A stretch of DNA of 64,000 bases from Hansfordia pulvinata (Eukaryota > Ascomycota > Sordariomycetes > Xylariales): assembly GCA_006538405.1 (NCBI GenBank), contig BJKQ01000022.1, positions 1-64,000 of the forward strand, read 5' to 3'. The number at the start of each line of letters is the position of its first letter. Positions within the stretch are counted from its first letter, which is position 1. The notes below the pieces were generated by a model. That model was given only the letters and a program-made list of their open reading frames with translations, searched no databases and was not told where the DNA came from. Positions 1 through 64,000 of this stretch are shown in pieces. The translations under genes were made by a program, and so were the position numbers.

Positions 1-2048
1 GTTGGAATGAATGAATGGCAGAACGAGACGAGACGAGACTACCAGAGTCTTGGTGGTGAACAGGGCTTAGGAGAGGAGAAACGGAATAGACAAGTGTGCC
101 TATCGAAGAGCTGTCAGGTCAAAGTGAGCCGCCCCAGCTCTCTTATGGCTTCAACTATAGCAGCTTGTTCCCAAAAACAATGGGGCGCATACTGTCAAAC
201 AGAATAGAAAAAAAAGGATCGCAGGAGGACCCCGGCCAGGCAGACATCGTAGCAGTTCAGCTCAGCTGCTCCCGGGATCCGAGCCCCATCGCCCACACAC
301 TCACCCCCGCCCTAACGCGACGTCTTCTCGAAGACCGGGATTATAAAGATCTCACAGTCCTTGGCTGAAACAGACAAGCCAAAAGGTCGGCTGGAGCCCG
401 GGCGGCCAGACCCTGGCAAGTCCAACAACAAAGTGCTGATGATCGCCGCCCCATAACGGGGGAGGGATCTCTCCGTTGCGATCCTTCCCGATGCAAGATG
501 CGCATGGCCCTGGCGCCCTGCTCGTTATTAGCAATCCGCAATGTCGCCTCCTGCGCTCATGACTAACGGCCGAGAGGGCCGCGGCCTCTCATCTGTCAGC
601 CTCCACACGTGTGGCTGCCCTACGACCAAAGGGGCAGGTCTCGCAGTCGAGGCTCGGTCCAGCATACTCGTGGCTCATCAGAACCGACCAGGCATAGAAC
701 CCTGCTTCATTCGAATGTGAGGACCACCGAGTCCATTCATCGAGAGCCAGGCTTGATCAAGCCAGGCAGCCGCCAGTTGTGTTTCGACCCCGGTGGCTCT
801 GCAAAGTGAAAGACAAGGGATGCCTGAGCGGCGGAGGGTCTCCAAGTTGGCTGGAACGATGCTTTCGTCTCCAACGTGGTGACCTTGTGAGGAATATGGC
901 CTGGGGTTTGTCAACTAGTTAGCAACGAGCACGACGGTCCTGCCACTCCCTGCCGATCTGGCTGCTTCTGACTGACCCCAGCGTGCCGAGAACCTATAAC
1001 AAGCCCCTGCTGCGAAAATTGGAAAGGGGCAAAGCCAGTGACAGCAGCCCAAGGCAGCAACGCGTTTCGCCCCCTGCCCCTGGAAAGATCCACGGCCGTC
1101 ATAGTCCGTTCCCTGCACTATTCGAGCCGCACTTATTGACAAGCGACACCAGCTTGCATGTCGTGTCTTGTCAATCAGAATGCACAAATATCGCCGAAGA
1201 CTACCTGAGGTAGGTCCTCGGTCTAGAAGTCTCATCGCAGCTCCCCAGCAATATTTATCGTAGCAAGGGCTGCATAGATGCTACATTGACAAGGCTTGCT
1301 CATCGCTCAGCCTCATGTCACACTGCCACCGCAGACACCAATTGAATAAAGTCACGGGAGCTGGCCGTACCTGTTGCACCTCCAATCGCCTCTCAATTAT
1401 GCGCCGGCGGTCTCTCTATGATCATATATTGTCAATAATACAGTCCGTCTCATTGTTTCCATCCACATCTTCGAAAACTCAACTACAAAGCGGCGTCTCG
1501 CCCTTTTCCCAGCCATCTCTCCGCCGCCGACTTCGCTGCGGCTCAGCAAAACCCGCAAGCCATGCGCTGCTCCTCGGCCGAAGTTAGTTTCTAGCTGCCT
1601 CACCCCGTAAGCGTCGAAGATAAGACGGAGGCTATTCTGTGAAGTGCTGTTACAGTTGCTGCCAGCCGCCGAGAGGCACTTTTGTGCCTCATAGAAGCCA
1701 ATATCAAAATACACAATCCCGTGGAACCATTGGGAATGGCTCAGCCCAGAGTTTGCTTCTCTCCTCCCTCCTCCTCCAGAGAGGGGCGGGGCCATGCAGG
1801 CTCACGGCGCTTGTTGTCCCTCCCTTCCGCGGCGCTCAGCGGGCTGCTGCCTTGACGCTTGGGCGGGTCTTGGGCGGGAGTTATCGTAGGGGACTGTGCG
1901 ATGCGTGGTCAGCGTCTTGTCGAGCACCATGTCTTGCGACAGGCAAGGAGACCTACCGGATGCCACAGGGGTCGTGCGACTGTGCTCGCAGAGATTTCTG
2001 GGCGTAAGGCTTCAAGACACTCTCTCGCCGTCCATCGCATGCGACTGT
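1..2048. other. no supported gene; 5' flank of FHA-kinase copy A
   Basis: This stretch is of mixed composition. Short open frames occur on both strands, but none shows a recognisable domain, signal peptide or plausible intron-linked exon chain. It includes the 3' flank of the minus-strand kinase that ends at 2049. I see no tRNA, repeat array or transposon end in it. Confidence 0.5.
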
Positions 2049-3508
2049 TCATCTTGACAATCTCCCAAGAATCTCATGAAGCTTTCGACGCTTTTTCGAA
2101 AACCTTTGCCCCTCAGGCTTCTTGTTGTCGTTCTCCAAACAGAACCTGGCCATGTCTTTGAGTTTCTCACAATAGGCCATGGACTTCACAGACGAGCCTA
2201 CCTCCCGTTTTTTCAGGGCCCCTGGATAAACCAGCTCGCAAAGGACCAGTCCCAACGACCACATGTCAACCGGGTAGCTGTACTGTGGTGGGTGGCTTGG
2301 GTATTGGAACCTGGCGTTGCGCAAACCGATGGCCTTGATTTCCGGCGCTTGGTATTCCGGCGTACCCTCGCAAGTATTACCAGACTCCTTGGTAGCCAGT
2401 CCAAAATCGCATAGCTTGACGGAGATGCCGCCACCTTCCGGCAGGCGATGAGCCACCAGTATGTTGTGGGGCTTGATATCGCGATGAATGATCTTGCACT
2501 GCGTGTGCAGATGGTCTAGGGCCGAGCTGCACTGATACAGGACCTGCAGACACTCTTCTTCGGTCAGAGGAGAGCTGCTGCTCGTCTGCGCCACCTTCCA
2601 GAGATCCCCCTGTGGAATGTATTCCGTAAAGAGTCCGAAGTGGTTCCACTGGTAGCTGCGCTCCACAAACGCGAATGTGACAATGTGATCCTTGGTGGCC
2701 ATAGAAGTGTCAGTTGCGGAGCCTGCCTGCAGAATGGACAAGAGCACGGGACAGGGAATGGGTCGATATGGAGGTCGCGCCGCCAAACTTACATGTCGAA
2801 TATCTTTCAGCATTGCAGCTTCCTTTTCCAACAAGTTCATATGATGGTCTATATTGCTGCTCTTCTGAGGTGTTTTGCAAGCAAAGATCTTGGCTTTGGT
2901 CACATGCACGACGCGGCTTACAACGCCGAAGCCACCCTTGCCAACCTCAGAAAGAGGCACAAGACGATCGTCTTCCGAGATGAGGGGGGAGAATTCCCGT
3001 CGGCGAGACCAGCGGTGCTCTCGCACTGGCCCTGTCGTTCCAGGAAGTCTTCAACCTTCTGGTTGTAGGTCCCTGAGTCCATGCCGCTGAACATGGGCTG
3101 AATGTCGTACTTGACCTGCCCGGCCATCTCGACAATGACTTTGGGCAGCATGTATGCACTGTCGCGAACTGCAAGCACCCATTGGTGAGTCGATTCTTCG
3201 GGGATCTCGTCGCCTTCGTACAGGACTCTTATCTTGTGCGTCGGGCTGAGGTCTCGCAAGACCAGTCGGTATTGGTTGTCATGCTCGCTCCGGGCGAACG
3301 TGATTGCGCAGTGATATTCACTGCAGAGATGGAAACTGGGTAGAGTGATAGAGCAACGAGGAGAACTCCCGAATGTGAACCCTTCAGACCTTATGAGATC
3401 ACTATTGAACTCCAGCTTGTGGGTTTCGTTTCCGGCTGCGCTGCGTCCCCCCTCGTCGCCGAATCGTGTGACCAATGCGATCAGGTCATGTTTCATTGAG
3501 GCGGACAT
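2049..3508 (-). CDS. FHA-domain Ser/Thr protein kinase, copy A (one-base frameshift)
   Basis: The predicted protein is about 452 aa with an N-terminal FHA-like phosphopeptide-binding domain (about residues 35-100) and a C-terminal protein kinase domain. This is the FHA-plus-kinase architecture of Rad53/Chk2-type kinases, although the biological role is unknown. Visible kinase landmarks are the glycine loop GKGGFGVV, the ACK lysine, HRDIKPHNIL, DFG, the APE-equivalent APEI and DMWSLG. An intron at 2792-2691 (GTAAGT...AAG) sits between ILKDIRH-like and DHIV residues and matches an intron at the same place in copy B. The ATG at 3508 (MSAS) aligns with the MSAP start of copy B. The FHA frame and kinase frame differ by one base. 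They join if one more C is read in the C6 run (plus-strand G6 at 2984-2989), giving ...NSPP-LISE..., which aligns with copy B. It could be a real lesion or an assembly error. Confidence 0.8.
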
Positions 3509-4595
3509 CTTGAAAGTTAGAGAATCGAGAACTCGGGACTCACCATGTGGCTTCATCCAGGGAAGCCCAGGAAGGCCGTGGTCGATCGCGCTTAAGTATT
3601 GAGCGGGGAGAGACGACTTCCGAGGAAAGTTCGCAGGAGATTGTAGGATAGGTTGGTCAAAGAGGACGGGCAAGCAGGTACAGGTTCCCCTGCCGCTTTT
3701 TTCACCGTCATTCACGTCGCCTCGCATGATCGTAGCAAACAAGCCATGATGGGATTGTAGCTTCACGAAGTGGAGCTGTGTCCTGCTCGTAAATAGCTCA
3801 TGTCAGCGTCGCACGGCAAGGTATGGTATGTAGGTAGGCAGTTTGCCAACGCGTGCCGTCAGGCTTGGTTTCCAGTCTCAGGAACAGACGTGGGCTGCCC
3901 TTGTCAATCCACCCGAAGCAATCGAGCCGTCTGCATCGTTACGGGTCCGCGGGTCGTGCCCGGTAGTATCAAAGAGGGCCCCTGGGGCCTGTGGCAAACA
4001 CCATGGCGTCTAAAGCCCTGAGAAGGTATATCCAAGTGTGCTTGCGGAGAGGGAACTTTGCTCCCTGGCCCTGGATCCACGTCTTTCTGTCTGGACGAGA
4101 ACAAAGACGAGACGGAGGCCATTGGGAAATCCCGAACGTTGGGCTTTCGAAACAACCCGGCAAACCACGACGGCTTTACGACCTGCCCGATTGCAGCCCA
4201 TGTTCGAGCCAACATAACAGCGTAATTGTAATAGGCCCGTGGTCGACGGCGACGAATGTCGGTCTGCCATTGTCGCTGTCGCTGGCGCTGTCTTCGTATC
4301 TCGTCTAACGGACGGTTGGGTTGGTGAGTCAGGTTGGTGAGTCAGGTTGGTGAGTCGGGTTGGTGAGTCGGGTTGGTGAGTCGAGTTGGTGAGTCGACGA
4401 AGCCGCCAAGGCAAGCAGATACAAACAGGCAGGCAAACAGTTATTAGGCACGGGCAGGCAATCAAAAAGGACGGGCAGGCACGCAGAGGGGCAAGCACAC
4501 AGCACATGAAGGCAGCGGCCCATGTATCTGTACCTTATATGTAGGTACCATGTAAGGAGGCAAGCAGGCAGGCACGTCCGTTGCATAAAGGCCAC
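3509..4595. other. intergenic, upstream of FHA-kinase A, up to the transposon
   Basis: No gene is supported here. The stretch holds the promoter side of kinase A, a 13-bp tandem array (4319-4396) and a GGCA/AGGCAGGCA-rich tract just before the transposon target site. Confidence 0.5.
4319..4396. repeat. 13-bp minisatellite, six copies
   Basis: Six head-to-tail copies of GGTTGGTGAGTCR run from 4319 to 4396. The last unit begins AGTTGG. The variable position is A in the first two units and G later. The array lies 200 bp outside the left end of the large RIP-mutated transposon. Confidence 0.9.
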
Positions 4596-4601
4596 ACAGT
4601 C
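4596..4601 (+). repeat. target-site duplication, left copy (ACAGTC)
   Basis: The hexamer ACAGTC directly abuts the left terminal TACGG of the inverted repeat. The identical hexamer in the same orientation directly follows the right terminal CCGTA at 15049-15054, as expected of a 6-bp target-site duplication. Confidence 0.85.
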
Positions 4602-6560
4602 TACGGCGGGCGATAGGCGTCACTATGTTAAAACCCATTAATCTCACTTTACATCCACCCCTCGCGTGGTAAGAGCCGTACCTATTAATAATAACACCTT
4701 AGTAACCAGCTGCTTAACCCATTGCACTTAGCCCTTTTAATTAAGCACTTATAAAAAATTCCTTTACTTAACATATTATTAAAACCACCCTTATAATTCT
4801 TTACTTCTTACCTTTATCTTTAAGTTCTTAATACCTTTATTATAAGAATATAGCTTTTTTATTTTTATCCTTATGCTTTCCTTTATTTATTTTAGCCTTA
4901 ACTTCCTTATTATTAAGGTCTTAAGATTTATAAGATTATTTAAGTATTTAATTCGGTTAATTAACATCGCGCTTAAAACCCTTATATTAACTTAAGATTA
5001 TTATAACTTTACTTAATATCACGGCCTTAATAACGACTTATAATATATATATAAAGAATAAGGATTTTATATAATAAAGACCGTAATTTAATAACTTTAT
5101 TAAAAGAAAGCTTTACTTATTTATTATATTATTAATAAAGTTAAAAAGGATAACTTATATATAATACCGACTTTAAAGATCTTAATTAAAGTCTTAAATA
5201 TAAAATTTAATATTATAATTAATATTATTTATTAAAATAAGATAAATACTTAAGGCCTTAATTAATAATTATTAATTAACGGTAATAAGTTATTAAACGT
5301 ATAATCGTTTTTAAAAAGTATTAAGTTAAGGATAATAATATATAAAGACCTTAAAGGTTAACCGATAAAAAAAAGCTTAAGTTATTATTTATTAAGCTTT
5401 TATTTTAAATCTTATTAATATAAAAAAGGATTATAATATTTATATTAAAGATAATATTAAAAAAGCCTTTATTAAGTGCTTTTTTTTAAAAAGAAATATA
5501 TAAGTAACGCTTATACTTATTATTATTATATTAATAATAATTATAATTACTCGTATAAAAGCGGTAAATAAAGAACTTTTAATAAATAAAGCTATAAAGA
5601 TATATGTTTTTAATAAATAATAAGAATTTATTAATAAAAAGAAATTTATTAAGGATAAAAAGAAAAAGAATACTTAAGTCTTAAAAGAGGTCCTTTATAA
5701 GGTTATTAATAAGTAATTAAAGTAAACCGTATAAGAGATTAAAAGTAAGATTAAAAATCGTAACGCGATCGTTTATAAAAAGGAATATAAGGTTAAATAT
5801 ATTAAGTGTCTTAATATTTAAGCGCCGATATTAATAATAAGAATTATAAATCGATTAATAAAGCGTATTAATAAAAAAAAAGAGTTAAAAATTAAATACT
5901 TAATTACTTTATAAATTATAAAGAACCGTATTAAAAGCGCTTAATATATTTTGAATATTTAAAATTAATATTATATAATAAATTAAAATTATTATAATTA
6001 AAAAGTTAAACTTATATAAAAGCGTAAACGGTTACGTTAAAATAAAGTTATAAAAGCGGTATTATTAAGGTCCGGTTAACTTAAATAAAGTTAAAGCTTA
6101 AAAGATAATTATTAATAAAAAGAAAAAGTCATATTCTTATTAAGTTATTAAGGTTATTAAAGCGCTTATAACGGTGATTAAAAGTTAAAAGGGATAATAA
6201 AGATAAATAAGTTAAATAAAAAGGTAAAAGGTAAAAAGGGTTAAAATAAGTTATTAAAGGTTAAAATAAGTTATTATTACTTAACCGGTATTAAAGGGTT
6301 AATATTAACTTAAATAATATAAAGATATTATTAATATAAACGCGTTAATATAAATATTAAGCTTACGTTTATTATAAGTATACTTACGACTTAATATTAA
6401 AAAAGGTTTAATAACTCTTTAATATTTTAATTATTATTTTTATATTTTACTTTACTCTTTTTATTTACCCTTAAAGCCTTTATATAATATTTAATTTCTT
6501 AACTTTTACTTTATTATTTAAGATATTAAATAAATAACTTAAAGTCGATTTTAATCCGTT
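4602..6560 (+). repeat. left terminal inverted repeat (about 1.95 kb)
   Basis: This arm pairs with the reverse complement of about 13090-15048. The outer 38 bp differ from the other end at five positions (offsets 6, 15, 24, 28, 35), and all five are transitions. Farther in, the arms still align by eye without large net indels, for example around 5900-5960, 6061-6300 and 6420-6500. The inner limit is approximate because mutation erodes the match. Confidence 0.82.
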
Positions 6561-9500
6561 AAAAAAGTGGATTTACACGGAATATAATTCCGGTTTTATT
6601 ATTCCTTTTATTTTATTTAAAATTAAAGATAACTCCTTTCTTTTTATCTCTTAATTAACCTTAATTTATAATCTTTATTAATAAGGTAAGGCGGCACGGT
6701 AATTATAAATAAAATATTTAACCGCCTTATTTAAAAGCATTTAATTATAATATTTTAAGATTAATTTAAATAATTAAAAGCTTTTACACCTTATAAATTA
6801 AATAAAGTATTTTATATCTTTATAAAGCGTTAAAATTATTAAAAATAATTAAGTTTATTTTAATAAATAAATTTAAATTAAATCGAAGAATACTGTTAAT
6901 AACTTTATATATTTTTTAAGATACCGTCACCGATTTAAATTTTATTTTATAATTAAATAAAAAGTAATTACGTATATACTTATAATATTAAAATCTTTAA
7001 ATTTCTTAAGATTTAATAATAAAGGTTTACCGCTTTTATTATTCGGATTCGATTTATAAACGCTCTTTAAGTTTACGTTATAAGCGAGGCGGTTAAACTT
7101 ACTTTAAACCGAATTATATTTAATTATTAAATAAATATTATAAGTTAAGTTATTTTAAGATTTAAATTTACGCGGTTATTAATATATATTTATGATTTAT
7201 CCTTTAATTTTATATTAAGTATTTTATATATATAACCCGGTTTATACTTATATAATATATATTAATTATTAAATATATTAAAATATATTATTAATTAATC
7301 GTTTAAATCGTGAAGTTAAAACCGTACTTATTACCGGTGCTTATTATTAATTATTTTAAGGTATATAAAAGTAATAAAAAAAATTCTTATACCGTGATAA
7401 AAATGGAAAGCTTTTATTAAATATAAATTAAGATAAGTTATTTATTAATTTATTCTTTTAACCATATTATAAACCTTTTTAATAAGCTTAATCTTTTTTA
7501 CTTAAAACTTATACCTTTAATAATAAAATTCTTAATTATAAAGATTAAGACTTTTTAAATTAACGGTTCGTTTATTTGTATAATTTAAGTATTATAAATT
7601 AAAGGATTAAAAGTTAATAATCACGGTTAAATGATAATAAATCGATTATTTAATAAGTAAGTTTTATTCTTTATTCTTTTAATAACTTAAGCTTAATATT
7701 AATTTTATACTTTAAGATTTTTTTAATTAATTAAAGGTTAAAAGCCTTTAAGTATTAAACTTTATTTTAAACCGTATTATATTATTATTTATTTATATGC
7801 CTTTAATTCGTTAAGAGTTTTTTAATTTTATTTAAAATAAAATATTTATTATATTCGGCCTTAATATAATAAGCCGTATATTTATTATAATAAGCTTTAA
7901 ATATTATACTTTATACTTAACCCTTTTTAAGCTTAAAGTTATAAAGTTTAATATAATTTAAAACGGTTAAAAGAATTAAAACGAATTATAAAATTAAATA
8001 ACGTCTTAATAAACAAATACTTATTAATAAGTGTTATAAAATTATATAATATATTACTTTTTATATTCACTCCTTTAACTTTTTAATTAAGTAATATAAG
8101 TGTATTTTACTTAAAGTTAATTAAGTACATGTTTTTATAAGATAAGTTAAGATCTTATTTTTTATTAAAAAAGAGCTTATTATTTCACTTTTCCCCGCGC
8201 TTATTAATAATTAAAATTACTTAAAAGGGTTATTATAAGAAGATAAAATATCTTTAAACGATTTATATAATTATTAAATATTATTTATATTTTTATTTTT
8301 ATTTTTATGTTAATATTAAATATATTCGTATAAGAATTATATAAGTAAAATTACTTTTATTAAATTTATATACTTTAAATTATAAGCTTTATATTATAAT
8401 TATTATTAATATATAATTTTATAAAATGTTTTTAATATATTTTTTAAGGCTTTAAATTAATTTAATACGTTTATTATTTTATTATATATAAATATATATA
8501 ATTATAAGTTAATAAAAATAGTTTTTTTTAAAGAAAAATTTCAAAAATAATTTATAATATTTAATAATTTAAAAATTTATTAAAAATTAAATATTTTAAA
8601 AGTTAAAAAAATGTTTTTTTATTTCATTAAAATTAATATTTTATATATAAATTAAATATAAGATTTCTTTATATAAGATTATATAAACTTTATAAGTTAT
8701 ATAATACTTTTAAAATAATAAAATATATTAAAACCTTTTTTTATTTTTAAGTCTTTTAATAAATATTAATATTATTAAAATAAAGGAATATTCTTTTAAA
8801 GATATATTATAAAAAATATAAATAATAAATTTAATTATATAATTTTATTTAAATAAAAATAAATTAAAAAAATTAAAATTAATTGTAATTTACTTTTATT
8901 TACATATATTTATAATATTTTATTATATAAAGTAAAATAATATTTATTAAAAATATAATTAAAAATTACTTTTATATTATTAAAATAATAAAATTAAATA
9001 TAGATTTTAATTTATTATAATAATTTTATAAATAAAAATTTTTATATTAGTTTATAAATAAAAGGATAAAACTATTTTAATATATAATATATTAAAATAT
9101 ATAATAAATATAAGGTTTTTAAACTTAAATTTTATATTTAATACATACTTATAATATATTTATATAATAATAATATTCTTAAAAAAGGTTTTTAAAAAAT
9201 AACTTAAAGAAATGATTTTAAAAATATTAAATAAATAATCTTTAAAATATAATTTAAAAAAATTATTATTTTTAAGATTTAATTTTAAATAATATAATAT
9301 TTAAAAATAAATAATTAAAAATAAAATATAAAAATATTATAAAAGATTAATATTATTAATAATTAATATTTAAAAAGTAATACTTAAAAAATCTATATTA
9401 AAAAATAAATATTTTTATAAAAATATAAAAATTTATTTTTTAAAGAATATAGAAAATTAAGTTATAAAAGGATATTATTTTATAAAAGATATTTTAAATA

Positions 9501-9967
9501 ATATTAAAAAATATTTCTTTAATAAATATAAAAAATTAATATTAAAAAATATTATTAAAAAATGATAATTAATTAAAAATTATTTTAATAATATTTAATA
9601 TTAATATTAAAAAATAATATATAGTTTTTTAAAACTTTAATAAAAAGATTTAAATTAAGTTTTATTAATAATTTAATATAAATAAAAATTTTAATTATAA
9701 TTTTTTAAAAAATATTATAATTTAAATTTCATTTTATTATATAAAATAAGTTTAAGAATTTAAATTTTCAAGAAAAAAAAGCTTATTTATAAGTGAATTT
9801 TAAATAACGAAATAATAAGAAATATATTAAAATATTATATAAATAATAAGTAATTAATAAAAAGTAGTTTTATATATATTTAAATTATTTATTAAAATAA
9901 TAAATAATTAAATATATAAAATTTACTTTTTATATCTCTTTTTTACTTTTATTAAAATTATATTTTT

Positions 9968-10285
9968 ATTATTAATCGGACCTTTAAAAGAATTATTAAT
10001 TATATTATATAAAGTATAACGTTTATAAAAGGTAAATATATACGTAATATATAATAATATTAATATTACTTATTCTTATTATAATATATTATTTATAAAA
10101 CCGTATATAAGGCTTAATTAATATATAAGTTAAGCCGTAAAGGCGATTAATTTATTACTTATTAATATTATTTATAATTATTAAAATTAATAAATTAAAT
10201 TAAAATAAGCTTTATTTTAACTTATATAATTAAGCGTAAAATAAACACGTGTATAAAAGTATAATTAATAATTATAATTTAAATA
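9968..10285 (+). repeat. internal direct repeat, copy 1 (about 315 bp, LTR-like)
   Basis: This AT-rich segment contains a short island TTAATCGGACCTTTAAA followed by a TATAACG/AAAAGG block and AAGGCTTAATTAATATATAA. It recurs about 919 bp downstream in the same orientation with RIP-like differences. The pair encloses about 600 bp and looks like the long terminal repeats of a small, or mostly deleted, LTR element nested inside the large transposon. TG...CA ends cannot be confirmed after RIP. Confidence 0.7.
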
Positions 10286-10886
10286 TATTTAATATTTATT
10301 ATAATTATTTAAATAATTTTTTATTTATATATATTTTATTTTATAAATATTATTTTATTTATTATTATTTTAATAATAATATTACTTTCTTACTTTACTT
10401 TATATTTAAATTAATATATATATAATTAATTTTATATTACTTTATTTTATTATTATTATATACGTTTTTTTTATTTAATTATAATATTATAAAATTTTTT
10501 TAAAAGAATATTATATTTATATAATTAATTTATAATATAATTTTATATATTATAAATATAATATTATTTAAAAATATTATATTAAATAAATATAATCTTA
10601 TAATTATTATATTTATATATATATATATATTTATATATTATTTTAAAATATATTAAACCTTTATTTATATTAATTTAAGTTTTTTTCTTAATTTAATAAT
10701 TAAGTTTATAAAATATATAATATATAAAGTTATATTATAAGTAAGTATTTTATAAATTATAATTTTAAAGGTTTATATATTAAATAATACACTTATTATT
10801 TATATAAAAATTTAATTATTTAATATATAAAGGTTTATATAAAATTATTAAATAAGCTTTAATTATATATATATTATATTAAGGAT

Positions 10887-11204
10887 ATTATTAATCGGAC
10901 CTTTAAAGGAATTTTTAATTAAGCTATATAAAGTATAACGTTTATAAAAGGTGGATATATATATAATACGTGATAATGTTAATATTACTTATTTTATTAT
11001 AATATATTATTTATAAAGCCGTATAAAAGGCTTAATTAATATATAAGTTAAGCTGTAAAGGCGGTTAACTTAATACTTATAAGCACTGCTTACGGCCGTT
11101 AAGGCTAATAAATTAAGTTAAAATAAGTTTAATTTTAGCTTATATAATTAAACGTGTAATAATCGCGTATATAAGAATATAATTAATAATTATAATTAAA
11201 GTGT
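10887..11204 (+). repeat. internal direct repeat, copy 2 (about 315 bp, LTR-like)
   Basis: This is the partner of the segment at 9968-10285, at a constant offset of 918-919 bp along its length. This copy keeps more G and C, for example TTACGGCCGTTAAGG near 11090, suggesting it was mutated less heavily or on the other strand. Confidence 0.7.
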
Positions 11205-13089
11205 ATTTAATAAATATTATATTAAATAAAAGTTTAAATTAATATTATAATATATATAATAATACACTTATAATTAATAATACGATTTAAGTATTATTTT
11301 TTACTTACGATTTAATAATTATAAAAAGGTAAAATCTTACGACTTACCGGTTATTAAAAAGTAAAGTCTTAACCTTAATATAAAGTGTTAAGGATTATAA
11401 TTAATTATTTATACTTTATAAAAAGTATAATAACCCTTTTTTTTTATATAAATAAAATAATTATAATTAAGTAATATAAAAAGGACGGACCCTTTTATAT
11501 TAATAATTTACTTATATATATTATTTTAAGCCTTATTTATATTAAGTATAACTTTATTATTTATATTATATTAAAAATATATTATAACTTAAATATTAAG
11601 TTTTTTATTTTAAAATATTCTTTATAAAAAAGCACTTTTTAAAGAGTAAACTCCGCTTATATTAACTTAAAATCTTAACTTAAATTACACGTTTCCGTTT
11701 TCTTTAACTTTTTATTAATTTAATTAAAGGTTTAATATCTTAAGTTAATATCTTTAATTTTTCTTTTTAAGTTTCCGAATTTTATAAAATAAAAAAAGCG
11801 TTTTTAATAAGGGATAAATTATATAATTATAATTTATTATTAATTATATCTTTATAATTAATAATATTAAGATTTAACGATTAAGCTTAAGGACTTAATA
11901 TTATACTTAAATAATTAAGTAAAAGGGATAAAGATTTAACTTAAGTAATAAATAATTTATTACTTAATAAAAAATGATTATTATTCTTAATAAAGGTATT
12001 ATTTAATTAATTTAATAATAATTCCTCTTTTAAAGTGTTTATAATTTTAAGATCTTTAATAAGGTTCTCGGTTTTTATAATTAATAACTTAATAAAAAGC
12101 TTATTTTTATTAAGGATAACGGCTTAATAAAAGATTGTTTTTATTTTTTATAAAACTTCCGGTTTTAATCGAGTAATAAGTGTAAAAAGGGAAAATAATT
12201 AAAAGAAAGGGAAGTCCGTAAAAGACTTAAAAGCGGTGTTAAGGTTAAAAGGATTTAATATTAAAGTTAAAGATCTTTATACTTATTTCTTATTTCTTTT
12301 TTTAATTTTTTAAGCCTTATCTTTTTTAAGGTCTTTTAAATAATAAGAAATAAGATTTAAGTATATTAAGTCCTTTTACTTTTTATAATAGCCTTTAATT
12401 AACTTTATTAAGGAAATAAGTTTAAAGTTAATATATAAGTAAAGGTATAAACGGCCGCCTTTTATAATTATAATTTTATTAAAGAAAGTGAAAGTGTAAT
12501 CTTAAATTTTAAGCTTATATTATAATAAATTATTATAAAAGCGGTTTATAATATCTTAAATAAGGTCTTATTAAATTAATAAAGATTTATTAATAATAAA
12601 GTTAACACCTTAAATAAAGGCTATACGTATAAATCGTGTAATAATCTCTTTAATAATACTATTAAATATAATACGGTAACCGTAAATTTATTAAAAATAA
12701 AAGTTAACTTTTTAAGTAAAAGATTTTTTCGGTTATTAAGTGAATTAAATGCTTTTTTTCCTTTTATTTTATATAATATTAATAGCCTTATTAAGGTTAA
12801 ATAATTAATAAAGCGTAATAATCGATACTTAACTTAATAAGCTAGATTTTAAAAGTGTAAAATAAGATAAAAAGGATATCTTTTTTTTAAGGTTTTTTTT
12901 TAAGGTGTTTTAAAAAAGGGTAATATTATTATTATTTAATATAATTTTATAAACTTTAACCGTTTTTATAAAAGGTTTAATTAAATTTTAAAAAGTTAAG
13001 GCTGTTTTATAATAAGGGTAAAAGCTTATATTAAGATAAGCCGCTTTTAATAAGGTATAAAAAATACTTAATATAATATAATTACTCTT

Positions 13090-15048
13090 TTAAGATTTAA
13101 CTTAAGTAAATATAATTAATATTAACTTTATAATAATAAAAAAGAAGTTAAAAATTTAAGTATTATATAAAGGCTTTAAGGGTTAAAAAGGGGAGTAATA
13201 TAAAATATAAAAAAGATACTTAAAATATTAAAGAATCGTTAAACCCTTTTTAATATTAAGTTATAAGTATACTTATAATAAATATAAGCTTAATATTCAT
13301 ATTAACACGCTTATATTAATAATATCTTTATATTACTTAAATTAATATTAACCTTTTAATACCGGTTAAGTGGTAATAACTTATTTTAACCTTTAATAAC
13401 TTATTTTAACCTTTTTCGCTTTTTACCTTTTTATTTAACTTATTTATCTTTATTATCCTTTTTAACTTTTAATCACCGTTATAAGCGCTTTAACGACCTT
13501 AATAACTTAATAAGAATATAACTTTTTCCTTTTATTAATAATTATCCTTTAAGCTTTAACTTTATTTAAGTTAATTAAACCTTTATAATACCGCCCTTAT
13601 AACTTTATATTAATATTATTATTTACGCCTTTATATAAGCTTAAGTTTTTAATTATAATAACCTTATTTTATTACTTAATATTAATCTTAAATCTTTAAA
13701 ATATATTAAGCGCTTTTAACACGGTTTTTTATTCGTTTATTTTAATATTAATACTTAAATATTAATTTTTTATATTTATAATCGTGTTATATAAGAACCT
13801 TATATATCTTTTAAGTTTAAGTTAACGTTAATATATCCTTTTTACACTTCTTTTTAAAATAACGCTTAATCTCGGTGCCTTTAACCTTATAACGGTTTTA
13901 CTTATCTTTAATTAATTAAAGCCACTTCTTTAATATAACGATAATTATACGATTATAAATATATATAAGGATCTTTTAAAACTCTTTTATCTTTTCTTTA
14001 TATTTTCTTTTTAATTTTACTTATATTAATCTTTATACTTTTAAATTAATAATTTAATTTTTATAATTTAAATACCTTTACTTACCGCGGTAAAGTAAGT
14101 AATACTTCTTATAATTATTATAAAAATAGCTTAAATAAGCACTTTTAAACTCGTTTTTTATAAATATAAGGTAAATATTAAAAAGCCTTTAATAAGTAAC
14201 TTTAATATAAGTGTTATAGCCTTTATAAGCCTTTTTTATATTTAAATTAAAAATAACGTAAACGAATACGTTTAATCGGTAATATCCATAATATTTTAAG
14301 GTTAAGTAAATTATTTTACTTTTAATTATAATTATTTAAATATAATAAAAGCGTTTAACCTTTTATTATTATTAATAAATTATAATAAATTTAAGCTTTA
14401 ATATACTTATATTATTTTTATTTATAAAATTATAAATTATCACGATTCTTAAGTTATAAACTTAATATAAAATAAATTAAATCTTTTTCTTATCGTTTAT
14501 ATCGTTATCTTATTTATTAAATAATTATAAAAGCGGTTAATTATTATATTTAAGACTTTTATAAGCTTTTTTAATATTAATTTAAAAGCCGTTTACCTTT
14601 TAAATTAAATCGTTAACGTTAAAGGGGTTAAAGAGTAAAGTATATAAATTAAGAGCCGTGGCCTTAACTTAATTTCCGTTTATTATAATAATTAATTAAG
14701 ATAAATAATAAAATAATAATATAAATATAAAGACCGTAATAATTATAAAGCTATTATTAAAATAAGTGTATAAGGATAAGTGTATAAAGATAAGAAGGCT
14801 TTATTCCTTAATTAAAGGTAATAAGAACTTTATAATAAAGTTAAGAGGTTTAAAAATAAGAGTATAGGTTTAATATTGTTTTAAATAAAAGAATCTTTTA
14901 TAAGGTGGTGGCTATTAAGGCCAGGTTAAGAGGGTTAATTAGCTGGTTACCGGGGTTACTTAATTGTAAGGTTTACTTTAAGTAAGCCCTAGGTGGTGTG
15001 TGTATGAAAAAATAGGTTTTGACACAGTGACGCTTATCGCCCACCGTA
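13090..15048 (-). repeat. right terminal inverted repeat (about 1.95 kb)
   Basis: This is the inverted partner of 4602-6560. The strongest local matches are 13230-13600 against 6050-6420. The AGCTGGTTAC at 14941 mirrors GTAACCAGCT at 4702. It ends in CCCACCGTA, followed directly by the ACAGTC duplication. Confidence 0.82.
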
Positions 15049-15054
15049 ACAGTC
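15049..15054 (+). repeat. target-site duplication, right copy (ACAGTC)
   Basis: Identical and co-oriented to 4596-4601, and immediately outside the right inverted-repeat terminus. Confidence 0.85.
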
Positions 15055-15946
15055 CCGCAATCTAATCCTATCGCAGCCGCGCGCGTGGTACCTATAATCT
15101 CCGACCCGACAGCGGCTGCACAGTGCTGACTGTGCCAATGGCGCGGCAGATCCCCCAGCTTCTACATATTCCCATCTTTGGAGAAGCAGAGTAGGCGTTG
15201 ACAAGAACGTCGAGCCCAAAGGCCAGAGCTCCATCCGAATGAATAAAAGAAAAAGCTAAGCGAGTAGACTTTGAGGAGGGACTGGGTCTTTGAGGTAAAC
15301 ACAAAATCTGAAGGCAGCAGCAGCGATAGCCAACTTCTCGAAACTAGTGCTTCCAGAGGCGACCGCTTTAGCTCATGAATCATGTCGAATATTCAAGTCG
15401 ATATTAAATGACTGGCTCTAGGGCTATGTGTTTCCAGACTCGTAATGCTCAGGATCCTCTGAAGATCCCCGAGTGAAAATGTGCTTCCTGTCACCACGCG
15501 GGGCTCTCTTCAGTTGGAAGTAGTAGCCGGGCGTCCTCGCAATCTTTGCTGTCCAAATCGTTGCCGCCTCCTGACTCCCCGCTTCCGGAACCTCTCCGTC
15601 TCCGAGGGATCGCCTTCCCGACGTGGCTCATAATCTGGTCCACCGAGCTGAGAGATGCAACACAAATTCCAACGGCCGTGCCCTGCGGCGGAGTCCTGAT
15701 TTTGGGATGGTTGTCCTCGCTGGGACCCAATTTCGGACCTACCAGTTCCCGGGGAGGGAAAGCTATGGAGCCACATCCGATAGCTTCTGGTCGCCAGAAG
15801 GTCCCGGCCGTCGAGCGGAGGCAGTCGCGAACTTATATATGCCTATGACTCGTGGCTCTTAGACCCTCTTATATCCAAGGTCTCTAAAGCCTTCCTCTCA
15901 CGACCCTAACGCCCCTTTCCCCCTCTTCTGCCTAAAGATCCGGCTC
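15055..15946. other. intergenic, 3' side of FHA-kinase B
   Basis: GC-balanced sequence resumes abruptly at the transposon edge. Short frames on both strands show no domain and no linked splice sites. The segment probably contains the 3' UTR and terminator of the minus-strand kinase B. Confidence 0.5.
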
Positions 15947-17968
15947 TTAAAAAGCCGCAGACCGCCTGTTGGACACGTCTGGTGGTATCCGGGGCCTCGG
16001 TCGCTGCGTAGGAGCCCCGTTCAGATCGGCACTCACGGACTGCTCGGGGGTGTCCGCGTCCGTGTTCGGCTGTGTCGTGGATCCCTTTGATGGGACTTCG
16101 ACACCCTCCAGAAGAGCATCGCTTGGGGGATAAGGCTCAGGGTGATGCCTCTTGATCACCCTGCCTTCTTGAGCGGTCAGGGCACTGCCCGCTCGCTTGT
16201 CGGGCGATAGGCCTGGAAGCGAAGGCTGTGAAGATCTGTTAGTATATCACGGTGAGAGACAAGCCGCGGGAAGCGGAGATGAACTGACCTGGTCTGCTTC
16301 CTGAGCCTTCGTGTCCTGGGCCTTGGCGTCGGGCGCCTTCACAATCTCCGGCCCAGACTCGTCGAAGCATTTCTGGGCCGACCACCGCCGCCACGGCTTT
16401 GAGACAACCATGCTCCGGAGAGTAGTGACTAGTCGGTTCTCCGTGGCATCCTTCGACTTGGGATGCTCATCGAGATGGTGAGCAAGCTCCCGGCACCAGA
16501 ACTCGTTCCCAACCCACTCACTGGAATCCGGTAAGCCGAAAGCTAGTTCGAGCATCGTGACCCCCAGGGACCAGATGTCCACCGAGCTCGAGTACCTGAC
16601 GACGCCTAGCTCTTTGAGCTCGCTCTTCGTGAAGTGTTCGTCGCTGTACGCAATGATCTCGGGCGGCGCGTACGTGGGCGTGCAAGCGAACCCTGAGAGG
16701 GCTCCTCGCTTGGCGAGTCCAAAGTCGCATAACTTGACGAACAGGCCGTTGGGGTCCTTTCCGATTTTATCGCGCGCCCGGAGGAGGATGTTGGCCGGCT
16801 TGATGTCTCGGTGCGTGATGCGGTTGTCTCTGTGTAGGTAGGCCAGTGCCGAGCTGCATTGGTGCAGGGCACGAAGGCACTCCCCTTTGGTCAAAGGCGG
16901 CCGCACCACGAGAAGGTCGCCCAAGGCCACGCACTCGGTGATGAGCCCGAATCTGTTCCACTCAGGCGCGTTGTCGATGAGCTTGAACCTGACAATGTGT
17001 TCCTGTGCCTTGCTGTCAGTGACCGAGGTCCGATGATGTGAATGGTACCAATCATCTGGAACGGAACTTACATGCGTGAGACTCTTCAGGATCTCGGCCT
17101 CTTTCATCAACGCATCGCGCATGTCTGGCTGTGAAGAATCCCGAACATACTTGCAGGCGTAGGCTTTGGCGTTGATTGTGTCCAAAACGCAGGTAACGGC
17201 CCCGAATCCGCCGCGCCCCAAGCCCCTAATCTGGATGAGGTTGTGTCTCGCAGAAATTCCAGGCTTTCCTAGGGGATAGGCGTTGCCCAGGAATCTCCAT
17301 GCACTGAACCTGCACTGGTCTTGCCTCCGAAGGAAGTCTTCGACTCTCTGCGCGTAGCCCGAGCGGCTCATTCCGTACAGATTGTGCCTAATGGTGTACC
17401 AGACCCGGTCGGCCACTGTGACAATGACCGTCCCCAGTATGGATTCCTCGTCCCCGAGCTCGCCGACTACACAATGGTCGTCAAACTTGTTCGCTAGGCC
17501 CAAGGTGTACTCCACCTTCGTATCGTCTTCGCGGTGCAGATTGCGCAGGACGAGGCGGTATCGCCCATCAAGCCGGCTCTTTGCAAACGTGATGGCGTGT
17601 TGGTACCCGTGACACCACGAAGGAGAGACCACATTGCAGTGCGAATAGGATCCAACAAGAAACCCTTCAGATGCCTGGAGAGAGTCAGAGAATCGGAGTT
17701 CTCGAATAGAACCTGGCCCTCCAGCAAGCAAGCGGATCTCCACCTGTGCGATCAAATCATGATCGCTAGTTGGAAGCGTTTCTTCCGTGATGATGGCGGT
17801 CCTGTCCGTAGCAACGGGTGCGGCACTCGTGGCAGCAGACATGAGATCCAGGGCTGTGGGAGTGTTGCCAATGGTAGTGGGCGCACCGCCGAGGGCAGTG
17901 GGGCTCAAGTGGAGGGCAGGAGAGGGTAGCTCCAAGGCAGAAGTCGTGTGGTCAATCGGGGCAGACAT
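15947..17968 (-). CDS. FHA-domain Ser/Thr protein kinase, copy B
   Basis: Three exons (17968-17072, 17002-16289, 16225-15947) encode 629 aa. Residues 1-70 are Ala/Thr/Pro-rich. An FHA-like domain spans about 95-150 (VGSYSHC, QHAITFAK, LVLRNL). The kinase domain starts near 248: glycine loop GRGGFGAV at 251, ATP lysine in ACK at 273, helix-C Glu near 292, HRDIKPANIL at 363, DFG at 392, APPE near 412 and DIWSLG at 441, so it looks catalytically competent. Intron 1 (17071-17003, GTAAGT...CACAG) splits LTH from EHIVRF. Intron 2 (16288-16226) has a textbook TACTAAC branch site and removes an in-frame stop, adding a hydrophilic tail. It is paralogous to the kinase at 2049-3508, with the same strand, domain order and first intron position. 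Substrates and pathway are unknown; the layout recalls Rad53/Chk2 checkpoint kinases. Confidence 0.88.
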
Positions 17969-19731
17969 GTTGAGAAGATAGCAAGGCTTTGCCGCTGGGT
18001 TTCGGATGAGCCCTCTGGTCAGGTGCTGCTTGAAAAGGGGGTACTTGGATGGAGCAGTATGTTACTTGGGTAACCAACTGGGAGAAGGCAATTCCAGATA
18101 TTTGGAAGACTTGAACTATGGGAGAGTGAAGAAGGGGAGCTTGGCCAGAAAGGGGGAGAGGAAGTGGTAGACAGCCGCTTTTATACTTTTCATGGCCTCT
18201 CTAAAGACCTTGAGTAGGAGGCGGCCGTGTTCTACAGAGAGCCCCTTTTCCGAACTACTCAAGTCAGCGCTGCATCTAATTGTTTGTTTATGCATGCGGT
18301 CTGCCGTGAAACTTCATGCAAAGGGGATCCGTTGCTCACCGTGATACAGACGGAAAAGGTTCTCTGGCAGCAGAAGCATTGGAGACGTGGCGTTGCATCG
18401 CGACCACGAGGCGCTTCTAAAATCCGGTCGAGCTCTGGGCTCCCATACAGTTAAGTAGACTGCTGTGGGAAGATCAAACCCGACCATGCCCACTTCGAGC
18501 GGTTGATTCCCTGCAGATGAAGATTCTGGCAAAGACTGTCTCCCAAAGTGAAACGAAACTTCTGAAGACCAAAGCGATCATGCCGAGTATCTTGGTTTTG
18601 ATGATCTTGAAAGAGAATGCGTAACTCAGGTACAGATATTGCAGAGCAGCCATGAGATGGCTGATTCCCTAATGACCCCTTCTACTTCGTTACCTTCCTT
18701 CCCTATAGCCTATGGAGATGTATGAGATCCCTTAGGAAGGTAGACAGGTAGAATAGGGGGGCGTGCCTCCCTAGAGTCCGACCGCAGATGCCTAGGTCAT
18801 ACTTAGTAAGGAAACAGCACAGTCCGCTTGACCGAGATCGATCTGGAAACTCTCTGAATGAAATAACAACCTATATCAGCTATTAGTTCCATCTATTGCC
18901 CTTGGTGTTGTCTTCCGGCTTCCATCCATCAGCGCCCTGACGAGCGACACTGGGTACTTTACAACCAGGTATGTCAATGCTGCGGAGAGCGTACTTGCCC
19001 CCCTGAAATCCACTCATGCCACATACAAAGAGTCTGGCCGAATCTCACAACCCGAAGCCTGAGACTCAGCAGCAAAAAGCCAACCAGCGCTTAGAAGCTC
19101 GAATGGTGATCTCTCAGCCAATCGGTTATCCGACGGGTCGGGAGTGGGAGAACCTCAGGCGCAGTATGTGTAACGACATCGCATCCGATAGCAGGGGTTG
19201 TTCTTGTACCACGCCCGACGACTTCCGAGCCGACTGGGAACCGAAGTCGGCGACAAGACGCAATCCTGTACCACCGTCATTCAGCCAACTGATGACACCT
19301 GACCCGAGGTAGGGAGAGGTGAGGTCAAAGCCCTCACGCGTGACGTCCAACATGAACACCCAGATAGCCGCGCGCATGGCTGTAAACGCCGTGTGTCGGC
19401 CTTCCGCCGCGGCTAATCAAGGCTTTGCTTTCGTATTGGTTGAGAAGCTACGCCCCAGCCCGGCTCTCTTCACAGGGAAGCGACAACCCAGCCTCGCCGC
19501 GCCGGAGGAAGTTCGGCCAACCGTGACCGCCCACACAGCGGCCGTTCGACACGGTCGCGTCGAAAAGTACGTCACACAATCGTTACCTACCTAGGAGGTA
19601 GGTACCTTAACATCCAGCCATCAAGCATCTGCTGGGACGTCAAGCCCCATTGTCGCCGTCATTCTTCAATATACCCTTACAGTTTACTGACAGATCTACG
19701 ACTCTCGAGCCATTGACTCGAAAACTATCCA
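17969..19731. other. divergent intergenic region between kinase B and the repeat-protein gene
   Basis: Shared upstream region of two diverging genes. It contains a GTAGGTAGGT/ACCTACCT-type inverted motif near 19580-19608 but no coding region I can support. Small frames around 19016-19600 lack domains or plausible splicing. Confidence 0.5.
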
Positions 19732-22700
19732 ATGGAACCCATCAAGCGGGACCTAGTCAGGCTGATGAATCGGCGAAACGAGGATGTCTTCTTGGACCTG
19801 GATGCCATGATCACGTCGCCTCTTCAGCCACTTGTCTGCGACGGCCCCTTGAAGTTCGACCCTCGACTCGAAGCATTGGCCAGAGACGCCACAGCAGACA
19901 CTCGGCCCTACGAATACGAGAATCTTGAACAGCAGATGGAGCTGAGGTATGACCTACCACGCTGCTGATTCTCCATGGACATTCCCTGACAATGGGCTAA
20001 GGAACTACAATTCTGCGTATGGCACTCCGCGGAAACGGCGCGGCCACGAGATTCGATCGTTGCTGAATCCCAAGCTGCCAAACACATGGCCCCCTCCTCA
20101 ACCTCCAAGGTCCGACGTGGCCCGCGCCATCCGTGCTTTGCAGATCGCGGCCTCGTCTGGACGCCTAGCGCCAGCGGTGCTCAGGGAGCCAGAACCTGAA
20201 CCCCGTCGGCCCTGGGTCTCTGATCAGCCGCTTACCCCAGCATGGATTCCCCATCCCCTGGAAGAACGAAAAAAGAAGGATCGGGGGTACAAGGATCGGG
20301 AGTCCTATAGAGTGAAATGGCCTGGTCCAGGATGGCGCGGCAGTTTCTGTGACATCTGGAACACCGCAATCGATGAAAGCATATCTTGGAACAGGTATGC
20401 TAGCCTCGTCAAGCTGGGCGGGAGGCCCTGCTACCCAATTGCACTGCTGCCAATGGCGCGCAAGAACCCCGATGCTCTCAAGAAGTGGACGCAGCCCTGG
20501 ATCGGGCAGTGGGGAGGCGGGGACCAGAAACTGCTTAGAAACCCCTTTCACAACCAGTTGATGAGTTGGGAAGATTTCATCCGATGGCAGTTGAGGAGTC
20601 GAGGCTATTACTACGTGCATATGTATCCGGGGGACCCCAGTTTCCTGACTTTTTTCCATCGGGATTGGGGCTGCCGGTCGGCAATGTCCAAATGGCTTGG
20701 TTTGGGGGCTTGGTCTACTTTGAAAATCCGCCCCTTTCCAGAAGAGCAGGACAAAGTCACGACGTGGCTCGAATATCTGGCGTATAGCCGCGCTCTTCTG
20801 ACCTGGAGGGCTTATTGGTTGTCCTACCACGAACAGCGTCACGGCAGCGAACGCGATGAGGTCACCAGTCTCTACGACATCTTTGAGAAAAGCGACATGG
20901 CGCTCCTGGTCCCAGAACCACTGCCGCCGCGGGCTGGGCCCATTGACTCCCACGCCCCCCCACAGCGATGGACGGCGACTATTTTTCTGCAATACGTGGA
21001 AAGTAATGGAGCCAGTGCAATTGCTGAAAGCGAGTCGGATGCGAAGAGAAGATTCGGGGACAGATCAGCTCAAGTCGAGGATCTCCGGCGCACAGCCAGC
21101 ACACAGCCGGACGTTGAAGAACAACTGGCGCGGGCGAGGGCGGATGTCGCAAGGCTTCAAGAGGAGGTAGAGCTGCGCAACCAACTTTCCTCTGCCGTTT
21201 CGGCGTACTTGGACTCGAAAGACGCGTTGATAAGGGCAGAACAGGAGGTCTTCAGAGAGAATCTCAGACTCGAATGGGCCTGCGAGCAAAGCCGGTTCGT
21301 GAGAATCGAGTCACTGCAGCAGAGAGACCTCGAAGCCCAGCAAAATGCGGGTGATCCACGGGAGACCAACGAAGGCGACCACGAGCCTGGAGACCACCGC
21401 CCGAACCACCGAGAGCAATACGAATTGAACGATACGCCGGAGTTCGGGACCGAGAGTCACAGCGGCTTGCCTAATAGTGACATGGCCGCGGCCGTAGCAA
21501 TGCTCGTTGGTGTCATCCCGCCGTCCCCTGTCTATCAGCGCCCCGCGAGTGTGTCTCGGAGCGACTTTTCTCTCAACGACTTGACTCCGGAACACGAGTC
21601 TCCGGACGACGACTTTCCTGGCGACTGGTTTTCGAACGACGTGGATCCGGGAAATGTGGACCCGGGCGATATGCGTCCCGGCAACGTGGCTCCGGGCAAC
21701 GCGGATCCGAGCGAGATGGCTCCGGGCGCGGTGGTTCCGGGCACCGCGGCTCCGGGCGACGTGGCCCCGACGGGCCCCGACGTGGCCCGGGCGACATGGC
21801 TCCGGGCGACGTGGATCCGGGCGACGTGGATCCGGGCGACGTGGATCCGGGCGACGTGCCCCCAGGCGATGTGCATCCCGGCCCCATGGCTCCAGGCGAC
21901 GTGGCTCCGGGCGAGGTGGCTCCGGGCGCCCTGGCTCTGGGCGAGGTGGCTCCGGGCGCGGTGGTTCCGGAGGGTGTGGATCCCGGCTCTCTGCCTTTAA
22001 GCGACGTACCTCCGGGCGACGCACCTCCGGGCGACGTGCCTTCAGGCGACGTGCGTCCAGGCGACGGGCCTCTACGCGATGTGCATCCCGGCCCCATGGC
22101 TCCGGGCGCCGCGGCTCCGGGCGACGTGGCTCCGGGCGACGTGGCTCTCGGTGCGGTGGCTACGGGGGTGTGGATCCCGGCTCTCTGCCTCCAGGCGACG
22201 TGAATCCGGGCGACGTACCTCCACGCGCTCCGACTCCCGTGCTCGTGCCCGTGCAGGTGCCCACGCTCCTTCCCCCGCGCCGGAGCGCCCGCATAGCCGC
22301 CCAGCGCGTCGGCCGCATCGAAGGCGACGCCGCGCCTGCTACGGCGCCTGACGCGCAAGCCGCTGCCCCGAGGAGGAGCGCCCGCATAGCAGCCGCCGCG
22401 GGCAAGAGGAAAGCCGGAGACGAGCCGCAGGGCCCAAACAACGACGTCGAGCAGGCTCCGCCGCGGGAGATGAAGCGCCGCAAGACGAGGGGAGCGCCGG
22501 AGAGGCCATCGAGAGGTGCAGGCAGCGCGCCGACGGCGGCGAGGAAGAGGAAGGCCGAGACTGAGCCGCAGGCGCAGGCTGACGACGCGGAGAAGGCACC
22601 GCCGCAGGGGAGGAAGCGCCTCAAGACGAAGGGGACGCCGCCCGACGGGCAAGCTCTAGGCTCAGGCAGCGCGCCGCCGGCGGCGGCGAAGAAGAAGAGG

Positions 22701-22877
22701 AAGAAGGCTGTGGCGGACTCGCGCGCGGACGAAGACGAGGGGCCACAGGGGAAGCGGCGCAAGACCACAGGGGCACCGAAGGGGGGGCTTGAAGGTCGCA
22801 GTGGGGGTTTGGGTGCTGCGAAGAAGAGCCAGGCGAAGACGACACGACGGGTCACTGCCAGAAAGGAAAGGGTTTGA
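19732..22877 (+). CDS. large repeat-rich coiled-coil/basic protein of unknown function (two frameshifts)
   Basis: The function is not recognised. Exon 1 is 19732-19946 and the intron 19947-20001 has GTATGA, CTGAC and AAG. Exon 2 runs to 22877. The predicted protein is about 1,030 aa. It has a Trp/Tyr-rich globular part (about residues 75-390), a coiled coil (about 415-510), an acidic linker, and a pentapeptide array of the type x-PGDV encoded by a 15-bp minisatellite (about 21640-22230). The C-terminus is Lys/Arg-rich, with RRSARIAA twice and KRRKT(R/T)GAP-like units, plausible nuclear or DNA/RNA-binding tails. The array changes frame twice. One missing C near 21786 and one missing G in G5 at 22164-22168 would keep the PGDV frame continuous into the basic tail. 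Unrepaired, translation stops at 22000. It is transcribed divergently from kinase B and convergently to the SAS4 gene. Confidence 0.7.
21640..22230. repeat. 15-bp coding minisatellite (GGCGACGTGGMTCCG type)
   Basis: About 39 imperfect 15-bp units encode DPGDV/APGDV/APGEV-like pentapeptides. The unit lacks stop codons in every frame read on the plus strand and in at least two on the minus strand, so several long frames overlap here. Blocks are duplicated at a higher order: the segment with CATCCCGGCCCCATGGC occurs near 21866 and again near 22083. Confidence 0.9.
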
Positions 22878-23589
22878 TGCGCGGGCGTTCAAAATATGGC
22901 AGGCAGCTGGCTGTCTGACGTTTCCACCTTGACGAAGGTTTTGGCGTTTAGCATGTCTAGGGACTGTTTTCGTGCAGGTTTTTGATTTCAATATTTCGGC
23001 GGTATCAGGGACTCATCTTGTTGTGTGATCAATTTTGTATGGTTCGTGCCTGCATTGGATCGTTGTGGTGCAGACAATAGACGTCGTCCTGCCTCATCTC
23101 CGCTTGCGTTTCCATTCATTCAAAACACAAACATAAGGCCTGGAGGAACACTCCTGTCCACCGCCAAAGCAGGCTCCAGAGGCACAGTGCTCAGAGCAGC
23201 CCGGGTTGCGATGTGGTGGCGGGTGCCGCTTTCGAAGGCCCGGATGACGTCCAACAGCTCTCTAGGTCAGTCCACCCTGGGCTTTTCGCGTGACAGACCC
23301 CTTTTGCGCGGGTCAAGTTCAACCCCTTTTCGGGTCAGGGCAAGTCCCAGTTTTGAGACAGCCGAGAGCCAGAGGCCATCGAACGAACGGGTTTCGCATG
23401 ACTACAGCATCAAAAGCAGGCCCGTAAACACTGGCCCGCTCGCCATGAATAGAGAAACACTCAATTGCCAGGGTATCAAACATACGGGCCAAAAGGGCAG
23501 CCAATGTCGCTAACAGGTACTGATACAACGCAACTTCACAACGTACAATGACACACAAGAGCGCCCGACAAGTGGCCCTCCGACCAACA
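22878..23589. other. convergent intergenic region
   Basis: This lies between the 3' ends of the plus-strand repeat-protein gene and the minus-strand SAS4 gene. No third gene is supported; it probably holds both 3' UTRs. Confidence 0.5.
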
Positions 23590-25978
23590 TCAATTCCTCC
23601 TCTCGCGCTTGGACCGTCGCTTCTGTCTCGCATGCGCCTTGAGAGTCTCCTCGTCCCGGTACTCCTCGGGCAAGTCAAAGTCCACCTCGGGGATATCTGG
23701 TATGACATGGCCCCAGGCCATTGGGGGCGCGCGGCCACGCCGGCGGCCGCTGACGGCTGCATCGCGCTGATGCTTCTTGTCGAAAAACGAGGTGAACTCT
23801 TTGTACACATAGGGGTCCTCCACTTGCAGCACCAGCTCCCCGTCTCGAGGTTTCCGGGCGTCGGTGGCTTTGGTCTTGAAAATCGCAGAAGCCTCGTCTG
23901 CCAGTTGCCGGGCAATAGATGCGTCGACATCGCTCAGTTCCGGAGGGTCTTCTGCCGAAACATTGCCGGGGTCATCGTCACTGTCTTCCTCCATACTGTC
24001 CCCGACTTCTGCCTCCACGTGGATGCTGTCTGACATGACGACATCCGAATCATCAGCATCAACCTCCTCCTCTTCTGCTGCTTCGCTTTCCGACTCGCTG
24101 CTTTCTTCCGAGCTATCGGCTTCTTTCGCCAACGCCCGCTCTCTCTCCAGTTTGCGGCGTTTCTCCTCCAAGCCCCAGGCCCGAAACTTATCAAGGACGA
24201 TCTGGCAGCTTTTGATGAAATGGTCGCGGGCCGGCTCAAAGCTCTTCTTCCTGGACTCGGTCACTCCGCTGACGCCCATGGTCCGCAGCCAGTCGTGGCC
24301 CTGCAGGTCGTTGAGCAAACGGGCAATCTGGTCACGCTCATGCTGCGCACGGTTTCTCTCCGTGTTGCGAATGCTCTTTTCCACCCTTTCTGCCTTCTTG
24401 TGAGCGGGACCATACGCTGAGTCAGGAAGAGGATCCTCCTCGTCGAGATGAGCGCTGGAACTAGGGCCGAGGAAGGAGAAATCTACGCGCGTGGCGTCGT
24501 GGAGATTGGCGAATAGTGAGTCGCCGTACGAGTGCACAGGATACTGGGATGGGTCTAAGTCCCCCGCACGAGCCGTGGGAGAAGACGAGTCGACCACAAG
24601 AATAGGGGTATCGTGATCAAGCGTTTCTGGAGACGAGTTAGCATGAACGAACAACAACCAAGTGGCAACCTGGATTGGGCGTTCGACGTACGTTCTTCCT
24701 TGGGGTCGTTACCAATGACCTCGTCGTACTCGATAAAGTAGGAAGAGAGCTCGCTCTTGAAACGAGTGGCCTCCTGGGACCTCAGCTTGCGTCGCCCGGA
24801 GCTCCCCTTGTCACCGCCGTCTTTCTTGTTACTCTCATCGGGGCGGCAGCTGGACCCGACGCAGGAGGCGAAGGCTCAGAGGAGGGATTGGCTGTAGAGG
24901 ACTGTAGTCTGTCGAGCTCGTGCTTGAGGTCATTTGCGAACTTGTCGCGGTGGTTGCGGGCTGGAGCCTGCGGAGTGGATGCCGGTATGGCAGTCTGCGG
25001 GGGCGCAGGCGGAGCGGACCCGAGGGCAACGGCGGTGGCATTGCTGAGGGATGAGGGCGACGGCGGTGACGGCGAGGGTTGCGACAACACCTCGGGCGCG
25101 GTGTTGGAGGCGGTCTTAGACACAGCAGCAGCAGCAACGGCTGTCGGCGGCGGCGCAATAGCGGGCGTGGGCTCGGCAATGGCTGTGGACTGGCTCGTGT
25201 CCAGTGAGGTCTGGGGCGGCGTTGGCGGCAGTGGTGTGGAGGCCACAGTGGTGTCAGGAGCCCGCAAGGCCTGTGAAGCCTGGGAGGAGGCGGCTGGAGG
25301 CGCGGGGGCTCTAGCGCCAACTACGGCGGGGAGTAGGGTCTGTTTGAGGACGGGCGACCGGCCAGCAGTCGACAGCGCAGGCTGCGCCAGCCTGTCCTTC
25401 TTGGGGCGGGCCAGGGTTTCGGCGGCGATGCGGGGGCGTTTGGTCGCGGAGGGTGCGTCGAGATTCGAGTCGACGGGGTCGAGAGGGCGTTTGGTGCGCG
25501 CGGGCAGCGATTGAGGGTGCGATTGAGACTGAGGGACAGGGGCGGGAGGATTGGGGTGAGACTGGAGCTGCTGCGGGCGGGCTTGGGCGATGGGGGAGAA
25601 GTAGTGATTGATTGTGGCCGTGGACGCGGGAGGCGATGTCTTGGAGGTTGGCGATTGTTTTTTTCGCAGCGACGTGGACTTGGCTTTCGCAGTGCTGGCA
25701 GCCATGTGTCGGGCGGTGACTGCTGCTGTGAGGGCGGTCGGGGTCGTGTCTGTGTTCGTTACGGCAGCAGGCGTGGAGGAAGAGGCGGAGGCGGAGACAA
25801 CGACGGCAGTGGCGGCGGCTCCTGACTGGGACTGGGGATGCGTCGCGCGTAGACGGCTTCCGCGGGCGTGGCCCTGACTCGTCGTCAGATGCGGTTGCTG
25901 CTGCTGTGGCTCGAGGCGGTGATGGAGGAGATCGTGCTGTCGCTGCAGGCCGTCGACTCGTCGCGCCGCGGCGGCCAT
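23590..25978 (-). CDS. SAS4-domain protein (Something About Silencing complex subunit 4-like), one-base frameshift
   Basis: The predicted protein is about 774 aa. The N-terminal ~390 residues are low-complexity (Pro/Ser/Ala/Gln). A conserved block follows (RSQEATRF..ELSSYF..YDEVIGNDP). After the intron at 24691-24627 (GTACGT...GCTAAC...CCAG) comes the SAS4-type core: KKAERVEKSIRN, a conserved central GHDWLRTMGV and EPARDHFI. The rest is acidic serine-rich sequence and a C-terminal block ending in lysine/arginine residues. In yeast Sas4 links the histone H4K16 acetyltransferase Sas2 to its partners; the filamentous-fungal proteins share the domain, so a role in histone acetylation is an inference. 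The N-terminal frame ends at a TGA near 24783 unless one more base is read in the G4 run at 24840-24843. With it, the frame passes smoothly into the conserved RSQEATRF block. The start at 25978 is the only in-frame ATG giving the full N-terminus. Confidence 0.75.
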
Positions 25979-28297
25979 GACACGGTCGCACGCAGACGGA
26001 CGGCGGAGGTGGTCGCGCGGGCGGGCGATTGAGAGGTTCGATTGGGGATTGACAGGTAGAATGGTGGCAATTCCGGCCTGGGTCTGCGGTGATTGATCAA
26101 TGGGTGGAATGCAGTCCAGTCGAGCGAGGCATCCGCATCCGGGACAGAGGATCGGTTTGGGTTGGTCGCGTCCACTGGCTTGGGCCGTTCTCCGTCTATC
26201 GTGGGTGGTGCGCTGTGTCGCTATCGCTGGTAGAGGGGGCGCGTCGTCGTGTTGTTGCTGTCGTCCCGGCTTGCTTGACGGTCTGAACGCTGAGGGTTGA
26301 GCGTGCGGCTGGGCTTGTAGACTTGGATCCCCGAATCAAAGCCTGTTGCTGCCTCGAGTTGTCAGCTCTGTGCCCAGGTAGATTGGCCTTTCTTCTTTTT
26401 CAACAATCTGGCGTAGCAAATTGCGGATCGAGCGCGCGTCCCTGAATGAAGCACCTGCTGCTGCACGACGAGCAGCCCGCGCCCGCCCGAGTCCGACGCA
26501 ATCCTGCCCACTGTCTGCTGTCAGTGCCAGCGTGCCTGTGGGCTGCACCGTGCTCCCCGCTGCCAGTCCAGCCGGCTACAGGGCTGATTCCAGGGCTGCT
26601 TGTGCGCTGCGGGGGGAAGCCTGTCCCCGCGGACCCCTAATGCCAGCCCTGATCTAGGGCGGGCGGGCGTACTAAGCCCTCAGTCTTGATATTGGTCGTT
26701 AATGTGTTCTCAGCTGCGTCCGAATTGAACGGAATGGCGAGATTAAAACGGGCAAAGCACAGGTAGAATTCTGTCGGGATATAAGTGTAATGGAAATTGT
26801 AGGGAATATTGCGTGCCTTAGGTAGGTAGAGAGTTCCAAGATGGCCAGTCGAAATGACAATGGTCTGCGTGGCCGCTCTTGCCCCTTTGGAAGTTTCCAA
26901 ATCCATGCCTTCCGCGTTGCTTTGTTCGAGGACGCGGAAGGAGCTACAGTGCTTCACTCACGACACCCGGCTTGTGTCCTGGGGCTGATCGAATGTTCGA
27001 TTGTCGTACTCTGCGAGTGTGAGACTGTCTGAGAGCGACTCTCCCAGCCTTAGTTACCTATTTCGGTCTTTGCGGTGATGCCGGCCGTAGTGTAGTTCTG
27101 GCCCACAGCCACTCGAACAGACAGACAAACAGACACCTTCTCTTTTCCTCTCTCCGATGCTTTCGGCTTCAAAACAGCCAGCAGCTTACACACTCCAGGG
27201 CTGAACTGGCTTCCATCATCGCCGTTGCCAGCCCACTACAAGGTACCGGGTGTTGACATAGGAGGACGCCGGTCTTGTGTGCCATGCGACTTTAAGCCGC
27301 ACCTTCCGTGGCACTTTGAAGCAGTCAGACCCCTTCCATTGTTCCAACCCCGGACCATCATGTACCTTATCACAGTAGACTCAAAGACTGCCAGCTGGTG
27401 GTCGGAGGGTGGAAGGCACTGTTGATCCTGGATTTGCGGATGGACCGTGTAAGGCGGGTACGACTGGAGTACTCTCGTGCGTATATCACCGTATTTTGGG
27501 TACCATCCGGGAACCTTAAGAGCCAGCCCCAGCACCTGCCTGGGCGCGCCCGCCCCCCTTCGCCCCCGTCTCCCAGCAAACCGGCAGAAACGTGCCGGAA
27601 TGCGCTGAGCCCTCACACCTTCCGGGTTAGACATCACGAGGCTGGGTACCCCCCTCTGTCCGCGTTTCCTGTTTTCAGTGCGTTTTATTATAATAATTTA
27701 TTTTAGGGGCGCGCAATGCCATCCGCAATTCGCTGCATGTGACGGCGCAGCGTGGCCATGGCCGACACACCCCATTGCGTCATCCCTCCTCGGCCACGCC
27801 AGCCCACTCACACCTCCGGCGCTGCGATCTTCTTCACTTTCAGAGGACGGCACACTTTCCGTGCCGTGCCCTGCCGTGCTCTGCCCTGCCCTTGATCCCT
27901 CAGTTCGACTGTCTCAACCTTGGCCCGCATGGCCGATTTATAAGAAGCCCACAATGGCTGCGTTCGCCCACGCGGCCCCGTCTGATGCTCGATCTCCCTT
28001 TTTTACCTACCTACCTAGCACAACGATAGCGCTACTTTACAAAGGCAAGCTGCCTGGACGTCGCTGGCGACATCTCGGTGCGAAAGAACAGTCTCGGGCA
28101 GTCTTCCCACGGCCTCTGCAATCCTACGAGCTGCTCCGAAGTTGACTCACCTATGCGTGCCATCGTCCATACGGGATCCCCGCGCCGCACAAGAAACCAC
28201 CAATGGGCCGATTGCCGTGGACAACCCGCGCTCGACGTACAAGGGAAGCAAAAGCGTACCTGAACCGCCGTTCGACGTTCGACAACCCAGCAGCACT
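25979..28297. other. divergent intergenic region of about 2.3 kb
   Basis: Upstream region of both the SAS4 gene (minus) and the IQ-motif gene (plus). Several short frames are present, but none has domain or splice support. A T/A-rich patch occurs near 27685-27705 and ACCTACCTACC near 28007, a motif seen in several other spacers here. Confidence 0.45.
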
Positions 28298-30468
28298 ATG
28301 ATACTGCCCGCCCTCACAGCCCTGGCGCATGCAGACCCCGACCTGTCAAAACCGGCGCCGGCCTCGCCGCCAAGCTGCAACTGCCCACCCGCCGTTCGCG
28401 CCCCACACGAGCGCCCTCCCCGTACGAGTAGGAGTACGTGTAGCACCACCCCCCAGCCCGACCTCCCCACGCCCCCGACGTCACTGCCGCCGCCGCCGCC
28501 GCCGCCGTCGCCCGGGCGCCACCTCGACCACTGCCCCCGCCACCACAGCCGCCAGCAGTATATGGACTCCTTGCTGCCGCCCTCTGGCCCCGAGTTCGCC
28601 CGCCTAGCCAGACTCCAGGACGACCGTGAGAGGGAGCGCAAGCAGCGCGACCGCGACCTGTGCCGCCAGAGCCGAGCTGCCCAGCAGGGTACCATGGAGG
28701 CACGCAGGGATTTCATGCAGACCAAGGCTATCCGCGACGACCAGCTCAACGCCGACCCGGGGTCCCGATCTGGCTCGGCCTCGCAGAGCAGCCCGGCCCA
28801 GCCGCCCGCACGGCAAGGCACCAACCCACAGGATGCCGCCCAGGCCCTCGCCGAGTCTCTGCGCTCCAAGGCCGCCCTGGTCATTCAGCGCAGCTTCCGC
28901 GGCTACCGCGTGCGCCGCGAGATGAAGGGGCTTGGCCTCGATGCCAGCACCCGCTGGACGCACGCCATCCGCGACGCCCAGTGGCAAGAGATTACCAAGC
29001 CCCGACCCCGGGCGGAGACGCAGGTCGAGCCGGGCGACGGAACCACTACAGAAGACGGAGACAACCGGCCCAGCACGGGCCGCGCGAACGCCAGACAGAA
29101 CTGGGCCAAGGTTGCCACGATAGCACGGAGGGCCGGAGGCGACGAGGACTCGTCCCACTCCGACAGCAGCTGGTCCTCCTCGGAAGACGAAAACGCACCC
29201 GAACTGACACCAGAGCAAAGGAGAGAGAAGCAAAAGGCGCAGGAAAAGAGACGGAAGCACGCCAAGATGATGGGTCTGCAGTACTTCCTCGAGATGGTGG
29301 ATCAGAAGCACCGTTACGGCTCGAACCTGAGGACTTACCACGAGGAGTGGAAAAAGGCCGACACAAACGAAAACTTCTTCTACTGGCTGGATTACGGGGA
29401 CGGCAGGCTACTGGACCTGGCCACTTGTCCGCGCGAGAGGCTCGACCGAGAGCAAGTCAGATATCTCAGCCGCGAGGAGCGGCAGTACTATCTGGCCAAG
29501 GTGGATGCCCAGGGGAGGCTCGTGTGGGCCAAGAACGGCGTGCGCATCGACACTACTGAAGCCTGGAAGGACAGCATCCACGGCATTGTCCCCGCCGACG
29601 ACCCCACCCCGGCCTTCTCCCCCGAAGTTGAGTCGCACAGCCGGAGCCAAGCTGGCACCCGCTCCTCGCCCGGAGACGGCCGCTCAAGTTCCGACTCGGC
29701 CTCGGACTCGGCCTCCTCGTGCGAGTCGGAGCTCGAGGCCGCGCGGGCGGCCAAGTACGCCAACCCAGACCTGGACGGGGCCCGGGGATCCACAAGGTGC
29801 GGCACGTCTCGGCAGCGACTATCTTCAACAAGCTGCTGCGCAAGTCGGTGCGGCGCAACACGTGGATCTTCGTGGCCGACACGTCCTTCCGGCTGTACGT
29901 GGGCATCAAGAGCAGCGGGGCTTTCCAGCACAGTTCGTTCTTGCAGGGCAGTCGCATCGCCGCCGCCGGCCTGCTGAAAGTCCGCGATGGCCGTCTGAGC
30001 AGCCTGTCGCCTCTTTCGGGCCACTACCGCCCGCCCGCCGCCAACTTTCGCGCCTTCGTCCACAGCCTCGAGGCTGCCGGCGCCGACATGCACCGCGTCA
30101 GCATCAGCCGCAGCTACGCCGTCCTCGTCGGGCTCGAGGCCTACACGCGCACCCGCCGCCGCGTCAAGGACGGCGCGCACCACGTGGCCCGCCGCAAGCA
30201 GCAGCTACTCGAGCCCCAGGAGGCCGCCCGCCGCGACGCCGAGGCACTCGATCAGAGCGCGAGCGCCCGGAGGGAGAGAGAGGTACTTGCACAGCAGCAA
30301 GAGAAGAAAGAGGATCTGGAGGCGAAGGGCAAAGATGAGGGAGCGGAGGGGTGCGACGCGGCAGATGCCCCCAACACCCACGGCAAGACTGGCCGGCGCT
30401 GGTGGCGAAGGTTGAGCCTGCGGTCGCGCGGGTCCAAGAAGGCAAACTTGAAAAAGGGCAGAAGCTGA
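28298..30468 (+). CDS. IQ calmodulin-binding motif protein (one-base frameshift)
   Basis: The predicted protein is about 723 aa from the ATG at 28298. An alternative start at 28562 (MDSLLPP) would give 635 aa and may be the conserved one, since the upstream part is polyproline and arginine-rich. An IQ motif, VIQRSFRGYRVRR (28880-28918), predicts calmodulin binding. A conserved central region follows (FLEMVDQKHRYGSNLRTYHEEW, then NFFYWLDYGDG). The C-terminal conserved part (HKVRHVSAATIFNKLLR, then NTWIFVADTSFRLYVGIK) is of a type shared by fungal IQ-domain proteins of unknown function. A coiled, KE-rich tail ends at 30468. The first frame ends at 29977 in unrelated Ser/Cys-rich sequence. Reading one extra G in the G4 run at 29784-29787 joins GAR to GIHKVRHV and restores the frame. 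No intron is needed. Confidence 0.75.
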
Positions 30469-31704
30469 GCTGGACGGATTTGGGTTTCCTGGTGGGTTCG
30501 ACGTCGTGGTTGCAACGTGTGCATCGCATTTGCACTGGGAATGGGTTGGCTGGCGAGGCAGGCATCGTTTACTCGTGGCTACTTGATGTGGAAAGGCACG
30601 CGTCGTGTCTGATGATACCCCTTATTTATTATTCTGGCATATTATCACGGTTATTGTGGCATGGTCTAGGCTTGGGGGGACAAGAAGGTTGCATCAGGGA
30701 TGAATACAACAGACTGCCCGGTGCACTTCCGGACTTTTATGGCCTGCTTTGACCGCACATATCGGTCGGATTGACGGAACACTGGATGTTGCCTTGACGG
30801 CGGTGCCATCAATTGCAGGCCATAGCCATTCCAAGGCATAAAGGGCGGCGTTTTCAGCAATCACTGGCGGCTCTATCGCTCGCCTCGGAGGGTCTCTCGA
30901 CTCATGGCCTATCTGAGATCGTGCGCTGTCCGGGAGGGCCTCCAGTCACGGCGTTCTTGTTGGCCGCGCAACGTCCGCCAAAGCTACCCACCAGGAGCTT
31001 GAGTCTCAGGCGAGCTACCAGGGAGTCAGGGACTCGTCTGTGTTGTCGTGTGATGTTTCCAACCACGTCTTAGCTCTGCAGGATATACCGGTGACGTATG
31101 CCACCGTCCCGGCGCACAAGCCTGTCAGCAGCGCGGAAGTGCAGTGCCGGGTGAACAAGGTGGCAGAAAGGGTGCTGGCTGCCAATAGGAAGCCGGATGT
31201 TAAGCGAATCGAAGGGTTATCGGGACCCTTATTATAGTCGAGGTGGCCCCCGTCTGTGGACATGAAGTGCGAGCCAGGCGAGGACTACCCGAGGAAAAGC
31301 TATAAATAAGAGAACCTTGCCCACATAGTTGATGGTCTATCCGTTACACAGGGAAGCTAAGAGGACGTGCAGGGCCTGTTGATGAGCAAGTGGGCGTACT
31401 CTGTTGAGATTCACAAGTTTAGCTGGATTCCAACAAGAGTGGGAGCTATGGTTCTTGACTCAGGGGCGAAAGGCTCGTGCGATGTCTGGAAATACCCACA
31501 GGGCCTGCCCATGACCACGACGCCGTGACTAGGACAAAAAGCAATTCAGCGCGGGCGCCGTTGGGGCTTCTCGAATTCCTTCAGCAGATATTGAGGGAGG
31601 TGTGCAAAGCCCCCCCCCCCGCCCAGCCGGCCTGTCTCCGACTTCTACGGATTGTTCCCTTCTTGCCCGTTTCCAAACCTCGACAACATCAACCCGCCGA
31701 CACC
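30469..31704. other. intergenic, upstream of a small secreted-protein gene
   Basis: No gene supported. A TATA-like GCTATAAATAAGAG lies near 31298, about 400 bp before the next start codon. A 10-base C run precedes that start at about 31611-31620, within a pyrimidine-rich 5' leader. Confidence 0.45.
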
Positions 31705-32210
31705 ATGAGATTCTCTCTGGTCCTTTGTGCGCTGGTGTCGGCCGTGGCCGCTATCCCTCTTGAGACCTCGGCGTCTCCGCGATCGGTTGCGGCACGCGAC
31801 GACGTATGGGACGCGTAAGATCCCGGCTTATCCCTTCACTTGGGCCGCGCCGTCAGAGCGATAACTAACGCGCATGGCATTACTGCATGACCAGCGTCTT
31901 CGATCAGGTTGGCGAGACTGAACAGGGGGCCTACGAGCTGTTGCCAGGCGCGTGGCAGCGGAGGGTGAAGACGACCATCACGCAGTCGCACTTCACCCCG
32001 GCAACATCAATGACCTACAAGCGCTTGCTCGACAGATTTGCGTCGAGAACAACCGATTCTCTGCAGAACGCCAACTGGAAAGCAGGGCACGGGGGCTACT
32101 ACTGGGGAGTTGTGCCCCCGGAAGTAACGCCGAAGAACGAAGTCGAACTGTGCGAGGCGCTGATCAGCATATGCTGGGAAGCGAGGAAAGAACTGCCGAA
32201 AAAGGAGTGA
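31705..32210 (+). CDS. small secreted protein, 141 aa
   Basis: Two exons (31705-31814 and 31895-32210) are separated by an 80-nt intron with GTAAGA, a perfect ACTAAC branch site and CCAG. The first 17 residues (MRFSLVLCALVSAVAAI) form a clear signal peptide with a likely cleavage after AVA. The mature protein is about 124 aa, with few cysteines (two, near the C-terminus, in ELCEALISICWEAR), basic and aromatic residues, and no recognised domain. Size, secretion signal and lack of known domains fit a candidate effector or a secreted cell-surface factor. I cannot assign a function. It stands alone between the IQ-motif gene and the SNF2 ATPase, all on the plus strand. Confidence 0.8.
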
Positions 32211-33478
32211 AGAAAATCAGCTGCTGGGCATATCCATGTTCGTGCCGTGGCAGACCGGAAGACGGAAAAGCCCTGATGAGCACACCATGGACCCAGGAAC
32301 CATGAGCACACACTGGAGGGCAGTCCGAGAGGCGCGGGGACGAGAGCCGTTGCCGTCCATGCGAAGCAAGAGTCGCTTTCGCGTGACTTGAGTCGGCGCA
32401 CCGCGAATAAAATAGCACGGGTAGACTTGCCTATGAATAGATTGATATAGAGATGGAACTTGGAAGGCTAGCTGCAGTGCCGTAGGCATGTAGACAAATA
32501 GACCAATATCCTGATGATTGATGGCACGTTTGGATGTTGGTGACAGTTACGCAGGGCTCGTCAGATCCATGCCGCACGGCGCGAGAACGACCGCGGGAAA
32601 CGGTGTAGTGTGCTGAAACACATTCTAAACGGGTCGAAGAAAACGAAGCAGAACAGCAGAACGGTTTCTAAAAGGACTCGCAGTGGCTATCTCCTTGCCG
32701 CATGTTTGCACGCAGTGAAACTTTCTCGTGGGAGAACAAACAAGTACCGATTATCAGTGCAGGTCTAAGATGGCAAAGCCCACACTACGAGATAGTCAAA
32801 TAACAGTAGGAATGAACAATGAAGGCGTCGGGACACGCTGCGCCCTTCTGCGGACACTGGATGAAAACGGTTAGCAAAACGTAAGTGCTGTAACGCAACG
32901 TTGAGCACCTGTGAAAGGACAAGTACCGGTACGTAGATTCACACGAGCGCGCTGTACCCAATCACGCTGGCGATACGTTGGCCGGGCAATCATTATGTCA
33001 TGGGAACGGTTGTGTGGTAGATGGTAAACAGCCGCCTCATGGCATTTCCCCATTCACGGGCCTCCCACGCACAGGTTTGTGTTTACAACCATCGATATTG
33101 GTGCTGCCCACGGTCGGGCTCTATCTCAACCGCATCTGCAGTCATATTTCAGCCTCAGTCTCTGCGCAGGTCACCTTTTTTCCAGTCATTCGTCTGCAAA
33201 TGAGGTAGGTGCGCACCGAAAATCCTCAACCCCTCCCCCTCACCTCGGCCTCGCAACACACGCCCTCCTCTCTGCCTCCCCTCTGCGCTCCCCCACTAAG
33301 CCGAGACAGAAAACCAGGCGCCGACTCCGGCTTCCAACCCAAGAATAGCCTCGATTCCGCAAACTCCCCCCGCTTCACCGACAAGCCTCGACAGCGTTTG
33401 CGCACCAGCGCCCAGGAGCTACTGCTCTCCATCGCCAACCCACACCCCGCCTCCCACCCAGGCACCCACTACGCCGCC
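32211..33478. other. intergenic, 5' region of the SNF2 gene
   Basis: No gene supported. Its last 300 bp is C-rich, typical of a fungal 5' leader, and leads to the CGCCATGG context of the SNF2 start. Confidence 0.5.
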
Positions 33479-36400
33479 ATGGTCAACGAGAAGGCGCCCC
33501 CCAAGGCGCCTCTCCGGTCTATGGGCCAAAGCGAGACCAACGGCTACACGACCTCGCAGACTAATGCGCCGTCCAGCGACAAGTCGCGCCCCTCCTCGTC
33601 CAGCACAAAACCCGGCTTCACCAACACGGGCTCTCTTTTTTCGAGACCAGACACAGCAAGCAGGCCAGAGCCGGCAAGTCGCCCCGCCGTCAAGGCCAGC
33701 GCGTGGACTGGGGCCATGGAGGACAAGTATAGCAGCCTCTTCATCCAGCCCAAGAACCGCCCGGAGCACCACCGACCCCAGAGGATAGCCGGGCCGCTAC
33801 AGCCCACAGCCAAGGATAGAAAGCCCGCCCCCAGCCCACCTTCAACACCATCTCCGGCCCTGCCGGCTCCGCAAACAACCCCATCAATGTCCACGACGCG
33901 AACCCCGTGTCCATCTACTCGCAGCCCGGTGCCTTTGCCCAATATGTCGACCCCAAGAAGGCTGCGGCCGACATCAAAGCCCTGCTCGAGGGCTCCCTGG
34001 AGGATGAAGAGGACGACAAGAATATGACGGACGCCTCTGGACAGGATCGATCTCAAATCGAGGGCCTCAAGGTCCGCCTGCTCCCCCACCAGGTCGATGG
34101 CGTTGAGTGGATGAAGGGGAGAGAGCTGGGGCCCGTGAAAAAGGGCAAGGTGCCCAAGGGCGGCCTGCTCGCCGATGACATGGGTCTCGGCAAGACGCTG
34201 CAGTCCATCTCGCTCATTCTCACCAACGCCAAGCCGGCCGACAAGCATCCCGGCGTGGAAAAGAGCACGCTGGTCGTCGCTCCGCTCGCCCTCATCCGGC
34301 AGTGGGAGGCTGAGATTGGAGAGAAGATCATGGCCAGCCACAAGCTCAAAGTCCTGGTCCACCACGGGCCGCAGCGCACCAAAGACGCGCAGGAGCTCCG
34401 CCGGTACGACGTCGTCATCACCACCTACCAGATCCTCGTGTCTGAGCACGGCCACTCGAATGATAATGTCAAGTCTGGCTGCTTTGGCGTACACTGGTAC
34501 CGCGTCATCCTCGACGAAGCCCACACCATCAAGAACAGAAACGCAAAGGCCACCAAGGCATGCTACGACCTCAAAAGCGTCTACCGGTGGTGTCTCAGCG
34601 GCACGCCCATGCAGAACAACCTGGACGAGCTGCAGAGCCTTGTCAAGTTCCTGCGCATCAAGCCTTATGACGATCTGCGGGAGTGGAAGGAGAACTTCGA
34701 GATACCTATGAAGAATGGCAAGGGCGAGGTGGCGATCCGCCGACTGCACAGTTTCCTCAGCTGTTTCATGAAGCGCAGGACCAAGAGCATCCTCAAAGAG
34801 GCCGGCGCTCTGGACACGGGCGCCAAAGAATCGGAGGACGGCACCAAGAGCGCGACCTCGAGCTTCAAAGTGACAGAGAGGAAGGTCGTCTCCCAGGCCG
34901 TGGAGTTCTCGCCGGCTGAGCGGCGATTCTACGAGAGGCTGGAGCAACGCACCGACAGGAGCCTCGAACAGATGATGCGGGGCAAGGTCAACTACGCCAG
35001 CGCCCTGGTACTGCTTCTGCGCCTCAGGCAGGCCTGTAACCACCCCAAACTGGTCGAGGGCAAGCTGGAGAAGGACAAGGATGCTCTGAACGAGGAGTCA
35101 AAACCGAAAAAGGCCGACACGGATGTTGACGCGCTTGCCGATATGTTCGGTGGGCTCGACGTGGAGACCAAGCACTGCGACATTTGCGGCTTTGAGCTGG
35201 ACAGCGAGAACCGCCAGCCGGGGAGCGACAAATGCAAGCACTGCTACGAGGACTTGGAATACTTCAAGCACCATGAGGAGGGCGGCAAGCTCAAGGCCCC
35301 AAGGTCAAGACGAGGAAGAAGTCCAAGGCCGTCAAAGAGGAAAAAGGAAAGGCCCAGATCAGCGCTGTCCAGCGGAAGCCAAGAAACCGACGCGCCATTG
35401 TCGACAGCGATGACGAGGAAGAAGGGAGCTGGATCGTCTCGGGTGACGAACAAGGGCCTCTGCGTCTGGGCAAGGCGGGCGGCACCGACGACGAGAACGC
35501 AGAGGGCGACGCTGATACCATTCACACGGATGACTCCGATGACGACGAGACGACAAACGGCAGCAAGCTAGAAAGCTTCATCGTCGATGATGGCCAAGAC
35601 ACCAAGCCCGAAGATCTCCAGCGCGCCCTTGAAGAGTCGGACTCGGATTCTGACGATGAGTTCTCGTCTATTTCCGCCATCCAGTCGCAGTCGCAGTCGC
35701 AGTCCCGCGTTAAAACCGCCTCGTCAGACTATGAGAGTGCCTCGGAGGAGAGCGAGGACGAAGGTGTATCCGAGTCGGAGCTGGACTCAGATTCGGACTC
35801 CGACGCTGCGCTGCCCGGGCGGCGCGGCGACAAGAGCTCGACGCACGTGCTGGCGTCGGCCAAGGTCAGGCAGCTCATCTCGCTGCTGCACAAGGAGTCA
35901 GGGGAGCACAAGTTCATCGTCTTCTCGCAGTTCACGTCCATGCTGGACCTGGTGGAGCCTTTCCTGCGCAAAGAAGGCCTGCGGTACGCGCGGTACGACG
36001 GCTCGATGCGCAACGACGCGCGAGAGGCGGCGCTGGCCTCGCTGCGCGGAGACCCGCGGACGCGAGTGCTGCTGTGCTCGCTGCGGTGCGGCGCTCTGGG
36101 GCTCAACCTGACGGCAGCCAGCCGTGTCGTCATCCTCGAGCCCTTCTGGAACCCGTTCGTCGAGGAGCAGGCCATCGACCGCGTGCACCGCCTGACGCAG
36201 ACGGTCGACGTGGTCGTGTACCGCCTGACGGTGGCGCAATCCGTCGAGGAGCGCATCCTCGAGCTGCAGGACAAGAAGCGCGCCCTGGCGCAGCAGGCCA
36301 TCGAGGAGGCCGCCACCGGCTCCAAGGGCAAGAAGGGCGGCGCCCTCAAGCTGGGCCTCGACGAGATGCTCAGCTTGTTCAGCAAGGGCGGCGACGGCGG

Positions 36401-36497
36401 TGGCGGCGCAAGGGATCGCTCGTCGGCCGGGTCGGCCAGAGGACGCCCGCCGCAGCAGCAGGTGCAGGAGAGCGGCGTTTACGGGCGTCGGTGGTAG
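33479..36497 (+). CDS. SNF2-family DNA-dependent ATPase/helicase (two frameshifts)
   Basis: The predicted protein is about 1,006 aa. After a Ser/Pro-rich N-terminus come the SNF2 ATPase lobe 1 motifs: [11 protein letters not shown] (Walker A), DEAH with LDEAHTIKN, and [10 protein letters not shown] Cys4 element follows lobe 1 (CDIC...CKHC, 15 residues between pairs) where Rad5/Rad16-like proteins carry a RING. After an acidic Ser/Asp/Glu-rich spacer comes helicase lobe 2 ([36 protein letters not shown]). It resembles the Rad16/Uls1/Rrp1-Rrp2 group of translocases that act on chromatin, SUMO or recombination intermediates; the exact orthology is uncertain. Two one-base gaps break the frame: in the C-rich 33828-33837 tract, and in C4 at 35297-35300. 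Reading one more base at each gives an uninterrupted protein. The ATG at 33479 has a good CCATGG context. Confidence 0.83.
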
Positions 36498-36978
36498 AGA
36501 AGATGACTGTGTGGGAACCGGCAGCTTTGTGTCCTTCCGGAGTCTACCAGGTCTGCTTTTCTCTCATTGGTTCCTATCGGGCGTTTGTCTACGCGAGGTG
36601 TTTTCTATAGAAGGGGGAGTGGGCATGCGGAGAAAGGAGGTGAACGAGGGAAGGTTGGGTGGCTGATGACTTTCTACCTAACTGATTACGATGCAATGGG
36701 AATGAACGTTGATGACTGCGTTGCATGGTGCTTTGTGGCTCTCGGGGAGTCAGACGGGTGAGCCGTGGGCATCGCGACGCGGGGCTTGGTTGACGTTCTT
36801 CGTCATGCTGCTATGCCAGTGCCGATCTATTGGTCTATCCATGGATCTATCTATTTAGCCCTGATGCCCTGTAAAATGACTCCGCAACACTGCCCGACCT
36901 GGTAACGCCTGTTGGAAGTTGGTTGGTTGGAATGGAAAGGGGTGAGTCTGATTGCGTATGGCGCTGGCTGGATGGAGG
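36498..36978. other. convergent intergenic region between SNF2 and Yrb30-like genes
   Basis: 481 bp between two stop codons of converging genes; it must contain both 3' ends. No other feature recognised. Confidence 0.6.
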
Positions 36979-39089
36979 CTACCCTTGCCTCGCCGCCCCG
37001 TCAGCCTTGGCCGCCAACTTAGACTGGCCCAGATAGAAATTCATGTAGTCGTCCCTGGCGTCGAGGTGCGTCGTCTGCTGGGCCTCCTGCAGGCTCACCA
37101 GCCGAAGCAGCATGTCGAGCAGCGAGAGCGTGGGCTCGATGGGGCCGAACGGCGAGTTGGCCAGCATCTCGAGGGGGCCTAACTGCTGCTGATGCTGCTG
37201 CTGGGCTTGACCCCGACCACTGACGTGAGAGACGCCGTTGGCTGCGGGCTGCTGCCTCTCCGCGCTTACGAGGCTCATCCGCTGCATCTGGCTGACGAGG
37301 TTCGGGTCGGCCGCGGACGGGGCGGAAGCGACTTGGTCGCCGAGACGTGGTCCAAAGAGTTGTCCTCCGTGCCCGTGTCGTCGTCCTCGTCGTCGTCGTC
37401 GTCGCCGTCACCGTGCGACTCGAGCACCTCAAGCGCGATCCACTCGGGGTCCAGGCTTGGGGCAGCTTCCAGCCTTTCCAGGCGGGCGGTTCGCACGACG
37501 GCGCCACGGACTCGGCTTCGTCGTCGTCGTCGGCGTCCTCGCGCGCCGGAGCCCCGGCCGCCTCGGACTCTTCTCGGAGCTGGCGATCGATGTCGTCCTG
37601 TGGGCTGGGCTCCCTGTCGTCGACCTCGCCTGTCGAGCTGGGCGTTTCGTTGTCGGCGTCGGCATTTGGGTTGGGCTGTCCCGGGGCGTCGGCATTTGGG
37701 TTGGGTTGTTCCGGGGCCTCGGCGTCGTGCTCTTCATTTTCCGTGGTCTCGAGAATCCCGCGCCGGGCAGGGTCGGCGGCTCGCGGCCCCCTGGGAAACG
37801 GCACGGCGGATGAGACATGTCTCTTGAGCAGCAGGACCGGGCTGCTCGTGAGACCCTGGTCGCTGTGGATGTTGAGAATCTGCCCCATGTCCACGTAGTT
37901 GATGTCGGACAGCTCGCCGACGGGGATGAGCTCCCGGATGCCGGCCCGCGCGACGCCCGCGAACGGCTCGGGCTGGTCCTGGCCGGGCTCCAGGGTGTGG
38001 ACCCTCCCGTCGTCGAGGTCCTCGACGAGCTGCAGCTCGTACGCGTAGCTGGCCTGGGCGAACTCGAGCGCGCGGCCGTCCGGGGACAGCAGCGCGACAT
38101 GGTGAGGAGCCCGGTACAGCCTGGCGCGGGTCTTGTGGATCACCTCCTGCCACCGGGGCTTCGGCTGGCCCTCCTCGACGCCGTAGGGGTCCTCCCCGTG
38201 CGAGACGTGGCTCTTGAAATGCATGTACAGCGACAGGGTGAATTCCGGGCCGACCTGCATGCGCTCCCCCGGGTCTAGCAGATACTGCGTGTCGACCACG
38301 TTGACCAGCCAGCTGGCCTGCGCGAAACGTAGCGGCGAGAAGGACAGGGCGGCGAGGGGGCTCTGACCCTCGAGCTGAGGAGGCGAGCCTTGCTGGTGGC
38401 GACCCCCCTCCGGCCGGAAAGCGCCCAGGCCTCCGGTGGCAGAGACCCACATGTGCAGCAGGGGCACCGCGTCGTCGATGGCGAAGATGAGGTCCTTGAT
38501 GCCCTCAACGACGGCCAGCATCTCGGCCCGCTGCGGGCAGTCGACGGCGCCGGTGCCGCCCCGCGCGTCGTCGCCGTCGTCGTCGCTGTCCGCGTGCGCG
38601 CCGGCTGTCAGCGCGGCGGCGGCGGCGGCGGCGGCGCGGTTGCTCAGCCGGCCAATGTCGTCGCGAAGCTCGCGCACGACCTGGATCGCCGGCTCGAGCC
38701 AGCCGTCGCCTTGGTTGTGCCTCGATTCGAGGTGGAGCAGAACGGGGGCTATCAGCTGCGGGCACCCAAGTCAGCACCTCGTATCTTGCAAGTCGGGGCT
38801 CGGAAGAGGCGCGGGCCGGGAGCTGACCTTGATTTTGCGCTCCAGGCGGGACTGCAGGCGGGCCACCTCGGCTCTAAACGGCTCGTCATCTTTGGTCTGC
38901 TCGGGTGGTCAGATCTCAGTAGGGCGCGGAAGTCTCGGTGCATCCGTGGCAAGGAAAGCAGATAGCTAGAGAACTTGCCTGCAGCAGTTTCGAGCTCTGG
39001 TTGACGACATAGGACGACGTCAGGGCCAAGCAGGAGCGGATGACGAAGCTGGTGGTGTGGTGGGACAGCTTTGCCAAGAAGGCATCCAT
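36979..39089 (-). CDS. Yrb30-like RanGTP-binding protein (two frameshifts)
   Basis: Three exons (39089-38979, 38896-38828, 38755-36979) encode about 652 aa. The start MDAFLAKLSHHTTSFVIRS and the following ALTSSYVVNQSSKLLQ / FRAEVARLQSRLERKIK / LIAPVLLHLESR segments match the RanGTP-binding domain of fungal Yrb30/Gbp-type proteins, which bind Ran-GTP and take part in nuclear transport. The middle part contains LRFAQASWLVNVVD and other conserved patches; the C-terminal third is acidic and Gln-rich. Intron 1 (38978-38897) uses a GC donor (CAG|GCAAGT), a rare but known donor class; intron 2 (38827-38756) is GT-AG. Two missing bases, near 37484-37486 and in G4 at 37319-37322, break the C-terminal frame. 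Restoring both yields a C-terminus with SQMQRMSLVSAERQQ and ending near 36979. It is divergent from sup35. Confidence 0.78.
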
Positions 39090-40421
39090 GGTGGGGGTGG
39101 AGGACTGGGGACGGTCATGCCTTGGTGAGAGAGGAGGCGGCCGCGGGAGGTTGGGTCTGCGTTGAGAAAATAATTGTCTGGATATTGAGGCCGGGCAGAG
39201 GCGGCGCACATCCGACGTCGTCGACTTGCACGAGGCCGGACGGGACGAGGCAGCAGACGGACAAACGGTCGAGCAGGTACATAGGTGGTTAGGTAGGTAG
39301 GTATCCCAGCTGCTCAGCCCAGCCGTCCGTACCACAGCCCGTGAGCCCTGGGAGCAGCCCCGCCACCGCGACGGTCCAAACCGTAACGGCTGGAGACATG
39401 GATGGGCAGGTACGGTACTCGGGCATCGCTGGAGGAGATCAGCATGGACGGTGGAGGGGCACCCGATCCATCCCATGATGGGCAGCTAGCAAGTATCATT
39501 TGTGCCGGCTGACCATGACTCCGGTACTTAGCCGACTCCGTCATTGGTGGGGCAGAAACGTGGTTGACCCCGCCACGCGTGTCTTGCAGCAGGGCTCCCC
39601 ATCCCACCTCGGGTGTCTGTGTTAGGCAGCCCTGTACTGAGGGGCCCGAACCAGCCAGTGAGTCAGGCCGTGGCCAAAACGGACGTGTCTTCTAACCAGC
39701 ATGGCCTGTCGACGTTTGCCGTCCGTCTCAGGCATTGCCCGGCAGCGAGACTGGGGTTCTTGCGACAGGGCTGGCCGTCTGTACCACTCCACTACCCGTG
39801 TAAGGTAGAAGAGCCCGTGTTGTGTCCAGGGCGAACAGCCCCCTTGATCATGATACATTGAATACCTTTAGTTGCTCAAGATATGACCCGGCAGCAGCAA
39901 TCCTGCTTTTGTAGTTAATTCAATCAGCTCTCTTCTTGTCATGAGTCGTGGTCTTTTCATTCCATGTCTGGCAACCCAAGTCTTCTAATCTAAATATTCT
40001 ACTCTGATCTCCTTCGCCACGAGTCCATACCGAAGTACCTAACCTACCTCTCACTAGAAGCTTTGCCTGAATACCGAACGCTGACGGCCGTTGCACACAT
40101 ACACCGTACACCGTAATCCCCGCAACCAGAGGTACCCGATCCCCCGCGCACGCCGCCCCCCTCCAGATGTACCAGGCAGACAAATTTGCCCGCCGCACAT
40201 CTCTGCCCTCGACTGCGGCCGCCACCGACGACCTCGAGGCTGCCACCTGCCCTCCTTCAACCTCAACCTCAACCTCGACTCCGGCCTCGACGTTGTTCGC
40301 ACCCCCATCGACACGCCGCCCTCCCTACCTCGCCTTTCCCCTTCTGCCGCGTCTCTCCTCGCCCCTCGGCCTCAGATTCCACTCGCGCCCCGCTTCCCCA
40401 CGTCTGACCCCCTTCGCCATC
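39090..40421. other. divergent promoter region, Yrb30-like and sup35
   Basis: 1.3 kb shared upstream region. A GGTAGGTAGGTA tract lies near 39290-39302, and a long pyrimidine-rich 5' leader (about 40200-40420) precedes the sup35 start. Open frames here have no domain support. Confidence 0.55.
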
Positions 40422-42710
40422 ATGGCCGACCTCAACTCGTGGGAGGACGACCCCGCCGCTCAGGACGAGAACCTGTCCCGCCAGGCGCAGCAGCAGATGA
40501 ACATCAACCCCAACGCCGGCTCTTTCCGCCCGGGCGCCTCGTCCTTCACCCCGGGCGCCCAGTCCTTCCAACCCGGCCAGCCCTACGGCGGCGGCGCCGG
40601 ATACTACCCCCAATACGGGCAGCAGCAGCAGCAGCAACAACAGTACTATGGCGGCCAGCAGGGCTACTACCCTCAGTACGGCGGTCAGCAGGGCTACGCG
40701 GCCCAGGGCTACGGCGCCGTCTATGGCCAGCAAGCCGGCTACGGCCAAGGATACGGTAGGTTGTGATTGTTGGCTTCCCTCGATCATCCGCTCACCTTAT
40801 CGCAGGCCGCCAGCAGTATCCCCAATACCAGCAGCAGCAACAGCAACAGCAGCAGCAGCAGCAGCAGCAAGGCCAGCAGCCTCAGGGAGTACCCACCATC
40901 GCCAAGAGGCCCACCGATGCGCCCGCCGCCGCCCCCGCGCCCGCCGCTGAAAAGCCCGCCGTCAAGAAGGAGGGAGGCACCAAGGTTCTGAGCATCGGCG
41001 GCGACGCCCCCAAGCCAGCCGCCAAGGTTCTGTCCATTGGCGCCCCCAAGTCCCAGCCCAAGGCCGAGGAGGCGCCAGCCGCCAAGGAGGCTGCCGCTTC
41101 TGCCGACGCCGAAGCCGGAACCAAGGCCACGGCCGCCAAGGCCATCGAGAAGACGGGTGAAGCCAAGAACGCCAGCGGCAAGACATCGCCGACCCCCTCC
41201 TCGGGTCGCTCGAGCCCTTCGCGCGCCGCCACCGGGAAGAAGGGCAACGCCGACGCCGTTCTCCAGGACCAGACTGCCGACGTCGACGACGAGACGCTGA
41301 AGGACATCTACGGCAAGGAGCACGTCAACATCATCTTCATCGGCCACGTCGACGCCGGCAAGTCGACGCTGGGCGGCTCCATTCTCTACGCCACCGGCAT
41401 GGTAGACGAGAGAACCATGGACAAGCTGAAGAGGGAAGCCAAAGAGGCCGCTCGCGAGACGTGGTACTTGTCGTGGGCTCTCGATTCCACCAAGGAGGAG
41501 CGGGCCCAGGGCAAGACCGTCGAGGTCGGCAGGGGTTTCTTCGAGACGGAAAAGCGCCGCTACAGCATCCTCGACGCCCCCGGCCACAAGACGTACGTCC
41601 CCAGCATGATTGGTGGGGCCTCCCAGGCCGACGTGGGCATCCTGGTCATCAGTGCCCGCAAGGGCGAGTACGAGACCGGCTTCGAGAAGGGCGGGCAGAC
41701 GCGTGAGCACGCCATGCTCGCCAAGACGCAGGGTGTCAACAAGCTTGTCGTGGTCATCAACAAGATGGACGACCCCACCGTCGAGTGGTCCGAGGAGAGA
41801 TACAAGGAGTGCACGACGAAGCTGTCGCAGTTCCTCAAGGGCACGGGCTACAACCTCAAGACGGACGTCATGTTCATGCCCATCGCGGCCCAGCAGACGC
41901 AGGGAATCAAGGACCGCATCCCCGAGGGCAAGGCGCCGTGGTACAACGGCCCGTCGCTGCTCGAGTACCTGGACAACATGACGGCTCTGGAGCGCAAGGT
42001 CAACGCGCCCTTCATGATGCCCGTGGCCGCCAAGTACCGAGACCTCGGCACCATGATCGAAGGCAAGATTGAAGCCGGCGTGGTCAAGAAGGGCATGAGC
42101 TTGATCATGATGCCCAACAAGGAGAAGGTGGACGTCACCGCGGTCTACGGCGAGCAGGAGGACGAGGTTGGGTTGGCGCAGTGCGGTGAGCAGGTGCGGA
42201 TGCGTCTCCGCGGCCTGGAGGAGGAAGACATCCTGCCCGGCTTTGTCATCTGCTCGCCGAAGCGACTCTGCCACAACGTCAAGGCTTTCGAGGCGCAGAT
42301 CAAGATCATCGAGCTCAAGAGCATCCTGTCCGCCGGCTTCAACTGTGTCCTGCACGTCCACTCTGCCGTCGAGGAGGTGACGTTCGGCGCCCTCCTGCAC
42401 AAGCTGCAGCCCAAGACCAACCGGAAGAGCAAGGTCCCTCCCACCCACGCCAAGAAGGGCGACAGCATCATTGCCCGCATGGAGGTCACCAGCACCACCG
42501 GGTCTGTGTGCGTGGAGAAGTTTGAGGACTATGCGCAAATGGGTCGCTTCACTCTGCGCGACCAGGTAAGTCGAGCCCGCAACCGCGAGTGGCTTTATCA
42601 ACTGCAGCCTGCACGGCAGTGTACTATCAAATGATGCTAATTCCGACTTCCAGGGACAAACGATCGCCATCGGCAAGATCACCAAGCTCATAACCGACGA
42701 CTCTGCCTAA
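40422..42710 (+). CDS. sup35: eukaryotic peptide chain release factor 3 (eRF3/Sup35)
   Basis: Three exons (40422-40755, 40806-42565, 42654-42710) encode 716 aa. eRF3 is the GTPase that works with eRF1 in translation termination in the cytosol. The N-terminal part is a Gln/Tyr/Gly-rich prion-like domain with YYPQYGQQ-type repeats and a polyglutamine run, interrupted by intron 1 exactly inside the repeat region. A charged Lys/Glu/Ala-rich middle domain follows. The GTPase domain begins near residue 285, with GHVDAGKS, DAPGH and NKMD motifs, then the two beta-barrel domains typical of the EF-1alpha family. Intron 3-prime (42566-42653, GTAAGT...CTAAT...CCAG) separates TLRDQ from GQTIAIGKITKL, a conserved position in the C-terminal barrel. 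The frame is uninterrupted and total length divisible by three. Confidence 0.96.
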
Positions 42711-43343
42711 ATGAAGCGGCGTTGATGGATGAATGATAGTGTGACGGCCTACGACTAACCTTGCGAAAAGCGTCTACCAGCGCGAAATGCGGTCTACCAG
42801 CGAAGCCTCGGTGCACGATAGATCAAGGGGGTTCACCTGCCCCTTTTAAAGAAAGATCTGTGCCGACGCGCTTCGACCTTTTCCATAGACATGAGACAAT
42901 ACAATACAAAAGTGTTTTCAATTCACCCTCCTACGAACGGGCCGGTCTTGCCGGACGATTTTCAGGCAACAGGCAGGCAGGGAATGCCCTGAGGATGCTG
43001 CAACTCCGTCGGACCGTGAGGTTTTGACAGGGCCCACTTTGCGGCTGAGGCGACTCTTGGTTTCTGTACGATTATTAGTCCCTGCCAAAGGAATGGCGCT
43101 GGCAGGCGAGCTGAAAACGACCCTGGCTTGTCCGTTACTTATCGCCGAGGCTCCCGGGCGCCCCCTAACAACAACAGCGGGCGTACGTTCTTTGCCAACG
43201 CCAGAGGGTGTCTTGGGAGATCTCGCCCCGACCCGACCGCCGTTGCCTTTGAGAATGCCTCCGTCTCCCCCAACATCTAGCAAGTAAGCTGTTCCATACT
43301 CGCACGCACGCCAGGACACTCACTTGCCACTCCGCGACACGCC
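42711..43343. other. intergenic between sup35 and the P450 gene
   Basis: 3' region of sup35 and promoter of the P450 on the same strand. No further gene or repeat recognised. Confidence 0.55.
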
Positions 43344-45414
43344 ATGGCTCTCACAGGCGCCACGGTGATCGTGGCCTTGGGCCTCGCCGCCCTGACCTAC
43401 ATCGGGATGAAATTCCAGGCGAACCGGCGATTTGTCCAGAGGCTCCAGGCAGCCAAAGTGGTGAGTCGGCTCGTGCGTGTGCCGTGCGGCGCGGGAGTTT
43501 ACTGACAGGACGAAGCCAATGCCGGAGTACCACCCCATATTCGGGCACTTGATTGCGCTCAAGAAGGCCATCCAGCTGTTCCCGCGCAACACGACTCTGC
43601 ACGTGGTGATGCGGCACATGGCCAGGGAGTTCCCGGACGGCGTCTTCTACCTGAACCTGTGGCCCTTCAACCAGACCCTGCTAGTGGTGACCAACCCCGC
43701 CGTCGCGAACCAGGTGGAGGCTGCCAACCTGGCCAAGCCGGCGCACATCTGCGACACGCTGGACATCATCAGCGGGGGGCCGTCGCTCATGTCGATGCAC
43801 GGCAGCACGTGGAAGAAGTGGCGCAGCCTCTTTAGCCCCGGCTTTGCCCCGGGCTACATGACGGGGCTCGCCCCGCACATTGCCGACGAGGTCGCGGTTT
43901 TCTGCGGGATCCTCGAAGACCGCGCCGCCAAGGGGGACATGTTCCAGCTGGAGGAGCACACTCTTCGGCTCACGTTCGACATCATCGGCCGCGTCTGTCT
44001 GTAAGTTGCTGCCCCCGCCGCGGCGCGAGGCCAGTCCTTTTTTGCTTGTCTGCTGCGGACTGGACCACTGACGCCTCGCAGCGATACGCGCCTCCACTAC
44101 CAGACCCAGGGGAGCGCACTCGCCGACTCCCTCCGGAGGCAGGTGTACTGGACGCAGTTCGGGACGACGTTCAACCCGTTCCGGCGCTACCTGAGCCCCC
44201 GGCCGCTGGTCCAGTGGTACAACAGCGTGCGCCAGAACCGCTACCTGGACAAGGAGATCGACAAGCGGTACGACGAGCTGACGTCGCAGCTGGCGGGCGG
44301 GCGTGCGGCAACGTCGCCGTCGTCGTCGTCGTCGTCGAGGTCCATCATTTCTCTGGCCATGAAGCAGTACCTGGAAGACGCGTCGTCGTCAGCCCAACCC
44401 GGCGGCGGCAAGAATCGACCCACCACTGCCGCCGCCGCCGCCAAGGCGAAGGCCGAGTTCAAAGAGATGGCGAAGCCGCAGCTGCGCATGTTCCTGTTCG
44501 CGGGCCACGACACGACCAGCAGCACCCTGCTGTACTCGTACCTGCTGCTTTCGCGCCACCCGGCGGCGCTGGCGCGGATGCGCGCCGAGCACGACGCGGT
44601 GCTCGGCGGCGGGGGCGGGGGCGGGGGCCCGGGCTCGCCCGAGGCCTGCCGGCGGGCCATCGCGGGCGACCCGGCGCTGGTCAACCGGCTGCCGTACACG
44701 CAGGCCGTGGTCAAGGAGGTTCTGCGCATGTTCACGCCGGCGGGGAGCATACGCGAGGGCCGCCCGGGGATGGTCCTGGCCGCCCCCCGGTCATCATCAT
44801 CAGCCGCCGCTGCTGCTGCTGCTGAGCGCGCCACCACTTGCCCCCCGCCGCCAGGCCACTCCTTCTCCCACCTCTTCCCCACCGGGGGCTGCCACGTGTG
44901 GACGCTCAGCCTGGGCATGCACAACGACGAGCGGGTTTTCGAGCGGCCGCGCGAGTTCCTGCCGGAGCGGTGGCTTGCTTCCGACGAGGACGATGATGAA
45001 GAAGACGACGACGACGACGACGATGATGATGACAAGAGCGACGGGAGCAAGGAGAAGGGACCCACGGGGAAGACGACGACGACGACGACGACGAAAAAGA
45101 AGAAGATGAAGCAGAAGCTGGAAAAGGGGTCCTGGCGGGCGTTCGAGTGGGGCCCGCGGGCGTGCATCGGGCAGTCGCTGGCGCAGGTCGAGCTGCGGGT
45201 AGCGCTGGCCATGACGGCGCGGCGGTTCGACGTGACGCCGGCGTACGACGAGTGGGACCGGCGGCACGGCAATGACGCCGGCGGCGGCAGCTCCGGGGCG
45301 GCGGCGACGGGCGTCAGGACGGTGGACGGCGAGAGGGCGTACCAGGCCGAGATGGGAGGGGGCGGCGCGCACCCCGTCGACGGGTTCCCTTGCTTCGTGA
45401 CGGTCCGCAGTTGA
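43344..45414 (+). CDS. cytochrome P450 with homopeptide insertions (CYP59/StcS-like)
   Basis: Three exons (43344-43460, 43516-44000, 44082-45414) encode 644 aa, roughly 100-130 more than usual for the family. An N-terminal membrane anchor (TVIVALGLAALTYIG) is followed by a proline-rich hinge PMPEYHPIFGHL. Conserved features are the I-helix FAGHDTTSS (about 341), ExxR as EVLR (about 412), PERW, and the heme-binding signature FEWGPRACIG with its cysteine near residue 562. The sequence resembles fungal CYP59 (sterigmatocystin StcS/aflatoxin AflN) P450s, but no cluster genes are near, so the substrate is unknown. The extra length comes from low-complexity inserts: Ser and Gly runs, an Ala/Ser stretch before the PTGG region, and an Asp10/Thr7/Lys-rich segment between PERW and the heme motif. 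The first intron acceptor (AAG at 43515) was chosen for frame; GACAG at 43508 would break it. Confidence 0.87.
44995..45129 (+). repeat. GAC/ACG/AAG trinucleotide cluster inside the P450
   Basis: Runs of GAC, GAT, ACG and AAG codons encode poly-Asp, poly-Thr and poly-Lys inserted directly upstream of the heme-binding loop. Similar but shorter runs (TCG, GGC, GCT) occur at 44316-44340, 44607-44630 and 44791-44826. Confidence 0.8.
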
Positions 45415-45439
45415 TGGGGGGTGAGTCCCACGACCATGG

Positions 45440-45472
45440 GGCAGGGCAGGGCAGGGCAGGGCAGGGCAGGGC
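45440..45472. repeat. (GGGCA)n microsatellite
   Basis: Six near-perfect GGGCA/GGCAG units, 25 bp after the P450 stop codon. Confidence 0.9.
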
Positions 45473-45930
45473 ATGGCAGGGCTCAGAAGTAGGGAAGAGA
45501 GAGGCCAGGGTGGTGCGGTTGCTTGCTCATCCGCACGTCCTTGGTTCTGGTACTTGCTGGGCAGGTTGTCGTCTCTTGGAGAGTCTTCTTGAAGAGTGCA
45601 CACGACCTCTGTTGCTGTCAAAGTCAAAGTGACTTGAACGCAGGGGACACAGGCGGGTGGAAAGTACGAAAGGATGCTTATATTCGGTATGTGGTAAAGA
45701 AAGTGTGTCTATATGTACTGCTCGGAAAGGGTTGCGGCCGCCCCCATGTTGCCGCTTCTCTTCTCCCTTCTGTCTCTTCTGTGTCTTGTTGACACGCCTG
45801 CGATGCGTCGCCAGCCATCCGCATCTGCAACCTGCCTTTCCCATCCCAAACGAGTGTGTGTTTGCGGCATGCGGAAGCCAAGTGAAGTCCCATGCTCACA
45901 CACTCGCCTTGGGTGATGCCGCAGGCAGCA

Positions 45931-45964
45931 TCCATCCATCCATCCATCCACCCATCCATCCATC
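45931..45964. repeat. (CATC)n microsatellite
   Basis: About eight ATCC/CATC tetranucleotide units with one CACC variant. Confidence 0.9.
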
Positions 45965-46035
45965 CGAGCAACAGCTCAAGCCCGTGCCTCAAAGATTTGC
46001 CGGCCACGTCTACAATATGTTTCTGCCGGCGAGGT

Positions 46036-46595
46036 TCAATATGCTAACCAGGGCAGTGCTGTAGGGGCGTCTGGGCACCAATCGTTGACACATGCTTGGT
46101 AGTCGTCGTGATCTGCGCCGAAGAGATACTTGCACGTGGCCTTGCAATACGAGCTGCCGCCCCCTTGCTGTTTCGGCATCCTATATCCGGAGGACCCATG
46201 CCTTTCGTGCTGTCTCAACAGGCGTTGCATTTGTTTTTTCCCCAAGACTATGCCTTTGCTGTTGGTCTGCGACATGCTACCGCGGCGGCTATGACGGGTC
46301 CGTGTCTCGAGGTCCCCGTCTTCGTCGTCGTCGTCGTCGTCGTTGCGTTGTTTCTGGTACGCCCGTGTCAGCTTCAGCGTGAAAGGGCTCTTTCTAGAAA
46401 TACAAAAGACAGAGAGAGAGTAAGGGGAAAAAGAAGACTTACCAATGTACCCTCGAGCTGGAGATCCTCTCCCCGCGGAGACACGTCCTGGTCCACCACG
46501 CCGGCGACGTCGCGCTCCTCGTGGCCGAGGCCGTTGGGCGCGCCGAGGACGCCCTGTGCGCAGGCGAACGCGGCCATGAGGTTGATCAGTCTCAT
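46036..46595 (-). CDS. small secreted cysteine-containing protein, 156 aa
   Basis: Exon 1 (46595-46443, 51 codons) begins MRLINLMAAFACAQGVLGAP, a signal peptide with a likely cleavage after VLG. The intron 46442-46354 has GTAAGT, a polypyrimidine tract, a CTGAC branch site and CCAG. Exon 2 (46353-46036) opens with an Asp7 run, then a basic patch, and ends with a conserved-looking module holding four cysteines spaced C-x3-C-x13-C-x4-C with a terminal WLAY. No known domain is recognised. Secretion signal, small size and paired cysteines suggest an extracellular protein, possibly an effector; this is inference. An upstream acceptor (TTCTAG) is possible but leads to a stop within a poly-Arg frame, so the CCAG acceptor was preferred. 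Confidence 0.72.
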
Positions 46596-49207
46596 TTTGC
46601 GTTTGCGGGTTGCAGTCCTTGTGGACTAGTAGGTAAGCAGCCCGTATATAGTCGGGGCTGTTAGGTGTTGGCTGTTGTTGTTGTTGTTCCTGTTGTTCTT
46701 TCAGATGCTCTTCGGCCGGGGAGGATCCGAGTCTTTTGTAAACAGAATCAGCCTGTGCCGGGTAGCTGGCGAGAGGGGGGACACTGACAGAAGAGTGAGT
46801 TTGAGCAAGCTTGTGGGTTGTCAGATCGCGTCACCGGTGGCTTCAGCTCTCGGAGTCTGGCCCCTCCCCCCACGGAGGCAATTAAAAGTGCAAAGGGGGG
46901 AGGGTACACGGACAGGATAGTGGCAAACACACACGCTTTCAGTTGCCTTCTGTCACGCGGACCTCACATTGTACATGTGTTATATGCTGTGGGCCGGCGT
47001 TACCTGCCCCCTGTCACCGTCCACCGAATCCTGTCATTCTTCTTTTTGCCACTTCCGCGAGCCGACATCTCTCTCTCTCTGCAGCTGCTCGTTTCTGCGA
47101 GGTTGGCTTCTTAATATCGCCCCATTTCGCTCAATTTGTGGGTGGTCCAGGGGAGTCGCCTCGAATTCCGATGAGGGCAATAGTCATAACCCACTGTTTG
47201 ATGGGGTTGGACTTGCAGCAGAGACGTTTGCGCACCAGTCACAACCAACTCCATCATGCTGCTCTAGGTGCGAACTCATGTCAGAGCCACCCAGCCCCTT
47301 CTTTCGACTGACTCCAAAGTCGCTGTCCAAGTCCCACCAGCCCAAGTGCTGACGAGCGATGACCATTGACGCTCTCTCTGACAGGTAGGTGGTTGCATTG
47401 CCCCTGTCGCTTCCGAGTCTTATCCAACGTGAGGGTAATATTCGCCGCCACGGCACCATGAAGCACCTCCCCTCTCCTTGCCTCTTTTCTAGCCGAGTCC
47501 CCCTGCCCTTCCCCGAATTTCCCAGAGGCAACCGAGGCAATTCCGTCACGATCGAGCGGCGGCGGCAATTCCGCAGAGACAACTTGGTCCTTTCCACCCT
47601 AGAGTCTTTCCTGTGGCGGCGGTAGCTTAAGACTCAAGCCAAGTGATCGTCTGGTGGGCCATGGGGAATCCCTCCATCCTCGCCATGCACAGACAACCAG
47701 AATGTGCGAGATGGTGGTGCGTTTCCCCCTCCACCGTTGCGCCACGCGACCCAGCCACCACTTGCCGGGTTTGCGTCATAGTATTATGTCAGACGCATAC
47801 GGCCACTGCCAGCAAGAATCGAGACGGATGCCTGGAGTTCAGAACTTTTGTGGACAAGTTCACGCGCACTATTATCCTGGCCCCTGGGGCTGGGGGGCGG
47901 CGTGTTCCCACGAGTGTGGTGTGTGGTTTGCCACCTTGAATCAGCTCGCAGTCAGGGGTGTCGAGGGATTCGGCTGTCGGCCCCTTCAGCCGTAAGTTGT
48001 AACCCGCCTGCGAGCGTCGCCTGGCCCACTTCTTTGCCTTCCATGTTCAGCTGTTGCAAGCTGTGCGCCTGCGTCGGGTTGAGTTGCGGCCAAGGCGTGG
48101 AGTGTCCAGGCTCCGGTGTGGCCATGTCGGTTGGGTGGCGCCGTGGCCACGACGATCTGGTCAGTAACGGAGTTACCGCCTGTTTGTCCAGTTAGGCTCC
48201 TCCAGACTGGCCTCCAAGGGCGTCTCCAAGCCTGAAGACTGCGCGAATCCCTGTCGTCCAGGACAACAACTGCGGCCGATCTGAACCCAGCGCGGGCCAA
48301 CCATGTGTCGGCCAAATAACATTTGCCGTAAAGCCGTACGCACGCCATGCTGTCCATATTCCCTGCGCGGCTTCATTCCGATCGGCACGTGCTGCCAGGC
48401 AGCCAAGAGGCAACAAATCCGGGGGACACGGCCTGCGCGGTGGTGAAGATCCGATCTGCATCGCCTGCAGTTGTTCTGAGGCAAAATGGGGTTTCCACTG
48501 CGTCTGGGGGGGAGGCAAGACCTGTGCGTCTTTACGCAACAGAAACGCACTCCCTCGGCGGATGCGATCGCTGCCGCCTCGATGACGAGTGTAGGGATAA
48601 TTCTACTCCTGGCTTTGCGTCTCTGAACGCCGATTCCTGGGCGAGAGGGACTCTGCGCTCTTCGCACCCGGGACTCTGTCTCGGTTTCCCAGCCTTCTAC
48701 GCATCGCTGGGAAGCAGCGTCCGTATTCTCGGTGAGAACGACGGCGCGGATCCAGAGTCAGTGTGTCTCTCTTCCGGGTGTCTCTTTGACGGAAAGATGC
48801 GTCAGCTCTGCAGGACACAGCAGGGTCAAACCTGGAATCAAAGCCAGGCCTTGACAGGAGAAGAGCAGAAAGCTCCAGACTTACGAAAAGGAAAGGAAAG
48901 AAAAGAAAGGAAAAGCAAACGGGACCAGTCGTTTACATGTCGGTTGCCGTGGACGGACGGACACAGAGTCACAACGGCCCCGCCGCAATCTTCGCGCTTT
49001 GTCCTGGTGGAAGCCGCAACAGCCAGAGCGGAGTGCAAACGCTTTGGCTAGCGACTGCGAACTGCCTTTGACTGTGTAGGTCCTGTGGCTTGTCAACATC
49101 TGAGCAGAAATGAACTGGCTCGCAACTATGATGCTCTCCTCAGACTTGTTGACACCGTGCTTTCCGTCACCCGTCTATTCCTCTTGAGAGTCTGCGAGAG
49201 TGTCAGC
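46596..49207. other. intergenic region of about 2.6 kb
   Basis: Upstream of both the small secreted protein (minus) and the helicase-nuclease (plus). Short frames such as 47461-47625 have no domain and no splice partner. I see no RNA gene or transposon remnant. Confidence 0.45.
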
Positions 49208-51573
49208 ATGAAGCTTCTCAAACTGCCCTTCCGGGTGGGCAGCAGTGGACCTCCCTTCAACCCAGTTGTAAGTCGTTGTTGCCAGCAAAGAAGAGAGAAA
49301 AGGCCTCGACTAACCAGAGTGGGGGGCGTAGAGACACCCAAAGACAACCACCGCACCGCCGCTCCAGCCCCGTCGCCCTCGCCGCTCGGTTCTCGCCAGA
49401 TCCTTCAGTGTGTCTCCTCTCCTGCGAGACGCTTTTCGTCCCTCTCCCGAGCAGTTGAGGGTCGTCGAGCTCTGCCGCGACCACAACGTCGTCGTGTCTG
49501 CCCGGCCTGGGTCCGGCAAGACAGCGACCGCCCGGGCCATCGTCGAGGCCAACCCTGACGCCCAGATCGCCGTCCTGACCTACTCGAAGCGCCTGCAGCT
49601 CGAGACAGCGCGGCGCCTTGCGGACCACGCCGCCCACTGCGACGTCCTCACCTTTCACGGCCTGGCCAGGCGGCTTTTCGGCACGATTGTGAACAGCGAC
49701 CAGGCCCTCGGCGCTTTGCGAGAGGCCCGCGAACAGCCGCGGTGGGATGGGCGGCCGCACGATATCGTGATCCTGGACGAGATGCAGGACTGCACTTTGC
49801 CGCTGTTCTGGCTCGTCAACGTCTTCCTACGCGCTGTGGCGAGGTCCGCCTCCGCCCAGGGAAGCAAGGCGCCCCGGCTCGTTGTCCTCGGCGATGAGCG
49901 CCAGGCCATTTACGAGTACCGGGGCGCCGATTCGCGGCACTTGAGCCTGTCTCCCAACACTCTGCTCCCGGTGAGCCCGTATCCGTGGGCGCGTACGACT
50001 CTGTCCCGGAGCTTCCGGTTTCCGGAGACTATATCGAACTTCGTCAACCACGTCTATTTGGGCGGAGAGGAGTACCTACAAGGATTAGGCAAAGGCCCTC
50101 TGCCCATCTACCTGCACGAGGATATTTTCGATTCCAAGAAGCTTGCAGACTTGTTGGTGCCCTTGATTGAATGTCACGGACCGGAGCAGACCGCTTTACT
50201 GGCCCCCAGCGTCCAAGGAAACGGCCCCTTGTCGAGGCTCACCAATCATCTGGTCAGGGAATACAAATTCCCGGTGGCGAAGCCGTTTTCGGATGAGTCC
50301 GTGATGGACGAGAAGGTCATGAACGGGAAGATTGCCGTGTCCACATTCCACGGGTTCAAAGGCAGCGAGCGCTCTCTTGTCGTCGTATTCGGCATGGACG
50401 AAGCCTACTTTCAGTACCATGGGCGGGATTTGCCCCAAAACACCTGCCCGAACGCGATATATGTCGCCGTCACTCGCGCCAAGAAGCAGCTGGTCGTCGT
50501 GCAAGAGAAAGACAAGCGACCACTCCCCTTCGCCACGTTGCCAAAGCCGCGAAAACGCGGTCGGCTTCTGGAGTACCGTGGGCTTCCGCAACCTGAGGCG
50601 TGCAACACCAAATCTTCAAAGTCTCACCGAAACGGAGTCCATGCGGCAATTGTCGGGCGCCATTGTGACGAAGAAGTCCTGGGCCGTGTCATTGACGCGC
50701 ACTTGGTCATCGAGGAAGTCTCTCCCAGCCTGCCCCGCGACCAGCACATCGGCGCACCAGACAAGGTTGTCACCGATCCCGTCAAACAGCACTACGAGGC
50801 GGTCAGCGACATCAACGGGATGGCCGTCGTGGCTTCTTTCGAGTATGCGACGATGGGGACGTTGGGGAGTCTCGGGGGGTGGCCGCTTCTCACGATGTGC
50901 CGGAGTCTACGTACAGGCGAACCACGTTCCTCTGTCGCAAAGCGTGTCGGTACGAAGCTGTGACAAGCGGATATTATTCGCGCAACATCCAGATGCGCGG
51001 CCACAAGTACAACTGGTTGGTCCCGTATCTCGATTCTGCTACCGAGCGGCTCGGAGAGCGTTTGCAGCATGCCGTGAAATTCGAGCTTGAGGTTCATCTC
51101 ACCCAAGGGGTATTTCCAATCCAGCTTGAACACCCCGATCACCGAGTCATGAATGTGCCGCTCCAGGGGTTTGTAGACATACGCACTGAAGAGGATGGCC
51201 GCCCGGTCATCTGGGAGATCAAGTTTGTGTCCCAGCTCTCCCGCGAGAACTACGTCCAGCTGTGCACGTATGGCTACCTGCAGTGCTGCAGCAAGCACAA
51301 CGATCTCGAGGAGCTGTTCAAGAGGTTCGAGAGGGGGATGACGAGGCCCTGGCCGGGGTTGACGTGCCGGATCTGCGCCTGTTCAACGTGCGGGACGGTC
51401 AAGAGCTGAGGCTGCGCCCGAAGAACGGCGTCGCCAGCCTGCGCGCTGTCCTACAGGAGATCCTGATTGAGAAGTACAAGAGTAAGCGCCAGGTGACGAC
51501 CGAGGAGTTCCTCGAGGGCTGCGCGAAGGTGAGCGAGGAGGCCAGAACCTTGATCGAGGGTCGTGAGGCGTGA
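49208..51573 (+). CDS. UvrD-like SF1 DNA helicase fused to a PD-(D/E)XK (RecB-type) nuclease (two frameshifts)
   Basis: Exon 1 (49208-49267) and exon 2 (49368-51573) are joined by a 100-nt intron (GTAAGT...CTCCAG); the protein is about 755 aa. The N-terminus is Arg/Ser-rich (PRRPRRSVLARSFSVS) and may be a mitochondrial presequence. SF1 helicase motifs follow: ARPGSGKTATA (about 66), LDEMQD (about 158), GDERQAIYEYRGAD, LSRSFRFPETI, STFHGFKGSE and VAVTRAKKQ (about 386). The C-terminal part has the RecB-family nuclease signature: Asp in GFVDIR (about 621), WEIK (about 635) and a Q-x3-Y motif in QLCTYGYL (about 650). This is the helicase-then-nuclease order of RecB/AddA, the reverse of Dna2. One-base gaps occur in G6 at 50874-50879 and G5 at 51333-51337; reading one more G at each joins the helicase to the nuclease continuously. 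Exon 1 is the least certain part. Confidence 0.78.
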
Positions 51574-52108
51574 GAAAAAGAGGGCGGGCAAAGTCGGACG
51601 GAGGATCCAGTGTGGCCGGGCAGTGGTGTAGCCGGCGAACAGCTCGCGAAGCTATCAGAGCGGATGAATGGTTGTGAAGATGTGATGTTGGATCAGGAGA
51701 GGTTTCAGATGGCGGACGGCCGACGGCGCCGTCTCCTTCCATTCCCGCCATTTGACTGTACGTAAGGCAGGCACGACCTGCTTGGGTAGGCACGGGCACC
51801 CAAGGCACATAATCTGTCACAAGAAAATTGATATACGCAATCTGTGCTACTTTTCATGCAGAGCAGTACATCAAGTGCATCAGCCGCCACGCGCAAAAAT
51901 CAACGAGCACCTCACAATGCGTCCTCGTCTCGCCTCGCCTCATGTAAATCTTTTTGTATTTGTACATAAAACCACACACATGTGACATACAGGACAGCGT
52001 GGCTAAGGCAGCCAAGATACGGTACAGCCCTGGCACCGGCATGCTCCCGCCTCTATCGCGGGTCGCAGGGCCCCCAGCCAGTTGGGAGCCTCCCCCCACA
52101 CCACACGT
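51574..52108. other. convergent intergenic region
   Basis: 3' sides of the helicase-nuclease (plus) and uS7m (minus). No further feature seen. Confidence 0.55.
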
Positions 52109-53069
52109 CTATTTCTTCTTCTTGTTCGCACTGGCGAGGTTGGCTCGGGCAGCCGTCGCCAGCTTATGGAGGTTCTGCCGGCGGTCCCAGACGGGCGACC
52201 GTCCCTCGGCCACGGCTATGATCTCGTCGGCGACGCGGCTGGCAAACTGACTGCGCCCACTACCCCTGGACGGCTTCTTGTTGACCGCATCGAGGATCCA
52301 GTTGAAGGCCATGCGGCGGCGGTTGCGGATGGGCAGCGGGCTGGGAACGTCGAGCGCGGCACCTCCACCGGCCTGGCCCTTGAGGTACACAACCTTGACG
52401 ATGGGGGCCACGCTGTCGATGGCCAGCGTCAGGTACAGGAGCGGGTTGAGCGGCAATTGCGACGACGGAGGACCGCCCGGCAGCAGTGGCCGCAGAGGGT
52501 TGATCTTGGGGGGAGGCGAGGTACGGAGGAAGTTGAGGATGAGGGCGAAGTTCTGCGGCGCCGGTCAGCATGTTGCAAGGGGAGAGATGGGCCGCCGCGG
52601 GATCTGGACGGGGAGGGAGGGGGATGCCTACGTTTTGGGCGACGCCGAGCTTGCCGTCGCGCATGAGCATGCGAGTCAGCTGGTGCACCACGGGGTCGTA
52701 GCGGTTCTGCAGCATGTCCGTCTTGGAGGGCCGCTCCGGGGCGGGGAACAGCAGGCCCTCGGAGATCGCGTCGGCATACTGGGCGCGGCCCTCGGACTCG
52801 AGCTGCAGCTGCTCAAGAGCCTCGGTGTTGTGGAAATTGGGCGCGAACAGCTCCGGGCCCTTGTAGGTCGGGCTACTGGCTTCGGGCGTGGCGGTTTGCG
52901 TCGTGTTGTTGGGAGTCGAGGCCATCGAGCGCTTCGAGACCAGGGGCGCGGCCGTCGCTGCGGCGGCAGTGAATCTAGCGTGGACGCGGCCGGCGGACTG
53001 AGGGGTCTGTCGCGTCCGCACACACAGACTGCGCAAGGGCGCAGCCCACGAACCCATTTTCGAGGCCAT
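52109..53069 (-). CDS. mitochondrial small-subunit ribosomal protein uS7m
   Basis: Two exons (53069-52632 and 52552-52109) encode 293 aa. The intron 52631-52553 has GTAGGC, a CTGAC branch site and GCAG. The N-terminus is rich in Arg, Ala and Ser with few acidic residues, a typical mitochondrial presequence. The C-terminal half is the S7 fold: DPVVHQLTRMLMRDGKLGVAQ, NFALILNFLRT, PLLYLTLAIDSVAPIVKVV, PLPIRNRRRMAFNWILDAV, and a terminal lysine run. uS7 nucleates assembly of the small-subunit head and contacts the mRNA exit channel; here it serves the mitochondrial ribosome (yeast Rsm7 family). The ATG at 53069 (MASKMGSW) was chosen; MGSW four codons later is equally possible. Confidence 0.92.
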
Positions 53070-53896
53070 TGGCGGTTGTGACTGGAGGTGATGGTGGACG
53101 GCGGAGGTGGCGGTGCGGTCCGTCAACCGGTCGGTCTTGATCAGGGGGCCGCGGTCGTCGGGATGCAGGCTGCACGGTGCCGCCGCAAAGGGGTCTGTAG
53201 TCGGGAGACTTCGGAGGCCTGGCTGGTGCTGATGGCCCGTGATCAGCCTCGATGAACGGGGGCGGGCAAGGGGCGGTGGTGTGGCTGTCGAGGTGAGGTT
53301 GTCGATGGACGACAGACTGACTGACAGCTTGGGAAAATTGTCTGGATCCACTTGCGCCCGTTCCAATCGCGGTCAATGCCGCCCAGAAGGCGCGGTCGCA
53401 GTCGTCTGTGCTCGTACTCGCACATGCCGCCGGCCCAAGCGCTTCTGCTCTTATCGGGCTTATCGACGGTGGGCGGCTGCTGAGCTTACGAGTAGCACGC
53501 GGCGCTTGTGGTAGACGCGCGACTACTGAGGGTTGATACATGGATACTTCAATGAACGTGAGGTGAGCTGTATGAGTACTCGTACCTTGCATCTACTCTC
53601 ATAAGTGCATGAGTCGCCGCATCGGACGTCGATGATGAAACCGCTGTCCGCGGCGGCAGGCGCAACTGAACAGTACTCGTAGGCAGTCACGACCATCCGC
53701 GCAGTCGACAGTACAGTACGAGATGGGCTGAGGTCTGGGCCTTGAACCGTACTCATCCCTCTCACCTCTTCCTACCCATCTCTATCTCATCTCCAGCCCA
53801 TCACCATATTCATCCCACACCAGCCGTCCCACGCTCCGGACGCCAGTGAACCCTTGCGCGGCCACATGCGATGCAAGTCAGACCCCAAACGCCATG

Positions 53897-53915
53897 CCCC
53901 CCCCCCCCCCCCCCC
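53897..53915 (+). repeat. 19-base C homopolymer
   Basis: An uninterrupted run of 19 C residues. Confidence 0.95.
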
Positions 53916-55033
53916 TACTCTGCTTCTCTATGAGATGGCCCCCGGGTCCTGCCGCTATGCTTCCTCGTTCCTCGAGTACTGGGCGGTCACCAGACGATCG
54001 AACCGGACCAGACCTCGTGCTACAAGCAGCCACAACAGACAGCCTCAAGTCACCTATGCAGCCACATCTTTCGACACGTGCAGTCAGGCGCATGCACGCC
54101 CGCGGCAAGCGCGCCCGTGCACAATGCAGCCGCTCAGCCGGTCCCATCCACGCACACTTCTGGCAGTATCAGGACGCCCAAGCTGACCTCGGCCTCGATC
54201 ATCAGATGATCATGAGGGGCCGGACGAGCTCGCTCTCTTGGCGATATCTGCGGCTGGTTGGCCAGTAGGTGGGCAAACTTGTTGGTTTAGTCGCAGCTCG
54301 CCCACCTCTAGTCACCTGCGGACAGCTCATGGTGTCCTTGGCTTACAGGTACAACTCGGACCATCGAGGGGGCATACGGAGTAGATCTCCTGATTGTCAC
54401 GGATTACGGGTACGATGCTTGTACCTCGTCGGCGGCCTTGGACGGATCCCTCGCTGGCGTCCGGATGCTGCAGCGGAAGGGCCCATATAATCTCCGCTCC
54501 GCCGACTTTCTTGCGCCGACTGCTTGCGCTCAGGCCATCAAGCACAAGCAGCTGCATCCTGCGGTCCCGGGTCGCTGGTATCGACTAATGGGAGAGCTGC
54601 AGCGCCGGCCATGCGCCTGCATGCGCCCAGCGTCACCATGATACGACGATTGTTAACGATTGACAATTGTACGTCCACGCAGGGGAGCGCGACGAGCCGG
54701 CAATGACTCGGCCTCGGCCAGTGACACCCCAAAGCAGCAATCTCGCCACCATCATTGGCCGAACGGTCGGCATGCCGACACGACCACCGCCGTCCTGGGC
54801 GAGCTGCCACGTTTGTTGAACCGGGTATGTGGGCCATGGTTGCTGTGATGGCGGCGAACTCCTGCGAGTATCCTTTGTGCGTGGTCAGGTCGCTGCCCCC
54901 CGCAACATCCCACTCGGGTGCGTCAGTCGTCACGATATTCAGCACTGGCTTCGACATACCGGCATGTCTTCTCTGGCGTCGTGACTGATGGGCTCAGTCG
55001 TTTCTGGGCACAGATATCCCATTCGGCATCACA

Positions 55034-55049
55034 CCCCCCCCCCCCCCCC
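55034..55049 (+). repeat. 16-base C homopolymer
   Basis: An uninterrupted run of 16 C residues, 1.1 kb from the other long C tract. Confidence 0.95.
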
Positions 55050-58000
55050 TTTGGCGAGAATTTGCTGCACCATGACCAAATTCCGTTACTACCCAGCTGG
55101 ACCGCAATCTATTGAGCATGGCCTCATGTCATATCATATCCATCCCGAAAGCTAGGGATGTGGACCAGCAACAGCATTTGGCGGCCGTCCGATCACGCGG
55201 ACGCAAAAAGGGCCTAAAAAGGCAGTAGGGTCGCTGGCGAGCAATCAACTCAGTTCGAGGCAGCCCCGGACCAGCATCGACGGGCGCGCCGACACCATTG
55301 CTGCATAGGGGCAGCATTAGGCCGTGGCCGGAGCCGTGTCCATCCCTCCAGGTGTCCACCTAACGCCGGCCAGACGCAGGCGACATGGCATGCGCAGCTA
55401 GTGCTGCCATCTCGCACCCCTCCCTCCGAGTACTCGTATCTAGCGGGCATGTGGGCCGCCGAGATCATATCGAGGAGTTTGCGGCGCATTGGCAAGGGCC
55501 CTGCTGGCGTCATCCCGCGCTGGTGGCTGTTCTAGTCACTTGCCGTGCTGGCGGGAGGGCGGTGCCGCAATCGAGCCAAGCCTGAAGGGCTGGACGAGGG
55601 GCCTGCCCAACGCCAGGAGGGCGGCTTAGCTCGACGGAGGCGGACTGACCTCCCGACGCCACACCCTCTGGCGCATCTCTCTACGAGTAGTCGTTCTGTC
55701 TCTGCAGGCATGTCTCCAGCGTTTTTTGGGGCTTGGAGAGACGGGCGCGAGGCGTCCATTGTTGCTTGTTGTGTCAACATTGAGGCAGCACGACAGAGTC
55801 CGGCAGCATGCAACCGGAGGTTGATGTGCTGCTACCCCACGGGAATAGGAGCCGATTCTCGGGGCCTTGCGGACCCAGAACACCGCATGTCTCGGTATTC
55901 AAGGTGACCCCGCGAAACCCCCACCCACGACCCAGTGAGGACATGCTGCCATCAGTGTGCTGCTCTGCCAGTGCTCACCCGGCATGTCCACCCTTGAGGC
56001 TTCATGTGACAACTAGCGGGTGAAGGGGCAGAGAAGCCAGGTGAAGGGCTGCGTCGAAGTCCACCCAAGACAACAACCCTTCTCGTTATCTGAGATCATG
56101 TCTATCCTTTGCAGCAGCCTCCCCCCCCCCTCCCCGATTCCCACCACCCCTTGTCAGCGGTTATCCATGCTAGGGGCGGGAAACGGGACAGGCTTGATCA
56201 GTCAGCAAGCCGCCTGCCGCGAGGCGGCTCATTCCAGGGGATCTATCATTTTTTATTCTTTTGGCCCCCTGTCCTCACGCATCCGAACTTAGGGACGATT
56301 CTCCTATGTCATTGATCGTCTTGATGCACGCGTGGCCGACCGGCCGGCCGTACGCATGCACTTTACGAGTATTGGCACCCGCAAGACGCAAGACGCAAGA
56401 GACGGGGAACGACTTGGATCCGCTACGAGTAAGCCAGGCAATGCACCTCTTGCCGTTGGAAGCAAGGGCCTCGGCTCTGGCCGGCACGAAATCAAGAAAT
56501 CTTCCGAAACTGTCTGGTCTAGGGATCCTTGCTCTGGACCCGGGTGCTCTGACAGCTGCCGCGCGATGCGGGCTTGCAAGGGACCGCCACGCGAGCCAGC
56601 TTTCTGAGCAACAGTCTCACACATGCATCCCCGCAACCACGACGATTCATACCACGCCCAGCATCTAGAAGTGAACGCTGCCAGAGCTGGTGATACTCGT
56701 GTGTCTTTATGCCTGCACATATGGGCTTTTAGGAAGAGCAAACCCCCTTTGATGGGCCATGTGCTGCGTCGCACTGCAGCTCCGCTGCCTGGCCATTACC
56801 CCTCAAGGCACTCAGCATTGACTTGCAGGGTTGCAAGCGAGTGGTCTCGCAGCATCCCTGGGAGGCAGACAGAACCTCGTTTCTACGAGTGAGTATCGAC
56901 GAGATTTACCCCGAGAATGCAAAATGCATCAGAGCATCATCCCGATCTCGAGGCCGGACGGCATTTTGGCTTATCGAGCTTTCCGATCTCATTCCCCCAT
57001 TGTCGCGGAGGAAACAAATACGCGTAACTCGTTCTAGTCACGGCTCGAAACCGCAAGGTACGACTCCTCGTTGTGGTGGGATCGGCAACTCCCTCGCCAT
57101 TTTTCAATCATCCCCAACCGCACGAGAGAGGTGCGTGGCCGGCGACGACCCACTCGTATGGTTTGCTCCCGTCCATATTCGTTGCGTGCGAGTACGTAGC
57201 TCATGCGATCCAGATTACTGAAACCAGCGTGTCAGCACCTCTACGAACATCAGCGGTGTCAAGTTCAGGTCTTTTTTCTTTCTTCTTTTCTTCGTCTTTT
57301 CTTTTTTCCACTGTTCAGCATTTCTTGCTTGCTTTTTCCTTCACCGGCTCCATCGTCACCCGCTCACCGGCCCCATTTATCTCCCTTTGGCATTATTTTC
57401 GTTCATTCTTTCTTGTTATTTACTTTACTTCTTCTTCATCTTCTTCTTTTGGAACCATTCATTCGACCTGCAGCTGCCTCTCTCGTGCGAGTACTTGTAT
57501 GTGCGACTACTCCGTACTGTTGAAGTGGCCTCGACCTGACCCAATCACCGGGAGCTTTCACGAGTGCGAAGGACAAAAGGAGGAGGGGGACGAACCCGCC
57601 CGCGCGCGCGCGCAACCCGAGACGACCGACCAGGATGCTCCACAAGACTTGACAGCGAGCTCATCCCATGCGAGGTTCTTATAAACCGGGCCTGAAATGC
57701 GTGTAGAATGATATAAATGGCACCACGAAGCTCGCCAAAGTCTCCGGCACAAGGCTCTGCGAAAAGGGATCGATGACTTATTTGCCATTCTTTGGTCGCC
57801 GTCTTTTCGCCATACTCCATAGCAGAAGAGGGCCCCCTTTGGACGTCTTCCCGTCTGCCTCCCCGGCTCAAGGCAGCGCAGCGGCAGAACACAGCCACGT
57901 ATCGGACCCGGGTGCTGCAAGCGTCCCACGCATACGAGGACATGAGGCAAGATGGATCCAATGTACTCGTACGTGGCACTCCACGAGGAGTAGGTTTCTT

Positions 58001-58178
58001 GATTGTCTGTCATGAAAAGGCGAGCTTCCGCTTGGTGCACGTGACTGGGGGGAAGGCCAGAACGAAGAAAAAGCCAAGAGGGACAACTCGGCCGGCTCAG
58101 TCACCCGGAATCAAACCCAAACAAGCAGATGCATCAGATGGGATTATTAGCCCGCGCAAGCCCACACTGCCTTTCTCT

Positions 58179-58180
<2 letters not shown>

Positions 58181-58211
<31 letters not shown>
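58181..58211 (+). repeat. (GCT)n microsatellite
   Basis: Ten GCT units, uninterrupted, outside any supported gene. Confidence 0.95.
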
Positions 58212-58213
<2 letters not shown>

Positions 58214-59300
58214 ACTGTCGGTCCTTCTAGATCTCGAGTCCATGTTAGAAACAAAACAAAAAAAGGCCAAAGCAAAAGAAGGGGGGCGAAGGGCAACATG
58301 AAGCCGAGAAAAGAAAGCAAAAACACGCCCCAAGAGCAGAGAAAGAAGAAAGCTTCCGACGCGGACCCAGCATCCAGCAAACAGAGCTGCAGTAGAGCAA
58401 AAGAGATTCTCATTCTGGACCTCGAGTCGCAGACGGACGACGGGGCCTGGCCTGCACCCAGCATTCCCCGGCCCCGACGAGTGGGGTGACTCGTGCTCGT
58501 GCTCCTCTCCTATCGTACTCCCTAGGTGGTAATCAATCAATGGGCCTGTCCCGCCTGTCCGCCGCCCCTCCCAAGCTCCGAGCTAGAAAGACAAGCTCAA
58601 GCACCCTGCCCTATTTTGTCTCAAACTCCCTTTATTTGCAAACCCCACACCCCGCGCCGCGTGCAAATCCCTGCCCAGCTCCCGCGGGGCCCGCTCCACC
58701 CGGCCTGGGCGAACCGCCGAGTCGGCTAAGCTGGCCAGTGCGTCGTCGAGTACGCACGCTGGTTAGCGAGCGGTAGCGGTGCGGTGCTGTGCTGTGCTGT
58801 GTCGTCATAGAAGAGCGCGACTCGTTGATGCTCTGGAGGCCGGCGAGGGGAGATGCCCGCGGACGCGGAAGAGAAAGGGAGAAGAAAACATGAAAAAAAG
58901 ATAGATCCAGAAAGGTGAGTTTGGCCAAGCCCCCCAGCCCGATGTGAGGAGGGGGAAAAAAGAAAAAGAAAATAGAATGAACAGCAATCAGTGATACCAG
59001 AATCCCGTCCGAATTTCCCAACCCAACCCTTGCGCCGCCGCAATAGCTCCCATTATCCCATAATGGGCTGGCGGTTCTTGTCGTCGACTCGAACCGTCTT
59101 CCCACAAAACGAAACAGAAAGAAAAAACTCCCCGGAGCTGAAACGTCATCATAAGCAATGTTGCGCCGTCGTCATGTCAAGTCGAGTTCATGTTCGCCGC
59201 CGCCGTGTCGTGCCTGGGTGGTGTGCTGGAAGGCGGGAGCGCCGCTGCCTGGGGTTGGTACCGGTGAGCCTGCGTGCAGCCAGCCGCCTCGAAGCTGGGC

Positions 59301-59330
59301 GAGGCGAGGCGAGGCGAGGCGAGGCGAGGC
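59301..59330 (+). repeat. (GAGGC)6 microsatellite
   Basis: Six perfect GAGGC units, 300 bp beyond the 3' end of the dsRBD gene. Confidence 0.95.
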
Positions 59331-59632
59331 GGGACGAAAGGCGGCCTCGCGTGCGCGCGAACGCGCCGCGCCGCGCCGGGCAGGCAGCGGGTGCGCGGGC
59401 TCTCCCGCCTGATCGTGGGCGGGACAGTCCGCGACCGCAGGACCCGGTGAGCGGCGTCGCCAGTTGTCACCTGGCCAAGCCTCGGGCAGGCAGGCCCTGT
59501 TTATCGACGGGGAGCCCAGCCGGCCACTCAGGGGCTGGCTCACGGCCGTGTCTCTGGAGGCCTGCACGTCTCACCACCACGGCAGCCGGACGAGACGAAA
59601 CAACCGTGTGGGCAGCAAGCGAGCCCGCCGAT

Positions 59633-60135
59633 CTACCAGCCGACCTGGTCGAGGCCCGTCTTGAGCCATTTCACGGCTGCCTCGGCCGCGTCCTCGCGGG
59701 CGTTGTTCAGGTTCTTGCCGTCGTACCAGAACCGGGCCTCGATCTGCGTGCCGTATACCGTCACCACGCTGGACCACGCCGTGCGGCCACCTGGAGTCGC
59801 AAAACCCGCCAATTGTTAGCTCGAGATCTCTGGAGATTGGGTGGGATGCGAGAGGAAGGGGAAAAAAAAACGTGGCCGGCCATCTGGCGCCATGTGCGGA
59901 CGGGGCCACGGGCTAGCGACGCGAGGGCAAACTTACCCCGGCGATCGGAAACGATCTGGAAGCTAGGTGCTTGGATCTGGAAATCTCTGCATTTCTCTGC
60001 GCGCATGATCGTGTCAGCACGATTTCGGTGGGACAGGGGATTTTGACGGCGAAAAGCCCACTCACGCTCTAGATCTTGCTGCCACCTTTTGCTCTCAGAG
60101 GTGGGAGAGACAGACGACAGCCGGGAGGAAGGCAT
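59633..60135 (-). CDS. small double-stranded-RNA-binding-domain protein, 95 aa
   Basis: Three exons (60135-60066, 59996-59937, 59790-59633) are joined by two introns. Both have GTGAGT or GTAAGT donors; the first has a GCTGAC branch site and GCAG acceptor, the second ends CTCCAG. The 95-residue product fits a single dsRBD: helix 1 with WQQDLEQKCRDF, strand 1 PSFQIVSD, strand 2 WSSVVTVYG, strand 3 TQIEARFWYDG, and a C-terminal helix NNAREDAAEAAVKWL. The last matches the usual K/N-x-A-x2-x-AA-x-x-A-L pattern. Each exon is too short to be seen as a long frame. Fungal proteins with this single domain are known only as predicted dsRNA-binding proteins; the RNA partner is unknown. It is the only gene I find in the last 10.9 kb. 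Confidence 0.82.

Positions 60136-64000
<3,865 letters not shown>

Follow-up and report, generated by a model that had tools for sequence, protein, structure and literature searches.

A RIP-mutated transposon in Hansfordia pulvinata, most probably of the IS3EU superfamily, with a body probably inverted between insertions

What kind of transposon survives as a heavily mutated, AT-rich relic near the start of a Hansfordia pulvinata contig, and how did it acquire its present structure? We analyzed a window of 64,000 nucleotides (contig C22, positions 1 to 64000) from a genome assembly of 46.8 Mb in 63 contigs. The original prediction for this window was a complete transposon with exact ends and a 6-bp target-site duplication (TSD). 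That observation is confirmed: the element occupies positions 4602 to 15048 (10,447 bp), with terminal coordinates that sum to 19650 as proposed, and the predicted span of 4596 to 15054 takes in both TSDs as well. The hexamer ACAGTC adjoins both ends and occurs nowhere else between 4500 and 15100; arithmetically, the chance of a perfect 6-bp repeat at two given ends is about 1/4096. The 38-bp terminal inverted repeats (TIRs) agree at 33 of 38 bases, and all five differences are transitions. We consider it likely that this is a dead, RIP-mutated, IS3EU-type cut-and-paste transposon, situated between paralogous kinase genes, whose body was inverted between insertions. Features are listed in Table 1.

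Table 1. Coordinates of the element, its parts, and the neighboring kinase genes in the window
Feature	Position	Strand	Basis or remark
Left target-site duplication, ACAGTC	4596..4601	.	6/6 pairing with the right one
Whole element, RIP-mutated	4602..15048	.	Ends, TSD, dinucleotide ratios
Left 38-bp TIR, TACGG...	4602..4639	+	R/Y identity 1.000 versus right TIR
Outer left arm, type A	4640..5940	+	Common to Z-side arm on C5; R/Y 0.73 versus right
Left inner inverted repeat core (arm 1451-1790)	6052..6391	+	Near R/Y-identical in four arms
Body, ~6.7 kb	6487..13163	.	L end 6487, R end 13163; reversed with respect to the arms where the second insertion ends
AT core of body, GC 6-9% per kb	8001..11300	.	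Per-kb GC, repeat search
Possible coding trace, weak	11982..13181	.	R/Y 3-periodicity 9.2
Right inner inverted repeat core	13259..13598	-	Near R/Y-identical in four arms
Outer right arm, type B	13710..15010	-	Common to arm on C27
Right 38-bp TIR	15011..15048	-	R/Y identity 1.000 versus left TIR
Right target-site duplication, ACAGTC	15049..15054	.	Abuts right end
X-flank kinase gene	2049..3766	-	Split on C22 (open frames of 333 and 294 aa); one 601-aa frame on C5
Y-flank kinase gene, 573 aa	16247..17968	-	Best genome paralogue is the X-flank gene

The element has been silenced by RIP, the host's C-to-T mutation defense. Its TA/AT ratio is 1.28, versus 0.61 in window positions 15055 to 64000, and its (CA+TG)/(AC+GT) ratio is 0.19 versus 1.21, reflecting depletion of CpA and TpG; GC content inside the element is 6 to 19% per full kilobase. 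Both signs used as a test for RIP, C-to-T/G-to-A change and CpA/TpG depletion, were found. The claim that the element is heavily mutated stands, with low GC, CpA/TpG loss, and transitions all in evidence, and so does the claim that its ends are the least mutated part: each of the four arms that we compared has a GC content of 0.40 to 0.56 in its outermost 150 bp and keeps its CpA and TpG there, versus a GC content of 0.08 to 0.30 in the next 350 bp, where CpA and TpG drop likewise. The AT core contains a direct repeat (9967 to 10375 and 10886 to 11293, 76 to 88% alike, at a spacing of 918 to 919 bp).

A 22-base end pattern, searched genome-wide with up to three mismatches, matched five ends at three loci, all with no mismatches: the window and C5 (at 804707 and 815152) have two each, and the fifth is on C27 (at 169712). 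Reversed as a control, the pattern matched nowhere in the genome. A relaxed 14-mer search gave 22 matches (the five known ends and 17 with one mismatch), fewer than the 30 of its reversed control, and thus adds no credible ends to these five; our copy searches score the best candidates only, and further degraded copies may exist. The pattern had no match in the viral_contigs and genome_contigs collections, neither of which is fungal, so this carries little weight. Unmutated copies with the same ends had been suggested as a check; further ends do exist on C5 and C27, but the copies returned are all mutated.

Comparison of the loci exposed a conflict in the assembly. Window positions 1 to 9760 equal part of C5 (reverse strand) with no mismatches and 13 gaps of 1 to 2 bases (14 gap columns). 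The first mismatch falls at 9761, after which the contigs differ by ~2%, a figure that rises, mainly through transitions, until the arms change type. The left flank of the window copy (X; 4,601 bp) occurs twice in the assembly, and a search with 3,452 bp of the right flank (Y) found a single occurrence; the contig tail, window positions 1 to 4601, duplicates C5:815153-819761 but is eight bases short. Because C5 joins the same left half, with X, to a different flank (Z), either C22 or C5 is wrong or rearranged at this element. With W denoting the flank on C27, the flank hexamers pair as a TSD at 6/6 positions for X-Y, 5/6 for Z-W, 4/6 for X-Z, 3/6 for Y-W, 2/6 for X-W, and 1/6 for Y-Z. We read the five ends at three loci as two insertions, with Z and W the probable pair at the second, on the basis of five of six bases and elimination. 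No gene evidence for the Z-W pairing was found in the flanks examined, and open reading frames across the joined flanks gave nothing decisive for any pairing.

The genes flanking the window copy bear on which join is correct. Compared with the rest of the genome, the Y kinase matches the X kinase best, at 230 bits, and the next other locus scores 63.5 bits. The two proteins are 36 to 39% identical, versus 28 to 31% between the Y kinase and the 10 database matches listed, which were scored among the candidates sharing most words. Nine of those 10 carry FHA and kinase domains, and the species-named relatives (9 of 10 among the matches listed) are fungal, presumably filamentous ascomycetes, several of them Sordariomycetes. 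Flanks Z and W, examined over 10.2 kb and 9.7 kb, respectively, yielded no kinase gene of this kind. We conclude that the element appears to have split a neighboring pair of paralogous kinases, and since the kinases it split are best paralogues in the genome, the X-element-Y arrangement is probably genuine. The Z-X join on C5 we conclude to be a misassembly in the AT core or the product of a later exchange. For flank X itself, C5 is probably more accurate than the C22 tail, because the X kinase is open on C5 and split on C22. A TSD together with a split pair of paralogous genes can thus expose a wrong or rearranged assembly join.

Assignment to a superfamily came from the ends. In the available text of the cited papers, the TET-bearing fungal IS3EU elements of Pucciniales have a 6-bp TSD, TIRs of >30 bp, and ends of the form TAYGG..CCRTA (PMC12730594); in complete IS3EU families the termini are invariably TA..TA and the TSDs usually 6 bp long (PMC10045372); and IS3EU is the most abundant DNA transposon in Colletotrichum lupini (PMC11645255). 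Here, TACGG stands at all five ends found (the element reads TACGG..CCGTA), the TIRs measure 38 bp, and the TSD matches at 6/6 bases at the window copy, 5/6 at the presumed second insertion, and 4/6 at C5 as assembled. The element most probably belongs to the IS3EU superfamily, a known but little-studied group, as judged from these features. The original prediction had held that the long repeats, the length, and the 6-bp TSD fit no common fungal superfamily; this is not supported, as TAYGG..CCRTA ends with a 6-bp TSD are the fungal IS3EU signature in the published text available, and its interpretation as a whole is partly supported. A RIP relic of unclassifiable appearance has in this way been assigned to a named superfamily by its ends.

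Coding content could be read less directly. Six read-through frames (X at stops) of 4602 to 8100 and 11001 to 13100 gave no Pfam family and no transposase, which agrees with the prediction that no transposase is readable; RIP is too heavy for this null to exclude an IS3/IS481-like DDE transposase. A search of the genome for Alpha_kinase, a family seen in TET-bearing IS3EU elements, was empty, but so were its 14 controls. Besides the weak trace in Table 1, peaks of 3-periodicity in purine/pyrimidine (R/Y) class lie at 5382 to 5981 (10.7) and 14082 to 14681 (9.7), against a highest value of 8.8 in 30 simulations, for which the scan used a coarser step; these peaks may be a trace of genes. In five blocks without gaps, the differences between arm types A and B (described below) showed no dependence on phase (lowest p, 0.08).

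We compared the arms by R/Y class, because RIP makes transitions and such a comparison is blind to them, taking the best offset and expressing it as z versus other offsets. Left and right arms have an R/Y identity of 1.000 at arm positions 1 to 38, 0.79 at 60 to 400 (z = 10), 0.63 at 452 to 640 (z = 4.3), 0.73 at 750 to 880 (z = 4.4), 0.76 at 900 to 975 (z = 3.4), 0.67 at 1090 to 1340 (z = 5.8), and 0.978 at 1340 to 1880 (z = 17); over positions 1 to 1340, identity is 0.731 with seven gap events. The inverted repeat stops near arm position 1,885 bp, and no further inverted repeat between the two body ends was seen inward of ~1,885. The self-comparison proposed with the original prediction thus gave alignment above chance (z of 3.4 to 17 by segment), and the predicted 2-kb inverted repeats do align, but not as a single uniform repeat. 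On this R/Y evidence, the 2-kb arms are composite, consisting of the 38-bp ends, ~1.3 kb of old, diverged homologues, and a near-identical inner ~0.35 kb. The two arms of the window copy represent two old, diverged types, A and B. Purine/pyrimidine comparison is a RIP-blind way into the structure of such relics.

Four arms could be compared: A1 (window left, X), A2 (C5, Z side), B1 (window right, Y), and B2 (C27, W). A1 and A2 differ by 151 transitions and 2 transversions over 1,797 aligned positions, and B1 and B2 by 181 transitions and 4 transversions over 1,799. The inner repeat core (340 bp) has an R/Y identity of 0.997 in both A-B pairs. If the Z and W ends pair, each insertion has one arm of type A and one of type B. 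We rejected the idea that the middle of arm B is an inverted arm A, as the R/Y offset test gave collinear homology in the same orientation; base alignment was undecided, giving an identity of 0.764 (858 matches, 300 gap columns) for the same orientation, 0.775 (789 matches, 510 gap columns) for the inverted one, and 0.738 to 0.744 for three shuffles.

On a single contig in every case, all four arms can be followed into the body, and there the linkage changes. Outward of arm position 1340, A1 goes with A2 and B1 with B2. At arm positions 1850 to 2150, A1 and B2 share the L body end with no R/Y mismatch, and A2 and B1 share the R body end with one; A1/B1, A2/B2, A1/A2, and B1/B2 show 14 to 29 R/Y mismatches per 50 bp from 1900 on. 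The base letters agree: C27 at 1950 to 2160 matches the L end at 188 of 210 positions (1 transversion), and the Z side of C5 matches the R end at 195 (1 transversion); in the opposite comparisons the matches fall to 131 and 133 and the transversions rise to 20 and 35. The arm-body joins are A-L and B-R in the window insertion and A-R and B-L in the other. Since all four combinations exist, a recombination switch lies in the stretch from ~1450 to ~1850, over which the arms are almost fully alike. We reason that a single ectopic crossover of two like-oriented elements cannot yield all four combinations and that one body inversion can; recombination within the inner repeat probably turned the body around. 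Between insertions, R/Y identity of the body is 1.000 over 265 bp at the L end, 0.995 over 1,495 bp on the R side, and 0.995 with 11 gap events over a further 1,751 bp of the AT core, and the copies were therefore nearly identical at the time of RIP.

We propose that a DDE transposase, from the element or a relative, would have bound the conserved 38-bp ends and inserted the element at a staggered cut of 6 bp. Exchange between the inner repeats, by homologous recombination or gene conversion, would have inverted the body relative to the arms and, by the same process, kept the inner repeats alike; RIP then struck the near-identical copies while largely sparing the outer ~150 bp. A tentative extension, which we rate as possible but somewhat doubtful, is a transposon with an invertible body, in which unlike modules A and B share a common 38-bp transposase site and repeated flipping keeps the inner repeats alike; we infer the repeated flipping from one inversion and the likeness of the inner repeats. 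If this were true, copies would jump as either isomer, and body genes would adjoin A or B. No body inversion of this kind in transposons was described among the matches listed in a search of titles in the open-licence literature. Our data suggest that inner inverted repeats can be part of an IS3EU-like element and can bring about inversion of its body.

Several other explanations compete with this one. The window copy might be an assembly chimera in which the left half of C5 and the right half of another copy were joined in the AT core, making the A/B mix and the ACAGTC match accidental. The identity of window positions 1 to 9760 with C5 (no mismatch, 13 short gaps), the start of the contig just 4.6 kb outside the element, and the X tail, eight bases short with a split kinase frame, would all suit such a join. 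We nevertheless regard it as unlikely, given the 6/6 match of ACAGTC versus 4/6 for X-Z and 3/6 for Y-W, and given that the X and Y genes are each other's best paralogues across the 46.8 Mb; if C5 was misjoined or underwent a later exchange, these data are accounted for with no coincidence needed. The joins A-L, A-R, B-L, and B-R, each read inside one contig, are independent of the chimera question. By another account, there are two subfamilies, A/A and B/B, with a body in common; the genuine insertions would be X-A..A-Z (C5) and W-B..B-Y, and no inversion of the body would have taken place. C5 as assembled is indeed an A/A element, of 10,446 bp, and symmetrical arms are the normal state of TIR elements. 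Neither pair has a full TSD, however (4/6 and 3/6), the kinase pair ties X to Y, and symmetric two-sided replacement of arms around a near-identical body (R/Y, 0.995 to 1.000) is less simple than one inversion, which makes this account improbable in our view.

The remaining alternatives concern the nature of the element, and there is little to recommend membership in a different superfamily that makes 6-bp TSDs, such as Polinton/Maverick or hAT6, or in an undescribed one. Long inverted repeats are typical of Polintons, but at 10.4 kb the element is short for one. Polinton/Maverick elements carry genes for protein-primed polymerase B, capsid, and packaging; no Pfam family of any kind was seen in the scanned frames, whose sequence is heavily RIP-mutated. 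A 6-bp TSD, as found here, is reported for Polinton (PMC10045372) and hAT6 (PMC12730594) in the text available, but hAT6 is placed there among animal hAT lineages, and TAYGG..CCRTA ends are those reported for fungal IS3EU (PMC12730594). That the element is naturally AT-rich (for example, plasmid derived) rather than RIP-mutated is very hard to credit: the GC content of the core, 6 to 9% per kb, does lie below that of the rest of the element (16 to 21%), but same-type arm copies differ almost solely by transitions, CpA and TpG are selectively lost, and the edges keep a GC content of 0.40 to 0.56. The AT core may have been AT-rich already before RIP.

The IS3EU-type element inferred here can be set beside several known systems, as far as the available parts of the sources describe them. 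It shares with IS3EU the 6-bp TSD, the TAYGG..CCRTA (TA..TA) ends, and TIRs of >30 bp; the second inner repeat, diverged middle arms, and inverted body seen here are absent from the IS3EU descriptions in that text, and our element has no recoverable transposase. Styx of Zymoseptoria (PMC10853768) is IS3EU-related, with a 36-bp TIR, a TSD length of 6 with mismatches allowed in searches, a multikilobase consensus (7,927 bp), two TIR groups, RIP-like mutations in its copies, and, as a further likeness, copies near the breakpoints of a translocation. Unlike our element, Styx is shorter, is described with the 36-bp TIR alone, and has four open reading frames; Styx-like elements are reported in Zymoseptoria only (PMC10853768). 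Galileo of Drosophila (PMC4168063) has long TIRs, subfamilies that coexist in one genome, and ectopic recombination between copies that causes inversions, but it belongs to the P superfamily in an animal host, and its inversions are chromosomal rather than of the element body. The flip/flop region of Saccharomyces chromosome XIV (PMC9731477) likewise occurs in both orientations, tied to recurrent homogenization of a gene family, but consists of host genes without a transposon.

Other repeats and genes were noted along the way. Four AT-rich loci (C5, ~1,591,300 to 1,593,700; C9, ~1,985,900 to 1,988,300 and ~2,103,700 to 2,106,200; C18, ~445,100 to 447,500) are 90 to 94% alike over ~4.2 to 4.5 kb, with a ~2-kb core of mostly 2 to 8% GC in AT-rich surroundings that are probably RIP-mutated. 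Their core resembles the AT core of the element in composition; we rejected them as members of the same family, as they form a separate repeat family, and the one end region inspected was without these ends. On C27 (~171,870 to 184,800), past the B arm (~2.16 kb), lie ~13 kb of other AT-rich repeats, probably nested transposons; two of them, ~3.4 kb long and 83% alike, are inverted relative to each other. Within the window, an array of 15-bp units at 21546 to 22210 begins inside an open reading frame (19949 to 22000, plus strand) and possibly encodes a five-residue protein repeat, and an open reading frame at 49410 to 50963 carries UvrD/AAA_19 helicase domains.
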